Shown piece by piece: positions 1 to 64,000 of a DNA stretch of 64,000 nt. The first letter of the stretch is position 1, and every line of letters begins with the position of its first letter. The stretch lies in NCBI GenBank assembly GCA_002691465.1, contig NZHP01000022.1, forward strand, positions 27,613 through 91,612. The letters are read 5' to 3'. A program made the position numbers and the translations under genes. The notes beneath the pieces are model-generated. The model worked only from the letters and a program-made list of their open reading frames with translations. It had not been told where the DNA came from and did not search any database. The DNA is from Gammaproteobacteria bacterium (GTDB lineage: Bacteria; Pseudomonadota; Gammaproteobacteria; Steroidobacterales; UBA11654).

Positions 1-239
<239 letters not shown>

Positions 240-245
240 CCCTTA

Positions 246-1790
246 ATGCAAGACAGAATTCTCATACTCGATTTTGGTTCACAATACACCCAACTGATTG
301 CAAGACGAGTTCGAGAGGCGGGTGTTTATAGCGAGATTTATGTCGGTGACATTGGTATAGAAGCCATTGAATCATTTCAGCCATCAGGTTTAATACTCTC
401 CGGTGGACCGGAATCTGCATTCAGCGAAGACTCTCCTAGACCGTCAAAAGAGATTTATTCAATGGGTCTTCCGATTTTAGGCATTTGTTATGGTATGCAA
501 GTCATGTCCGAACAACTTGGCGGAAAGGTTTCTTCATCAAGTGATCGAGAATTCGGTCATGCCGATGCAAAGATAGAGTTAAATAGTCCTCTTTTAAAGG
601 GCATCGAGACTGATGTTGAGCAATCTGTTTGGATGAGTCACGGAGACAGAGTTGAATCTTTACCAGAGGGATTTCAGACGATATGTAAAAGTGAAAACTC
701 GCCTTCAGCAGCAATGGCAAATGAGGATAAATCATTTTACGGTCTTCAATTTCATCCTGAAGTCACACATACAAGATGCGGACAGAAAATCATTGAAAAC
801 TTTGTCCATGAGATTTGTAGTTGTAAAAGCGACTGGAATCCTGGAAACATCATTGAGAAAGACATCAAAGAAGTTCAGCAAGCAGTTGGCAATGATCAAG
901 TATTGCTAGGATTATCAGGTGGAGTCGATTCCTCAGTTGTTGCCGCTCTTTTGCATAAAGCAATTGGTGATCAGCTAGTTTGCATATTTGTGGACAACGG
1001 TCTTCTTCGATTGAATGAGGGCGATCAGGTGATGCAGGTGTTCTCAGAGCACATGAATCTCAATGTCATCAGAGTCAATGCCGAAGATATTTTCTTGGAA
1101 AGACTAAAAGGGATTGATGATCCAGAGGAAAAAAGAAAGATAATTGGCCGAACTTTCATCGAGGTTTTTGAGGACGAAGCTTTAAAATTAGATAATGTAA
1201 AATGGTTGGCTCAGGGAACAATCTATCCAGATGTGATTGAATCTGCAGGCTCAAAAACAGGAAAGGCACATGTCATTAAATCTCATCACAATGTTGGCGG
1301 GCTTCCAGATGACATGAAGTTAAAGCTAGTTGAGCCTCTTAGGGATTTATTTAAGGATGAGGTCAGAAAAATAGGGAAGGAGCTTGGTCTAAACTCAAAA
1401 TTGGTAGATCGGCATCCATTTCCAGGACCAGGTTTGGGCGTTCGAATCTTGGGCGAAGTTACGAAAGAGTTCGCAGATCTTTTAAGATTGGCAGATGATA
1501 TTTTCATTGAAGAGTTACATAAAGAGAATCTTTATTACAAGGTCAGTCAGGCTTTTGCAGTTTTTCTTCCGATCAAATCTGTTGGAGTCATGGGCGATGG
1601 AAGAAAATATGAATATGTCATTGCTTTAAGAGCAGTAGAGACGTCTGATTTTATGACTGCAAATTCAGCTAAATTGCCACACAAATTCTTGCAACATGTA
1701 TCAACTCGGATTATAAATGAAGTCTCTGGCATATCTAGAGTTACCTTGGATATATCATCAAAACCTCCATCAACTATTGAGTGGGAATGA
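246..1790 (+). CDS. guaA: GMP synthase (glutamine-hydrolysing)
   Basis: GATase class I ([15 protein letters not shown]) plus ATP-PPase (LSGGVDSSV) and C-terminal KPPSTIEWE. Confidence 0.98.
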
Positions 1791-2446
1791 ATAAAAGATT
1801 AATAAGAAAACTTTTGGCGGAATTTGTTGGGACATGCTTTCTCGTAATGATTGTTATTGGCTCTGGGATTATGGCTCAGAATTTATCTTCAGACCAACTA
1901 ACTATTCTGCTGGGAAATACACTAGCAACAGGAGCAGGACTTACTGCTTTAATCTGGATATTTATCTCAATTTCGGGAGCTCACTTTAATCCCGCAGTTA
2001 GCTTAATTATGTTTTTAAAGAAAGAATTAACATTGAAAGAGCTCTCTTGCTTTACTTGCTTTCAGTTTATTGGAGGATTTTTTGGAACCATTTTAGCTAA
2101 TATAATGTTTGGCTTAGAACCCCTCCAAATTTCCGCAAATGAAAGAAGCGGATTCAATATATATTTCAGCGAATTGATAGCAACATTTGGTCTCATTATC
2201 ACTATTCTTGGCGTAAGAAAAATGAGCATTCTTGCTGTTGGACCGGCTGTTGGATTATATATTTCAGCCGGATATTGGTTTACTTCTTCTACATCTTTTG
2301 CAAACCCAGCAGTAACTTTTGCTAGGGGATTCAGTGATACTTTTACTGGAATAAACCCAGACTTTATATTGCCTTTTATTATTTTTCAGTTGATCGGCGC
2401 TAATTTGGCAATGCTCTTTATGAATTTCATAGAGAATGATGCATGA
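1787..2446 (+). CDS. MIP family channel (aquaporin/glycerol facilitator-like)
   Basis: Two NPA motifs ([14 protein letters not shown]) in a six-TM protein; ATGA overlap with guaA stop. Confidence 0.9.
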
Positions 2447-2501
2447 GAATTTATTACTATTTGAGTTGATAACAATTAACTGAATAAACCGAGATCGTAT
2501 A

Positions 2502-3494
2502 ATGTTAGTAAATGAAGAGATAAAATTAGATTATTCGGATGTTCTAATTAGACCAAAAAGGTCAACCATGAGCTCTAGAGGGGAAGTCAAATTAGAACGA
2601 ACGCATAGATTTCTTTGGAGTAAAAAAAAATGGACTGGCATTCCAATTATGTCAGCCAATATGGATACCGTTGGGACACCGGCAATGCACAAGGTGCTCT
2701 CAAAGTACAATCTAATTACTTGTCCAGCTAGACATCATCTCAAAAAGAAGTCTGATCAATTCAAAAAAGGGCAACGAAATATTTGTTGGTTCGGTGGCAT
2801 TGACGACATTCCAAAATTATCAAAAATAGCAGATGGCTTCATAGGTCTTGATGTTGCCAATGGCTACACCATCAAGTTTGTCGATGCGGTCAAAAAGTTA
2901 AGAGAAAAGTGCCCCAATGCAACCATTGCAGCAGGCAATGTTGTAACTGCTGATATGACACAAGAATTAATTCTAGCAGGGGCTGATATTGTCAAAGTTG
3001 GCATTGGCCCCGGGTCGGTCTGTACAACAAGGATCAAAACAGGAATTGGTTATCCACAATTAAGCGCAGTCATTGAATGTGCAGATGCAGCACATGGACT
3101 GGATGCACACATTATTGCAGATGGTGGTTGTGTAAGCTCTGGTGATATTGTGAAAGCATTTGCTGGGGGTGCAGATTTTGTCATGATTGGTGGAATGCTC
3201 GCCGGACATGACGAGTGCGATGGCACAGTCGAAGATGGGGTAATGAAATTTTACGGAATGGCTTCGGAATCAGCCATGAGTAAGCACGGTAATCACAATG
3301 AATACAGAGGGACAGAAGGCAAAACTGTTGAGGTCAAATATCGCGGTAAAGCCGATGATACTGTTAAAGACATACTGAGTGGTATTCGATCTGCCTGCAC
3401 TTATGTTGGAGCAAATAGATTGAAAACACTTTCTAAATGCACAACATTTGTTCGTGTGAATAACACCCACAATACCGTTTATGGAAATGAGTGA
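2502..3494 (+). CDS. guaC: GMP reductase
   Basis: IMPDH/GMPR barrel without CBS insert; [26 protein letters not shown]; GuaC-like C-terminus. Confidence 0.92.
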
Positions 3495-4290
3495 AAGTTC
3501 AAAAATTTTAACCATTGATAAGTCCGGTAATGGCGTTTTGCGTCTTACGATGAACAATTTAGATCAAAAAAATGCTTTGTCCGAGAGGATGATGAGCGAA
3601 GTCATGAGTGAGATCAGAAATGCAAGTCAGGATAAATCGATAAAAGTTATTATTTTAGCTGCAAATGGGAATGTGTTTTGTTCAGGGCACGATTTAAAAG
3701 AAATCACAGCCGCAAGAGAAAATGAGGATAGCGGTGCAGTCTTCTTCCAAAAACTTTTTGATCATTGCTCAACAATGATGGAATTAATTGTCAATACACC
3801 GCAACCAGTTATAGCTGAAGTGGATGGAATTGCTACAGCAGCAGGCTGTCAATTGGTTGCAAGTTGTGATCTGGCGATTGCCTCAAATGAATCTAAGTTT
3901 GCAACACCTGGGGTGAATATCGGCCTTTTTTGTTCAACGCCTATGGTTGCTCTGACAAGAAATGTTCACAAGAAGAATGCCATGGAAATGCTGCTTACCG
4001 GCGATTTTATTGATGCTGAAAAGGCTAAAGATATAGGCCTAATAAATAATGTAGTCAAGAAGGAAGATCTATCAGGAGAGGTTAAAGAATTGGCAGAAAA
4101 AATTGCCAGCAAGTCATCAATCACAGTTTCAATTGGAAAGAAGGCTTTCTATGCTCAAGCGGAAATGAATTTATCTGAAGCATATAAATACACCTCTCAA
4201 GTTATGAAAGATAATTTATTGAACGATGATGCCAAAGAGGGCATTGATGCTTTCATAGAAAAAAGATCACCCAATTGGAAAGATAAATAA
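3481..4290 (+). CDS. Enoyl-CoA hydratase/isomerase family protein
   Basis: Crotonase fold motifs (CSGHDLKEI, ATAAGCQLVASCDLAIAS); overlaps guaC end. Confidence 0.9.
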   Translation: MEMSESSKILTIDKSGNGVLRLTMNNLDQKNALSERMMSEVMSEIRNASQDKSIKVIILAANGNVFCSGHDLKEITAARENEDSGAVFFQKLFDHCSTMMELIVNTPQPVIAEVDGIATAAGCQLVASCDLAIASNESKFATPGVNIGLFCSTPMVALTRNVHKKNAMEMLLTGDFIDAEKAKDIGLINNVVKKEDLSGEVKELAEKIASKSSITVSIGKKAFYAQAEMNLSEAYKYTSQVMKDNLLNDDAKEGIDAFIEKRSPNWKDK

Positions 4291-4323
4291 TTTAAATTTT
4301 TAAGCCTTATTTGATAAATCAAT

Positions 4324-5331
4324 ATGGATCCAATATCTCAAGGTACAGTTGGTGCAGCATTTGCACAGTCAAGCGCTTCAAAAAATAATATTATCCGTAT
4401 CGGATTCATTGGTTTTCTTGCCGGTTTAGCCCCGGATCTAGATGTTTTGATTCGATCATCGGATGATCCAATATTGTTTCTCGAATACCACAGACAGTTC
4501 AGTCATTCGCTATTTTTTATCCCCTTTGGATCATTGTTTGTCGCTCTTTTTCTTTTTCCTTTTTTTAAGGGATCGATGAGCATGAAGACTGTATATGTTG
4601 CAAGTTTTTTGGGATATGCGACCCATGGATTGCTTGATGCCTGCACTTCCTATGGCACTCAACTCTTTTGGCCTTTTTCAGACGAGAGAGTCACTTGGAA
4701 CAATATATCCATTGTCGACCCACTGTTTACGTTGCCGATCGCAGCTCTCTTGGTAATTGCCATAATAACAAGAAGAAAAATGTTTAGTTTTATAGCCATT
4801 GGATGGATTGTTTTCTATCTGTCTCTAGGCTTTGTGCAATATGAAAGAACTCTTTCAGCAGCAATGCAGTTGGCAGATTCTAGAGGACATAATTCGGAGC
4901 GTCTGACTTTAAAGCCTTCCTTTGGGAATTTAATTTTATGGAAATCCATTTATGAACATGACGGCATTTATTTTGTTGATGCAATTCGGACAGTCTATTC
5001 ATCAACTTGGTGCTCCGGTGAGAGCATTAGGAAGTTTGATTATCAATATCATCTTCCAAATCTTGATAGAAGCAGTCAACAAGCCATCGATATTGAAAGA
5101 TTTAGGTGGTTTTCACAGGACTATCTGGGTTACGACGAAAAGAATAGCCTTGTTACAGATATTCGTTATTCAATGCTTCCAAATCAAATAGCGCCAATGT
5201 GGGGAATAGTTATTGATAAAAATCAAAATATGGATGAGCATGCCTCTTGGTGGACGGGTCGGAGTTTGGATCAAAATCAGTTAGACTTATTTAAAGCAAT
5301 GTTAAGCGGCAAAAAGTGTCAAGATTTTTAA
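4324..5331 (+). CDS. YdjM/YfhO-type membrane-bound metal-dependent hydrolase
   Basis: MDPISQGTVGAAFAQ, HRQFSHSLFF, THGLLDACTSYGTQLFWPFSDERV; multiple TMs. Confidence 0.85.
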   Translation: MDPISQGTVGAAFAQSSASKNNIIRIGFIGFLAGLAPDLDVLIRSSDDPILFLEYHRQFSHSLFFIPFGSLFVALFLFPFFKGSMSMKTVYVASFLGYATHGLLDACTSYGTQLFWPFSDERVTWNNISIVDPLFTLPIAALLVIAIITRRKMFSFIAIGWIVFYLSLGFVQYERTLSAAMQLADSRGHNSERLTLKPSFGNLILWKSIYEHDGIYFVDAIRTVYSSTWCSGESIRKFDYQYHLPNLDRSSQQAIDIERFRWFSQDYLGYDEKNSLVTDIRYSMLPNQIAPMWGIVIDKNQNMDEHASWWTGRSLDQNQLDLFKAMLSGKKCQDF

Positions 5332-5352
5332 GGATTAATGGAGTGTTATGAA

Positions 5353-6375
5353 ATGAATAGGAGGCAATTTATTTATGGGACAGCAGCAGTTGCAGTTCCA
5401 GTATTAGTGGGCTGCGATAATGATGATGAACCCATTGTAAGCATTGATGAAAACTATCCAATCGGACCTTTTGGTGCGACATCCACAGCCGAGGAAGTCA
5501 CTGTTGGATTGGATTTAACAGGAAAGACTGCAATGGTCACAGGCTGTAATTCCGGTTTGGGTTTCGAGACAATGCGAGTTTTAGCAATGAGAGGCGCACA
5601 CGTTATTGGCACGGGGAGGAATCTTGAAAAAGCCAGCAAAGCCTGCTCAAGCATATCTGGAAAAACGACGCCCGTGGCCCTTGAGTTATCAGACTTTGAT
5701 TCAATTATTGAATGCAGTGATACAGTCAAGAAGCTGGGCTATCCCATTGATATTTTGGTATGCAATGCTGGAATAAATACATTTGACGAATTGGATTTAG
5801 TAAACGGTGTCGAGAGAATATTTGCCGTCAATCATTTAGGCCACTTTGTATTGGTTAATCGTTTGATGCCCCTATTAAAAAAGTCTAAAGAGAGTCGGAT
5901 TGTTCATGTAAGCAGTAAGTCTGCCTATGTCCAGGCTCCCAAAGCAGGAATAGATTTCGATAATCTCAGAGGCGAGGGAGAATTTGATTATTGGGCTGCA
6001 TATGGTCGATCCAAGTTAGCAAACGCCTTATTTTCTATAGAGCTTGCTTCTAGGCTTGAAGGCTCCAATGTTACTTCAAATGCGCTTCATCCTGGGTTGG
6101 TTCAAACTAATATTGCTCGGAATGCACCTGTCTTGCTTCGAAAAGCTTTTGATTGGTTTGGCAATCTCATTGCAAAAACACCTGAGCAAGGAGCAGCTAC
6201 GCAAGTTTATGTGGCAACAAACCAAGCCCTAAAGGGAGTCAGTGGTGCATTTTTTGAGGATTGCAATGCAGTGAGCGTGAGTGGCGATAATTTTTTATTC
6301 GATAAGCCAATGGCCGAACGTCTTTGGTCAACCAGTGAAGAGATGGCACAAGGCTATTTGATTGATTGGGAGTGA
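5353..6375 (+). CDS. Short-chain dehydrogenase/reductase with Tat/lipoprotein-like N-terminus
   Basis: NRRQFIYGTAAVAVPVLVGCDND leader; TGCNSGLG Rossmann motif; YGRSK active site. Confidence 0.85.
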   Translation: MNRRQFIYGTAAVAVPVLVGCDNDDEPIVSIDENYPIGPFGATSTAEEVTVGLDLTGKTAMVTGCNSGLGFETMRVLAMRGAHVIGTGRNLEKASKACSSISGKTTPVALELSDFDSIIECSDTVKKLGYPIDILVCNAGINTFDELDLVNGVERIFAVNHLGHFVLVNRLMPLLKKSKESRIVHVSSKSAYVQAPKAGIDFDNLRGEGEFDYWAAYGRSKLANALFSIELASRLEGSNVTSNALHPGLVQTNIARNAPVLLRKAFDWFGNLIAKTPEQGAATQVYVATNQALKGVSGAFFEDCNAVSVSGDNFLFDKPMAERLWSTSEEMAQGYLIDWE

Positions 6376-6389
6376 GTCTAATACTCAAT

Positions 6390-6791
6390 ATGTTGAAAGT
6401 ATTACAATTACCCACTCAATGGTGGAGAAAGCTCTCTTTATTTGGGCTTTCTTTATTTTTTATTTACTTTGGCATTGATCACTTCATCAATCCTGAGTTT
6501 TATCTTTCTATTATGCCCCCAGCTTTTCCATTGCATGCAGAAGCAGTATACATCAGTGGTTTCTTTGAAATTTTAGGTGGCATTTCAGTATTGATAGCGC
6601 CACTAAGAAAGATAGCAGGATGGGGATTAGTTGCTTTATTGATTTGTGTTTATCCTGCCAATATTTACATGGCCATTACACCTGAGGCTTTCCCTGAAAT
6701 ATCTATAGAGCTGCTTTATTTTAGACTTCCGTTACAATTCCTATTCATATATTGGGCATATTCAGTAACAAGACCTCATTACTTACAATGA
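6390..6791 (+). CDS. DoxX-like small membrane protein
   Basis: Four hydrophobic segments, FGIDHFINPEFY...GFFEILGG pattern; start set at internal ATG. Confidence 0.7.
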   Translation: MLKVLQLPTQWWRKLSLFGLSLFFIYFGIDHFINPEFYLSIMPPAFPLHAEAVYISGFFEILGGISVLIAPLRKIAGWGLVALLICVYPANIYMAITPEAFPEISIELLYFRLPLQFLFIYWAYSVTRPHYLQ

Positions 6792-6837
6792 TGATAAGAA
6801 GTAATCGAGTTTCATATTTTTTAAAGGAGATTAGTAA

Positions 6838-7380
6838 ATGAGTGATCCACTTAAAATTAAACAATACATTAGGACGGTTAATGATTTTCCAATTAATGGT
6901 ATAGCTTTTAGGGATATTACGAGTCTAATCGAAACCCCTGTTGCTTTTGTTGAAACCTGTGAAGAGCTTACAAGAATTTCTAAATCATTTGATGCCACTT
7001 CAATTGCAAGCATAGAAAGCAGAGGATTTATATTTGCAGGCTCCATAGCCAAAGATTTATCTTTACCATTTATTCTTGCCAGAAAGCCTGGAAAACTGCC
7101 CAATGAGACTTTTATGAAGGATTTTGACCTTGAATACGGCAGTACATCCATTGAAATTCAGAAAAACACCGTTGTGAATGAATCAGACAGAGTTGTAATC
7201 GTCGATGATCTGGTTGCAACTGGTGGCACAGCTATTGCCTGTGCAGAGCTTCTTACAGAGAACTTTAACGTGAAAAAACAAAACATTCTTATTCTTGCTG
7301 TAATTGATTTGCCAGATTTAGGAGGCAGTAAGCTGATTGCTGATCAAGGATATAAAATTGAGACCCTTGTAAGTTATTGA
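6838..7380 (+). CDS. apt: Adenine phosphoribosyltransferase
   Basis: GIAFRDITSLIETP, ESRGFIFAG, RKPGKLPNET, VVIVDDLVATGGTA. Confidence 0.95.
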   Translation: MSDPLKIKQYIRTVNDFPINGIAFRDITSLIETPVAFVETCEELTRISKSFDATSIASIESRGFIFAGSIAKDLSLPFILARKPGKLPNETFMKDFDLEYGSTSIEIQKNTVVNESDRVVIVDDLVATGGTAIACAELLTENFNVKKQNILILAVIDLPDLGGSKLIADQGYKIETLVSY

Positions 7381-8975
7381 TGAAGCTAGATCTAAATAAG
7401 TTTAAGTTTATCTTTGCTGTACTCCTTTTTTTGGGAGTTGAGCCATTGATTTCTAAAACCCATTCAGATGGATTTTGCATAAGTCAGCGGTCGATTGAGA
7501 ATCAGCCAACATGGATAGGCTGGGGAAACTCTCATGATCAGCATCGCTTTCAGGATGAATCAGTGAGTTTGATCAATCTTGAGAATATTTCCAATTTAAA
7601 GATGAAATGGGTTTTTGGAGTGCCAGATGCTGAAAAGGTTAGATCGCAGCCCTCCATTGCGGGTGGATTTCTTTATTTTGGTACTCAATCGGGATTGGTT
7701 TATGCGCTTGATGCTGAAGTTGGTTGCATACGATGGACATACAAAGCAAAAGCAGAAGTCAGGAATGCAATTGCAATTGATCTGAATCAATCAAACCATC
7801 CCAATGATCTATATTTTGGAGATTTTGAAGGAAGAATTTATCGCTTGGATGCATTAACAGGCGAGGAAAAATGGATCAGAAAACCAAATGCACATCCATT
7901 AACAACAATTACTGGTTCAATTGCAATATTTGAAAATAATATTTTTGTTCCTCTTTCATCTGTAGAGATTGTTGCTGCAATTGATGAAAATTACGAATGC
8001 TGCACTTTTCGTGGTGGCGTAGTTGCTATAAACAAGATTTCTGGTGAAACAACATGGAAATATTACACAGTCAATGAACCAATCGAGGCTGGTTTCAATG
8101 ACGCAAATGCAAAGAAATGGGGACCCTCAGGAGTGCCTGTTTGGTCAAGCCCAACCATCGATAAAAAGAGAAGTAAGTTATATATTGGGACTGGACAAAA
8201 CTACTCTCTACCTGCAACAAAGATGAGTGATTCTATAATTGCTATAGACATAAATAGTGGAAGAAAGGCTTGGTCATTTCAGTCCGAAAAGAACGATATA
8301 TGGAATGGTTCGTGTGTGAGGAATGGAATCAATTGCGATTTTGATGTGGGATCAAACTTTGATTTTGGGGCATCGCCATTATTAATTAGAGATGAAAATA
8401 GAGGGGATCTGATATTAGCTGGTCAAAAATCAGGGATGCTTTTTGCGATTGATCCAGACGATGGAAGCATGGTTTGGGAAAGAAGGATAGGAAAGGGGGG
8501 AGAGCATGGCGGAGTTCACTGGTCATTATCGTCCGATGGAAAGCGAGTATTTGTTCCAGTCGGAGACATTGGAGATCATCCAAAAGCCATAGGTAAAAGT
8601 AAGTCAGGAGTCTATGCATTCGATCCATATACTGGCGAACAATTATGGGGCTATGAAGCCAAAGAACGCTGCTCCGATAACACATTTTTTTGCCACAGCG
8701 GCTTCTCTGCAGCCATATCATCGACCGATGAAATATTATTTGCTGGCAACCTAAATGGAGTCTTGTACGCATTCTCTACAATCACTGGAGAGTCGGTTTG
8801 GGAGTTTGATACACGAAGAGAATTTCAGGGCATAAATTCAATTCCTGCAGTTGGAGGCACGATTGATGCAACTGGTCCGGTCATTTCTAAAAGAATGATT
8901 TATATTAACTCGGGTTATGGCGGATATGGTAAATTAGCTGGAAATGCACTCATTGCATTTGAAATCATTGATTAG
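7380..8975 (+). CDS. PQQ-binding-like beta-propeller protein (PQQ-dependent dehydrogenase/PVA-DH-like), secreted
   Basis: Signal peptide; WxW beta-propeller repeats (YALDAEVGCIRWTYKAKAEVRNAI, YRLDALTGEEKWIRKP, YAFDPYTGEQLWGYEA). Confidence 0.82.
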   Translation: MKLDLNKFKFIFAVLLFLGVEPLISKTHSDGFCISQRSIENQPTWIGWGNSHDQHRFQDESVSLINLENISNLKMKWVFGVPDAEKVRSQPSIAGGFLYFGTQSGLVYALDAEVGCIRWTYKAKAEVRNAIAIDLNQSNHPNDLYFGDFEGRIYRLDALTGEEKWIRKPNAHPLTTITGSIAIFENNIFVPLSSVEIVAAIDENYECCTFRGGVVAINKISGETTWKYYTVNEPIEAGFNDANAKKWGPSGVPVWSSPTIDKKRSKLYIGTGQNYSLPATKMSDSIIAIDINSGRKAWSFQSEKNDIWNGSCVRNGINCDFDVGSNFDFGASPLLIRDENRGDLILAGQKSGMLFAIDPDDGSMVWERRIGKGGEHGGVHWSLSSDGKRVFVPVGDIGDHPKAIGKSKSGVYAFDPYTGEQLWGYEAKERCSDNTFFCHSGFSAAISSTDEILFAGNLNGVLYAFSTITGESVWEFDTRREFQGINSIPAVGGTIDATGPVISKRMIYINSGYGGYGKLAGNALIAFEIID

Positions 8976-8984
8976 GTTTTCTAG

Positions 8985-10322
8985 ATGTCGAAAGTTAAAA
9001 TCAATAAATCAAGAAGAAGATTAATCCAATCTGCTGGCTCAATTCCTATAGCCGTCTCAGCTCCAAATGTTTTAAGCAATCATCACCATAGAGAGCAAAC
9101 GAACCCAGTTGTATCAAATCTTGATGAGATTTATCCAAGATGGAAAACAGATTCTGCAAAGTGGGATCTACAAACAAAAAGATTCCCAGGGCAAAAGATT
9201 CATGCAGCAATGGGCATCGCAGATTTAGACTTCAAAACTGCACCTGAGATCACTAAAGCCATTGCAGAGAGAGTCTTGCATGAAAATTGGGGTTATATAT
9301 TGACCCCAGATTCTTACTACGAATCAATCGTCGAATGGATCCTCAAAAGATATGGGGAAAGGATTTCAAGGGACCAACTTTTGTTGTCCACAGGTGTTTT
9401 ACCTGCTATCCAGAGTGCCATCAGAGCATTTTGCCCAAAAAATTCTAAGGTGGTTTTGAATTCACCGGGATACACTGAATTGTATGCAAGCATTCGCAAG
9501 GCAGATTGCATGCCAGATGAAAGCCCATTGATCAAAAAAAATGGAATGTATTCCCTCGATTTCCCTGACCTTTCAAAAAGACTAGCCCGAGATGATGTGC
9601 ATGCATTTCTTTTAGTCAACCCACACAATCCGACTGGCAATTGTTGGTCTCGAGACGATCTAAAAAAAGTAGCAAAAATCTGTGACGAAAACGATGTCAT
9701 GCTGTTCTCTGATGAAATTCACTGCGATTTCATTGCTGACGATGCCCAATATACACCAATTTATTCTCTGGCAACTGAAGCGGTAAAACGTAAGGCCATT
9801 ATCTTCAAATCGACCACAAAGGCATTCAATTTATCTGCCTTTAAAACCGGATATGTTTATGCCCATGATGCAGAGATAATCTCAAAGATCAGACAAGCAG
9901 GCCATGTCGAATTTGCAAATACATTGGGTGTTATCGCATCTGAGGTGGCATATACTCATTCTGAAAAATGGCTTAATGAAGTAAGCAAATACATCAACCA
10001 GAACATGATTTTGGTTGAGAAATACATAAGAAAAAACATACCTTTGATCCGCTTCTATCGTCCCGAAGGAACTTACCTTGCATGGATAGATTTTACAGAA
10101 TGGATGAGTGCAATTGACGCAAAAGAGAAGGCGAATGAAAAGAATGAAGAAGAGGGCGATTATATGGAGAGGTATTTGGTTGAAAAGGCAGGCATTCAAT
10201 TGGGAAGGGGTTATCGATTTGGTAGTGGCGGTGAGAAATATTTAAGAATGAACGTTGGAACCTCAAAAATATTATTAAAAGAGGCCCTTGATAGGATTAA
10301 AATGGCTGCAGACGATTTATGA
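8985..10322 (+). CDS. MalY/PatB-type PLP aminotransferase with Tat-like leader
   Basis: NPHNPTGNCW, SDEIHCDF, STTKAFNLSAFKTGY; N-terminus KSRRRLIQSAGSIPIAVSAPNVLS. Confidence 0.87.
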   Translation: MSKVKINKSRRRLIQSAGSIPIAVSAPNVLSNHHHREQTNPVVSNLDEIYPRWKTDSAKWDLQTKRFPGQKIHAAMGIADLDFKTAPEITKAIAERVLHENWGYILTPDSYYESIVEWILKRYGERISRDQLLLSTGVLPAIQSAIRAFCPKNSKVVLNSPGYTELYASIRKADCMPDESPLIKKNGMYSLDFPDLSKRLARDDVHAFLLVNPHNPTGNCWSRDDLKKVAKICDENDVMLFSDEIHCDFIADDAQYTPIYSLATEAVKRKAIIFKSTTKAFNLSAFKTGYVYAHDAEIISKIRQAGHVEFANTLGVIASEVAYTHSEKWLNEVSKYINQNMILVEKYIRKNIPLIRFYRPEGTYLAWIDFTEWMSAIDAKEKANEKNEEEGDYMERYLVEKAGIQLGRGYRFGSGGEKYLRMNVGTSKILLKEALDRIKMAADDL

Positions 10323-10359
10323 TATTTGCAAATTCAAAAAAATTAATTTCAAGGGGTCA

Positions 10360-11187
10360 ATGAATATGAATTATAGAACCGCCAGTTTTTTTATTTTTCT
10401 TTTATTCTTTCTTTATGCGGACTTTGTTAATGCAAAAACTGTTCTTGTAACAGGTTCAAATAGAGGAATGGGTTTAGAGTTTGTGACCCAGTATGCAGAA
10501 AAAGGTTGGAGTGTGATTGCAACGAGTCGATCTCCTTCCGATGACTATGATCTCATTGATTTAGCCAAAGACAATCCAAAGATACAGATCGAACAAATGG
10601 ATGTTACAAAAACTTCAGAAATAAGCAATCTGGCTGAAAAATATCAGAATCAATCTATCGATTTGCTGATCAATAATGCCGGCATGAGTGGAGACAGGAG
10701 AAATCAAGCATGGGGTCAGATTGATCAAAACGAATTCACCAAATTGATTTCAATAAACGCGTTTGGAGCTTTGAAGGTTGCAGAAGCGTTTTCTAAAAAT
10801 ATTGCTAACAGCGAAGACAAAAAAATAGTTGCAATCTCTAGCGTGGCTGGATCAATTTCTTCCATGGGTCGGCCGTCATCGCTTCCAATTCTCTCAATCA
10901 GCAAAGCCGCCTTAAATATGGCAATGAAAACCGTTGCTCTGAGGCTTAAAGACGAAGGCGTCACTGTTATCCTTTTAAACCCTGGGGCAGTAGATACTAG
11001 AGCACTCAGGCAGGCATTTGGTTTATCCCTTGAGGAGGCAGAAAAGGCAACCAATTTTGACTACAAAGGTTACCCGACTGTGTCTCCAGAGGAGGGCGTG
11101 AGACGAATGATCGACGTCATTGAGAATGCAAACCAGTCACAAAACGGATCATTTCTGAACCACGATGGCAAAGAGTTGCCATGGTAG
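10360..11187 (+). CDS. SDR family protein (C-factor-like) with signal peptide/anchor
   Basis: MNMNYRTASFFIFLLFFLYADFVNA then KTVLVTGSNRGMG; INNAG motif; internal ATG chosen. Confidence 0.82.
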   Translation: MNMNYRTASFFIFLLFFLYADFVNAKTVLVTGSNRGMGLEFVTQYAEKGWSVIATSRSPSDDYDLIDLAKDNPKIQIEQMDVTKTSEISNLAEKYQNQSIDLLINNAGMSGDRRNQAWGQIDQNEFTKLISINAFGALKVAEAFSKNIANSEDKKIVAISSVAGSISSMGRPSSLPILSISKAALNMAMKTVALRLKDEGVTVILLNPGAVDTRALRQAFGLSLEEAEKATNFDYKGYPTVSPEEGVRRMIDVIENANQSQNGSFLNHDGKELPW

Positions 11188-11194
11188 AAAGAGT

Positions 11195-13615
11195 TTAACG
11201 TCGTCTGAGTTTTTCAGAAATTCCGTCCAAGTTCGCCTTGAGAAGCGATTGAATCCTCTGTGCATTATCACTCTCAGTATCTTTGTTTATAGAAATATTT
11301 CTAATTTTTCTTGAGAGTCTATTATTTCCGCCTTTGGAGATTTCATCATCAAACGAGGAGAGCAGCGATCTTATGTCTTCTTTCGTATCTGTTTCTATTG
11401 CCCCTATTCTCTCTAATTGATCCACATACGAAAGAGCAACCGATGGATTGGCAGGCCAAGTCATAGGTATTTGTTGTTGTGGATTGAATAGACGTTTTGA
11501 CCCAATTTGAGGATAGGCCAATTCTGCTGCTTCAATTTCATTCTCTGAAAGATACTCACTTGGTATTAGTTTAAAAACATCAAGCCCTCTCGTGATTTCA
11601 GTACCGTAAATGGTTCCTTCATAATAGTAAACCGACCAAAAACCTCCAGTGATCAGTTCGTCTTCTAGGATGGGCCCTCTGTCAAAATAGGCAATTTCAA
11701 TTGGATTTGATGAATCAGTAAAATCAATGACTGAAATACCCCCTTGATACCATGCTTGAACGAATATATCTCTTCCTGGAACAGGGATAATGGCCCCATT
11801 GTGAGCCACACAATTTTCTGTTTCTTTTTGTGGAGCTGGCATTTTGAAATGACTGCGAAACTGCAGCTGACCATCAACGATGTCATAAATGGCATTCGCA
11901 CCCCAATTTATAGGATCCCATGCTCTGCAGCGAGCTCTTCCGCCACCTCCCCATTCATCCGTGAACAATATTTTCGTGCCCTCATTATTGAATGTTGCCG
12001 AGTGCCAGTAAGCAAAACCTGTGTCGGTTACATCATCGATTCTTTGGGGCTTGGTTGGATCAGAGATATCAAAGAGTATTCCATTACCAGAGCAAGCGCC
12101 AGCAGCTAAAGAAGCGGAGGGGAAGACAGTAATGTCATGACATTGATCAGTAATTTCTGTTTCCTGAGTCTCATCTCCGTGATCACCGCCTCTCCATAAT
12201 CCTGCAATCACTCCAGTTTCCAGGTCTGCAAAAACCGTTGGGCTATCAACTATCTTTGAGTTTGAAGGATTATCTATGGGAATTTCAATCACGTCTATTC
12301 TAAAAAGAGCCGTCCTGTCATCTCCAGGAATATCCTCAAAACAATCCCCCATCTCTTCTTGATCTCGAATACTCGATGTCCCGGAGTTAAACACAATTAT
12401 TTTTCCATCTGAGGTAGGGCCTTCTACTACTGAATGAGTGTGAGATCCTCGACAAGTTTGAACAGCGCCAACTTGAACCGGCATTTCAGGATTGGAGATA
12501 TCGAATAGCCTGATTCCTCTGAAGCGCTCTTCATTGGGTTCCGGATCCACGCCTTGCAATCCACAATCCAGTCTCCCTCGTGTATCTTGAACCGACATAA
12601 TGAGCAGATCGCCAACAACAGAAACATCCCCTTGTCCTCCCGGGCAGACCACCGATGTCATCAGGTTAGGAAATCCATCTTCCTCCAATCGATATATATT
12701 GAATCCGTGATAGCTTCCCGCCACCAACATGTCTTCGGTAAATGCCATGTCTGTATTGGAGAAGCTCAGCATTGGATATCTTTGGCTGGAGGCTAACGAT
12801 TCTATTGATCTTTCCTCCTGAGACTCACTATTTTCTTCATCTTCATCGGGCTCAACAACTCCTCTCTCTAAGGGATTGTCTGGATCAAAGAAACCGGTTG
12901 GTTTTTTCAGTGAAGCGGTCAGTTCCATATTAAGGATTGCTATACCTGCGTCATAAACTCCTGGCTTTAATCCTGCTCTAGGATCATCAGAAAGACTGAT
13001 AAGAATGCCATTCATTCTTTCAATTTCAACAGCTTGGTCATTTTCAAGATCTGTGACAAATTCGTATAATTGAGGATCATAAGCAGAGCCAGGGAATTCA
13101 TTTAATCTATCCACCATGTCGATTGCACCATCGTGGTGTCTGATCATCAGATTCAAATACAATCTATCAAAATCAGTAGAATTGGAGGCTTCGAGTTTAT
13201 TCATTTGTTCTGGAGTAGCCATACCCATCATCTTGTGATGATGCGAGTGATCCGTCTGAGTTGGATCAGGGACGCTTTTCCCTCTTTCTGTGAGCCAATT
13301 CTCCATGAAGTCAATTTCATCTATTTGAGAAGCATCAATTCGGCCTGCTAGGTCGAGAATGGTTTGGTTATTCGTTCTCGAAGGCGCCATTTCTGACATT
13401 AAAAAGGCTTGGTAGTGATGAACTATCATCCCTTGTAAGAATTCAGCGTCTGCAGCTGTGTAGGATGAGTCGGCAATGGCAATGGCTGTTTCAGGATCCA
13501 ATTCTTTTGTTGGATTTCCGGGTGCTCCCGGTTGCAGTATTGGCACTTCAGCATTCACGCTCGCGTAACCGATCATTAAAGTAATAGTCATCAATCTTCT
13601 GAATCTAAATTTCAT
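11195..13615 (-). CDS. DUF305 domain plus LVIVD-type beta-propeller fusion, secreted
   Basis: FLQGMIVHHYQAFLMSEMA and NLMIRHHDGAIDMVDRL (DUF305-like); LVIVD-like repeats (GIRLFDISNPEMPVQVG, GISVIDFTDSSNPIEIAYFD). Confidence 0.8.
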   Translation of the reverse strand: MKFRFRRLMTITLMIGYASVNAEVPILQPGAPGNPTKELDPETAIAIADSSYTAADAEFLQGMIVHHYQAFLMSEMAPSRTNNQTILDLAGRIDASQIDEIDFMENWLTERGKSVPDPTQTDHSHHHKMMGMATPEQMNKLEASNSTDFDRLYLNLMIRHHDGAIDMVDRLNEFPGSAYDPQLYEFVTDLENDQAVEIERMNGILISLSDDPRAGLKPGVYDAGIAILNMELTASLKKPTGFFDPDNPLERGVVEPDEDEENSESQEERSIESLASSQRYPMLSFSNTDMAFTEDMLVAGSYHGFNIYRLEEDGFPNLMTSVVCPGGQGDVSVVGDLLIMSVQDTRGRLDCGLQGVDPEPNEERFRGIRLFDISNPEMPVQVGAVQTCRGSHTHSVVEGPTSDGKIIVFNSGTSSIRDQEEMGDCFEDIPGDDRTALFRIDVIEIPIDNPSNSKIVDSPTVFADLETGVIAGLWRGGDHGDETQETEITDQCHDITVFPSASLAAGACSGNGILFDISDPTKPQRIDDVTDTGFAYWHSATFNNEGTKILFTDEWGGGGRARCRAWDPINWGANAIYDIVDGQLQFRSHFKMPAPQKETENCVAHNGAIIPVPGRDIFVQAWYQGGISVIDFTDSSNPIEIAYFDRGPILEDELITGGFWSVYYYEGTIYGTEITRGLDVFKLIPSEYLSENEIEAAELAYPQIGSKRLFNPQQQIPMTWPANPSVALSYVDQLERIGAIETDTKEDIRSLLSSFDDEISKGGNNRLSRKIRNISINKDTESDNAQRIQSLLKANLDGISEKLRRR

Positions 13616-13753
13616 AAAACCTCATTATCAAATGTGAAAAACATTTATCATTTTCATTATTGTTTCGCCTTTTTAGATAGAAATAAATAGTATTAATATT
13701 TCAATAGACACCTCTGTTATACTAAAAAAAATATACATTAACCAAGAAAAAAG

Positions 13754-15154
13754 TTGGCAAATAACTCTACGTTTTTAAATTCTGTCAATCAGGTTTTTGA
13801 CGAAGCCTCTTCGCTTCTTTCTCTTCCTGAAGATCTCGCTCGAAAAATCAAATTAGCAAATTCTGTTTATCAGGTTAACTTTGGTGTTCGATTGAGAAAG
13901 ACATTGTATACATTCACTGGATATCGATGCATCCATTCTGAGCATGTTGAGCCGGTGAAAGGGGGCATTAGATATTCTCTAAGCGCAACTCAAGATGAGG
14001 TAGAAGCACTAGCCGCTTTAATGACTTACAAATGCTCTCTGATGGATTTACCATTTGGTGGCTCGAAAGGAGCGCTAATTGTCGATCCTTACCGATGGAA
14101 AAATGAAGAACTTGAGAGGATTACTCGGCGCTTCACTTTCGAGCTGGCTAAAAGAGATTTGATACATCCTTCGCAAAATGTTCCTGGACCAGATATGGGA
14201 ACAGATGAAAACGTGATGGCTTGGATGGCCGATGAGTACAGAAGGCTCAATCCCACTGAAATTGATGCGATGGCAGCAGTGACTGGAAAACCGATTGCCG
14301 TTGGAGGAATTGACGGTCGAACTGAAGCCACAGGGAGAGGCGTTTATTATTCAATATTGGAGTTCTTGAAGAATAAAAAAGATCGCCAGAAATCAAAATT
14401 GAGACAAGGACTTGAGGATCAAAAGGTCATCATTCAGGGTTTTGGGAATGTTGGTTATCATGTGGCAAGTCTTTTGCATCAATCTGGGGCAAAGATCATA
14501 GCGATCATTGAAAGGGATGGGTCTGTGGTCAATCAAGACGGCATTGACATTGAGTCATTGAAAAAATATTTTATAAAAAAGAGATCCTTTGAGGGATACG
14601 ACGGATACTCGAAAGTCAGAGGGCGTTTTTTAACCAAAGACTGCGATATTCTTATACCTGCCGCTACAGAGGGAGTTATCAACAAGAATAATGCAAGCAA
14701 TATCAAAGCAAAATTAATTGTGGAAGGTGGCAATGGTCCAGTAACTTCAGACGCGGATAAAATTCTGAGAAAAAAAGGAATCACGGTCATACCAGATTTT
14801 TATGCCAATTCAGGCGGTGTCATAGTGTCTTATTTTGAATGGGTGAAAAACCTGTCAAAAATGCGTTACGGATTGATGCAGGAGAGAGAAGTAGAGAAGA
14901 GGAGTGAGAATCTAGTGAATACTTTGGAAGCAATGACAAGTTCTACATTTCCTTCAGATTTCAAAGATGATTATATTAAAGGCTCAAGCGAAATCGACCT
15001 AGTTCGATCTGGCTTGGAAGAAAAGATGAGACAAGGTTATCAATCCATTCATGAGGTCTACCATTCTGATAAGAAAATCAAAGATTTCAGAACGGCAGCT
15101 ATGGTGATTGCTGTAAGAAAGGTCTCCGAAGCATATAATTACCTCGGAATTTAA
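13754..15154 (+). CDS. Glu/Leu/Phe/Val dehydrogenase (glutamate dehydrogenase); TTG start
   Basis: KGGIRYSL, LPFGGSKGALIVDP, VPGPDMGTDENVMAWM, GFGNVGYHVASLL. Confidence 0.93.
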   Translation: MANNSTFLNSVNQVFDEASSLLSLPEDLARKIKLANSVYQVNFGVRLRKTLYTFTGYRCIHSEHVEPVKGGIRYSLSATQDEVEALAALMTYKCSLMDLPFGGSKGALIVDPYRWKNEELERITRRFTFELAKRDLIHPSQNVPGPDMGTDENVMAWMADEYRRLNPTEIDAMAAVTGKPIAVGGIDGRTEATGRGVYYSILEFLKNKKDRQKSKLRQGLEDQKVIIQGFGNVGYHVASLLHQSGAKIIAIIERDGSVVNQDGIDIESLKKYFIKKRSFEGYDGYSKVRGRFLTKDCDILIPAATEGVINKNNASNIKAKLIVEGGNGPVTSDADKILRKKGITVIPDFYANSGGVIVSYFEWVKNLSKMRYGLMQEREVEKRSENLVNTLEAMTSSTFPSDFKDDYIKGSSEIDLVRSGLEEKMRQGYQSIHEVYHSDKKIKDFRTAAMVIAVRKVSEAYNYLGI

Positions 15155-15172
15155 TTTCAAATAGATAAAACA

Positions 15173-15871
15173 ATGACCCAAAGACAAATTATTGCCATTG
15201 GAGGCGGAGGTTTTGGAAGAAATCCCGGTGAGGGCATCATCGAGAATTACATTCTTGATCAATCGAAAAGCGAAAAACCCAAAATTTGTTTTATTCCAAC
15301 TGCAACGGGAGACGACGAGGGATATAAGGAAAGTTATTACTCTACTTTTTCCATCTTCGATTGCAAACCAGTGCACTTAGATTTTTTCAAAAGAACTCCA
15401 GACTTGGAAGAACTGATCTTGGATCAAGACATTGTTTTTGTGGGAGGCGGCAATACCAAAAGTATGTTGGCTGTTTGGAGAGACTGGGGTTTGGATAAAT
15501 TGCTAAAAAGGGCATATGAAAAAGGAACGATTATGTGTGGAGTCAGCGCAGGAGCTATTTGTTGGTTTGATTCAGGCATTACTGATTCTTGGTCTAGCGA
15601 CCTAAGATTAATGAACTGTCTTGCTTTCACAAAGGGAGTCTGCTGCCCTCATTTTGATGAAGAGCCAGAGCGAAGACCAACTGTCCATCGAATGATTAAG
15701 GATAAAGATATTTCTGAGTGTATAGCGATTGATGGGGGTTGTGCATTGCATCTTATTAATGAGGCACCTCATGGCTCAATTGTTTTCTCAGACAATAAAA
15801 ATGCTTATTGCGTATCAATGGAAAATGACGTCATTGATGAGTCGCCATATCCTTCCATCGATATTTTTTAA
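15173..15871 (+). CDS. Peptidase E (S51) family protein
   Basis: FVGGGNT, CGVSAGAICWF nucleophile elbow, AIDGGCAL. Confidence 0.88.
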   Translation: MTQRQIIAIGGGGFGRNPGEGIIENYILDQSKSEKPKICFIPTATGDDEGYKESYYSTFSIFDCKPVHLDFFKRTPDLEELILDQDIVFVGGGNTKSMLAVWRDWGLDKLLKRAYEKGTIMCGVSAGAICWFDSGITDSWSSDLRLMNCLAFTKGVCCPHFDEEPERRPTVHRMIKDKDISECIAIDGGCALHLINEAPHGSIVFSDNKNAYCVSMENDVIDESPYPSIDIF

Positions 15872-15878
15872 CATTCAA

Positions 15879-16298
15879 ATGACTCAGAAAACCAAGATTC
15901 AATTGCTCGGATACTCTGGCTTGATTCCTTTTGTTTCATTGCCATTCTTTGATCTGCTAGAGTTGGGAAATAATCAAACCATTTTTAACCTCTTTGTTTT
16001 ATACAGTTTGTGCATTTATGTTTTTTTGACAGGAAGCTTTTGGACGATGAGTATTCAGCAAGGGAAAGAGCCTATTTATGCCATTCTTTTATTTTTTCTT
16101 CCTTTTCTTTTAGGCGTCTTTGCTAACTCTTATGCTAATGCAGAATTTTCTGTTTTGCTTTCTTTGATCTTGTCGTATTTCGTTGCATTTTTTTATGAAA
16201 GGATCGCTTTTGAACAGGATATTTTTTACAAACAAATGAGATTTAGGCTCACAAACATTGTTATCATTTCACACATCGGTATGTTAATCATTAATTAG
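15879..16298 (+). CDS. DUF3429-like membrane protein
   Basis: MTQKTKIQLLGYSGLIPFVSLPF, about five TMs; ORF track start at 15729 overlaps the previous gene, internal ATG preferred. Confidence 0.65.
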   Translation: MTQKTKIQLLGYSGLIPFVSLPFFDLLELGNNQTIFNLFVLYSLCIYVFLTGSFWTMSIQQGKEPIYAILLFFLPFLLGVFANSYANAEFSVLLSLILSYFVAFFYERIAFEQDIFYKQMRFRLTNIVIISHIGMLIIN

Positions 16299-16306
16299 AG
16301 GATTCG

Positions 16307-16999
16307 ATGCAACCTTTCACGCTGTTCAATTCGACACACATAATCAGTATCGTCAGTACCTATCTGATTATTGCCTTGATACTAGTCTGGGTCAGTTATC
16401 AATCCAAACCGATCAAAAAGAATGCGGAGGTTTCCATCGGAGTATTGTTGATCACTCACTATTTTATGCAGTTTTTTCATGCCATAAGTTTTGAATTGTC
16501 TTGGCAAGAGATCATTCCTCTCCATATGTGTGATTTTTCAAAGCTGTCGATTGGGCTGTACTTATTGGGATATGGGAAACGATATTTTCACTGCGCATTT
16601 TTTTGGGGAATAATCCCCGCAAGTATGGCGCTTTTAACTCCTGCATTGACTTACGCTTATCCTCATCCAGAATACGTCAATTTTTATTATGGGCATGGTT
16701 TGATTCTTTTGGGTGTGGGACTGCCTGTTTTTGTTTTAAAAGAAAGGCCGAAATTTGAAGACTTTCTTTCGGTGACTAAGATTACATTGGCAATGACCGC
16801 ATTAATCTTTGTCTTGAATCACCTCTTGGGAGAGGGTGCAAATTTCTGGTATTTAAAAGACAAACCAGATGGCGATACTATTATTAATTTCTTTCCTTCG
16901 GCTCCATTTCATATTTTGGGATTGATACCAGCTGCTATTCTGGCTTTTTACCTGACATATTTGCCATATGAACTGAAAGATAGATTTTCAAAAACTTGA
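16307..16999 (+). CDS. TIGR02206-like (YwaF-type) integral membrane protein, copy A
   Basis: PLHMCD, ASMALLTP, LLGEGANFWYLKDKPDGDTIINFFPSAPFH; paralog of 19553..20251. Confidence 0.8.
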   Translation: MQPFTLFNSTHIISIVSTYLIIALILVWVSYQSKPIKKNAEVSIGVLLITHYFMQFFHAISFELSWQEIIPLHMCDFSKLSIGLYLLGYGKRYFHCAFFWGIIPASMALLTPALTYAYPHPEYVNFYYGHGLILLGVGLPVFVLKERPKFEDFLSVTKITLAMTALIFVLNHLLGEGANFWYLKDKPDGDTIINFFPSAPFHILGLIPAAILAFYLTYLPYELKDRFSKT

Positions 17000-17473
17000 T
17001 TATATCTCGAGCTTCTTCTCAGAAATCAAAACACCGTTTTCGTCTGCGTAACACCAATTTCCAGGATTAATGACGACGCCATTGATATTGATTTCTAAAC
17101 TACTTTGGCCTTGATTTTTTTTCTCACTTTTTCTTGGGCAAGAACCAAGAGCCATAATGCCAATGTCGATCCCTCTTAGTATTTCAATGTCTCTTACAAA
17201 ACCATTAATAATAATTCCTGACCACCCATTGTCTTTGGCCATCTGAGCCAGAAGATCTCCTAGTAGCGCACAATTTTTTGAAGCCTCACCATCGACAATT
17301 AGCACACCTGAATGTGATTGTTTACTGAGTTCCTTTTTCACGAAGCTGTTGTCCTCGAAACATTGAATGGTCTGAATTTCTCCTTGAAATGACTTCTCGC
17401 CACCAAAATGTTTAAACTCAATCAGTGTTTCAAGGCCAGGATGACTATCAAGTATGTCGGGAGTAGATAACAT
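17000..17473 (-). CDS. RraA family protein (ribonuclease activity regulator/aldolase-like)
   Basis: VLIVDGEASKNCALLGDLLAQMAKDNGWSGIIINGFVRD. Confidence 0.88.
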   Translation of the reverse strand: MLSTPDILDSHPGLETLIEFKHFGGEKSFQGEIQTIQCFEDNSFVKKELSKQSHSGVLIVDGEASKNCALLGDLLAQMAKDNGWSGIIINGFVRDIEILRGIDIGIMALGSCPRKSEKKNQGQSSLEININGVVINPGNWCYADENGVLISEKKLEI

Positions 17474-17511
17474 TTGATAATATTATCAAGAATATAGATT
17501 TTTTGGAGAAT

Positions 17512-17727
17512 ATGATGGCTTACACAGAGTACAAAGTGATTCATGTCATGGAAGGGGGATTAGGCACTGTTTTCCTTGGAAGTTCTGGACTGCCACTTGA
17601 AAAGCTAGAGGTCACACTCAATAGGGAAGCAGCCGAAGGATGGCAGGTTGTTTTTCAAGTCATTGAGAACAGAAGATTCTTACTGTTTTGGAATCGTGAA
17701 ACTGTCATTGTGACATTGGGTAGATAG
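17512..17727 (+). CDS. DUF4177-like small protein
   Basis: YTEYKVIHVMEGG...LNREAAEGWQVVFQVIENRRFLLFWNRETVIVTLGR. Confidence 0.6.
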   Translation: MMAYTEYKVIHVMEGGLGTVFLGSSGLPLEKLEVTLNREAAEGWQVVFQVIENRRFLLFWNRETVIVTLGR

Positions 17728-17757
17728 CTAAAACTATTTTTAATGAAGGGTTAGAGC

Positions 17758-18159
17758 ATGTTCGAGGGATTGAATCTAAAGAAAGACTTGGTTGAATATG
17801 AAAGCCAACGCCTAAAAGAAAGAGTAAGAGAGTTAAATGATGACCAAAGAAGGCACTACTTTAATCTCTTAGAGCCTGCATTAAAAGACCATGATACATA
17901 TGCTGTTTTGAATTATTTGTTACTACCCGGGCTTCATCATTTTTATCTTGGTAAATTTTTTAGAGGATCTCTCAACTTGATTATTTTACTTACAGGGACC
18001 TCGCTGATTTTCTTTACAAAATATGTTTTTGTTGGAACGCTCATTATTTTTTTTATACTGATCGTGGAGCTTCTCGCGCTTTTCAGATCACAAGTGATAG
18101 TGATGAACCACAATAACCATTTATCAAAGGAAATCCTCAAGTCTATTTCAAAGATTTAG
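17758..18159 (+). CDS. TM2-like membrane protein
   Basis: NYLLLPGLHHFYLGKFFRGSLNLI resembles TM2 domain; two TMs. Confidence 0.6.
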   Translation: MFEGLNLKKDLVEYESQRLKERVRELNDDQRRHYFNLLEPALKDHDTYAVLNYLLLPGLHHFYLGKFFRGSLNLIILLTGTSLIFFTKYVFVGTLIIFFILIVELLALFRSQVIVMNHNNHLSKEILKSISKI

Positions 18160-18896
18160 CCTTCCATTCCAGTAAGTTTAATCACTCTCTCGACCGAGTT
18201 CTTTTCAAGGCATCGATATTGCCCTTTTTTGAGATCTTCCGGGAGTTCTATTGGACCGAATCCGATTCGTATAAGTCGACTGACTTGAAGAGATTCGGTC
18301 TCCCATAGTTTTCTCACTTCCCTATTTTTTCCAGAATGCAGACTCACTTTGAACCAGTTATTTTTTGCATTTGTTTTCTTTTTCATTGGGATTATTTCGT
18401 CAAAGCATGAGTCGTTCCCATTGATTTTAACTCCATTCAATAATTTTTTTATCTGAGATTTTTTTGGATTTCCGAATACTCGACATAGGTAATATCTTTT
18501 TATCGCTGAACTTGGATGGGACAATTTCTGAACCAAATCGCCATTATTTGAAAATATGAGCAATCCAGAGGTATTGACATCTAACCTGCCAACCATAATC
18601 CATTTGCCTTGAGTTCTTTCAGGGATTGATTCAAAAACACTTTTGTTGCTATCCGTGCCTTTTGATGAGCATATCTCACCGGTTGGTTTGTGATAAATCA
18701 AAATGTCTGTTTCGATTTCAAGATTTACTATTTCTTTTTTTGTATTGATGATGAGTACATCTCTGTCCTGAAGGACTGAATCGTTAGAAGCCCTTTTTCC
18801 ATTGATTGTAACCGCGTTATTCTCAATGAAATCTTTTGCTTTTCTGCGGGAACAATAACCGGCATTGGAGAGATATTTTTTAAGTTTGATTTTCAC
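18156..18896 (-). CDS. RluB/RluE/RluF/RsuA-family pseudouridine synthase
   Basis: S4 domain (LKKYLSNAGYCSRRKA), GRLDVNTSGLLIFSNNGDL, GKNREVRKLWE. Confidence 0.93.
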   Translation of the reverse strand: MKIKLKKYLSNAGYCSRRKAKDFIENNAVTINGKRASNDSVLQDRDVLIINTKKEIVNLEIETDILIYHKPTGEICSSKGTDSNKSVFESIPERTQGKWIMVGRLDVNTSGLLIFSNNGDLVQKLSHPSSAIKRYYLCRVFGNPKKSQIKKLLNGVKINGNDSCFDEIIPMKKKTNAKNNWFKVSLHSGKNREVRKLWETESLQVSRLIRIGFGPIELPEDLKKGQYRCLEKNSVERVIKLTGMEG

Positions 18897-18962
18897 TCAT
18901 GCAATAAAAATTATTCTACAAACACTGAAGTAGATTACATGAAAAATCAATGATAAAATTCT

Positions 18963-18992
18963 AAAAAAACCCTCCGCTTGGAGGGTTTTTTT
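18963..18992 (-). terminator. Rho-independent terminator, symmetric
   Basis: AAAAAAA-CCCTCC-GCTT-GGAGGG-TTTTTTT; perfect stem just downstream of minus-strand gene ending at 19010. Confidence 0.92.
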
Positions 18993-19009
18993 ATATTGAA
19001 AAGAATAGG

Positions 19010-19291
19010 TTAATTGCTTGCTCTTCTTTGAGAGGTAAACCCTTCCTTATCTGTGGTTGCTCTTACTGATTTGAGCACACTGCATTTGCCTTTCTTTGAA
19101 TCGATGCTGTAGGCGACTGCACCGTATTTGTCTGCAAGCTTTTTGCATTTATCAGTTGAAGTTGTATTTTTTACCTTTACGATTCTTCCATACATAGCAG
19201 TATCGGCTTCAATATCTGTCCAGTTATCTGCTGAAACAAATGCTGGCATGAGAAGTATTAGAGCAAGATTTAATCTTGTGAATATTTTCAT
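19010..19291 (-). CDS. Small secreted protein, possibly PAN/Apple-like
   Basis: MKIFTRLNLALILLMPAFVSA signal peptide; AAGGAG SD upstream; CKKLADKYGAVAYSIDSKKGKCSVLKSV. Confidence 0.7.
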   Translation of the reverse strand: MKIFTRLNLALILLMPAFVSADNWTDIEADTAMYGRIVKVKNTTSTDKCKKLADKYGAVAYSIDSKKGKCSVLKSVRATTDKEGFTSQRRASN

Positions 19292-19552
19292 ATTTAGCTC
19301 CTTAATTAAGTTAGATTTTAGGGGTTGGTTTCTCCAAATATACTTCTGCTTCCAGCGCAATCTGGATTTAGAATTTCTATTTGGAGTATTGAGAGACTGT
19401 TTAGCTACTTGCTGCAAATTTCTCGATCATCATTATATACATTTTTTCCCATAATTTATTAAAGAATTATGAAGTTTTTGATCAATATTATGTATTCTGA
19501 TAGCAGTTGCAGTTTATTGTCGATCAAATCATAGCAGGGGAGGAAAATAACA

Positions 19553-20251
19553 ATGCATCAGGAGCCTTTTCAACTATTTGGTGTCCAGCATATTTTTACT
19601 TTGTTTGTGTGTTTTTCTCTGATTGTCCTCCTGCCTGTCTATTTTAAGGGAAAGTCATCGGAAGCTAAAAAGATGATGGGCGTTTCATTGTCTGCATTAA
19701 TTTTGGTACACACCTTTGATTCAGTCTTGAACACATTTACATTCAATCATGCTTGGCAAGAAGCCTTCCCATTGCACATGTGCGATTTATCAGCGCTTTG
19801 CATTGCTTATTACTTTATTTCAGGAGAAAAGATGTATTTCAATTGCGCCTATTTCTGGGGATTAGGTGGCGCATCAATGGCACTGTTAACGCCTGACGTT
19901 GATTTTGCTTTTCCTAGTGGAGTATTTTTCCCTTTTTTTTGGGGCCATACCTTGATCCTATTGGCGGTATTTTATGCCATTATTGCACTCAAAGAACGAC
20001 CCTTTTTCAAAGATGTTCATAGGGTGATCAGAATAAGCATAATCGCCATGGTAATAATCTATTTCATTAATCTTTTGCTGGGTGAGGGTTCAAACTTCTG
20101 GTATCTCATGGATAAACCGGACGGAGATTCTGTGATGAATTTCTTTCCCGATCCCCCTTTTCATATGACTGTGGTGATTCCGATAGCGATAGCAATTTTT
20201 TATCTGCTTTATATCCCATTTTGGATAAAGGATATGGTTTCAAAAGATTGA
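19553..20251 (+). CDS. TIGR02206-like integral membrane protein, copy B
   Basis: PLHMCDLSAL, ASMALLTP, LLGEGSNFWYLMDKPDGDSVMNFFPDPPFH. Confidence 0.8.
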   Translation: MHQEPFQLFGVQHIFTLFVCFSLIVLLPVYFKGKSSEAKKMMGVSLSALILVHTFDSVLNTFTFNHAWQEAFPLHMCDLSALCIAYYFISGEKMYFNCAYFWGLGGASMALLTPDVDFAFPSGVFFPFFWGHTLILLAVFYAIIALKERPFFKDVHRVIRISIIAMVIIYFINLLLGEGSNFWYLMDKPDGDSVMNFFPDPPFHMTVVIPIAIAIFYLLYIPFWIKDMVSKD

Positions 20252-20299
20252 TATCTTATTTGTCTGCTAGAATAATATTCAGAGATTGAGAGAAAAATA

Positions 20300-21115
20300 A
20301 TGAACATTAAGCCATTAAATGTTTTAGGTGCTGAGGTCAGCAATGTTGACCTTAAAGCATTGTCTGGCAGGAATTCTGTTCAAGAGATTCAAGATGCAAT
20401 TGATAAATACAAGGTCCTTTTTTTCAGGGATCAGAATCTTGATGGCGATGAGTTAACTAACCTTGCAAAAGAGTTTGGTCCTCCTTTTGTGCAGCCAGCA
20501 TTATCAGAGAAATATCAAGACCTATTGGTGATTGAAACAAACAGCGAGAAACCTCCTTATCTCAATACTTTTCATCAAGACATGACAGGATTAGAGGAGC
20601 CTCCGGCACTTTTCTTTCTTGAAGGGGTGATTATTCCGGATAGTGGAGGCGACACCATATGGTCTTGCAATGAAACCGCATACGAGTCCTTGTCAACTTC
20701 GATGAAAGAATTCCTTAATACTTTAAATTGCAAACACAGTCTGCTCTATTACTATGAGCCAATCTTTTCTAAATGGGAACATGGCCAAGAAAAGAAATTA
20801 GAATTTCAAAAGGATTTTCCACCCATATCTCATCCGCTTGTAAGAACGCACCCGCATACGGGCAAGAAATGTCTTTTTGTAAACAAGTTTTTTACAGAAT
20901 CTGTTGAAGGTCTAAAAGAGGATGAAAGCAAAGCATTATTGAGTTTTTTATACGGTGTAATTGAGAAACCTGAGTTTTGTGTGAGGCTTAAATGGGAGTC
21001 TGGAACAATCGCCGTTTGGGATAATCGATGCACTTCACACTATGCTGTTGCAGATTATTATCCAGAAACAAGACGATTGCAAAGAGCTGCAGTTGCTGGT
21101 GAAAAAGTATCTTAG
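20300..21115 (+). CDS. TauD/TfdA family Fe(II)/2-oxoglutarate dioxygenase
   Basis: FFRDQNLDGDELTNLAKEFG, FHQDMTGLEEPP, WDNRCTSHYAVADYYPETRRLQR. Confidence 0.92.
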   Translation: MNIKPLNVLGAEVSNVDLKALSGRNSVQEIQDAIDKYKVLFFRDQNLDGDELTNLAKEFGPPFVQPALSEKYQDLLVIETNSEKPPYLNTFHQDMTGLEEPPALFFLEGVIIPDSGGDTIWSCNETAYESLSTSMKEFLNTLNCKHSLLYYYEPIFSKWEHGQEKKLEFQKDFPPISHPLVRTHPHTGKKCLFVNKFFTESVEGLKEDESKALLSFLYGVIEKPEFCVRLKWESGTIAVWDNRCTSHYAVADYYPETRRLQRAAVAGEKVS

Positions 21116-21264
21116 GATACCTTTCTGTAGCGTGAATTCTTACTACTACTGCATCTTTTTGAACAGTATTTAACATCGTCCCAAACTGACACCCACTTTT
21201 TTCTCCAATTAAATGACCTATTGCAAACTGGGCAGACCTTTCTGGGGAGATTAGATTTTTTCAT
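21112..21264 (-). CDS. DUF2256-like Cys4 small protein (50 aa), not in supplied ORF track
   Basis: MKKSNLPRKVCPVCNRSFNWRKKWVSVWDDVKYCSKRCSSSKNSRYRKVS*; ATGA overlap with upstream photolyase gene. Confidence 0.85.
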   Translation of the reverse strand: MKKSNLPRKVCPVCNRSFNWRKKWVSVWDDVKYCSKRCSSSKNSRYRKVS

Positions 21265-22787
21265 GATTCAATGCTCTTGAAAAAATTCAGTGCACTTTCA
21301 TTTATGGAATCCAATTGGGCATCAGGCATATTGTTTAAATTTCTATATGCAAGTCCAAGCCTCGGATTTGAGGATAGACGTTCTCTATTCTTGTCTAAGA
21401 AGTTCCAATATAGATAGTTAAAAGGACATGCCTCGATTCCTATTTTTTCTTTCACATCGAAGCGACAATCTTTGCAGTAATCTGACATTCTATTAATGTA
21501 AGCACCAGAAGATGCATAAGGCTTTGATGCCATGATTCCTCCATCTGCAAATAGTGCCATTCCTGAAACATTTGGCAGCTCAACCCATTCGTATGCATCT
21601 GCATATACGGAGAGAAACCATTCATTTAGCTCTCCCGGTCTTATGCCGGCAAGGAGGGCAAAATTACCGAGTACCATTAATCTCTGTATGTGATGTGCGT
21701 ATGCATTATCTCTCGTATTCTCTATGCTAATCTTTAAGCAATTCATTTTTGTTTTTGCGTCCCAATAAAAAGAGGGGAGCGGAACTTCAGCAGCAAGCTC
21801 ATTCAGATCTCGATAATCTGGCATTTTAAGCCAATAAACCCCTCTAACGTATTCTCTCCAACCAAGTATTTGTCTGATGAATCCCTCAACAGAATTGATC
21901 GGTGCTTTTGATTCATAAAAGACCTTTTCTGCGAGTTCAATGCATTCTTCGGGTTGGAGCAAACCGTTGTTTAGGTACATGCTCAAATGGCTATGAAATA
22001 ACCAAGGATCTCTAGAGGTCATTGCATCCTGATAATCTCCAAAATTAACCAGTCTTTCTTCAATGAAGCGATTCAATGCTTCAAGGGCATCATCTCTTGT
22101 CACAGCAAACACAAAGTTATCCGTGCTTCCAAAATGATCTGAGAACTCACGATTTACAAGATTAATTACATCTCGAGTTTCTTTGTCGATGATGCAAGTA
22201 TAGGTTTTAGGGATCGAAATCTTCTTTGCTATTGGTTTTCTATTTTTTTTGTCAAAATTCCAAGCGCCACCTTCGGGATGATCACCGTTCATCAAAACAT
22301 TATGTTTTCTTCTCAACATCCGATAAAAGAATTCCAGCCTCAACTCTTTTCTTCCCTCTGCCCATGCCTCAAACTCATCGATCCCACAGAAGAAAAGGTC
22401 GTTTTTTCTGATTTCAACATCTGTCTCAATGGTCTTCTGCCAATGTTGAATGGATTCCATCTCATCGTATGTCGAAGGTTCCGTAACAATGACTTTATCG
22501 ATGCCTTTATTATCAATGAGCTTCATGATTTCTGATGTGTAACTATTTTCATTATCTGGGTTATCCAGTTTGAGGTAGTTTATTTTGAAACCCAATCTAT
22601 CCAGCTCCATACCAAAGTGCCTCATGCACGCTATTTGGTAGACGATTTTCTTTTTATGATGATTGATATCACTGAAGTTTCTATTCAATTCACAGATCAG
22701 TATCTCATCAAGATCTTTGTCGAAATCATTCAATGAGGCAATCTCTTGGTTTAATTGATCCGCAAGGATTACACAGAGATTTCTCAT
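21261..22787 (-). CDS. Cryptochrome/photolyase family protein, FeS-BCP ((6-4) photolyase PhrB-like)
   Basis: RNLCVILADQLN; DYCKDCRFDVKEKIGIEACPFNYLYW with Cys spacing expected for the [4Fe-4S] type. Confidence 0.9.
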   Translation of the reverse strand: MRNLCVILADQLNQEIASLNDFDKDLDEILICELNRNFSDINHHKKKIVYQIACMRHFGMELDRLGFKINYLKLDNPDNENSYTSEIMKLIDNKGIDKVIVTEPSTYDEMESIQHWQKTIETDVEIRKNDLFFCGIDEFEAWAEGRKELRLEFFYRMLRRKHNVLMNGDHPEGGAWNFDKKNRKPIAKKISIPKTYTCIIDKETRDVINLVNREFSDHFGSTDNFVFAVTRDDALEALNRFIEERLVNFGDYQDAMTSRDPWLFHSHLSMYLNNGLLQPEECIELAEKVFYESKAPINSVEGFIRQILGWREYVRGVYWLKMPDYRDLNELAAEVPLPSFYWDAKTKMNCLKISIENTRDNAYAHHIQRLMVLGNFALLAGIRPGELNEWFLSVYADAYEWVELPNVSGMALFADGGIMASKPYASSGAYINRMSDYCKDCRFDVKEKIGIEACPFNYLYWNFLDKNRERLSSNPRLGLAYRNLNNMPDAQLDSINESALNFFKSIES

Positions 22788-24178
22788 TTTTTCTTTTTTA
22801 TCTGGTCAAACGAAGCCAATGCATTCTCTCTGGATGATTTGAGTTCAACGATTGGATGAGGATAATTTTCACCGAGTTTGACTCCTGCATCAGCTAATAA
22901 TTCTTTGGGCGCTTCCCATGGATTGAATAAATATTTGTCAGGCATTTTGGAAAGTTGAGGCAAGTATTTTTTGGTGTATTCACCGTCTTTGTCAAAATCT
23001 TGACCCTGTTTTACTGGATTAAAAATTCTGAAGTAGGGCGCTGCATCAGCTCCGGTTCCGGCCACCCATTGCCAACTCGCAGTGTTATTAGCAAGATCAG
23101 CATCAACTAAGCATTCGTTGAACCAATCCCTCCCATAACTCCAATGCGTAAGCAGATTTTTCACAAGAAATGATCCGACAATCATTCTCACCCTATTGTG
23201 CATGTAACCCGTTTCCCACAACTCTTTCATCCCGGCATCAACAATTGGATAGCCAGTTTCACCAAGCTTCCATGATTGAATGAAATCTGCATTATTCTCC
23301 CAAGGGAAAGCATCAAAATTACTGTTTAGGTTCTCTTTTAGCATGAATGAGAAATGATGGATTAAATAATGAGAAAACTCTCTCCAACCAAGTTCACTGC
23401 AAAAGTGATCAATATTTTTGTCATCGCCCATTGCTCTTGTTTTGAACCATATCTGATTGGGTGAGAGCTCTCCAAAATGAAGATGAGGAGAAAGTCTAGA
23501 TACAAAACTTTTCGCAGGGTAGTTTCTTCCTTCTTTATAATTTTGGATTCCATTCTCCAGGAAATCATCCAATCTCTTCATTGCGGTGTCTTCGCCCATC
23601 TCCCATTTTGATTCGATTTTCTTTTTCCATGGGTGAACAGGCAAGAGATTAAGTTCATCAAGAGACGTCTGATCTTGGGCACTGATAAAATTAAGTTTGG
23701 CTTTAGACAATGGTTCTCTTGGTGTTTTACCAGCCTTAATGCATCCCTTTCTATAAAATGGAGTAAATACTTTGTAAGGTGTTCCATCGTCTTTGAGAAT
23801 CGATTCTGGTTCCCACAGTAGCGATCCATTAAAAATATGATAATCAATCTCAAGTGACTTAATTAAATCATTGTCTTTTGATCGCTTTTTGGGTTCGAAG
23901 ACTCTATTCCAGTAGATGGCATCTATTTGCTCTGAATCAATTAGTTTCCTTATTTCATTTATTGAATCGCCCTGAATGAAGTGTAATTTGCCTTCAAGAG
24001 ATTCATTTAGCTGATTGAGTGAATGATGAAGCCATAGTTTTGATGCCTGTCCCATATCCTTTAAATCCTCTGAATCTAGGATATAAACAGGAAGCACATC
24101 ATTCTCTGATGCAGCAATAAGGGCTGGGTTGTCGGTCAGCCTCAAATCATTTCTAAACCAGTGTAGCGATCTCATCAT
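22784..24178 (-). CDS. phrB: Deoxyribodipyrimidine photolyase (class I)
   Basis: LHWFRNDLRLTDNPAL, ELGWREFSHYL, MHNRVRMIVGSFLVKNLL, NNTASWQWVAGTGADAAPYFRIFNP. Confidence 0.95.
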   Translation of the reverse strand: MMRSLHWFRNDLRLTDNPALIAASENDVLPVYILDSEDLKDMGQASKLWLHHSLNQLNESLEGKLHFIQGDSINEIRKLIDSEQIDAIYWNRVFEPKKRSKDNDLIKSLEIDYHIFNGSLLWEPESILKDDGTPYKVFTPFYRKGCIKAGKTPREPLSKAKLNFISAQDQTSLDELNLLPVHPWKKKIESKWEMGEDTAMKRLDDFLENGIQNYKEGRNYPAKSFVSRLSPHLHFGELSPNQIWFKTRAMGDDKNIDHFCSELGWREFSHYLIHHFSFMLKENLNSNFDAFPWENNADFIQSWKLGETGYPIVDAGMKELWETGYMHNRVRMIVGSFLVKNLLTHWSYGRDWFNECLVDADLANNTASWQWVAGTGADAAPYFRIFNPVKQGQDFDKDGEYTKKYLPQLSKMPDKYLFNPWEAPKELLADAGVKLGENYPHPIVELKSSRENALASFDQIKKKK

Positions 24179-24295
24179 TTGAACTAAATTTACAAATCTT
24201 TCGTGGTATTCGTATCGTTTTATAGTTGTGTTTCAAATTTTTTAACAATTTACATCCATGAATACATAATTGTAAGATGACTCACTCTTAATCAA

Positions 24296-25834
24296 ATGCC
24301 TATGAGTAAAAACAACGAATTTAATAATTTCTTATCTCGACTTGAGAAGCTAAGTGATGAACATCGAAAAGAGGCTACTTCAAAGAGACATCAATCTGGA
24401 AATAGAACTGCTAGGGAAAATCTTCATCATTTAATTGAAGAAGACAGCTTTGTTGAATTCGGCGCTTTTGCTGTTGCGGCTCAGAGATCAAGAAAGGAAT
24501 ACGATGCTTTACAAACAGAAACGTCTGCTGATGGAGTCATAACTGGATTTTGTGAAATTAATTCAAATGAAATCGGCACAGAAAATTCCCATGCAGCTGC
24601 CATTATCTATGATTATTCAGTTCTTGCTGGAACGCAGGGTTACTTTCACCATCAGAAACTTGATCGAATCATAGACAAGGCAAAAAAATATGGTTTGCCC
24701 GTGGTAATTTTCACCGAAGGAGGAGGAGGCAGACCCGGAGATGTCGATGTCAACACACAGATAGCAGGACTGAATGTGGCAACTTTTTCAAAGTGGGCAA
24801 GTTTGACAGGCTCTTCTCTGAGAATCGCAGTTAGCAATGGGTATTGCTTTGCTGGCAATGCCGCATTATTTGGAACTGCCGATTTTAGAATAGCCACTGA
24901 AAATTCATGGATTGGAATGGCTGGTCCCGCAATGATCGAAGGCGGAGGTCTGGGTAAATATGAGCCAACAGATATTGGACCCTCTTCGATGCATGAAATG
25001 AATGGCACCATCGATTTTTTAGCTAAAGATGAAAAGGAAGCAACCGATGTTGCCAAAAAATTACTGTCTTATTTTCAAGGAAAAAAGGAGTCCTTTGAAA
25101 CATCTGAGCAAAATCGATTGAGAGAATTGATTCCCGAGGATAGAAAATGGGGTTACCCAATCAGAGACATTATAGAAGTAATTTGCGACCAAGGATCCTT
25201 CTTGGAACTGAGAAGAAATTTTGGCAGAAGCGTTGTGACTGGATTTTTTAGATTGGAAGGAAAGCCTTTTGGAATCTTAGCAAACGATTGCCAGCAATTG
25301 GGTGGTGCTATCGATGCGATGTCAGCAGAGAAGGCATCAGAATTTTTGACATTGTGCGATGAACACAATATCCCAATTGTTTCTATGGTCGATACACCTG
25401 GATTCATGGTGGGCCCTGAGAGTGAAGAAGAATCTGCAGTCACTAGGATGAGCAAACTCTTTAAAACGGGAGCCAAATTGTCTGTGCCCCTGGTAGCTAT
25501 TTACCTCAGAAAAGCATATGGCTTAGGAGCAATGGCGATGGTAGGGGGTAGTTTTCATGAGCCAATCTACTCTGCTTCATGGCCAACAGGTGAGTTTGGT
25601 GGGATGGGATTGGAAGGCGCAGTTCATCTTGGTTTTAAAAGAGAGCTTGCAGCAGTTAAGGACTCAAAAGAACGCGAACTTCTATTTGATCAACTGGTTG
25701 CATCTGCATACGAAAAAGGAAAAGCAATTGAAGCGGCAGCACACTTAGAGATCGATGCCGTGATAGATCCAGCAGACACAAGAAAAATAATTCTAAAAGC
25801 ATGTAATAATTATAAAAAAGGAAACAATACTTAA
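24296..25834 (+). CDS. Acyl-CoA carboxylase carboxyltransferase subunit
   Basis: Carboxyltransferase family motifs (FTEGGGGRPGDVDV, VDTPGFMVGPESEE, YGLGAMAMVGG). Confidence 0.88.
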   Translation: MPMSKNNEFNNFLSRLEKLSDEHRKEATSKRHQSGNRTARENLHHLIEEDSFVEFGAFAVAAQRSRKEYDALQTETSADGVITGFCEINSNEIGTENSHAAAIIYDYSVLAGTQGYFHHQKLDRIIDKAKKYGLPVVIFTEGGGGRPGDVDVNTQIAGLNVATFSKWASLTGSSLRIAVSNGYCFAGNAALFGTADFRIATENSWIGMAGPAMIEGGGLGKYEPTDIGPSSMHEMNGTIDFLAKDEKEATDVAKKLLSYFQGKKESFETSEQNRLRELIPEDRKWGYPIRDIIEVICDQGSFLELRRNFGRSVVTGFFRLEGKPFGILANDCQQLGGAIDAMSAEKASEFLTLCDEHNIPIVSMVDTPGFMVGPESEEESAVTRMSKLFKTGAKLSVPLVAIYLRKAYGLGAMAMVGGSFHEPIYSASWPTGEFGGMGLEGAVHLGFKRELAAVKDSKERELLFDQLVASAYEKGKAIEAAAHLEIDAVIDPADTRKIILKACNNYKKGNNT

Positions 25835-26277
25835 TGAGTTCGAATCAAATAGAGCATTTTTTAAATTCTTGGAAAGATGGCGTCATAGAGATAGGAAGAA
25901 TCCATCTTGAAGGGGGAGATTATGAAAAATCTGCTGAACTTTTTGTATCAACACATTATGCCTTTGATAGCGAAGAGGTCCTATTTAAGCCTACCTTCAC
26001 TAAAGAAGTCATATTCAGAAATTCAAAAGACTTAGCGTTGTCCTATTTTATCGGTGGTGAAGTTGCCGAAGACAAAGGTTTCGCCCTAAAGCCATGGGAA
26101 GAAATCAGATTGGAGGAGCTTAGCATCATTGAGCAAGATAATTTAATGGTTGCAATGGGTACATTAAATTTTAAACCCCTCAACCTCGAAGAAAATACCT
26201 TGATAGCTTTTACATTCTTGCTGATTGATACGGATGACTCTCTTAAAATAAAAGTACACCATTCTTCGCCCATTTGA
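25834..26277 (+). CDS. NTF2/SnoaL-like protein of unknown function
   Basis: FLNSWKDGVIEIGRIH...LFVSTHYAFDSEEVLFKPT...IKVHHSSPI; overlaps preceding stop (TAATG). Confidence 0.6.
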   Translation: MSSNQIEHFLNSWKDGVIEIGRIHLEGGDYEKSAELFVSTHYAFDSEEVLFKPTFTKEVIFRNSKDLALSYFIGGEVAEDKGFALKPWEEIRLEELSIIEQDNLMVAMGTLNFKPLNLEENTLIAFTFLLIDTDDSLKIKVHHSSPI

Positions 26278-26295
26278 TTAATCGCTGATTTCGCT

Positions 26296-27078
26296 ATGAA
26301 GATTAAAATGTTTCAATTGGATGCGTTTAGCAGTAATTTATTTTCTGGCAATCCGGCAGCTGTATGTATATTGAGTGAATGGCTGTCAGATGATCTTCTA
26401 CTTTCAATTGCATCTGAAAATAATTTATCAGAAACAGCGTTCCTAAATTTATCAACTGATCCAATTGGTATACGCTGGTTTTCACCCAAAAGGGAAGTTG
26501 ATTTATGCGGTCATGCGACACTTGCTTCTGCAAGGGTTTTAATTGATCAATCAAAATTTAAAGATTCCGAAGAAATAGTTTTTGAATCAAAGAGAGGTCT
26601 CCTCAAAGCTCAGAAAGAAGGGGATTTAATTTTTCTTGATTTTCCATCAGATAAACCACAGGTAATTGAAAATGTCTTCTCGAACAATCTATTTGATTAT
26701 GCTCCTCAGAGAGTTATTAAAGGCACCGATGACTACCTATTTATTTTTGATCAAGAGGAGAAGATCGAGACAATCAATGCCAATTACGAAGAGGTCAGAA
26801 AGCTCGATTCAAGAGGAGCGATTGTCAGTGCTATAGACTCAGAAGGGAATATTGTTTCCCGGTGTTTTTATCCGAAATATGGAATTAATGAAGATCCTGT
26901 CACAGGATCGGCCCATACCCTCATCATCCCTTATTGGTCTTCTGTCCTTGGAAGAACAAAAATCAATGCGAGACAATTATCGGAAAGGGGTGGAGAATTG
27001 TTCTGTGAAGTCTTGGAAGATAGAATCAGAATAGGGGGGCATACGGCTGTATTTTTCAGTGGTGAAATCGAGGTTTAG
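26296..27078 (+). CDS. PhzF family isomerase-like protein
   Basis: FQLDAFSSNLFSGNPAAVCIL, NNLSETAFL, IRWFSPKREVDLCGHATLASA, EDPVTGSAHTLIIPYW. Confidence 0.93.
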   Translation: MKIKMFQLDAFSSNLFSGNPAAVCILSEWLSDDLLLSIASENNLSETAFLNLSTDPIGIRWFSPKREVDLCGHATLASARVLIDQSKFKDSEEIVFESKRGLLKAQKEGDLIFLDFPSDKPQVIENVFSNNLFDYAPQRVIKGTDDYLFIFDQEEKIETINANYEEVRKLDSRGAIVSAIDSEGNIVSRCFYPKYGINEDPVTGSAHTLIIPYWSSVLGRTKINARQLSERGGELFCEVLEDRIRIGGHTAVFFSGEIEV

Positions 27079-27167
27079 ACGATTTAAGAATTTTTTATTT
27101 GATTTTTTTTATCTCAAAGATTAGTTTCATATGACCGGGGGGTTAAATACAACTTAAGGAGACAACT

Positions 27168-27887
27168 ATGAAAAAGTTAATACTTCCCTCTATGATCACA
27201 TTTTTTTTCATTACGGGAATCGAAGTCCACGCAGATGGACATGCTTCGAATAATGGCGAAGGTGCCTTTAACACCCTAATGGTCAAATCAAAAGATATAG
27301 AGAAATATGTTGCGAGACTAAAGTCTGATCAAACTGTTTTCAAGGCAATTGGTACTTCCGATGCAGGAGTCTGCATAACCAGGTCTGGAAACAATCACGA
27401 AGGTGAAATGTTTGTTTGGAATGCCTATCCAGACGTAGCAACAGCAATGCATGCGAATACAATCTACAATCCATATGATGCGCCTAAAGAAATGAAAAAA
27501 CTTCGAAAGGTGAAATATGGAGTGACATGGAGACCATTGAAGTCTTTCAGGCTTGATCCCGGTTGGGAAAGAGTGATTAGAGTTAAAGTGGAATCTGAGG
27601 ACATGAATGCATATGTACAAATGATCAAAGACTTAGAAAAAGCGATCATTGACAGTGGTTACCCAGCATTCAATATGGGTGTCTTTGTCCCAATTGGTGG
27701 AGGGGCCCATGAATCAGAGACTCTGATGATTAGAGCAATCATGCCAACTGCAAAAGAATTTGGAGAGCTTGTTGATAATTACTTCAAAGGCGCTTCATGG
27801 GGGCGTATTTGGGAACAATCGCAAATGATGTCAGAGGTGACAAGCGATACATTTGAAGAATGCGAGCAGATCTACAAGGCCGAATAA
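27168..27887 (+). CDS. Secreted protein, apparent tandem dimeric alpha/beta-barrel (ABM-like)
   Basis: Signal peptide ending VHA; two similar ~95-aa halves; strong SD (AAGGAG). Confidence 0.6.
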   Translation: MKKLILPSMITFFFITGIEVHADGHASNNGEGAFNTLMVKSKDIEKYVARLKSDQTVFKAIGTSDAGVCITRSGNNHEGEMFVWNAYPDVATAMHANTIYNPYDAPKEMKKLRKVKYGVTWRPLKSFRLDPGWERVIRVKVESEDMNAYVQMIKDLEKAIIDSGYPAFNMGVFVPIGGGAHESETLMIRAIMPTAKEFGELVDNYFKGASWGRIWEQSQMMSEVTSDTFEECEQIYKAE

Positions 27888-27909
27888 ATTTAAATATGGA
27901 GCATGATAA

Positions 27910-28485
27910 ATGAAGATGAAAATACTAATTTCATTGTTTGTTTTTGTCATATCGATCGACGTCTATTCACACGAAGGACACACTCACGAAAGATATAGTA
28001 AAGAGCAAATCATACAAATAGCTATGTCAGCAGGACCTGAGAATGTGAGCGGTGACGCCACAATCATATCTCATGATGGCACGCTTTTAAGAGAAGGATC
28101 AAATGGATGGGTATGCATGCCTGGCTCTCCTCCAAATGAAAATGTAAACCCAATGTGCGTAGACCCTGCGTGGCAAAAATGGCTTCAAGAGTATATGAAA
28201 GGATCCCTTGGGTTGTCTTATGAATATGATCCAAATCAGGCCACTTTCGGCATGTCATATATGCTTGTTGGAGATATACCTGTTGATAACAATGTGCCAT
28301 TCAATACAGACACCAGCGAAGGTGTCTGGGTCGCAGAAGGACCTCATTTGATGCTTTTACTGCCACAAGAGCTGCTTAAGGATTTGCCAACAGACCCCTA
28401 TGCTGGTGGGCCTTACGTCATGTGGGAAGGCACTGAGTTTGTTCATGTCATGGTCCCTCTTGAGGTTACTGAACCTTTAGACTAG
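27910..28485 (+). CDS. Secreted protein of unknown function, His-rich mature N-terminus
   Basis: MKMKILISLFVFVISIDVYS/HEGHTHERYS; long intact ORF in the same orientation as neighbours. Confidence 0.65.
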   Translation: MKMKILISLFVFVISIDVYSHEGHTHERYSKEQIIQIAMSAGPENVSGDATIISHDGTLLREGSNGWVCMPGSPPNENVNPMCVDPAWQKWLQEYMKGSLGLSYEYDPNQATFGMSYMLVGDIPVDNNVPFNTDTSEGVWVAEGPHLMLLLPQELLKDLPTDPYAGGPYVMWEGTEFVHVMVPLEVTEPLD

Positions 28486-28518
28486 GCAAAAGCCCTTTCT
28501 CGGGGTTAAGATCATATA

Positions 28519-28557
28519 TCAGAGAATGGAGTATGAAAATCATGCTCCATCCTCTGA
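28519..28557. repeat. Long inverted repeat/hairpin (18-bp arms, 3-nt loop)
   Basis: TCAGAGAATGGAGTATGA AAA TCATGCTCCATCCTCTGA; one A-C mismatch and one G-U wobble; no following T-tract. Confidence 0.85.
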
Positions 28558-28589
28558 CTCGAAAATAAGAAATGGGGGAGGGGTGAAAA

Positions 28590-29876
28590 ATGAATCCAAT
28601 AAGGAAATTTAAATGGTTCATGTTTTCATGTGTGTTTTTATTTACATGCTTTGATGTTGACTCAAAAACTTTAATACATGCAGGAAAACTCATTGATGGG
28701 AAGTCTGATCGTGTTCAATCAAGAATTAGCATCGTAGTTGATGGTAATACGATCGCAGACATCCAAGAAGGGTTTATATCTTCCAATGATTTTGAAAACT
28801 ACATCGATTTAAGAAATCACACTGTTTTGCCGGGATTGATGGACATGCATGTTCATTTTGGCGGAGAGTATCTCTCTAAAGCTGAATCACCACTCAAGGT
28901 AGAGAGAGAAATGGAGGCGATTCTTGCCACGCAGCATGCACTGGTCACATTCAAGTCTGGTTTTACAACGGTCAGACAAGTTGGCGACAGTGGTTTAGTG
29001 GCAATTAGCCTAAGAGATGCAATCAACGCAGGCAAGGTTATTGGTCCAAGAATATTTGCCGCAGGAAAAACAATTGCTACAACAGGAGGGCATGCCGACC
29101 CCACAAACGGAAAGGCACTCGATGATTATGCCTACCCATTGCCCGAACAAGGCGTTGTGAATGGACCCTATGAAGTGTATACGGCAGTTAGGCAACGTTA
29201 CAAGGATGGTGCCGATGGCATTAAAATTACTGTAACGGGTGGGGTATTAAGCCCCGCGAAGTCAGGCGATAACCCACAATTTACCCAAGAAGAAGTTGAT
29301 GCTGTTGTCAGCGCGGCAAAAGATTATGGAATGTGGGTAGCGGTTCATGCACACGGTGCTGAAGGCATGAAAAGAGCCATCAAAGCAGGCGTAGATTCAA
29401 TAGAGCATGGCACATTTATGGACGATGAAGCCATGGATTTGATGATCGAAAATGGCACTTATTATGTGCCAACAATTTCAGCCGGTGTATGGGTCGCAGA
29501 AAAATCAAAAATAGACAATTTCTTTCCTGAAATTGTGAGACCCAAAGCTGCAAGTGTCGGACCTCAAATCAGTGGAACTTTCAAGAAGGCACATAAAAGG
29601 GGAGTTAAGATTGCATTTGGGACAGATGCCGGCGTTCAAAAACATGGAACAAACTGGAAGGAATTTGTTTACATGGTTGAGAATGGGATGTCCGAAATGA
29701 AAGCCATTCAATCGGCCACTATAGAGACTGCTAAGTTACTCCGTATTGAGGACAAACTTGGTTCAATTGAAGAAGGAAAGCTTGCAGACATGATTGCCGT
29801 TAAAGGCAATCCTCTTGATGACATAAGTATTCTGGAAAATATTGAGGTCATTATCAAGGATGGCGTTGTCTATTGA
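28590..29876 (+). CDS. Secreted amidohydrolase (imidazolonepropionase/prolidase-like)
   Basis: Signal peptide; LPGLMDMHVHFGG, VHAHGAEGMKRAIKAGVDSIEHG, AFGTDAGV, GKLADMIAVKGNPL. Confidence 0.9.
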   Translation: MNPIRKFKWFMFSCVFLFTCFDVDSKTLIHAGKLIDGKSDRVQSRISIVVDGNTIADIQEGFISSNDFENYIDLRNHTVLPGLMDMHVHFGGEYLSKAESPLKVEREMEAILATQHALVTFKSGFTTVRQVGDSGLVAISLRDAINAGKVIGPRIFAAGKTIATTGGHADPTNGKALDDYAYPLPEQGVVNGPYEVYTAVRQRYKDGADGIKITVTGGVLSPAKSGDNPQFTQEEVDAVVSAAKDYGMWVAVHAHGAEGMKRAIKAGVDSIEHGTFMDDEAMDLMIENGTYYVPTISAGVWVAEKSKIDNFFPEIVRPKAASVGPQISGTFKKAHKRGVKIAFGTDAGVQKHGTNWKEFVYMVENGMSEMKAIQSATIETAKLLRIEDKLGSIEEGKLADMIAVKGNPLDDISILENIEVIIKDGVVY

Positions 29877-29892
29877 CTATTGAGGTGCAAGC

Positions 29893-30309
29893 ATGAAGGT
29901 AGAAAATAAACTCACACCCAACGTTATGGCAATGGCAGGATTTCTGGTTGGAGATACCAAGTCAACGATACGAATGGTGAACTTGTTAAAATTTAGGAAA
30001 AAAGCCTCTTACGAAGATGGACGAAAAACAGATTTGTCCGGCAGAGAAGCTTACGCACTCTATGCCAAAGATGTGAGCACGATTCACCTGCCGAAGGTTG
30101 GTGGGAAGATTATTTTTTCAGGCATTGTCAGCAGACTCCTCATTGGTGAGGTTGAGGATATGTGGGACATGATTGCAATAGCTGAGTACCCAAATAAAAA
30201 AGCAATGCTCAAGATGATATCAGACAAAGACTACAGGGAGTCTGAGAAGCATCGGTCTGCTGGCCTTGAAGGTCAGCTCAATATTGAAACCATGGATGTA
30301 ATCAAGTAA
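29893..30309 (+). CDS. DUF1330 family protein
   Basis: MVNLLKFRKKASYEDGRKTDLSGREAYALYAKDV...AEYPNKKAMLKMISDKDYRE. Confidence 0.75.
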   Translation: MKVENKLTPNVMAMAGFLVGDTKSTIRMVNLLKFRKKASYEDGRKTDLSGREAYALYAKDVSTIHLPKVGGKIIFSGIVSRLLIGEVEDMWDMIAIAEYPNKKAMLKMISDKDYRESEKHRSAGLEGQLNIETMDVIK

Positions 30310-30314
30310 GAGCT

Positions 30315-30764
30315 TTGGATATCGATCCACAAGCCCTGATGAAACTTGCCTATGATCAGGCAATGATCAGTGAATCAAATGGCGAGGTGCCAGTCGGCGC
30401 TGTTTATTTTGATGACAATCAAGTCATTGCAGAATCTGGAAACGTGAGCATTACAAATCATGATCCAACCGGCCATGCAGAAATCATTGTCTTGAGGAAA
30501 GCGGCAAAGGCAAAAAAGAATCACAGGATTGGTGGAACATTGGTGGTTACTTTGGAGCCTTGCGTGATGTGCATGGGAGCAATGATTCAAGCCCGTATTG
30601 AGACATTGATTTTTGGAGCATTTGATCCACGATCAGGCGCAGCTGGATCTGCATTCGATCTCTCTGATTCCTCTGATTTGAATCATAAAATCAATGTGTT
30701 GGGCGGAGTCATGGAGAATGAGTGCAAGGCTTTGATGCAAAACTTCTTTAAATCAAGAAGATAG
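30315..30764 (+). CDS. tadA: tRNA-specific adenosine deaminase; TTG start
   Basis: EVPVGAV, DPTGHAEIIVLR, TLEPCVMCMGAMIQARI, FGAFDPRSGAAGS. Confidence 0.93.
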   Translation: MDIDPQALMKLAYDQAMISESNGEVPVGAVYFDDNQVIAESGNVSITNHDPTGHAEIIVLRKAAKAKKNHRIGGTLVVTLEPCVMCMGAMIQARIETLIFGAFDPRSGAAGSAFDLSDSSDLNHKINVLGGVMENECKALMQNFFKSRR

Positions 30765-30772
30765 AAAAGAAC

Positions 30773-32473
30773 TCATTCGGCAAATTTAGAAAGAAAAGCC
30801 AGAAAATTTGTTCTTTGACCGCCAGTATCAATGTCTCCAGAGGCTACAGCAATAAGTGGGTTGCGAACACCGGCTAGTGCCTCTTTGAAAATTTGTTCGC
30901 TTGTTTTTACTCGAATATCACAATTTTTACTTTCAGATGAAATTTCTGCAATTCGGTTTCTTAGAGTTATTGTTTTGATGTTCCCCGAGTCAAATTCAAA
31001 GCATACCCTTTGCAAAATTCCTTTTGTTTCTTCTGGATTCAGTCTTACAGAGAGAATATCGAAAAACATATCTATGGAAATCTCACTCAACAATTCACTG
31101 GTCTGTGGGAGGAGCGGTTGCGCCCGGTAATTAGGATTTAGTTCATTGGCTGAACTTAAAAAGTAGTTTCTTTTATTTGGATTAAGTGCTCGATCCCCGA
31201 TGTGCTGTATTGCTTTTTGTCTTAGTTTATTTGTGGCTTCAGTTTCATAATTCAATGCAAGCAAACTATCGCTCAGCTGCAACCCCCATTGCATGTCTTC
31301 ATCAAGAATGGCTTTTTCTAATGCCTCAAAAAGTTTTTTTTCACCGCCTGAAAGGGCCGCAAGTCTTTTTGCATAATCCTCGGATGGTAACGGATCAAGA
31401 TTAGAAACATTTCCATCAAACCATCCAAGATAGCCATTAAAGATACTCTTCACTGACCAACGAACGGTTCCATAAAACTCTCTTACAAATGGAGAGGAAG
31501 ACAATTCAGGTGGCAATTGAATCATGTTGGATATTTCGTCTGCAGAATGGCCTTTATTCATGAGTCGAATGGTTTGGTCGTGAACATACTGTATGGCATC
31601 CCTGTAGATGGTGAGTGTTTCCATAATTGTCTCACCCGTCAGTGCTTTAGTATGGCTCGGCAACAAGTAATCAGGATTCATAGCTCGCATACGATCAAGA
31701 CTCTCGATCCAGCTTTTAACATCTCTATGAGGGGTTCCTCGAATTGTATAAAGGTTTGGAAATGTCCTGTAGATATTATCGCCAGGCATGAGTGCTCTGT
31801 GTTTGGGCAACCAGACAAATAATTGGTCATTGGTTTCTCCTGGCGCATGATAGAGTTCGATCTCTATGCCGGAGATATTAATTTTCAGTTCATCGGAAAA
31901 AGTAATGTTCGGTTTGATGTAACCAATTGGACTTTGTGAGACACCCAAGTATGGTCCAATCCCCACATTTATGACCTGACTTGAGGGAAGTTCCGTTCCA
32001 AACATTCTTGAGCTTCTTTTTGAAATAATTGGATTCAGAATACCCATGATTCGTTCAACATATTCACTGGTTGATTCATGAGCGATGACCATGGGTTTTT
32101 CTTCTTCTAGATTATAGTAATAGGCAGCACCAAAGGTATGATCGCCATGATTATGTGTGTATATGATTGCCTTGATTGGATTTGAATTGATCTTTCGAAA
32201 GTGCGAATAAACTTCCTCGGCTTCAGCCACGCTATCAGACGCATCGACAATGATATTTCCATCGGTGCCTTCAATCATGATTGAATTTGCAATGCCATAA
32301 CCAACTGCCAAATGAAGCCCATTTTCAAATGAGTAAACTTCCTTCTCAAATTCATCGGTGTGTTGAATTAAATCTTCAAGGATGACCGGATCAATTTCAG
32401 AATTTAGTTCATCTCCAGGATCAGAGCATGCGGATAGAATGCAGAGCATTGCAAGCAAGCAAGATTTTTTCAT
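30773..32473 (-). CDS. Alkyl sulfatase-like MBL-fold hydrolase, lipoprotein
   Basis: LSAC lipobox; YTHNHGDHTFGAAYY metallo-beta-lactamase motif; alkyl sulfatase dimerisation-like region; start moved to 32473. Confidence 0.9.
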   Translation of the reverse strand: MKKSCLLAMLCILSACSDPGDELNSEIDPVILEDLIQHTDEFEKEVYSFENGLHLAVGYGIANSIMIEGTDGNIIVDASDSVAEAEEVYSHFRKINSNPIKAIIYTHNHGDHTFGAAYYYNLEEEKPMVIAHESTSEYVERIMGILNPIISKRSSRMFGTELPSSQVINVGIGPYLGVSQSPIGYIKPNITFSDELKINISGIEIELYHAPGETNDQLFVWLPKHRALMPGDNIYRTFPNLYTIRGTPHRDVKSWIESLDRMRAMNPDYLLPSHTKALTGETIMETLTIYRDAIQYVHDQTIRLMNKGHSADEISNMIQLPPELSSSPFVREFYGTVRWSVKSIFNGYLGWFDGNVSNLDPLPSEDYAKRLAALSGGEKKLFEALEKAILDEDMQWGLQLSDSLLALNYETEATNKLRQKAIQHIGDRALNPNKRNYFLSSANELNPNYRAQPLLPQTSELLSEISIDMFFDILSVRLNPEETKGILQRVCFEFDSGNIKTITLRNRIAEISSESKNCDIRVKTSEQIFKEALAGVRNPLIAVASGDIDTGGQRTNFLAFLSKFAE

Positions 32474-32521
32474 AAGCATGTGGACATCATTTAATTGGAT
32501 CATGAACTCAATCTGTTGATT

Positions 32522-33103
32522 CTATAGTCTTTTGGACAAAGCGATTTCTTTAAAGTCAAGATTATTGAATTCAAATCTTCCAACATCTACGAGCTCGTCA
32601 TCAACTGTATTTCTCCAATCATAATGCATTCCAAGTTGATCATTCTTGGGCGGAAGAATTTCAAAAATGACCGTGTATTTTTCATCAATCTCCCCTGGAA
32701 GCTTTATGTTCTTGGCATAGTGAAGATTGTCTGCCATGTTGACATGAGGAGTTAGGATGTGAGTTTCTGATGAACCGGTGACCTCATTGATTAATGTCGC
32801 ACTGACATTGAGGTAGGCAACGTGACCACCTTCTGGAGAACCATTTGGCGCCTCGCTTGACCAATTGGCCAAAACTTCGATATGAACATCCGTTTCATTT
32901 TCGCTTAAATAGTATTCTTGAGGCATGATTTCGTCTTTAACTCCGCCTTCGAAAATTAAATCCACACCCGGCTTAATATAGCCAGTTCCAATGATCATCT
33001 CAGCTCGTGTTTCTTGTTGCTGACAAAGCATAAGCAGTGCAAACAAACCGATGAGTTTGTTTCTTGGTTTAAAGTCTATGATTTTTGTCATAGAAAAGCC
33101 CAT
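32522..33103 (-). CDS. P19/Tpd-like periplasmic iron-transport-associated protein
   Basis: YYLSENETDVHIEVLANWSSE...GGHVAYLNVSATLIN...LTPHVNMADNLHYAKNIKLPG; signal peptide; candidate Fur box upstream. Confidence 0.65.
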   Translation of the reverse strand: MGFSMTKIIDFKPRNKLIGLFALLMLCQQQETRAEMIIGTGYIKPGVDLIFEGGVKDEIMPQEYYLSENETDVHIEVLANWSSEAPNGSPEGGHVAYLNVSATLINEVTGSSETHILTPHVNMADNLHYAKNIKLPGEIDEKYTVIFEILPPKNDQLGMHYDWRNTVDDELVDVGRFEFNNLDFKEIALSKRL

Positions 33104-33125
33104 ATAAATTTCAATGAATTACCAT

Positions 33126-33144
33126 CATAGTGATAATCATTATT
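33126..33144. promoter_or_regulatory. Candidate Fur box upstream of P19-like gene
   Basis: CATAGTGATAATCATTATT matches GATAATGATAATCATTATC at 16/19 positions. Confidence 0.65.
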
Positions 33145-33251
33145 GGTTTAAATATATTTTTAGAGTAAGGAGCTTGTTTAAAAAGATATTTCTTCATCGA
33201 GTTTATAATCAAGGTATAATTTAGAATCTCTTCCAAAATAAATTCGGACAT

Positions 33252-33590
33252 ATGCCCTCGAAAAAAAAGTTATACAAGATAACATTTAGCAATCAAGGGA
33301 AGCTCTATGAGCTCTATGCAAAAGAGGTTTCTAACAGCAATCTACTTGGATTTATTGAAATCGAATCTTTGGTTTTTGGTGAAAAAACGTCATTGGTTGT
33401 AGACCCGTCAGAAGAAAAAATAAAAACTGAGTTTGAGGGAGTTAAGAGGACGTATGTCCCAATGCATTCTGTGCTCAGAATCGATGAAGTCGATGAGCAA
33501 GGAGTCAGCAAGGTGAGCAAAGCAGAGGGCGACAATGTGACACAAATGCCCAACACCGTTTTTGTTCCTGATGACAAATCAAAAAGTTAA
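33252..33590 (+). CDS. DUF1820 family protein
   Basis: YKITFSNQGKLYELYAKEVSNSNLLGFIEIESLVFGE; position before purL. Confidence 0.8.
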   Translation: MPSKKKLYKITFSNQGKLYELYAKEVSNSNLLGFIEIESLVFGEKTSLVVDPSEEKIKTEFEGVKRTYVPMHSVLRIDEVDEQGVSKVSKAEGDNVTQMPNTVFVPDDKSKS

Positions 33591-33616
33591 TGAACCCTTA
33601 ATTTTGGAATAGAGGC

Positions 33617-36600
33617 ATGATTGTAAAAGAGGGACCCGCATCTCATTCCCCATTTAAGCTTGAATCATTGCTCATACGTTTGCAAAGCATTGATGAAAAC
33701 ATCAGCGGTTTAGGCGCGAGATTTATCCATCTGATTGACTCAAAGAAAGAGTTGGATCAGCTGCAAGACGATGTTTTGGAGTCAATTTTAGAGTATGGAC
33801 CCAATTGGCCTCTTGGAGTAAATGAAGGATCTAAAATATTCATTTTACCTCGTTTTGGAACGACATCTCCTTGGTCCAGTAAAGCCTCAGACATTGCGAA
33901 AGTATGCGGATTAACCTCCATTGAAAAGATTGAAAGAGGAGTCGCATTTACTTTTGCTTTAAACGATAAAGATTTAATGCCAAATAGTGAAGCAGTAGAA
34001 CTGCTTTACGATCGAATGACGGAAGTTGCCATAACTGATTTAGGTCAAGCAAAAGAGATCTTTTCATCATTGAAACCAAAACCATTTTCTGAGATTGATA
34101 TTTTATCTGATGGTAAGAAGGCCTTAGAGAGTGCAAATATAGAATTGGGATTGGCATTGAATGACGATGAAATTGAATATCTCTTGGATCAATTCACAAA
34201 ATTATACAGAAACCCAACGGATGCTGAACTCATGATGTTTGCGCAAGCGAACTCGGAACATTGCAGACACAAAGTCTTTAATGCCGATTGGACAATTGAT
34301 GGCGTTGAAAAAGAAAGAAGCCTTTTTCAGATGATCAAAAACACTTATGAGTCCAGCTCGAGAAACGTATTATCCGCCTACAAAGACAATGCAGCCGTTA
34401 TTTCTGGCAATGAAGCAGATTGGTTCTTGCCGAATCACAATGATCAAAAATACGCAAGAATCCATGATCAAATTCATACGATGATGAAAGTGGAGACGCA
34501 TAATCATCCAACAGCAATTTCTCCATACCCTGGAGCTGCGACTGGCTCTGGCGGTGAGATCAGAGACGAAGCAGCAACCGGGAGAGGTGCAATGCCTAAA
34601 GCGGGTTTAACTGGCTTTAGTGTCTCACATCTTTTTATTCCAGACGATGTTCAATCTTGGGAGGAAACAATCGGTAAGCCCGATCATATTGCCTCAGCAC
34701 TCGATATCATGCTGGATGGCCCGATTGGGGGTGCAGCATACAACAACGAGTTTGGGCGACCCAATATTCTTGGATATTTTAGAACTTTTGAGGAAAGAAA
34801 CAGGGAGCAGGAAAATTCATCTTGGGGTTTTCATAAGCCGATTATGATCGTTGGAGGCATGGGCAATATTTCAGATTCATCGGTCAATAAAAATGACATC
34901 GCCGCCGGTTCTCTGATAATTGTTTTGGGAGGCCCAGCCATGTTAATTGGCTTGGGTGGCGGCTCAGCATCTTCTTTGAATGCCGGTTCAAGCGATAGTG
35001 ATTTGGATTTTGCCTCAGTTCAAAGAGACAATGCCGAGCTCGAAAGGAGAGCTCAGGAGGTTATCACACGCTGTTTTTCAATGGGGGTTCAGAGCAATCA
35101 GGAAAATACTAATCCGATCATATTGATTCATGATGTGGGAGCGGGCGGTCTTTCCAATGCCATTCCAGAGGTCGCAGACCACAGTAAAATGTCCGCAGAT
35201 ATCAACTTGAGGGAAATCGACAATGCCGAACCTGGAATGACGCCTTTGGAAATTTGGTGCAATGAGGCACAAGAAAGATATGTCTTATCCATTCATCCTG
35301 ATGATCTGGAACTTTTTGATCAGATTTGCAAGCGGGAGCGATGTCCATATGCTGTGGTAGGGGATGTAGCAACTCATGGCAATTTGAAACTTAAAGACAA
35401 AGTTTTTGACAATTATCCAATCGACATGCCTATGGATGTTTTATTCGGCAAGCCACCAAAGACAAAGCTTGAGATTGCAACTAGGGAAAAAGCGATCATT
35501 GATGATGCGATGAATGGCATTGATATAGAAGAGGCGTGTTTAAAAATTTTAAGATTTCCCACCGTTGCCGACAAAACCTTCCTCATACATATCGGCGATA
35601 GAACGGTTGGCGGTTTGGTCGCACAGGATCAATTCGTTGGCCCATGGCAAGTTCCAGTAAGCGATGTCGCTGTCACATTGAAAGATCACTTTGGAAGTCA
35701 AGGTGAAGCCATGGCAATGGGTGAGCGTTCCCCCATTGCTGTATACAACGCTGCTGCATCCGGAAGGATAGCCGTAGGCGAAGCAATCACTAATATTCTC
35801 TCTGCGCCCATAAATCATATTTCTGATGTAAAGTTTTCTGCAAATTGGATGTCTTCAATAATGACAGACCGACTTAAACAGGATCTTTATGAAACGGTTG
35901 AGGCAATTTCGGTTGACTTCTGCAGCAAGATTGGAATCACTATTCCTGTAGGCAAGGATTCACTCTCGATGCAGACTTCATGGACGAGTGAAGAAAATAA
36001 ATTCATCAATACCGCTCCATTATCACTCGTCATTTCTGCATTCTCTCCTGTCGACGATGTCAATAAAGTCATCACGCCACAATTAAAAAACATAAATGAG
36101 AGCATCTTATTGTTGATTGATCTGGGTGAAGGCCAGAATCGAATGGGAGGCTCTTGCTTTTCACAAATATACAATCGAAACCTTGGAGAAACACCCGATA
36201 TTGAGGATCCAGAACTTCTTAAAAGATTCTTTAATTTAATTGGAACAATGAAATCAAAAAACCTGATTCAGGCGTACCATGATCGTTCCGATGGCGGCCT
36301 TTTTGCGTGTGTTTCAGAAATGGCCTTTGCAGGCAATATGGGCGTTGAGCTTTCGCTTCATGCTAGGAATCAAGAGGAGATACTTCAATTGCTCTTTACC
36401 GAAGAATTGGGATGCGTCATTCAAATCTATAAGAAGGATTTAGAAGTTGTTTTAGAAATATTGAATGATGCCTCATTGTCAGATTGTTCCTACGCAATTG
36501 GAAATGTATCGAAGGATAAGAGAATCACTATCCAAGATACGAATCGGTTTTCAAAATCGTTTGATCTGATGATGCTCAGGGAAGCTTGGTCAAAAATGTC

Positions 36601-37516
36601 TTATGAGATGCAAAAGCTTAGGGACAACCCAGAAACTGCAGAGGAAGGGTTTAAGAAACAGTTGGATGAAGAAGATCCTGGATTAAATCCTGTCATCAGC
36701 TTCGACACACCTAAGATTGATTACAAACGCCTTACAAAATCAAGTCCTAAAGTAGCCATACTGAGAGATCAAGGAGTCAATAGTCAAATTGAAATGGCAG
36801 TTGCATTCAATAAAGCTGGTTTCAATGCGTATGACATTCATATGACTGACTTGCTTAATGGCCGAGTGAATCTTGAAGAATATCGTGGTTTGGTTGTATG
36901 CGGTGGATTTTCATATGGCGATGTTTTGGGTGCAGGAGGCGGTTGGGCTAAATCAGTTTTGTTCAATGAAAATGCAAGAAATCAATTTCACTCTTTTTTT
37001 CACCGAGAGGAAACATTCAGCCTTGGCATTTGCAATGGCTGCCAGATGATGTCTCAGTTAAAAGAACTGATTCCCGGCGCCGAACATTGGCCAAGATTTG
37101 TTAGAAATCTCTCTGAGCAATTTGAAGCAAGGCTTAATACGGTAGAAGTTTTGGAGTCAAATTCTATTTTTCTTAAAGGAATGGAGGGATCACGGATTCC
37201 AATAGCAACATCCCATGGAGAGGGCCGAGTTCAGTATCTTCATACCGATGACAAGGATGCTCTTATAAAGTCCAATACTGTGGCCATAAGGTATGTCGAT
37301 AACCATGGAAAACCAGCAATTCATTATCCAGATAATCCGAATGGTTCAGAGTCGGGTTTTGCTGGATTTTGTTCAAAAGATGGAAGGTCAACCATTATGA
37401 TGCCTCACCCCGAGAGAGTCATGAGAGCTGAGCAGTTTTCATGGTGCCCAGATGACTGGAAGGATCATGGACCATGGGCTAAATTCTTTATGAATGCAAG
37501 AGACTGGATTGATTAG
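33617..37516 (+). CDS. purL: Phosphoribosylformylglycinamidine synthase
   Basis: 1299 aa fused PurL-PurQ type; [55 protein letters not shown]. Confidence 0.98.
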
Positions 37517-37589
37517 CCAACTATTTTATAAAAATCATCGAACTATTCTCGTGAAGTAAGTAGAATTTCTATTCTAAATGTGAGGATTT

Positions 37590-38843
37590 ATGACTTTTTC
37601 AGAAACATTATCAAAACTTGACCCAGATCTCGCTACTGCGATTGAGTCGGAACAAAAGAGGCAAGAGGAGCACATCGAGTTGATTGCCTCTGAGAATTAT
37701 ACCTCATCAGAGGTCATGGAGATCCAAGGATCGGTTTTAACAAATAAGTATGCGGAGGGTTATCCGGGCAGAAGATACTATGGGGGGTGTGAGCATGTGG
37801 ATGAAGCTGAAGTGCTCGCAATTGAAAGAGTCAAGGAGCTTTTCAATGCCGATTATGCCAACGTGCAACCTCATTCTGGTTCACAAGCCAATATGGCTGT
37901 ATACATGTCTTTGCTTGATCAAGGGGACAAGATTCTTGGCATGAGTTTATCCGATGGCGGTCATCTTACGCATGGAGCAAAAGTTAATTTTTCTGGGCAG
38001 TTATACGAATTCTTCTCATACGGCATCAATCCCGATACGGGGAGAATAGATTATGATCAGGTGTCTGCACTGGCAGAGAAACATCGTCCAAAGATGATCG
38101 TCGCTGGGTTTTCTGCATACTCAAGATTGGTTGATTGGACAAAGTTTAGAGAAATTGCAGACTCCATTGACGCATACTTTATGGTGGATATGGCTCATAT
38201 ATCGGGACTCATAGCAGGAGATTGTTATCCAAATCCAGTACCAATAGCAGATGTGACAACCTCTACAACACACAAGACACTGAGAGGCCCCAGAGGCGGT
38301 ATCATACTTGCACGTGAAAATGAGGAAATACAAAAAGCCATCAATAAGCAGGTTTTTCCTGGAACACAAGGCGGACCCTTGATGCATGTTATTGCTGCCA
38401 AGGCCCACGCATTTAAAGAAGCACTCAGGCCAGAATTTAAAACTTACCAACAAGCAGTCGTGAAGAATGCACAAGCCATGGCATCAAGATTTCAGGAACT
38501 CGGGTACAAAATTGTATCCGATGGAACTGATTGCCATTTATTTTTAGTTGATCTTAGTGACACGGATATCACCGGTGCTGATGGCGAGAAAGCACTGGGT
38601 GAAGCAAATATTACATTGAATAAAAATTCAGTTCCGAACGAGCAAAGATCACCGATGGTAACGAGCGGTCTTAGAATAGGCTCGCCAGCCATCACAACAA
38701 GAGGGTTTGGCGTCAATGAGTCTGAGTATGTTGTAGACCTCATCGATTCTGTCTTGGGCGATATTGATAATGAAAACAATATTTCTTCTGTGAAGAACAA
38801 AGTCACGGATCTCTGCAAAGGTTTTCCAGTTTACTTAAAGTAA
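37590..38843 (+). CDS. glyA: Serine hydroxymethyltransferase
   Basis: [49 protein letters not shown]. Confidence 0.98.
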
Positions 38844-38852
38844 GTCACTTCT

Positions 38853-39362
38853 ATGTATTGTCCTTTTTGCGGTCACCAAGAAACCAAAGTGGTTGATTCA
38901 AGATTGGCTGGGGATGGATATCAAACTCGAAGAAGAAGAGAATGCATGGAATGCAGTGAAAGGTTCACAACATATGAGTCTGCAGAGTTATTGTTGCCTA
39001 AATTGATCAAGAGAGACGAATCAAGAGAGCCCTTTAATGAATCAAAATTAAGATCTGGAATACTCGTTGCAACAGAAAAAAGGCCAATCAGCAGTGAGTC
39101 AATAGAAGAACTGATTTCAAGAATAATTCGAAAGGTTCAAAAATTAGGAGAAAGGGAGATACAATCGAGGATTCTGGGTGAGATTGTTATGCTTGAGTTG
39201 AGGGAGATTGATGAAATAGCTTTTGTCAGGTATGCATCTGTTTACAGAAGATTTCAAGATATTGAGGAATTTGAAAAAGAGATTGAATCATTGAGAGATA
39301 CACCCTCAGCGGCAGACAGCCGTTCTCAGATATCAATTTTCCAAGATGAAGAAGAATCATGA
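38853..39362 (+). CDS. nrdR: Transcriptional repressor NrdR
   Basis: [22 protein letters not shown]...[17 protein letters not shown] Zn-ribbon plus ATP-cone. Confidence 0.97.
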
Positions 39363-40381
39363 ATCAATTACAAAAAGAAGAATATATGCAAAGAGCCATT
39401 GAGCTTGCCAAGAATGGAATCCACTCTTGCAAACCAAACCCTCGTGTTGGTTGTGTGATTGTTAAAAATGATATCGTAATCGGTGAGGGATGGCATAAGA
39501 AAACAGGAGGAGACCATGCAGAGATAATGGCGCTGAAGAGCTGTGAAGATAGTCCAGAGGGCTCATCTGTTTTTGTCTCGCTGGAGCCATGCACTCATAA
39601 GGGAAGAACCCCGCCTTGTATTGATTCTTTAATCAATGCAAAAGTCTCTAGTGTGATCTTTTCATCTATGGATCCAAATCCAAAAGTATCAGGAAAAAGC
39701 ATAAAATTACTAGAGACAGCTGGCATCGAAGTCTCGCATGGATTGCTGGAGGAGGATTCGCAGGAGCTAAATATTGGTTTCTTTAATCGAATGAGGGCCA
39801 ATAAGCCATTTGTCAGAAGCAAAATTGGATCAAGTTTGGATGGAAAAATTGCTCTCCATAATGGAGAAAGTAAATGGATCACTTCTGAAGAATCACGGAA
39901 GGATGTTCAGAATCTCAGAGCAAGAAGTTGTGCGATAATGACCTCAAACCAAACAGTTTTGAGGGATGATCCATCTTTAAATGTCAGATTGGATAATTTT
40001 TCTTCCGATGATCAACCGCTCAGGATTGTGATTGATTCCACAGGCAAATGTGGCGGCAATGAGAAAATCTTTCATTTACCTGGAGAGACATTGTTACACC
40101 ATCACCGTGTGGATCAATCATTCCTCGAGCATCTAGGGTCAATGGAGATTAATGATCTTCTCGTGGAATCTGGTCCTAGGATGAATGGAGCTCTTTTAGA
40201 ATCTGGTCTGATTGATGAATTAATAATTTATATGTCTCCTTGTATACTAGGGAAGGATGCGATTGATATGTTTGCATTTCCAGCAATTGAAAAACTCTCC
40301 GATCGATACTCTTTTGTTATACGTGACCTAAAAACAATTGGAACTGATATGAAATTAACTTTAAGAAAAAATAATGTTTAG
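39359..40381 (+). CDS. ribD: Bifunctional riboflavin deaminase/reductase
   Basis: [44 protein letters not shown] overlap with nrdR. Confidence 0.96.
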
Positions 40382-40961
40382 TGGAATCGTTCAAGGCCAT
40401 GCCACATTGTCTTCAAAAGAAGAAAAGGATTCCATTGTTGAAATGACATTCAAGACCAAAGCATTCAGGCCAAATGATCTTGATTTAGGAGCCAGTATTG
40501 CAATTAATGGCGTGTGTTTGACAGCGACATCCTTGCATGAAGAATTTTTCTCGGTTGATGTTTCAACTGAAACTTTAAAGTGCACAAATATTGGAGAGCT
40601 TGAGATCAATGATTCAGTCAATATTGAGCAATCATTGAAGATTGGAGACAGCATAGATGGCCATTTCGTTTTTGGCCATGTTGATGAAGTATCTGAAGTT
40701 CAGAATATAGAAGAATTGGACGAGACTAAGATCCTGCATTTCTCATTAAGTGACGAGGCTATGAAGTTTGTTGTGAAAAAAGGGTCAATTACTATTAACG
40801 GAGTTAGTTTGACAGTCAATGGAGTCAGTAATAATGGATTTGAAGTGATGATCATTCCTCACACTCTAGAAAAAACTACATTCAGTGAATTCGAAAAGGG
40901 TACTCGAGCGAACATAGAATATGATATGTTGGCACGCTATGTTCAAAATCTCAAAGGTTAA
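40374..40961 (+). CDS. ribE: Riboflavin synthase alpha subunit
   Basis: [44 protein letters not shown]. Confidence 0.96.
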   Translation: MFSGIVQGHATLSSKEEKDSIVEMTFKTKAFRPNDLDLGASIAINGVCLTATSLHEEFFSVDVSTETLKCTNIGELEINDSVNIEQSLKIGDSIDGHFVFGHVDEVSEVQNIEELDETKILHFSLSDEAMKFVVKKGSITINGVSLTVNGVSNNGFEVMIIPHTLEKTTFSEFEKGTRANIEYDMLARYVQNLKG

Positions 40962-40965
40962 TTAA

Positions 40966-42114
40966 GTGACAGATGTAATAAAAAAGACTGAATCTGAAAA
41001 CATTGTTGAGTTTTCCTCAGTTGATGAGATTGTTGCTGATCTTCGCATTGGAAAGATGGTCATCGTTGTTGATGATGAGGAGAGAGAAAATGAAGGCGAT
41101 CTCCTTATGGCTGCTGATAAAGTGACGCCAGAGGACATTAATTTTATGGCTAAGTATGGCAGAGGCTTGATCTGCCTGACTCTCACTCAATCACGTTGCA
41201 GCCTTTTAAGGCTTCCCTTGATGGCATCTCAAAATAGTGGACTAGAAGAAACCAATTTTACGGTTTCAATTGAGGCAAGCGAAGGAGTTACAACAGGAAT
41301 ATCTGCCCATGATCGAGCTCGCACCATTAGGGTGGCAACTGCTCCTGGCGCACAGCCAAGCGATATCAAACAGCCAGGACATATTTTTCCTTTAATGGCA
41401 AAGCCCGGTGGTGTTTTAACCAGAGCGGGACATACGGAAGCAGGATGTGATTTAACGAGACTTGCAGGACTGAATCCAGCAGCAGTGATTGTTGAAATCC
41501 TCAATGATGATGGAACGATGGCAAGAAGGCCTGACTTAATAGAGTTTTCAAAATGCCACGATATTAAGATTGGTACCATAGCTGACTTAATTCGATATCG
41601 AGTTTCAAATGAGCAGTCCATTGAGAGAATTAGTGATCAAGAAATAGACACTGAATTTGGAAAATTCCGTTTAATGACTTTTGAAGATCACATAAATAGA
41701 GACGTTCATTTTGCATTGGTAAAAGGAAAAATAACCGATGAATCAAACCCTTTGGTTAGAGTTCACGTTGAAAATTCTCTGCGTGACTCAATTGGGGTTA
41801 ATCATCAATCGCTTGGGTGGCCAATGAAATCTGCATTGAAGCAACTGTCAAAAGAAGAAGATTCGATATTGGTCGCACTTTGCTATTCGTCGCAACCAAA
41901 AGATTTTCTAGGAATGGTAAAATCAATTGAAGCAGAACAGATTGAAGATAGCGAAAGAGAAGCAGAATCTTCAGTTGTCAGAACCTATGGAACGGGCTCA
42001 CAAATATTAAGAGATATTGGAGTTAAACGAATGAGGGTTCTAAGCGAGCCGAAAAAAATGCAAGCAATTTCTGGTTTTGATCTTGAGATCACCGATTATA
42101 TTGAAAAGGAATAG
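40966..42114 (+). CDS. ribBX: DHBP synthase with degenerate GCHII-like C-terminal domain (RibBX type); GTG start
   Basis: Intact RibB ([33 protein letters not shown]); C-terminal domain lacks the GCHII zinc-Cys motif. Confidence 0.88.
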
Positions 42115-42121
42115 GTGAGAG

Positions 42122-42559
42122 ATGGATAAATCGTCAATTAAGATTTGCATTGTTGCTTCACAATTCAACGAACTCATTGTCGACAGCTTAATCAAGAGTT
42201 CTATCCAAACGCTTGAAGAGAATGGATATCAATCTAACCCTGAAATTTTCAAAGTACCTGGCGCCTATGAACTTCCGCTTGCGGTTAAAAATGTTGCTGA
42301 GAAAAAGAAACCAGATGGAATCATTGCATTGGGTGCAATAGTCAGAGGGGCGACACCACATTTTGATTATATTGCAACAGAGACGGGAAGAGGTCTCACT
42401 AAGGTAAGCTTAGAATGCAATATTCCAGTGGGTTTTGGGGTTCTTACATGCGATACAATGGAACAAGCCATTGAGAGATCTGGAGAAGGTTCTGGCAATA
42501 AGGGTATTGAGTCAACTGAAGCTGTTCTTGGAATGATAGAGTTTTTAAATAATCTCTGA
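42122..42559 (+). CDS. ribH: 6,7-dimethyl-8-ribityllumazine synthase
   Basis: VPGAYELPLAVK, IALGAIVRGATPHFDYIA, PVGFGVLTCDTMEQA. Confidence 0.97.
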   Translation: MDKSSIKICIVASQFNELIVDSLIKSSIQTLEENGYQSNPEIFKVPGAYELPLAVKNVAEKKKPDGIIALGAIVRGATPHFDYIATETGRGLTKVSLECNIPVGFGVLTCDTMEQAIERSGEGSGNKGIESTEAVLGMIEFLNNL

Positions 42560-42597
42560 TTGAATGCCCACTGTTAAATATTTTTGATCCGAAGATT

Positions 42598-43017
42598 ATG
42601 TCTAATCTAATAGAAAAATTATTCAACCTTCTTCTACTTATTATTTGTATTTATGGAATAACATCAGCCATTACGCCTTTATTCGGTTATCAGATTTTTA
42701 CATTTCCAATAAAGTTTGAGGCAATACAGAACATTAGTTTTGATTATGTCAGACTTCTTTTACTCAGATCATGCGTCTTTTTAACGATCTCTATATTTTT
42801 ATTCAACTATGCTATCTATAGGAGACCATATTCAGCTTTGGCGCCTCTAGTTGTTTTCTCTTATTTAATGTCTATTTTTGAGTTCCTTTCTCAATTCACC
42901 ATTCAGCAAATAACAGATTATTCATCCAATCTATTTGCTGTAGTATTTTGGTTAATAATAGCTGTAATGGCGCATTATAGAAATTCAAAAAACGCAAATA
43001 CAATATTTAAAGATTAA
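42598..43017 (+). CDS. Small membrane protein of unknown function, 4 TM
   Basis: Four hydrophobic segments, ATG start, between ribH and ribF in the same orientation. Confidence 0.65.
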   Translation: MSNLIEKLFNLLLLIICIYGITSAITPLFGYQIFTFPIKFEAIQNISFDYVRLLLLRSCVFLTISIFLFNYAIYRRPYSALAPLVVFSYLMSIFEFLSQFTIQQITDYSSNLFAVVFWLIIAVMAHYRNSKNANTIFKD

Positions 43018-43064
43018 GACGCTTTGTGAGCTTTTGGTAAATCTCTTTAGGAAAAATATTTAAA

Positions 43065-44003
43065 ATGAAAATTGCCAGAAACATCAATTCTGAATGGAAT
43101 GAATTTCCTACAGGATCATCAGTATGTATTGGGGTTTTTGATGGCATTCATTTGGGCCATCAAGAATTAATCAAAAGAACAATTGGATATGCAAATGAAA
43201 ATAAGATTTCTTCCGTTTTATTTACCTTCGAACCATCACCAAGCGATTATTTCAGTAAAGGCAAGTCTCAATCGAGATTGACTTCATTGGATGAAAAATA
43301 TGATTATTTGAGCTCTGGTCAAATTGATTTTATTTACTGCCCGCCTTTTGACCAAGAAATGGAAAATCTATCTCCATTACAGTTTGTAAATCAACATCTG
43401 ATAAGGAAGCTGAATGCCAAACATGTTGTAGTAGGAGAAGATTTTCATTTTGCTAAAGATAGATCCGGCACCGTTGAAACTTTGATAGAGCTTGGTCATG
43501 AATATCGATTTACAGTTGATCCAGTTAAATTTATTCGGCAAAAAGACAAAAAAATATCAAGCACAAACATTCGTCAATCTTTAATGGATCAGGATATTCA
43601 AAATGCCAATCAAATGCTTGGAAGACATTATTCTGTTTTAGGAGAAGTCATTAAAGGAAATCAAATTGGCCGAACTATTGGTTACCCAACTGCGAATATT
43701 GATATTGATGAACGAGATATCCTTTTAAGGGGTGTTTTTTGTGTAAAAGCAATCATTGAAGGTGATGAGGATGAATACAAGGGGCTGGCTAATATTGGAT
43801 TTAAGCCAACTATCAATGGAACTGCATTAACACTAGAGGTTCATTTATTGAATTTTGATAAGGATATATATGGATCTAATATGAGAATTGATTTTATGCA
43901 TCGAATCCGAGGCGAAAAAAAGTTCAATGGATTGGAAGAGCTTTCAGCACAAATCAATAAAGATTCAAAAAAAGCAGATGAATTCTTTGCTGCCAATCAG
44001 TGA
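43065..44003 (+). CDS. ribF: Bifunctional riboflavin kinase/FAD synthetase
   Basis: CIGVFDGIHLGHQELIKR, STNIRQSL, GRTIGYPTANID, ANIGFKPTING. Confidence 0.95.
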   Translation: MKIARNINSEWNEFPTGSSVCIGVFDGIHLGHQELIKRTIGYANENKISSVLFTFEPSPSDYFSKGKSQSRLTSLDEKYDYLSSGQIDFIYCPPFDQEMENLSPLQFVNQHLIRKLNAKHVVVGEDFHFAKDRSGTVETLIELGHEYRFTVDPVKFIRQKDKKISSTNIRQSLMDQDIQNANQMLGRHYSVLGEVIKGNQIGRTIGYPTANIDIDERDILLRGVFCVKAIIEGDEDEYKGLANIGFKPTINGTALTLEVHLLNFDKDIYGSNMRIDFMHRIRGEKKFNGLEELSAQINKDSKKADEFFAANQ

Positions 44004-44013
44004 TAATGAAATC

Positions 44014-44451
44014 ATGGTCAATAACAAAAATGAAAAGCGTTTTGAAGGAAAAGGAAGAGTAGGATCCAGACAGCTTCTTGTGCAAGTACTGTATCAGCAT
44101 CAAAAGAATGACGATGATGTTGAGACATTGATGTCTCAGTCATGCAGTCTCAAAGAGTACAAAAGAATCGATCAAGATTATTTCTCTACACTGCTTGGAG
44201 GAATTATAGCTTCAAAGAAAGAAATTGATGAAAAGATCAAATCACATATTGATAGACCAATTGATCAAATTGATTCCATAGAGAGAGCAATTCTTTGGAT
44301 TGCGGTATACGAAATCACTGACACAGATATCCCCAATGCAATTGCCATGAATGAGGCGATCGAGTTAGCAAAGTCATTTGGAGCGGAAACCAGTTTTCAG
44401 TATATTAATGCTGTACTCGATTCTTTTTGTCAATCAATTAAGAACTCATAA
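44014..44451 (+). CDS. nusB: Transcription antitermination factor NusB
   Basis: RVGSRQLLVQVLYQHQ, ERAILWIAVYEI, AIAMNEAIELAKSFG; internal ATG preferred. Confidence 0.93.
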   Translation: MVNNKNEKRFEGKGRVGSRQLLVQVLYQHQKNDDDVETLMSQSCSLKEYKRIDQDYFSTLLGGIIASKKEIDEKIKSHIDRPIDQIDSIERAILWIAVYEITDTDIPNAIAMNEAIELAKSFGAETSFQYINAVLDSFCQSIKNS

Positions 44452-44453
44452 GC

Positions 44454-45398
44454 ATGAAAGAAGAAGACGTGATAACTTTGATTAAAGATATGGCGCCTTC
44501 ATTTTCCAAAGGTGTAAAGCTTTCAATCGGCGATGACGGTTCTGTTGTAGAAATTAAAAAAGGAATGGAATTAGTTACCGTTTTAGACTCGATGACGCTC
44601 GGCACGCATTATCTTCCTCAAACCACATCAGACTCAATAGGACATAAAATATTTGCTGTTAATTTAAGTGACATGGCTGCAATGGGAGCAAAACCAAAAT
44701 GGGCACATCTCAGCTTGAGCCTCCCCAATGCAGATCATTCATGGATTGAAAAATTTGTCAAAGGTGCCAGCGCTATAGCATCAAAGCATGATTTGGTTAT
44801 TATAGGCGGAGATACCATTCAAGGACCTGAGATGATTTCATTATCAATTCAGGGTTTAGTGAAGGAAGGTAAATATATAACACGCACAAATGCGAAAATT
44901 GGAGATTTAGTATATGTAACCGGCCATCTTGGAAGCGCTGGATTTGGCCTGCATTTATTGAAATTAGGAAAAAATGAACCATCAGAATTCATTCAAGCAT
45001 TTGACTATCCAGAACCCAGAGTGGATGAAGGCATCTTTTTATCGAACTATGCTTCATCAATGATAGATGTATCAGACGGCTTTCATACAGACCTTTCAAA
45101 ATTGACCAAGGCATCCAATGTAGGATTCAATGTGAGCATTGATCAATTGCCGATCAGAAAAGAAATATTTGATCATTTTAATACTGACGATGCCATTTCA
45201 ATGACTTTGTCTGGCGGCGATGATTATGAATTGTGTTTTACCATTCCTGAGAAGATGAAGGATGGATTTGAGCAAAAATGGAATGAAAAATTTAATACAA
45301 GGCTGAGTCATATTGGCATAATTACCGAATCAAGTAGTGGCTATAAATACAATGGCAATGACTATATGATTGAAAATAAAAATTTTGAACACTTCTGA
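44454..45398 (+). CDS. thiL: Thiamine-monophosphate kinase
   Basis: IGDDGSVV, NLSDMAAMGAKPKWAHLSLSLP, MIDVSDGFHTDLSKL. Confidence 0.95.
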   Translation: MKEEDVITLIKDMAPSFSKGVKLSIGDDGSVVEIKKGMELVTVLDSMTLGTHYLPQTTSDSIGHKIFAVNLSDMAAMGAKPKWAHLSLSLPNADHSWIEKFVKGASAIASKHDLVIIGGDTIQGPEMISLSIQGLVKEGKYITRTNAKIGDLVYVTGHLGSAGFGLHLLKLGKNEPSEFIQAFDYPEPRVDEGIFLSNYASSMIDVSDGFHTDLSKLTKASNVGFNVSIDQLPIRKEIFDHFNTDDAISMTLSGGDDYELCFTIPEKMKDGFEQKWNEKFNTRLSHIGIITESSSGYKYNGNDYMIENKNFEHF

Positions 45399-45404
45399 AT
45401 TAAA

Positions 45405-45878
45405 ATGAAATTAAGCGATCTAAGAAACCCATATTTATTGTTTTCTAGCGGCTTTGGGCTAGGACTTATTCCTATTGCTCCAGGCACTTTTGGTTCTGGT
45501 TTTGGTTTGTGCCTTTATATTTATTTGGCTCATTTTTATTTTTCTGTATATGTAACTTACCTTTTTTTATTGGCTCTATTATTGGTCGCATGGTTTGCTA
45601 CGAGTCAAAGCTTAAAAATTCTTGGAGAAGGCGATCATCCTGAAATTGTGATCGATGAAATCATTGGTATGATGTTTGTTGCAAGCTTTTTACCTGCTGA
45701 TCCTTATTGGGCGATTGCAGCTTTTCTAATGTTTCGTTTTTTTGACATCTTAAAACCTTTCCCAATCAATGTAATCGATCGAAAGTTCAGGAATGCATTC
45801 GGGATCGTGATGGATGATATGATTGCTGCTGCCTATTCAATCATACTCATACTTATTGCAACAGTTTTATTGCGATAG
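45405..45878 (+). CDS. pgpA: Phosphatidylglycerophosphatase A
   Basis: GLIPIAPGTFGSGFG, EIVIDEIIGMM, RFFDILKPFPI. Confidence 0.95.
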   Translation: MKLSDLRNPYLLFSSGFGLGLIPIAPGTFGSGFGLCLYIYLAHFYFSVYVTYLFLLALLLVAWFATSQSLKILGEGDHPEIVIDEIIGMMFVASFLPADPYWAIAAFLMFRFFDILKPFPINVIDRKFRNAFGIVMDDMIAAAYSIILILIATVLLR

Positions 45879-46100
45879 GGTACTGTCAGAATCTTCTAGT
45901 TCATTACCCATCAAGACTTTTATTTTAAGTTCGGCTTCTTCAAGGGTTTTTTGACACTCTCTTGACAGTTTAACTCCTTTTTCAAACTTTTTGAGTGACT
46001 CATCAAGCTCTAAGTTGCCAGACTCTAATTCCTTTAGAATCTTCTCTAAATCATTTAATTTTGATTCTATGCTTGCAGTAGATTTTTTAGACGGTGTCAT
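45867..46100 (-). CDS. xseB: Exodeoxyribonuclease VII small subunit
   Basis: LNDLEKILKELESGNLELDESLKKFEKGVKLSRECQKTLEEAELKIKVL. Confidence 0.95.
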   Translation of the reverse strand: MTPSKKSTASIESKLNDLEKILKELESGNLELDESLKKFEKGVKLSRECQKTLEEAELKIKVLMGNELEDSDSTLSQ

Positions 46101-46115
46101 AGTTCCTAATTATAG

Positions 46116-48335
<2,220 letters not shown>

Positions 48336-48353
48336 TTTTAAAGATCATGAAAG

Positions 48354-48385
48354 AAAGGGGTTGCAGGAATGCACCCCTTTTTTTT
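48354..48385 (+). terminator. Rho-independent terminator downstream of katG
   Basis: AAAGGGGTTGCAGGAATGCACCCCTTTTTTTT. Confidence 0.88.
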
Positions 48386-48487
48386 AAGAAAAATAATTCT
48401 TAATTCTGATAAGAACTCAATAAATTCAACTTAAATACATATCATTCACCTTGATTCAACTTACTTTCTCACGAATAATGAAGGACC

Positions 48488-50374
48488 ATGACGAAGGATT
48501 ATAATGCCTCAGACATTGAGGTCCTCAGTGGGCTTGAACCGGTTCAAAAAAGACCCGGTATGTACACCGATACTGATTGTCCAAATCACTTAGTATATGA
48601 GGTCATCGACAACAGTGTAGATGAGGCCATTGCTGGCCATTGTAAAATAATTCAGGTCAACCTTTATAAAGATGGCTCTATAGAAGTTAGAGATGATGGG
48701 CGCGGCATGCCTGTTGACGATCATCCTGAAGAGAAAATACCTGCAGTTGAACTGATATTAACCAGGCTCCATGCCGGTGCAAAATTTGATAATAAGAGCT
48801 ATAAGTTTTCTGGTGGCCTGCATGGCGTTGGCGTTTCTGTTGTAAATGCTCTTTCAAAAAATTTGGAGGTGTGGATAAAAAGAGATGGTCAGGAATACAA
48901 TATGAGTTTTAGTAATGGCGATAGAACATCTGAGCTCGAAATTGTTGACAGTGTAGGGAAGGCAAACACGGGAACAACTATCCGATTCTGGCCAAATGAA
49001 TCGTATTTTGATTCACCAGATATAAGACTAGATGATATAAAGCATAACCTTCGTGCAAAAGCAGTCTTATGTCCAGGCTTAAAGATTAAATTTAAAGATG
49101 AGACGAGTGGTGATAAAGCTGAGTGGGAATATAAAGAGGGAGCGAGTGAGTATTTAGTGGAAATGCTTGAAAAGATTGAATGCATTCCAACCATTCCCTT
49201 TTCTGGTAAAGCTAATAGTGACGATCAAGAGCTTGAATGGAGTATGACTTGGCCTGACAGGGACCACGAGGGCATTCAGGAATCATATGTCAATTTGATA
49301 CCAACCAAACACGGCGGGACTCACGTATCTGGATTTAGGGCTGGACTATCTGAATCTGTGAAAGAATTTGCAGATTACAGGAGTCTACTACCAAGAGGTG
49401 TGAAGCTATCTCCAGAGGATGTGTGGATGGGCTTGAGTTACATTATTTCCGTCAGGATTGAGGAGCCTCAATTCTCAGGACAAACAAAAGAAAAACTCAG
49501 CTCTAGAGCTGTTGCAGGTTTTGTTACAGGGCTAATCAAAGACGCCTTCACACTCTGGCTTAATCAACATCCAGAAGCTGGAGACCAAATTGTTGCAAGG
49601 GCCATTGAGAATGCACAAAAGAGAGCAAAGAAAAATGTAAAGGTAAAGCGAAAGAAGGCGACTGGCGGACCTACACTGCCAGGCAAACTCGCAGATTGTT
49701 CCAGCGATGAACCTCAACTTTGCGAATTATTTATTGTTGAGGGTGATTCTGCTGGCGGATCAGCAAAGCAAGCGAGAGACAGAGTTTTTCAGGCCATTCT
49801 TCCGCTTCGCGGTAAGATCCTAAACAGTTGGGAGGTTGATGAGAGCAATCTTCTATCTTCACAAGAAATCAGTAATATCTCGCAAGCAATTGGAGTTGAA
49901 CCTGGTGCAGAGGATATCAGTAACCTTAGGTATCATAAAATATGCATACTTGCGGATGCAGACTCAGATGGCCTGCATATTGCAACTTTGATTTGTGCTC
50001 TTTTTCTTAAACATTTCAAAAATCTCGTTGAAGATGGTCATGTCTATGTTTCCATGCCACCGCTCTATCGAATCGATATTGGAAAAGATGTCTACTATGC
50101 TCTAGATGAGAGCGAGAAAGAATCTACTTTAAAAAAGTTAGAGAAAAAGAAGCCGAACACCAGGAAAACCGTTACTCGATTTAAAGGTTTAGGAGAGATG
50201 AGCCCAGCTCAATTAAGAGAAACAACAATGCTTCAAGATTCAAGGAGACTTGTGAAGCTCACCATTGATAATGCATCATATACCGAAGAACTTATGGATA
50301 AGCTGATGGCAAAAAAACGTTATACAGATCGTAAAGAATGGCTTGAAGAAAAAGGAAATTTGGCAGAGTTATAG
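48488..50374 (+). CDS. parE: DNA topoisomerase IV subunit B
   Basis: RPGMYTDTDCPNHLVYEVIDNSVDEAIAGH, GLHGVGVSVVNALS, FIVEGDSAGGSAKQ, RFKGLGEMSP. Confidence 0.97.
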   Translation: MTKDYNASDIEVLSGLEPVQKRPGMYTDTDCPNHLVYEVIDNSVDEAIAGHCKIIQVNLYKDGSIEVRDDGRGMPVDDHPEEKIPAVELILTRLHAGAKFDNKSYKFSGGLHGVGVSVVNALSKNLEVWIKRDGQEYNMSFSNGDRTSELEIVDSVGKANTGTTIRFWPNESYFDSPDIRLDDIKHNLRAKAVLCPGLKIKFKDETSGDKAEWEYKEGASEYLVEMLEKIECIPTIPFSGKANSDDQELEWSMTWPDRDHEGIQESYVNLIPTKHGGTHVSGFRAGLSESVKEFADYRSLLPRGVKLSPEDVWMGLSYIISVRIEEPQFSGQTKEKLSSRAVAGFVTGLIKDAFTLWLNQHPEAGDQIVARAIENAQKRAKKNVKVKRKKATGGPTLPGKLADCSSDEPQLCELFIVEGDSAGGSAKQARDRVFQAILPLRGKILNSWEVDESNLLSSQEISNISQAIGVEPGAEDISNLRYHKICILADADSDGLHIATLICALFLKHFKNLVEDGHVYVSMPPLYRIDIGKDVYYALDESEKESTLKKLEKKKPNTRKTVTRFKGLGEMSPAQLRETTMLQDSRRLVKLTIDNASYTEELMDKLMAKKRYTDRKEWLEEKGNLAEL

Positions 50375-52663
50375 ATGGGTAAACAGGAAGAAATGGATTT
50401 CAAGAAAACGAAAAGAGCCTCAAAATCAGACTCTCAGCCTCTCAGCGAGTTCGTGGAAAAAGCGTACCTTGATTACTCAATGTATGTCATTCTCGATCGT
50501 GCATTACCATTTATTGGTGACGGTTTAAAACCCGTGCAGAGGCGTATTGTTTTTGCCATGTCTGAATTGGGCTTATCTGCTCAATCAAAACCTAAGAAGT
50601 CTGCAAGAACTGTGGGCGATGTTCTTGGGAAATATCATCCTCATGGAGACACTGCATGCTATGAGGCTATGGTGAATATGGCACAGGACTTTTCTTATCG
50701 ATATCCATTGATCATAGGTCAGGGTAACTGGGGCTCATACGATGATCCAAAATCATTTGCTGCAATGAGATATACCGAAGCAAAACTTAGTGCTTATACG
50801 AAATTGATGTTAAGTGAACTTGGTCAAGGCACAACCGATTGGAAACCCAACTTTGATGGAACACTTAAGGAGCCCGAGTTTCTGCCTTCGAGATTACCCA
50901 ATCTTATACTCAATGGTGTCACCGGTATCGCAGTGGGTATGTCAACAGACATTCCACCTCATAACATCAAAGAAATAGCTTATTTATTGGATAAATTGAT
51001 TAAAAATCCTGATATTTCATTGGGTCAATTGACTCGAATTACAAAAAACTTCCAGGGTCCTGATTTTCCGTCTGGAGGAGAGATGATTTCTACGTCAGAA
51101 GAGCTTAAGCAGATTTATACTACTGGCAATGGAACAGTAAAAATTAGAGCGAAATACAAAAAAGAAAAGAATTTAATTGTCATCTCTCAGCTTCCTTATC
51201 AAGTGTCCGGAAATAAGATCATTGAGCAGATTGCGTCGCAGATGAAAGACAAGAAATTACCACTGATTACAGACATCAATGATGAGTCTGATCACGAAAC
51301 ACCCATTCGTATTGTGCTTACACCCAAGTCCAATAGAGTCAATACAGATGAATTGATGGGACACCTTTTCGCAACAACTGATCTTGAGAAGAATGTCAGA
51401 GTCAATATGAATCTGATTGGACTCGATGGAAAACCAAGGGTTTTTGATCTAAAAGCATTGTTGTCAGAATGGATAGAGTTTAGAAAACAAACCGTTACCA
51501 GAAGACTCCAGTTCAGATTGGATGAAGTGGAAGCTCGACTTCATATTTTAGAAGGATTAATGGTCGCATATTTAAATTTAGATGAAGTCATCAGGATCAT
51601 CAGAGAAGAAGATGATCCAAAATCAAAGTTGATCAAGAAGTTTAAACTTTCAGAGATTCAAGCCGAAGCAATCTTAAATCTGAGACTTAGGAATTTAGCT
51701 AAACTCGAAGAGGAAAAAATTCTTACAGAAAAGAATGATCTCGAGAAAGAGCAGAGTGAGTTGACAAAAATACTGAAGAGCAAGAAGAAAATAAATGAAC
51801 TCATTCAAAATGAGATCAAAAAAGATACAAAAGATTTCGGAGATGATCGAAGAACAACTTTGAATGAATCCGGAATTGCCTCTCAAGCACTTGATCAAAC
51901 TCAACTTGCCAGCAGTGACCCAGTGACAATTGTGTTATCTAAAGCTGGTTGGGTTAGGGCTGCAAAAGGAGCTCTAGAGGATCCGCAATCTCTCAATTAT
52001 AAAACTGGTGATGATTATTTATCTTCTGTTCCTGGAAGAAGCAATCAGTTTGTAGTGTTTATAGACAGCACAGGCAGAGTTTATAGTATCGTTGCCGATA
52101 CTCTTCCGTCAGCAAGAAGCAATGGTGAGCCTTTATCTAGCAGACTTAATCCGCCAGACGGAGCTTATTTTGCTGGAGTAATGTCAGGAGATCCTGGAGA
52201 ACATTGGCTTTTGTCTTCGAGTGCCGGTTACGGCTTTTTTGTCAAATTGGAAGATCTGTATACTAAGAATAGGAAAGGAAAGACCTGCCTGAGTGCAAAA
52301 GGTGCCGAAGTGCTTATTCCTTCGAATGCAACATCTTTTGGGTATCCAGACGAAACTTATGTTGCAGCAGCAAATTCAGCTGGTAAATTACTTATTTTTA
52401 AAAGCAATGAATTAATGGAAATGAGCAAAGGGAAGGGATTGAAAATCATTGGTATTAATTCTAAGAAATTCAAAGAAGGGAAGGAAAAAATGGTTTCAGC
52501 AATTGTGATTGGCGCGAAAGATTCAATCCGGGTTTACAGCGGAAAGAAACCCAAAATTATCAGACCCGATGAATTTGAAAATTACATGAGCGATAGAGGG
52601 AAAAGAGGGCGATCGGTACCTCCATTTAAAAAAATAGATTCCCTTCAAGTTGAGCCAAAGTAA
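50375..52663 (+). CDS. parC: DNA topoisomerase IV subunit A
   Basis: [53 protein letters not shown]; directly after parE. Confidence 0.97.
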
Positions 52664-52673
52664 GGAGTATTCA

Positions 52674-53243
52674 ATGGTGATGTATAATAGCGGAGATTTG
52701 AAATCAGGGCTCAAAGTTCTGATTGATGGCGAACCTTTCAATATCGTTGAAACTGACTTTCATAAGCCTGGCAAAGGTCAAGCATTCAACAAAGTCAAAT
52801 TGAAGAATCTCAGAAACGGAAAAGTTCTTGAAAAAACGATCAAAATCGGAGTCTCGCTTGAGGCGGCAGACGTCATGATAAGGGAAATGCAATACTTATA
52901 TAATGACGGAGATCAATGGCACTTCATGGATACAGACAGTTATGAACAGATTGGCATTGCAAAATCTGTTATCGATGAGATATTGATCTGGCTTAAGGAG
53001 GAAAGCCTATGCGAGGTTACAATTTGGAATGATCAAGCAATTGCAGTCGAGCCTCCCAATAATATCGATGTAAAGGTTACAGAAACGGACCCTGGACTCA
53101 GAGGAGATACGGCTCAGGGCGGCGTTAAGCCTGCCATTGTCGAAACTGGCGCTTCTATTCGTGTTCCATTATTTATCGAGGAAGGCGAGCTTATAAAAGT
53201 GGATACTCGGACCGGTGAGTACCTATCTAGGGTGAAACAATGA
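52674..53243 (+). CDS. efp: Elongation factor P
   Basis: DFHKPGKGQAFNKVKLKNLRNGKVLEKT, VTETDPGLRGDTAQGGVKPA; start corrected to ATG after AAGGAG. Confidence 0.96.
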   Translation: MVMYNSGDLKSGLKVLIDGEPFNIVETDFHKPGKGQAFNKVKLKNLRNGKVLEKTIKIGVSLEAADVMIREMQYLYNDGDQWHFMDTDSYEQIGIAKSVIDEILIWLKEESLCEVTIWNDQAIAVEPPNNIDVKVTETDPGLRGDTAQGGVKPAIVETGASIRVPLFIEEGELIKVDTRTGEYLSRVKQ

Positions 53244-53332
53244 ATGGACAAAAGACTATCTACTATCTGATTGTTGCCTTAATGGTGATATCGATTCTGT
53301 TTGGAATTAAGAATATTTTTCAGCCCTTTTAG
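53240..53332 (+). CDS. Putative 30-aa single-TM peptide
   Basis: MNGQKTIYYLIVALMVISILFGIKNIFQPF*; ATGA overlap with efp stop. Confidence 0.45.
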   Translation: MNGQKTIYYLIVALMVISILFGIKNIFQPF

Positions 53333-53445
53333 CTATCATCTTTCTCGTTTATTTTTTCAGACGGGGAGACTCGATTACTGAAATATTTAAAGGATTTCAC
53401 TAAGAAAATTACAATAATGATGATTATGATTATTAAGCCGTCCAT
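53329..53445 (-). CDS. Putative 38-aa single-TM peptide, Ile-rich
   Basis: MDGLIIIIIIIVIFLVKSFKYFSNRVSPSEKINEKDDS*; GAGGAG SD upstream of ATG; directly after psd. Confidence 0.5.
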   Translation of the reverse strand: MDGLIIIIIIIVIFLVKSFKYFSNRVSPSEKINEKDDS

Positions 53446-53456
53446 TTTTCTCCTCG

Positions 53457-54248
53457 CTATCTGATCTTACTCAGTTGAGCTATTTTTTCACCCATTTTTA
53501 AATTATTCTCAATTGAAACACGCTGATCCCATTCTATTTGAACATTATTCGGAAGAAGAACCACAACAGTTGATCCGAGATTGAAACGACCTATCTCATC
53601 GCCTTTTTTTAAGTTTTGATTTGTGTTCTCGTAAGTCATTGACGCCACATTTCTTGCGGCAACCATAATCATGATGCAATTAAACACTGATCCCTTTAAC
53701 TCGGTCATGAGTCTTTGATTCTTTATGTAAAGATTTTCAATATTCGACAAAGCATTTATATCCACTCTGTTCATTTCGCCAGGAACCATAATTGCTTGTT
53801 TTAGAATACCCTCAATGGGTGAATGGACTCGATGATAGTTATATGGCGCAAGGTAAATACTGATGTATGAACCGTTATCGTATTTCTCAGTAAGTTCGTC
53901 ATTGCCATCTAACAATCGATTTAATTTGTATTTCATGTTTTTAATTTGCAGCAGATGACCTTCTTTGATCTTTCCAAATTCAACAATCTTTCCGTCCACT
54001 GGTGAGATTAGGCCATCGTCATTGTCATCTATTGGGCGCTTATTTGGATTGATTTCTCGAGTAAAGAAATCATTGAAATGTTTATATTCGTGATGAGATA
54101 TTCTTGGATAGTCATCAATTTCTATCTCATAATTTTTGATAAATATTCGTATGAGAAGATTTTTAACAGCGCTTATTTCAATCAAGGATACCCTAAGTAC
54201 AATCGTCTGAAGAACATCGCTTAGAAAATTTTGAATCAGATTGAACAT
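53457..54248 (-). CDS. psd: Phosphatidylserine decarboxylase proenzyme
   Basis: FFTREINPNKRPID, SPVDGKI, FNLGSTVVVLLPN autocleavage LGST motif. Confidence 0.95.
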   Translation of the reverse strand: MFNLIQNFLSDVLQTIVLRVSLIEISAVKNLLIRIFIKNYEIEIDDYPRISHHEYKHFNDFFTREINPNKRPIDDNDDGLISPVDGKIVEFGKIKEGHLLQIKNMKYKLNRLLDGNDELTEKYDNGSYISIYLAPYNYHRVHSPIEGILKQAIMVPGEMNRVDINALSNIENLYIKNQRLMTELKGSVFNCIMIMVAARNVASMTYENTNQNLKKGDEIGRFNLGSTVVVLLPNNVQIEWDQRVSIENNLKMGEKIAQLSKIR

Positions 54249-54298
54249 TGTTTATTTAGATAGATGAAATATTAAAAATCTAATGTAACATCGTTGAC

Positions 54299-55198
54299 AT
54301 GATGGACACCAGATTTGAATCGATTGATCGATGCACAAGTTTTAAAGAGCTTTTGCATGATTTGGAATTGTTACTGAAAGAAGAGCAACTTTTTTATGGC
54401 CATGGAACTGAAAATCCAAAGGATGAATCAATGGCAATCATTATGCATTTATCGAAATCGAATGACGTACTGAATAAAGCAGAGCTTAAAAATGCTCTTG
54501 ATGATCAGATTAGAGAAAAAGTGAAAGAAGTTTTATATCAACGAATTATTGAATCAAAGCCTTTACCCTATATAACCAATGAGGCTTATTTTTGTGGAAA
54601 ACAGTTTTATGTGGATGAGCGTGTTCTCATTCCTCGATCTCCAATCGCTGAGCTTATAAATAATCATTTTGAGCCATGGGTAAAATCCACCTCTTTAAAT
54701 CGTGTACTTGAAATCGGAACAGGATCTGGTTGCATTGCTTTGAGTATTGCAGAGGCTTTTCCCGATGTTGAAGTGGTTGCAACGGACATTTCGACAGATG
54801 CAATTGATGTGGCTTTAAGAAATGCAAAAGCTCATGGTTTAGAAAATCGGGTTGAAATCATAGAGTCAGATTTGTTTGAAAATGTGAGTGGTGTTTTTGA
54901 CTTAATCATCACTAATCCACCATATGTCCCTGATAAAATCATGCTGGATTTGCCTAAAGAATATCTCCATGAACCTCATATGGCATTGGCTGCAGGCGCT
55001 AAGGGACTGGATTTTATCTCCAGGATATTGCATGATGCACCTCCTTTTTTATCCCATAACGGTATAGTGATAATAGAGGCAGGGGTCGCCTCTGGAAATA
55101 TGGAACAACGATTTGATATGCCTTTTATTTGGATTGATTTTGAAATAGGAGGCGAGGGTGTTGCGATGATAGAAGCATCAAACCTCAGAATTGAATAA
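54299..55198 (+). CDS. prmB: 50S ribosomal protein L3 glutamine methyltransferase
   Basis: DERVLIPRSPIAELI, EIGTGSGCIALSIAEAFPDVEVVATDIS, IITNPPYVP; next to aroC. Confidence 0.94.
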   Translation: MMDTRFESIDRCTSFKELLHDLELLLKEEQLFYGHGTENPKDESMAIIMHLSKSNDVLNKAELKNALDDQIREKVKEVLYQRIIESKPLPYITNEAYFCGKQFYVDERVLIPRSPIAELINNHFEPWVKSTSLNRVLEIGTGSGCIALSIAEAFPDVEVVATDISTDAIDVALRNAKAHGLENRVEIIESDLFENVSGVFDLIITNPPYVPDKIMLDLPKEYLHEPHMALAAGAKGLDFISRILHDAPPFLSHNGIVIIEAGVASGNMEQRFDMPFIWIDFEIGGEGVAMIEASNLRIE

Positions 55199-55225
55199 AA
55201 TAATAAGCAGAAAAAGAGATCGGTA

Positions 55226-56311
55226 ATGGCTGGCAATACAATTGGAAAAATATTCACTGTGACAACATCCGGGGAGAGTCATGGCCCTGGATTATCAGCT
55301 ATTATAGATGGATGTCCACCAGGACTCGCCATCAGTGAAAAGGATATTCAGAAAGAATTGAACAAGAGGAGACCCGGTCAATCTAGGTTTACATCCCAAA
55401 GAAAAGAAAAAGATGAAGTGAGCATTATGTCTGGTGTTTTCGAGGGAGTGACTACAGGCACACCAATCAATTTAGTTGTTCAAAATATGGACCAAAAGTC
55501 CAAAGACTACAGTGCGATTAAAGATAAATTCAGACCCGGACATGCAGACTATACTTATTTTCATAAATACGGCATCAGGGACTATAGAGGTGGAGGCAGA
55601 TCTTCTGCTCGTGAGACAGTGATGAGAGTCGCAGCAGGTGCAATTGCAAGAAAATATCTATTTGAAAAAGTTGGAATAGAAATATTTGGTTTTTTAGGGC
55701 AATTGGGACCCATTCATCTTGAAATGAAAGATAGAGAATTCATTGAAACAAACCCATTTTTTTGTGGGGACCCGGATAAAATATCAGAGCTAGAATCGTA
55801 TATGGATCAATTGAGAAAAGAGGGCGATTCGATTGGTGCGAGGATTAACTTGATGGCAACAAATGTCCCAGTTGGATTGGGTGAACCAGTTTTTGACAAA
55901 CTGGAAGCAGATATCGCTCATGGACTAATGAGCATCAATGCAGTCAAAGGCGTTGAGATTGGTGCTGGATTCTCTGTCGTGAATCAAAAAGGCAGTGAAC
56001 ATAGAGATGAGATCGATACCGATGGCTTTAAGCAGAATAATTCAGGAGGCACCTTAGGAGGAATTTCAAGTGGACAAGATATTTTTGCAAGCATTGCTCT
56101 GAAACCTACATCGAGCATTATTAAACCGGCTGAGACAATCGACAAGACAGGTGAAAAGACAGAGATTATAACCAAAGGAAGGCATGATCCATGCGTAGGA
56201 CTTAGAGCAACTCCGATTGGAGAAGCCATGTTGGCAATTGTTTTAATGGATCATTTTTTGAGGAATCGTGCCCAAAATTCTGATGTCTCAGTTGAAGACA
56301 AAGGCGATTAA
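55226..56311 (+). CDS. aroC: Chorismate synthase
   Basis: [51 protein letters not shown]. Confidence 0.98.
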
Positions 56312-56314
56312 ATT

Positions 56315-57310
56315 GTGTCAAACCGTGTAGCAATTGTTGGCGCAACTGGATTGGTTGGTGAAGCACTCCTAGCAATCCTTCAACAACGCTCCTTCCCAAT
56401 CAGTGAACTAACCCTATTGGCGAGCGAGAGATCTGCTGGCCAAATAATTGATTTCAATGGTGAAAAACATCAGGTCAAGCTTCTGGATGATTTTGATTTC
56501 GAGAACATTGACTTTTCATTTTTCTCTGCAGGCGCAGCTGTTTCTAGAATTTTTGCAATCAAGGCTGCAAATGCCGGATCAGTGGTCATTGATAATACCT
56601 CTGAATTTAGATACGACGACCATATCCCACTTGTTATACCTGAGGTTAATCCCCATGCTTTGAAAGATTTTAAAAAGAATAATATTATTGCCAACCCAAA
56701 TTGCTCAACGATACAAATGCTTGTGGCTCTCAACCCCATACATCAGGCTGCAAGAATCAAATCGATCAATGTCTCTACATATCAATCAATATCAGGTGCT
56801 GGGCGATCGATGCTTAATGAATATGACCGTCAAGTTGTGGATTCGAACTATCCTGAAAACGAAGAAAGCTTTTTTGCACACAATGTCATACCTCAGATTG
56901 GTTTATTTGAGAACAATGGTTATTCACTTGAAGAGATGAAATTGGTTTGGGAAACGCATAAGATTTTTGAAGACAAAAGCATTGAAGTGAATCCAACCGC
57001 AGTAAGAGTCCCAGTGAGATTTGGTCACTCTGAGTCAATAGGCGTTGTAACACAAAAGCATCTCAGTATTGGGCAAATCAGAGCATTGCTTTCAGAATCA
57101 AGTGGAATCCAGCTAATGGATGATGATGAATCTTACCCCATCCCATTAAGAGAAGGGGAAGGGACTGATGCTGTCTACATTGGTAGGATTCGAGCGGACT
57201 TGAATCATTCGAATGGAGTAAATCTTTGGGTTGTTGCAGACAACATAAGAAAAGGTGCAGCACTGAATTCAATTCAAATTGCTGAGACCATCATTGAATC
57301 AAATTATTAA
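56315..57310 (+). CDS. asd: Aspartate-semialdehyde dehydrogenase; GTG start
   Basis: VAIVGATGLVGEALLAIL, IANPNCSTIQMLVAL with catalytic Cys. Confidence 0.93.
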   Translation: MSNRVAIVGATGLVGEALLAILQQRSFPISELTLLASERSAGQIIDFNGEKHQVKLLDDFDFENIDFSFFSAGAAVSRIFAIKAANAGSVVIDNTSEFRYDDHIPLVIPEVNPHALKDFKKNNIIANPNCSTIQMLVALNPIHQAARIKSINVSTYQSISGAGRSMLNEYDRQVVDSNYPENEESFFAHNVIPQIGLFENNGYSLEEMKLVWETHKIFEDKSIEVNPTAVRVPVRFGHSESIGVVTQKHLSIGQIRALLSESSGIQLMDDDESYPIPLREGEGTDAVYIGRIRADLNHSNGVNLWVVADNIRKGAALNSIQIAETIIESNY

Positions 57311-58096
57311 ATGATGACAGTTGCTTCAACCAAGTATGCATGTGGAGTTGAATATTTAGGGTCTCATTACAAAGGGTGGCAATCTCAAGACAATCAGGAG
57401 ACCATTCAGGATAAGATTGAAAAAGCCTTATCAAATGTAGCAAACGAAAAACTACGAATATATTCAGCGGGCAGAACAGATTCTGGAGTCCATGCACTCG
57501 GTCAGGTTTTTCACTTTTCATCAAACGCCAATCGAACCGATAGTCAATGGTTGGATGGCATCAATTCTCATTTACCTTCTGACATTAGAATTCAGTGGAT
57601 CAAAATTGTCGATGAGGAATTTGATGCAAGGCACTCAGCTGTTTCAAGAACATATGTTTATCTCATCAATAACAATGAATTTGATGTATTCAGTGATCAA
57701 AGAGTTCTTTATGTCAGACAAAAGCTCAACACGGAACTGATGAGGGAGGCATGCCAATATTTAATTGGGAAGCATGACTTTTCTTCATTTAGGGCATCAA
57801 GCTGTCAATCTAATAATCCGATAAGGGAGATGAAAAATATTGAACTGGAGGTCGGAAAATTCATATCCATAACATTCAATGCAAATGCTTTTTTACATCA
57901 CATGATAAGAAATATTGTTGGAACGCTCTTAGATATAGGAACTGGAAAAATACCACCTAAGGATATCAATCAAATACTTCATGCAAAAGATAGAAATGTG
58001 GCGTCAAAAACAGCCTCTGCATCAGGATTATATCTAGTTAAAGTCAATTATCCTGAAAAATATGGATTCCCTTTTCGCACAAATGAGATGATATGA
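57311..58096 (+). CDS. truA: tRNA pseudouridine(38-40) synthase
   Basis: YLGSHYKGWQSQ, AGRTDSGVHALGQVFHF, HHMIRNIVGTLLDIG. Confidence 0.95.
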   Translation: MMTVASTKYACGVEYLGSHYKGWQSQDNQETIQDKIEKALSNVANEKLRIYSAGRTDSGVHALGQVFHFSSNANRTDSQWLDGINSHLPSDIRIQWIKIVDEEFDARHSAVSRTYVYLINNNEFDVFSDQRVLYVRQKLNTELMREACQYLIGKHDFSSFRASSCQSNNPIREMKNIELEVGKFISITFNANAFLHHMIRNIVGTLLDIGTGKIPPKDINQILHAKDRNVASKTASASGLYLVKVNYPEKYGFPFRTNEMI

Positions 58097-58119
58097 TAAA
58101 ACCTAGTGTATGAGGTCAA

Positions 58120-58974
58120 ATGAATTGGTTTAAGAAATTAGTTCCTTCAAGGATAACGACAAAAAAACAACAAAGGGTTAAGTCTGTTCCAGAAGGCGTT
58201 TGGGTGACTTGTGATTCATGCGGTGCGCAACTGTATCGAGCTGAGCTTGAGAGAAATTTACATGTTTGCATTAAGTGCAATCACCATATGAGAATACCCG
58301 CCAGAATAAGACTGGAAAGTTTCTTTGACCCTTCATCAACAACGGAATATTTTGCAAACCTTTCGGCCAATGATCCCCTGAAGTTCAGAGACACCAAAAG
58401 GTATAGAGACCGTATTTCTGAATCGACAAAGAAATCCGGAGAAAAGGATGCTCTGATTGTTATGTCAGGGAGGGTTAATGAAATCGAAATGATTGGATGT
58501 GCCTTTGAATTCAAGTTTTTAGGCGGATCAATGGGATCAGTGGTTGGAGAAAAATTTGTTCGGGCAGTGAATTTAAGCATTGAAAAGAATGCACCATTGG
58601 TCAGTTTTTCATCAAGCGGTGGAGCAAGGATGCAGGAAGCTTTCTTATCTTTGATGCAGTTGGCAAAAACGACGTCTGCTTTGGTTGAGCTGGATGCAAA
58701 GCGCATACCCTATATTTCGGTTCTTACCGACCCAACAACTGGAGGTGTATCAGCAAGTATAGCAATGCTTGGCGATATAAATCTTGCAGAGCCGGGCGCA
58801 TTAATAGGATTTGCAGGACCCAGAGTGATTGAGCAAACCGTTGGAGAGACTCTGCCCGAAGGATTTCAAAGAAGCGATTTTTTATTGGAAAAAGGTGCCA
58901 TTGATATGATTGTTGATCGTCGCCAAATGAGAGACACTATTTCTACGTTGATTTCCAATTTAATGAATCATTAA
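58120..58974 (+). CDS. accD: Acetyl-CoA carboxylase carboxyltransferase subunit beta
   Basis: [54 protein letters not shown]. Confidence 0.97.
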
Positions 58975-58991
58975 GCCTAAAAAAATTGATT

Positions 58992-60266
58992 ATGAGTTTT
59001 TCAACATTAAACGAATGGCTTGAATTTCAGCAAGGCATCAATCCCAAAGAAATTGACCTGAGCCTGGATAGGGTTCAAAAGGTATACAATAAGCTTCAAA
59101 TCAATATTCCTGAAAAGAATGTTTTTTTAATCGGTGGAACAAATGGCAAAGGCACCACTACTTCAATTCTCGAGCGATTGTTCCATAAAAAAGGTTATAC
59201 AACAGGGGCTTTTACATCCCCTCATCTCTCTCAATACAACGAAAGGGTCAGAATTAATTTAAATAACTCATTCGATGAAGATTGGGTATCAGCATTTGAA
59301 ATCATAGAAACTGTGAGAGGCGATGCATCTTTGACTTATTTTGAATTCAGCACGCTTGCAGCATTTCAAATTCTATCCAACCATGATTGCGATGCATGGT
59401 TTATAGAGGTTGGCTTGGGCGGTCGTCTAGATGCAACCAATATAATTGAATCCTCTGTTTCGGTATTGACCAGTATTGACATGGATCATGAGGAATGGCT
59501 TGGAGACAGTATTGATAAAATTGCAAAAGAAAAAGTTGGCATATCAAAAACAAAAAGGCCATTGATCTTTGGCGATGTTGTGGCCATGGATATCATTGAG
59601 GCAGGATGTCACGAGAAAGGAGCTGAACTGAGAAAAAAAGGAGAAGATTTTAATGGCCACATCGATGAGGGCCATTATTTTTTTAATGGAGCCAATCAAA
59701 GCATAGAAGGAATTGTTCTTCCAAAGAACTGGGGCGATGGAGAGATAGATAACTTAACAACGGCTCTTGCAGCAATGGAGGCGAATGAACAAATTTTTCC
59801 AACCAATGATTTACTGCAAGAAGCCATAGATGAATTTATTTTACCTGGCAGATTTGAATTATTAGATTTGCATCATAGATGGATCCTAGACGTTGCTCAC
59901 AATCCCTCTGCAGCTGAGAACCTTAGGCAGAGAATTGATCGTTCAAATTTTAAGTTAGATTATTCAATGATTTTTAGCATGATGAAAGATAAGCATCTTG
60001 AGTTATATCTCAATGCCTTCAAAGATTTGGTTGATACATGGATTATTTGTGAGATGGAAACAGAACGCTCATTCAGAGTGAAACAAATAGAAAGTAAGAT
60101 GAGCAATATGGGTATCAGTAACATTTATTGTGCGAGATCTCCTGTAGATGCAATAAAGACCCTAGAAAAAAATGTGAGCATAAGTAACAATGTGATTGTT
60201 TCTGGGTCATTTGAATTGGTCGGACCCATAAGAGAGTATTTGCTAAATTCTCAGGGAAAAATATGA
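58992..60266 (+). CDS. folC: Folylpolyglutamate synthase/dihydrofolate synthase
   Basis: GGTNGKGTTTSILERLF, FTSPHLSQYNERVRIN, EVGLGGRLDATNII. Confidence 0.94.
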   Translation: MSFSTLNEWLEFQQGINPKEIDLSLDRVQKVYNKLQINIPEKNVFLIGGTNGKGTTTSILERLFHKKGYTTGAFTSPHLSQYNERVRINLNNSFDEDWVSAFEIIETVRGDASLTYFEFSTLAAFQILSNHDCDAWFIEVGLGGRLDATNIIESSVSVLTSIDMDHEEWLGDSIDKIAKEKVGISKTKRPLIFGDVVAMDIIEAGCHEKGAELRKKGEDFNGHIDEGHYFFNGANQSIEGIVLPKNWGDGEIDNLTTALAAMEANEQIFPTNDLLQEAIDEFILPGRFELLDLHHRWILDVAHNPSAAENLRQRIDRSNFKLDYSMIFSMMKDKHLELYLNAFKDLVDTWIICEMETERSFRVKQIESKMSNMGISNIYCARSPVDAIKTLEKNVSISNNVIVSGSFELVGPIREYLLNSQGKI

Positions 60267-60658
60267 AAGAAAGAGTAATAGGAATATTAACCATCACCAC
60301 TGTGATTGCAGTAATTTCTTTGATTTATTTAACCGGAGATGGCTTAACAGGGATTGAAGATAGAATTGAAGCAAGACAGTCTGTGACAGTAGAAGAGGCA
60401 TCCATTCAGTCTGATTTTATTTACCCATGGGTCATCCAGTTGGGAGCCTTTCAGGATATTGAAGATGCTAAAAATTTGACCAAGCAATTTGAGAGAAAGG
60501 GCTACAATGCTTATGTCAGCGCTAAAGACTTTTCTGGTAAAAAGATTTATAGAGTTAGAATAAGACCTTCCTATGAAGATGAGGAAGTTGATCCTGTTAT
60601 CAAAAGGCTTGAAAGAGGTGAAAGTGACTTTCAAGTTTTAGGTAAAGGACAACAATGA
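60263..60658 (+). CDS. dedD: SPOR domain protein (DedD-like)
   Basis: N-terminal TM; WVIQLGAFQDIEDAKNLTKQFERKGYNAYV; synteny folC-dedD-cvpA-purF. Confidence 0.85.
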   Translation: MKERVIGILTITTVIAVISLIYLTGDGLTGIEDRIEARQSVTVEEASIQSDFIYPWVIQLGAFQDIEDAKNLTKQFERKGYNAYVSAKDFSGKKIYRVRIRPSYEDEEVDPVIKRLERGESDFQVLGKGQQ

Positions 60659-61191
60659 TTTATCACATACCTTTCCCTTTCCCAGTCACATTTCCCATTC
60701 ATATTTTTGGAGCTGAAGAAGTCGTATCGATTTTGGATTTTATTCTCATTCTTATTTTAGGCTTATCAAGTATTTATGGCTTTTTTAAGGGATTTTTAAC
60801 CGAAGTTCTTTCGCTGCTCACATGGATTATTGCAGTTTCAGCGGCGTATGCATTTGGCGGACAATTTGAAATTATCTTTCAGTCAATATTTACATCAGAG
60901 GTGCTGAGGCTATGGATATCAAGACTATTGATATTGGCATTTATTTTGTTTATTGGTGGTCTAGCAAGCCGTAAAGTTTCAAAAGCCGTTGGCTCAAGTA
61001 TTTCTGGAGACATGATGATTGGTCTTAGCTTTGGCTTTCTTAGAGGCCTTGTTTTAATTTGTTTATTGATGTTGATTCTAGAAGACACAGAATTGTACGT
61101 TGAACCCATTATTCAAGATGCGGTATTTTTGGAAGAAGCTGAGCAAGTGAAAGAGTTTTTCTATAATTTATTTTTACAGTATTATAACTAG
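60655..61191 (+). CDS. cvpA: CvpA family protein
   Basis: DFILILILGLSSIYGFFKGFLTEVLSLLTWI; directly upstream of purF. Confidence 0.92.
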   Translation: MIYHIPFPFPVTFPIHIFGAEEVVSILDFILILILGLSSIYGFFKGFLTEVLSLLTWIIAVSAAYAFGGQFEIIFQSIFTSEVLRLWISRLLILAFILFIGGLASRKVSKAVGSSISGDMMIGLSFGFLRGLVLICLLMLILEDTELYVEPIIQDAVFLEEAEQVKEFFYNLFLQYYN

Positions 61192-61226
61192 CAATCTAGT
61201 GAAGGATTAATCAGGGGAAATATCAT

Positions 61227-62750
61227 ATGTGCGGAGTCGTAGGCATAATCAGTAGTAGGCCCGTTAACCAAGAAATATATGATGCTTTAACAGTTCTCCA
61301 ACACCGGGGGCAAGACTCAGCAGGAATCATGACAGACAACAAGGGAATGCTTTGCCTTAGAAAAAGCAATGGCTTGGTTAATGATGTATTTTCCAATGAG
61401 CACATGACCAGACTCAGAGGGAATATGGGTATTGGCCACGTAAGATACCCCACCGCAGGAACCCTCAGCTCATCAGAGGCTCAACCTTTTTATGTGAACT
61501 CTCCATTTGGTATTTGTCTGGCCCACAATGGAAACCTTGTAAATAATGATCAGCTCAGAAAGCATTTAAGCGAAGTCGACCGAAGGCATCTAAATACAGA
61601 ATCTGACACAGAAGCATTATTGAATCTTTTTGCACATGAGCTCCAGGAAAATTTCGATGGCAACCTCGCACCCGAAACTATTTTTAATGCTGCGACGCAG
61701 CTATTCAACAGATGCTCCGGCGGTTATGCCGTTGTTTCAATGATTCTAAATGAGGGACTGGTGGCTATGAGAGATCCGAATGGGATTCGTCCACTTATTC
61801 TAGGAAAGAGAGAGGTTGGCCAAGGCACAGAATATATGATTGCTTCTGAGAGTGTGGCATTGGATATCGCTGATTTTGAAATCATGAGAGATGTAAAACC
61901 TGGAGAGGCGATCTATATTACTAAAGAAGGTGAATTGTTTTCTAAGCAATGCATCAAACCAAAATCTTACACGCCTTGCATATTTGAGTTTGTGTATTTT
62001 GCCAGACCAGATTCAATCATTGATGGAATGTCAGTCTATAAGTCTAGACTGAGAATGGGCGAATATTTAGCCCAAAGAATTATTAAAAAAGGTCTTCATC
62101 ATGATGTGGATGTGGTGATTCCAATTCCCGATACTAGTAGATCAACTGCACTTCAGGTGGCCCATCATCTTGGCGTGAAGTACAGAGAGGGTTTCATTAA
62201 GAATAGATACATTGGGCGAACGTTCATCATGCCTGGACAGGAAATCAGGAAAAAATCTGTAAAACAAAAGCTCAACCCAATTGATCTAGAAATAAGAGAT
62301 AAGAACGTATTATTGATTGATGATTCAATTGTCAGGGGGACAACCTCAAAGAAAATAATACAAATGGCTCGAAACACAGGAGCTAAAAAAGTATTTTTTG
62401 CCTCAGCAGCACCACCAGTTAAGCATCCCAATGTGTATGGGATTGATATGCCTTCAACAGCCGAATTACTGGCAAGCAATAGAACAGAGGCAGAGCTTGC
62501 AAGATACATTGGTGCAGATTGGTTGATTTATCAAGAGTTGGATGATCTCATTTCAGCAGTTCAGTTTGATGAATCAGATGCCGAAGCTTTTGATACATCT
62601 TGCTTCTCTGGTGAATATGTCACTGGAGATGTAACATCAAATTATCTTGACTTTATTGAGAGCAAAAGAAATGACGCTGCAAAAGCAAAGAAAGAGATAG
62701 AGCGTAAGCAGATCGACATACAGGATCAGTCTTCAATGACTCTCAGCTAA
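61227..62750 (+). CDS. purF: Amidophosphoribosyltransferase
   Basis: [40 protein letters not shown]. Confidence 0.98.
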
Positions 62751-63461
62751 ATCCAATAATTTGATTCCAGTTTTATCCCATTTTAATATGATGGCACTTT
62801 CTTTACTCCAATCGCCCAAAACATATCGGGTAAAAATACAATCATTATTTGAGATTTTATGAATATTTGGTCTATGTGTATGACCATGAATCATGATACC
62901 TATGTCATTATCATCGAACGCTTTTAAAACGGCATCATCATTCACATCCATAATTTCCATTGTTTTCTTAATCTTTGAGTCCTTGCTTGCATTCTTTGTT
63001 TCGCCCGCAATTTTTTCACGTTTTGATATTGGAAAATTTAGAAAATCTTTTTGCCAAATTGGATTTCTGACAATAGATCGAAATGTCTGGTATTCAATAT
63101 CATCCGTGCATAATTGATCTCCATGGGTGAGCATTACTTTCTCACCATTCATTTCAACAATGCAGGGATCATTGATTAATTTAATCGAAGCCGCATTGCA
63201 AAAATCATTACCAATTAAAAAATCTCTATTGCCATGCATAATTGAAATATTAATACCTCTCTCTGAAAGTGAATTCAGTTGATTTCCAACAAATTCACTG
63301 AGTTCAGATACATTGTCATCACCTATCCAAGATTCAAATAGATCGCCCAATATATAAAGTTGATCGTCTTGATCTAGGTGCTCAAGAAACTCTGAAAAAA
63401 TACTTACTATAGATGACTCGATCTTTTCCAGATGGAGATCAGAAATGAAATAAGTCGCCAT
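62733..63461 (-). CDS. lpxH: UDP-2,3-diacylglucosamine diphosphatase
   Basis: [42 protein letters not shown]. Confidence 0.95.
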
Positions 63462-63466
63462 ATGAG

Positions 63467-64000
63467 TCAGTTTATGCGGTTGACTTCAAGAATAATGATT
63501 GGCGCAACGGGAACATCTTGAAAACCTTTTATTGTTTGGGTTGCATTGCTCGCAATACCCTCAACAACTGAAAATCCATCGATGACATCCCCAAATACCG
63601 CATAACCCCATCTTGTAGGCATAGGATCAAGAGAGAAATTATCATTAAGATTGATATAAAACTGGGATGAGCCAGAGTGCGGTTCATTCGTTCTTGCCAT
63701 ACCCAATGACATTCTTTGATTTTTTAATCCATTTCCAGATTCATTGATGATCTGTGGAAGCGTGTCAATCTCATTGAGATTGACATCATAACCACCCGTT
63801 TGAATTACAAATCCTGGAATGACCCGATGAAAGATTGTCCCGACATAGACTCCCGATTGAACGTAATTTAGAAAATTCTCTACAGTTTTTGGAGCTCGAT
63901 TTCGATCGAGCTCAACCACAATTCTTCCAGAAGTTGTAACAATTTCTATTTGAGGATAATTTTCCGAGGCATCCAGTTGAATCGCCAGTGCACTTAAGGT
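63467..64000 (-). CDS. ppi: Cyclophilin-type peptidyl-prolyl cis-trans isomerase, exported; 5' end beyond window
   Basis: FHRVIPGFVIQTGGYD, SLGMARTNEPHSGSSQFYINLNDN; frame stays open to window end with LSALAIQLDASENYPQIEIVTTSGRIVVEL. Confidence 0.92.
   Translation of the reverse strand, partial: TLSALAIQLDASENYPQIEIVTTSGRIVVELDRNRAPKTVENFLNYVQSGVYVGTIFHRVIPGFVIQTGGYDVNLNEIDTLPQIINESGNGLKNQRMSLGMARTNEPHSGSSQFYINLNDNFSLDPMPTRWGYAVFGDVIDGFSVVEGIASNATQTIKGFQDVPVAPIIILEVNRIN

Follow-up and report, generated by a model that had tools for sequence, protein, structure and literature searches.

SDR enzymes are usually regarded as cytoplasmic NAD(P) enzymes, and in the classical members the Tyr of the YxxxK motif is the general acid/base. 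An exported enzyme of this coenzyme type is glucose-fructose oxidoreductase, for which Tat export with NADP loaded is credited to Halbig 1999 where that work is cited in PMC7317946. Among PLP enzymes, a MalY from Lactobacillus sakei acts as a racemase on multiple substrates (PMC5845896), and a broad-spectrum racemase is known in the periplasm (PMC6034422).

The window analysed here, meaning the whole stretch of 64,000 nt, comes from a MAG of 1.40 Mb in 41 contigs. An earlier note had reported two SDRs (SDR1 and SDR2) and a PatB-like aminotransferase (AT), all with export signals, around a PQQ-type dehydrogenase, and we confirmed the four genes and their leaders together with their positions (Table 1). 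From left to right the genes are guaA, a MIP channel, a guaC-like gene, enoyl-CoA hydratase, YdjM, SDR1, DoxX/MauE-like, apt, the PQQ-type propeller, AT and SDR2, followed by a convergent gene for an exported DUF305/choice-of-anchor protein and by glutamate dehydrogenase.

Table 1. Coordinates of the genes, leaders and motifs discussed, numbered from the first letter of the window.
Feature	Position	Strand	Remark
SDR1	5353..6375	+	PRK06196-like SDR group; Tat (NRRQF) and lipobox (LVGC) leader
Tat-lipoprotein leader of SDR1	5353..5415	+	predicted lipid-anchor Cys21
DoxX/MauE-like membrane protein	6366..6791	+	adjoins SDR1
apt, adenine phosphoribosyltransferase	6838..7380	+	left border of the variable slot
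PQQ-type beta-propeller, predicted exported	7380..8975	+	related to quinoprotein alcohol dehydrogenases; ECCTFRGG motif
AT	8985..10322	+	PatB/MalY-like fold-type I PLP enzyme with Tat leader
Twin-arginine motif SRRRLIQ of AT	9009..9029	+	invariant in 4 orthologs
SDR2	10360..11187	+	sniffer/C-factor-like SDR with Sec-type leader, without catalytic Tyr
Sec-type signal peptide of SDR2	10360..10434	+	ends VNA; predicted mature start KTVLVTG
Leu178 codon CTC in SDR2	10891..10893	+	catalytic Tyr position of YxxxK; Lys182 kept
DUF305 and choice-of-anchor-B-like protein, predicted exported	11195..13615	-	right border of the variable slot

Like glucose-fructose oxidoreductase, SDR1 joins a twin-arginine leader to a Rossmann enzyme of the nucleotide-coenzyme kind, but it belongs to another family (SDR) and has a predicted lipid anchor. 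SDR2 shares its fold (TM 0.80), the glycine motif, NNAG, the Lys and a C-terminal DGxxxPW with Sniffer and the C-factor (CsgA)-like SDRs, with PRK08177/PRK06953 and with the patulin-detoxifying SDR 7XWI; we take CsgA of Myxococcus to be a member of the SDR family. It differs from these in its Sec signal peptide, in the replacement of Tyr by Leu in 9/9 orthologs and in its linkage to a quinohemoprotein gene. AT has the fold and the PLP-site residues of the PatB/MalY cysteine-S-conjugate/cystathionine beta-lyases (TIGR04350), and is set apart from them by a 40-residue Tat leader, a score below the cut-off and only 27-35% identity to leaderless homologs. The periplasmic broad-spectrum racemases BsrV and P. 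putida Alr show that a PLP enzyme working on amino acids can be exported, though they have the alanine-racemase fold and AT is of fold-type I. The window propeller is of the PQQ type found in the quinohemoprotein alcohol dehydrogenases (1KB0, 1YIQ) and in PVA dehydrogenase, and its orthologs have the N-terminal CxxCH domain; the window copy differs by having no haem domain and by scoring far below the methanol/ethanol-family cut-off. The parts are ordinary (Tat enzymes, SDRs, PQQ propellers), and what is unusual is a conserved exported SDR without Tyr and its pairing.

We consider it somewhat probable that there are two periplasmic modules in the region, each independent of the other, and that SDR2 is a redox-silent binding partner of a periplasmic quinohemoprotein, joined by a Tat-exported PLP enzyme. 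The locations of SDR1, AT and SDR2 are predicted from sequence patterns and their conservation, while cofactor loading, the substrates and the partner role of SDR2 are what we infer.

The N-terminus of SDR1 is MNRRQFIYGTAAVAVPVLVGC. It contains a conserved Tat-like motif of the S/T-R-R-x-F-L-K type, NRRQFIY, and after the h-region a lipobox of the form [LVI][ASTVI][GAS]C, here LVGC, with the Cys (Cys21, codon at 5413) at the same place in genus orthologs, so the Tat-like and lipobox leader claimed in the earlier note holds and is conserved. Apart from the ATG at 5353 a further ATG is possible at 5338, and internal starts are possible, yet every genus ortholog retains the leader, and across the order it is conserved at 50-55% identity. 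Among 41 order-level homologs (42-55% identity) a twin-arginine leader was seen in about 36 and the strict lipobox pattern in 21, and three are truly leaderless. All classical SDR motifs are present, that is TGCNSGLG (TGxxxGxG), CNAG (NAG), HVSS (Ser) and YGRSK (YxxxK), with the catalytic pair Tyr217 and Lys221 intact. In most of the genus members that showed both genes, DoxX adjoins SDR1; the pairing was looked for outside the genus and not found.

AT starts with MSKVKINKSRRRLIQSAGS from a sole start at 8985. Since the reading frame offers no other start codon until residue 76, within the PatB domain, the leader belongs to the product. The leader INKSRRRLIQSAG, including the conserved motif SRRRLIQ of the S/T-R-R-x-F-L-K type, is invariant in 4/4 orthologs, as expected for the export leader proposed earlier, and is absent from 17 sampled gammaproteobacterial PatB homologs (27-35% identity). 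A scan of genome contigs with AT gave two public relatives only, both gammaproteobacterial (AG-447-O13 and MED656), and the gene is a lineage-specific addition in the genus of the window. TIGR04350 (PatB C-S lyase) is the best family by a wide margin, although its score of 305.2 bits is below the curated cut-off of 340. The PLP-site and substrate residues are invariant (PLP Lys279, Asp243, substrate Arg421), and AT is probably a C-S lyase or racemase as predicted from its sequence.

Further, we searched the first 40 residues of all 63 ORFs in the window for RRx[FLIVM], and just two were flagged, SDR1 and AT. For a stricter motif and shuffled N-termini the chance expectation is 0.0007 per N-terminus, or about 0.04 in all. 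The genome has a tatC over the Pfam cut-off with tatA and tatB upstream of it, and TatC was found in 110 of 113 high-quality genomes of the order. No tatC was matched in G004, G005, G006, G009 and G010. These five looked like a natural experiment in which the twin-arginine leader is retained without Tat, which we rejected for G006 as a MAG gap, the contig ending inside tatA right after dtd; in the other four the genes neighbouring tatC are missing too. SDR1, as an NAD(P)-type reductase, would probably fold and take up its coenzyme in the cytoplasm, leave by way of Tat and receive its lipid at Cys21, and the Tat route would allow SDR1 and AT to reach the outside with their NADP and PLP in place.

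SDR2 starts at the ATG at 10360 or 10366, and its hydrophobic leader has VNA as the last residues (codon end 10434). By inspection, this leader has the positive n-region, the hydrophobic core and the small residue at -1 of a Sec signal. There is no in-frame start between residue 3 and residue 37, and Met37 lies inside the glycine motif, therefore the leader must be translated. The nine orthologs (G000-G003, G124, G136, G519, G520 and G523) come from two families, and in 9/9 a Sec-type leader has Ala as its -1 residue and abuts a KTVLVTG-type beta-1, which bears out the earlier observation of a leader placed immediately before the Rossmann strand. As the leaders are conserved among the orthologs of all three enzymes, no start codon bypasses them in AT or SDR2 and tatABC is present, the predicted export of SDR1, AT and SDR2 is supported. 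That the leaders are uncleaved anchors on ordinary membrane-associated SDR/PLP enzymes facing the cytoplasm is very improbable, for although eukaryotic SDRs with hydrophobic N-terminal anchors exist, the positive n-regions favour N-in/C-out, the Ala at -1 is conserved in 9/9 SDR2 orthologs, strand 1 of SDR2 begins one residue past the hydrophobic stretch with no linker to a membrane helix, and SDR1 and AT carry Tat motifs.

TGxxxGxG and NNAG are kept and conserved among the nine SDR2 orthologs, which also show no variation at the Asn, Ser and Lys of the active site. The Tyr of YxxxK is absent; it is Leu178 in the window and Leu in all nine (LxxSK). These orthologs form a single clade (support 100/99), in which the change from Tyr to Leu is one event on the tree. 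The sniffer/C-factor-like family to which SDR2 belongs has several copies per genome. Leaders were present in 37 of the 51 members examined of the wider family, for which two changes of leader state on the tree suffice, and among paralogs with a readable motif the only other one without Tyr is L109 (Met). The AlphaFold model of the predicted mature protein is a complete SDR from residue 1 (pLDDT 92.9) with a best PDB match at TM 0.80, and the Leu aligns with Tyr155 of the nearest solved structure, mutated to Phe in 7xwj/7xwk. A phrase search for periplasmic or secreted SDRs turned up only fungal work in a limited literature.

Because the catalytic Tyr is lost in every ortholog, SDR2 probably does not act as an ordinary NAD(P) oxidoreductase. 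Some SDRs without Tyr may keep activity through other residues, and SDR2 could still be an active periplasmic enzyme of altered chemistry (CsgA/sniffer-like lipid or carbonyl, elimination or isomerase), its coenzyme coming from outside or being kept from the folding step. The invariance of everything but the Tyr (glycine motif, NNAG, Asn, Ser, Lys) speaks for such activity, as do the NADPH-bound carbonyl reductases and Sniffer among the nearest folds, the exported paralogs in the same genomes that retain Tyr, and the report that CsgA acts as a cardiolipin phospholipase or as a signal at the surface (PMC11559036). With the general acid/base invariantly Leu, however, and given that Sec passes unfolded chains and that one would not expect the periplasm to contain free NADP, we regard it as unlikely. 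SDR2, exported unfolded by Sec and without the acid/base Tyr, is most simply read as having a binding role beside the quinohemoprotein. It would be cleaved directly before the first strand and would keep the nucleotide-binding frame with no ordinary hydride chemistry, as a ligand- or nucleotide-binding partner.

The partner itself carries an N-terminal hydrophobic segment. It scores 130.1 bits against TIGR03075 (methanol/ethanol family PQQ alcohol dehydrogenase), far below the curated cut-off of 480, and the N-terminal cytochrome c (CIDCH) domain present in the G001-G003 orthologs is missing. Of the PQQ dehydrogenase described earlier, an exported-type propeller gene at 7380 thus stands, and the dehydrogenase name should be read as a family resemblance only. 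It should be noted that no TIGR02111 (pqqC) match was obtained in 11 genomes, and that the control gave no match either. In three genomes of another family (G519, G520 and G523) the order is phosphoribosyltransferase, SDR2, a cytochrome c/PQQ gene that shares a few bases with SDR2, and a leaderless SDR with Tyr intact. Since SDR2 and the PQQ gene also share a cassette in G000-G003, SDR2 and the cytochrome c/PQQ quinohemoprotein gene are the pair that is conserved across families. No PQQ gene lies within about 7-9 kb of SDR2 in G124 and G136, so the pairing is not universal.

In G007 the DUF305 gene comes straight after apt; the PQQ gene, AT and SDR2 are absent, SDR1-DoxX-apt is intact, and the flanking proteins of the empty site are 92.7-99.1% identical. 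The slot holds other genes in G008 and G004. SDR1 is therefore not tied to the cassette, and we rejected a linkage between them: PQQ-AT-SDR2 is an independent optional cassette, and SDR1 belongs to the stable SDR1-DoxX-apt arrangement. AT and SDR2 orthologs co-occur in G000-G003, and were found together in no other family genome among those searched. Co-localisation in related genomes, raised in the earlier note, is hence seen for SDR2 with the cytochrome c/PQQ gene and not for SDR1 with the cassette. From the periplasmic or membrane-anchored redox/amino-acid pathway suggested there, the predicted export of all three enzymes remains and a single joint pathway is not supported, as the SDR1 arrangement exists without the cassette, SDR2 is without Tyr and AT is lineage-specific.

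The missing haem domain means that the partner may be decaying here. Together with the empty G007 site between near-identical flanks and the other genes in the slot, this could suggest that the cassette is a metabolic island that has moved laterally and is in decay, its genes having at present no shared function in this strain. We find this quite unlikely, as all three cassette reading frames are intact and, when strains are compared, most differences in the bodies of SDR2 and AT fall at third codon positions (0.47-0.49), with few at positions 1+2 (0.09-0.14). According to the two-module reading, the cassette would instead bring together a quinohemoprotein-type propeller in the periplasm, a PatB-like PLP enzyme exported by Tat and the Sec-exported SDR2.

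Further, we speculate, with considerable doubt, that SDR2 founds a class of exported SDR pseudo-enzymes without Tyr that serve in the periplasm as dedicated subunits of cytochrome c/PQQ quinohemoproteins, within a wider Sec-exported SDR family. If so, that wider family would imply that SDRs of streamlined marine bacteria function beyond the cytoplasm. Labels such as 'SDR oxidoreductase' and 'aminotransferase' hide both location and loss of function in these organisms. With several Sec-leader SDR paralogs per 1.4-Mb genome and a quinohemoprotein-linked clade without Tyr, the recruitment of SDRs outside the cytoplasm without hydride chemistry becomes testable.

The PQQ-type gene of the window has lost its N-terminal cytochrome c (CIDCH) domain, which is retained in the orthologs of the other three cassette-bearing genomes (G001-G003), and the propeller now directly follows the signal peptide. 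In two other genus members, G008 and G004, the slot between apt and the DUF305 gene lacks the cassette and holds other genes instead. The DUF305 gene itself, encoding a large exported protein, adjoins this variable slot throughout the genus. Both SDR1 loci of G004 (L051 on C4, L052 on C7) contain frame breaks, probably due to assembly error or strain mixture.

A DctP-like TRAP-transporter protein with the twin-arginine leader KIKRRDLLLGTG adjoins tatABC. A Sec-type leader together with the catalytic Tyr was found in three more SDR paralogs of the window genome (G000), and exported SDRs, as predicted from such leaders, are a multi-copy family in this organism.

Coordinates of the features discussed (L-numbers are individual loci)
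Feature	Position	Content
PQQ-type gene, lost domain	window 7380-7480	
DUF305 gene	window 11195-13615 (-)	DUF305 (CopM-like) + choice-of-anchor-B-like
Slot, G008 and G004	L095 9462-14169; L099 1275-6069	His/Glu/Asp-rich TonB-type receptor; saccharopine-dehydrogenase-like; flavodoxin-like NADPH-quinone-reductase-like protein (all named by eye)
DctP-like protein	L087 9004-10089	
SDR paralog L072	G000:C6:6139-6894	
SDR paralog L108	G000:C13:31623-32342	
SDR paralog L117	G000:C15:10525-11274
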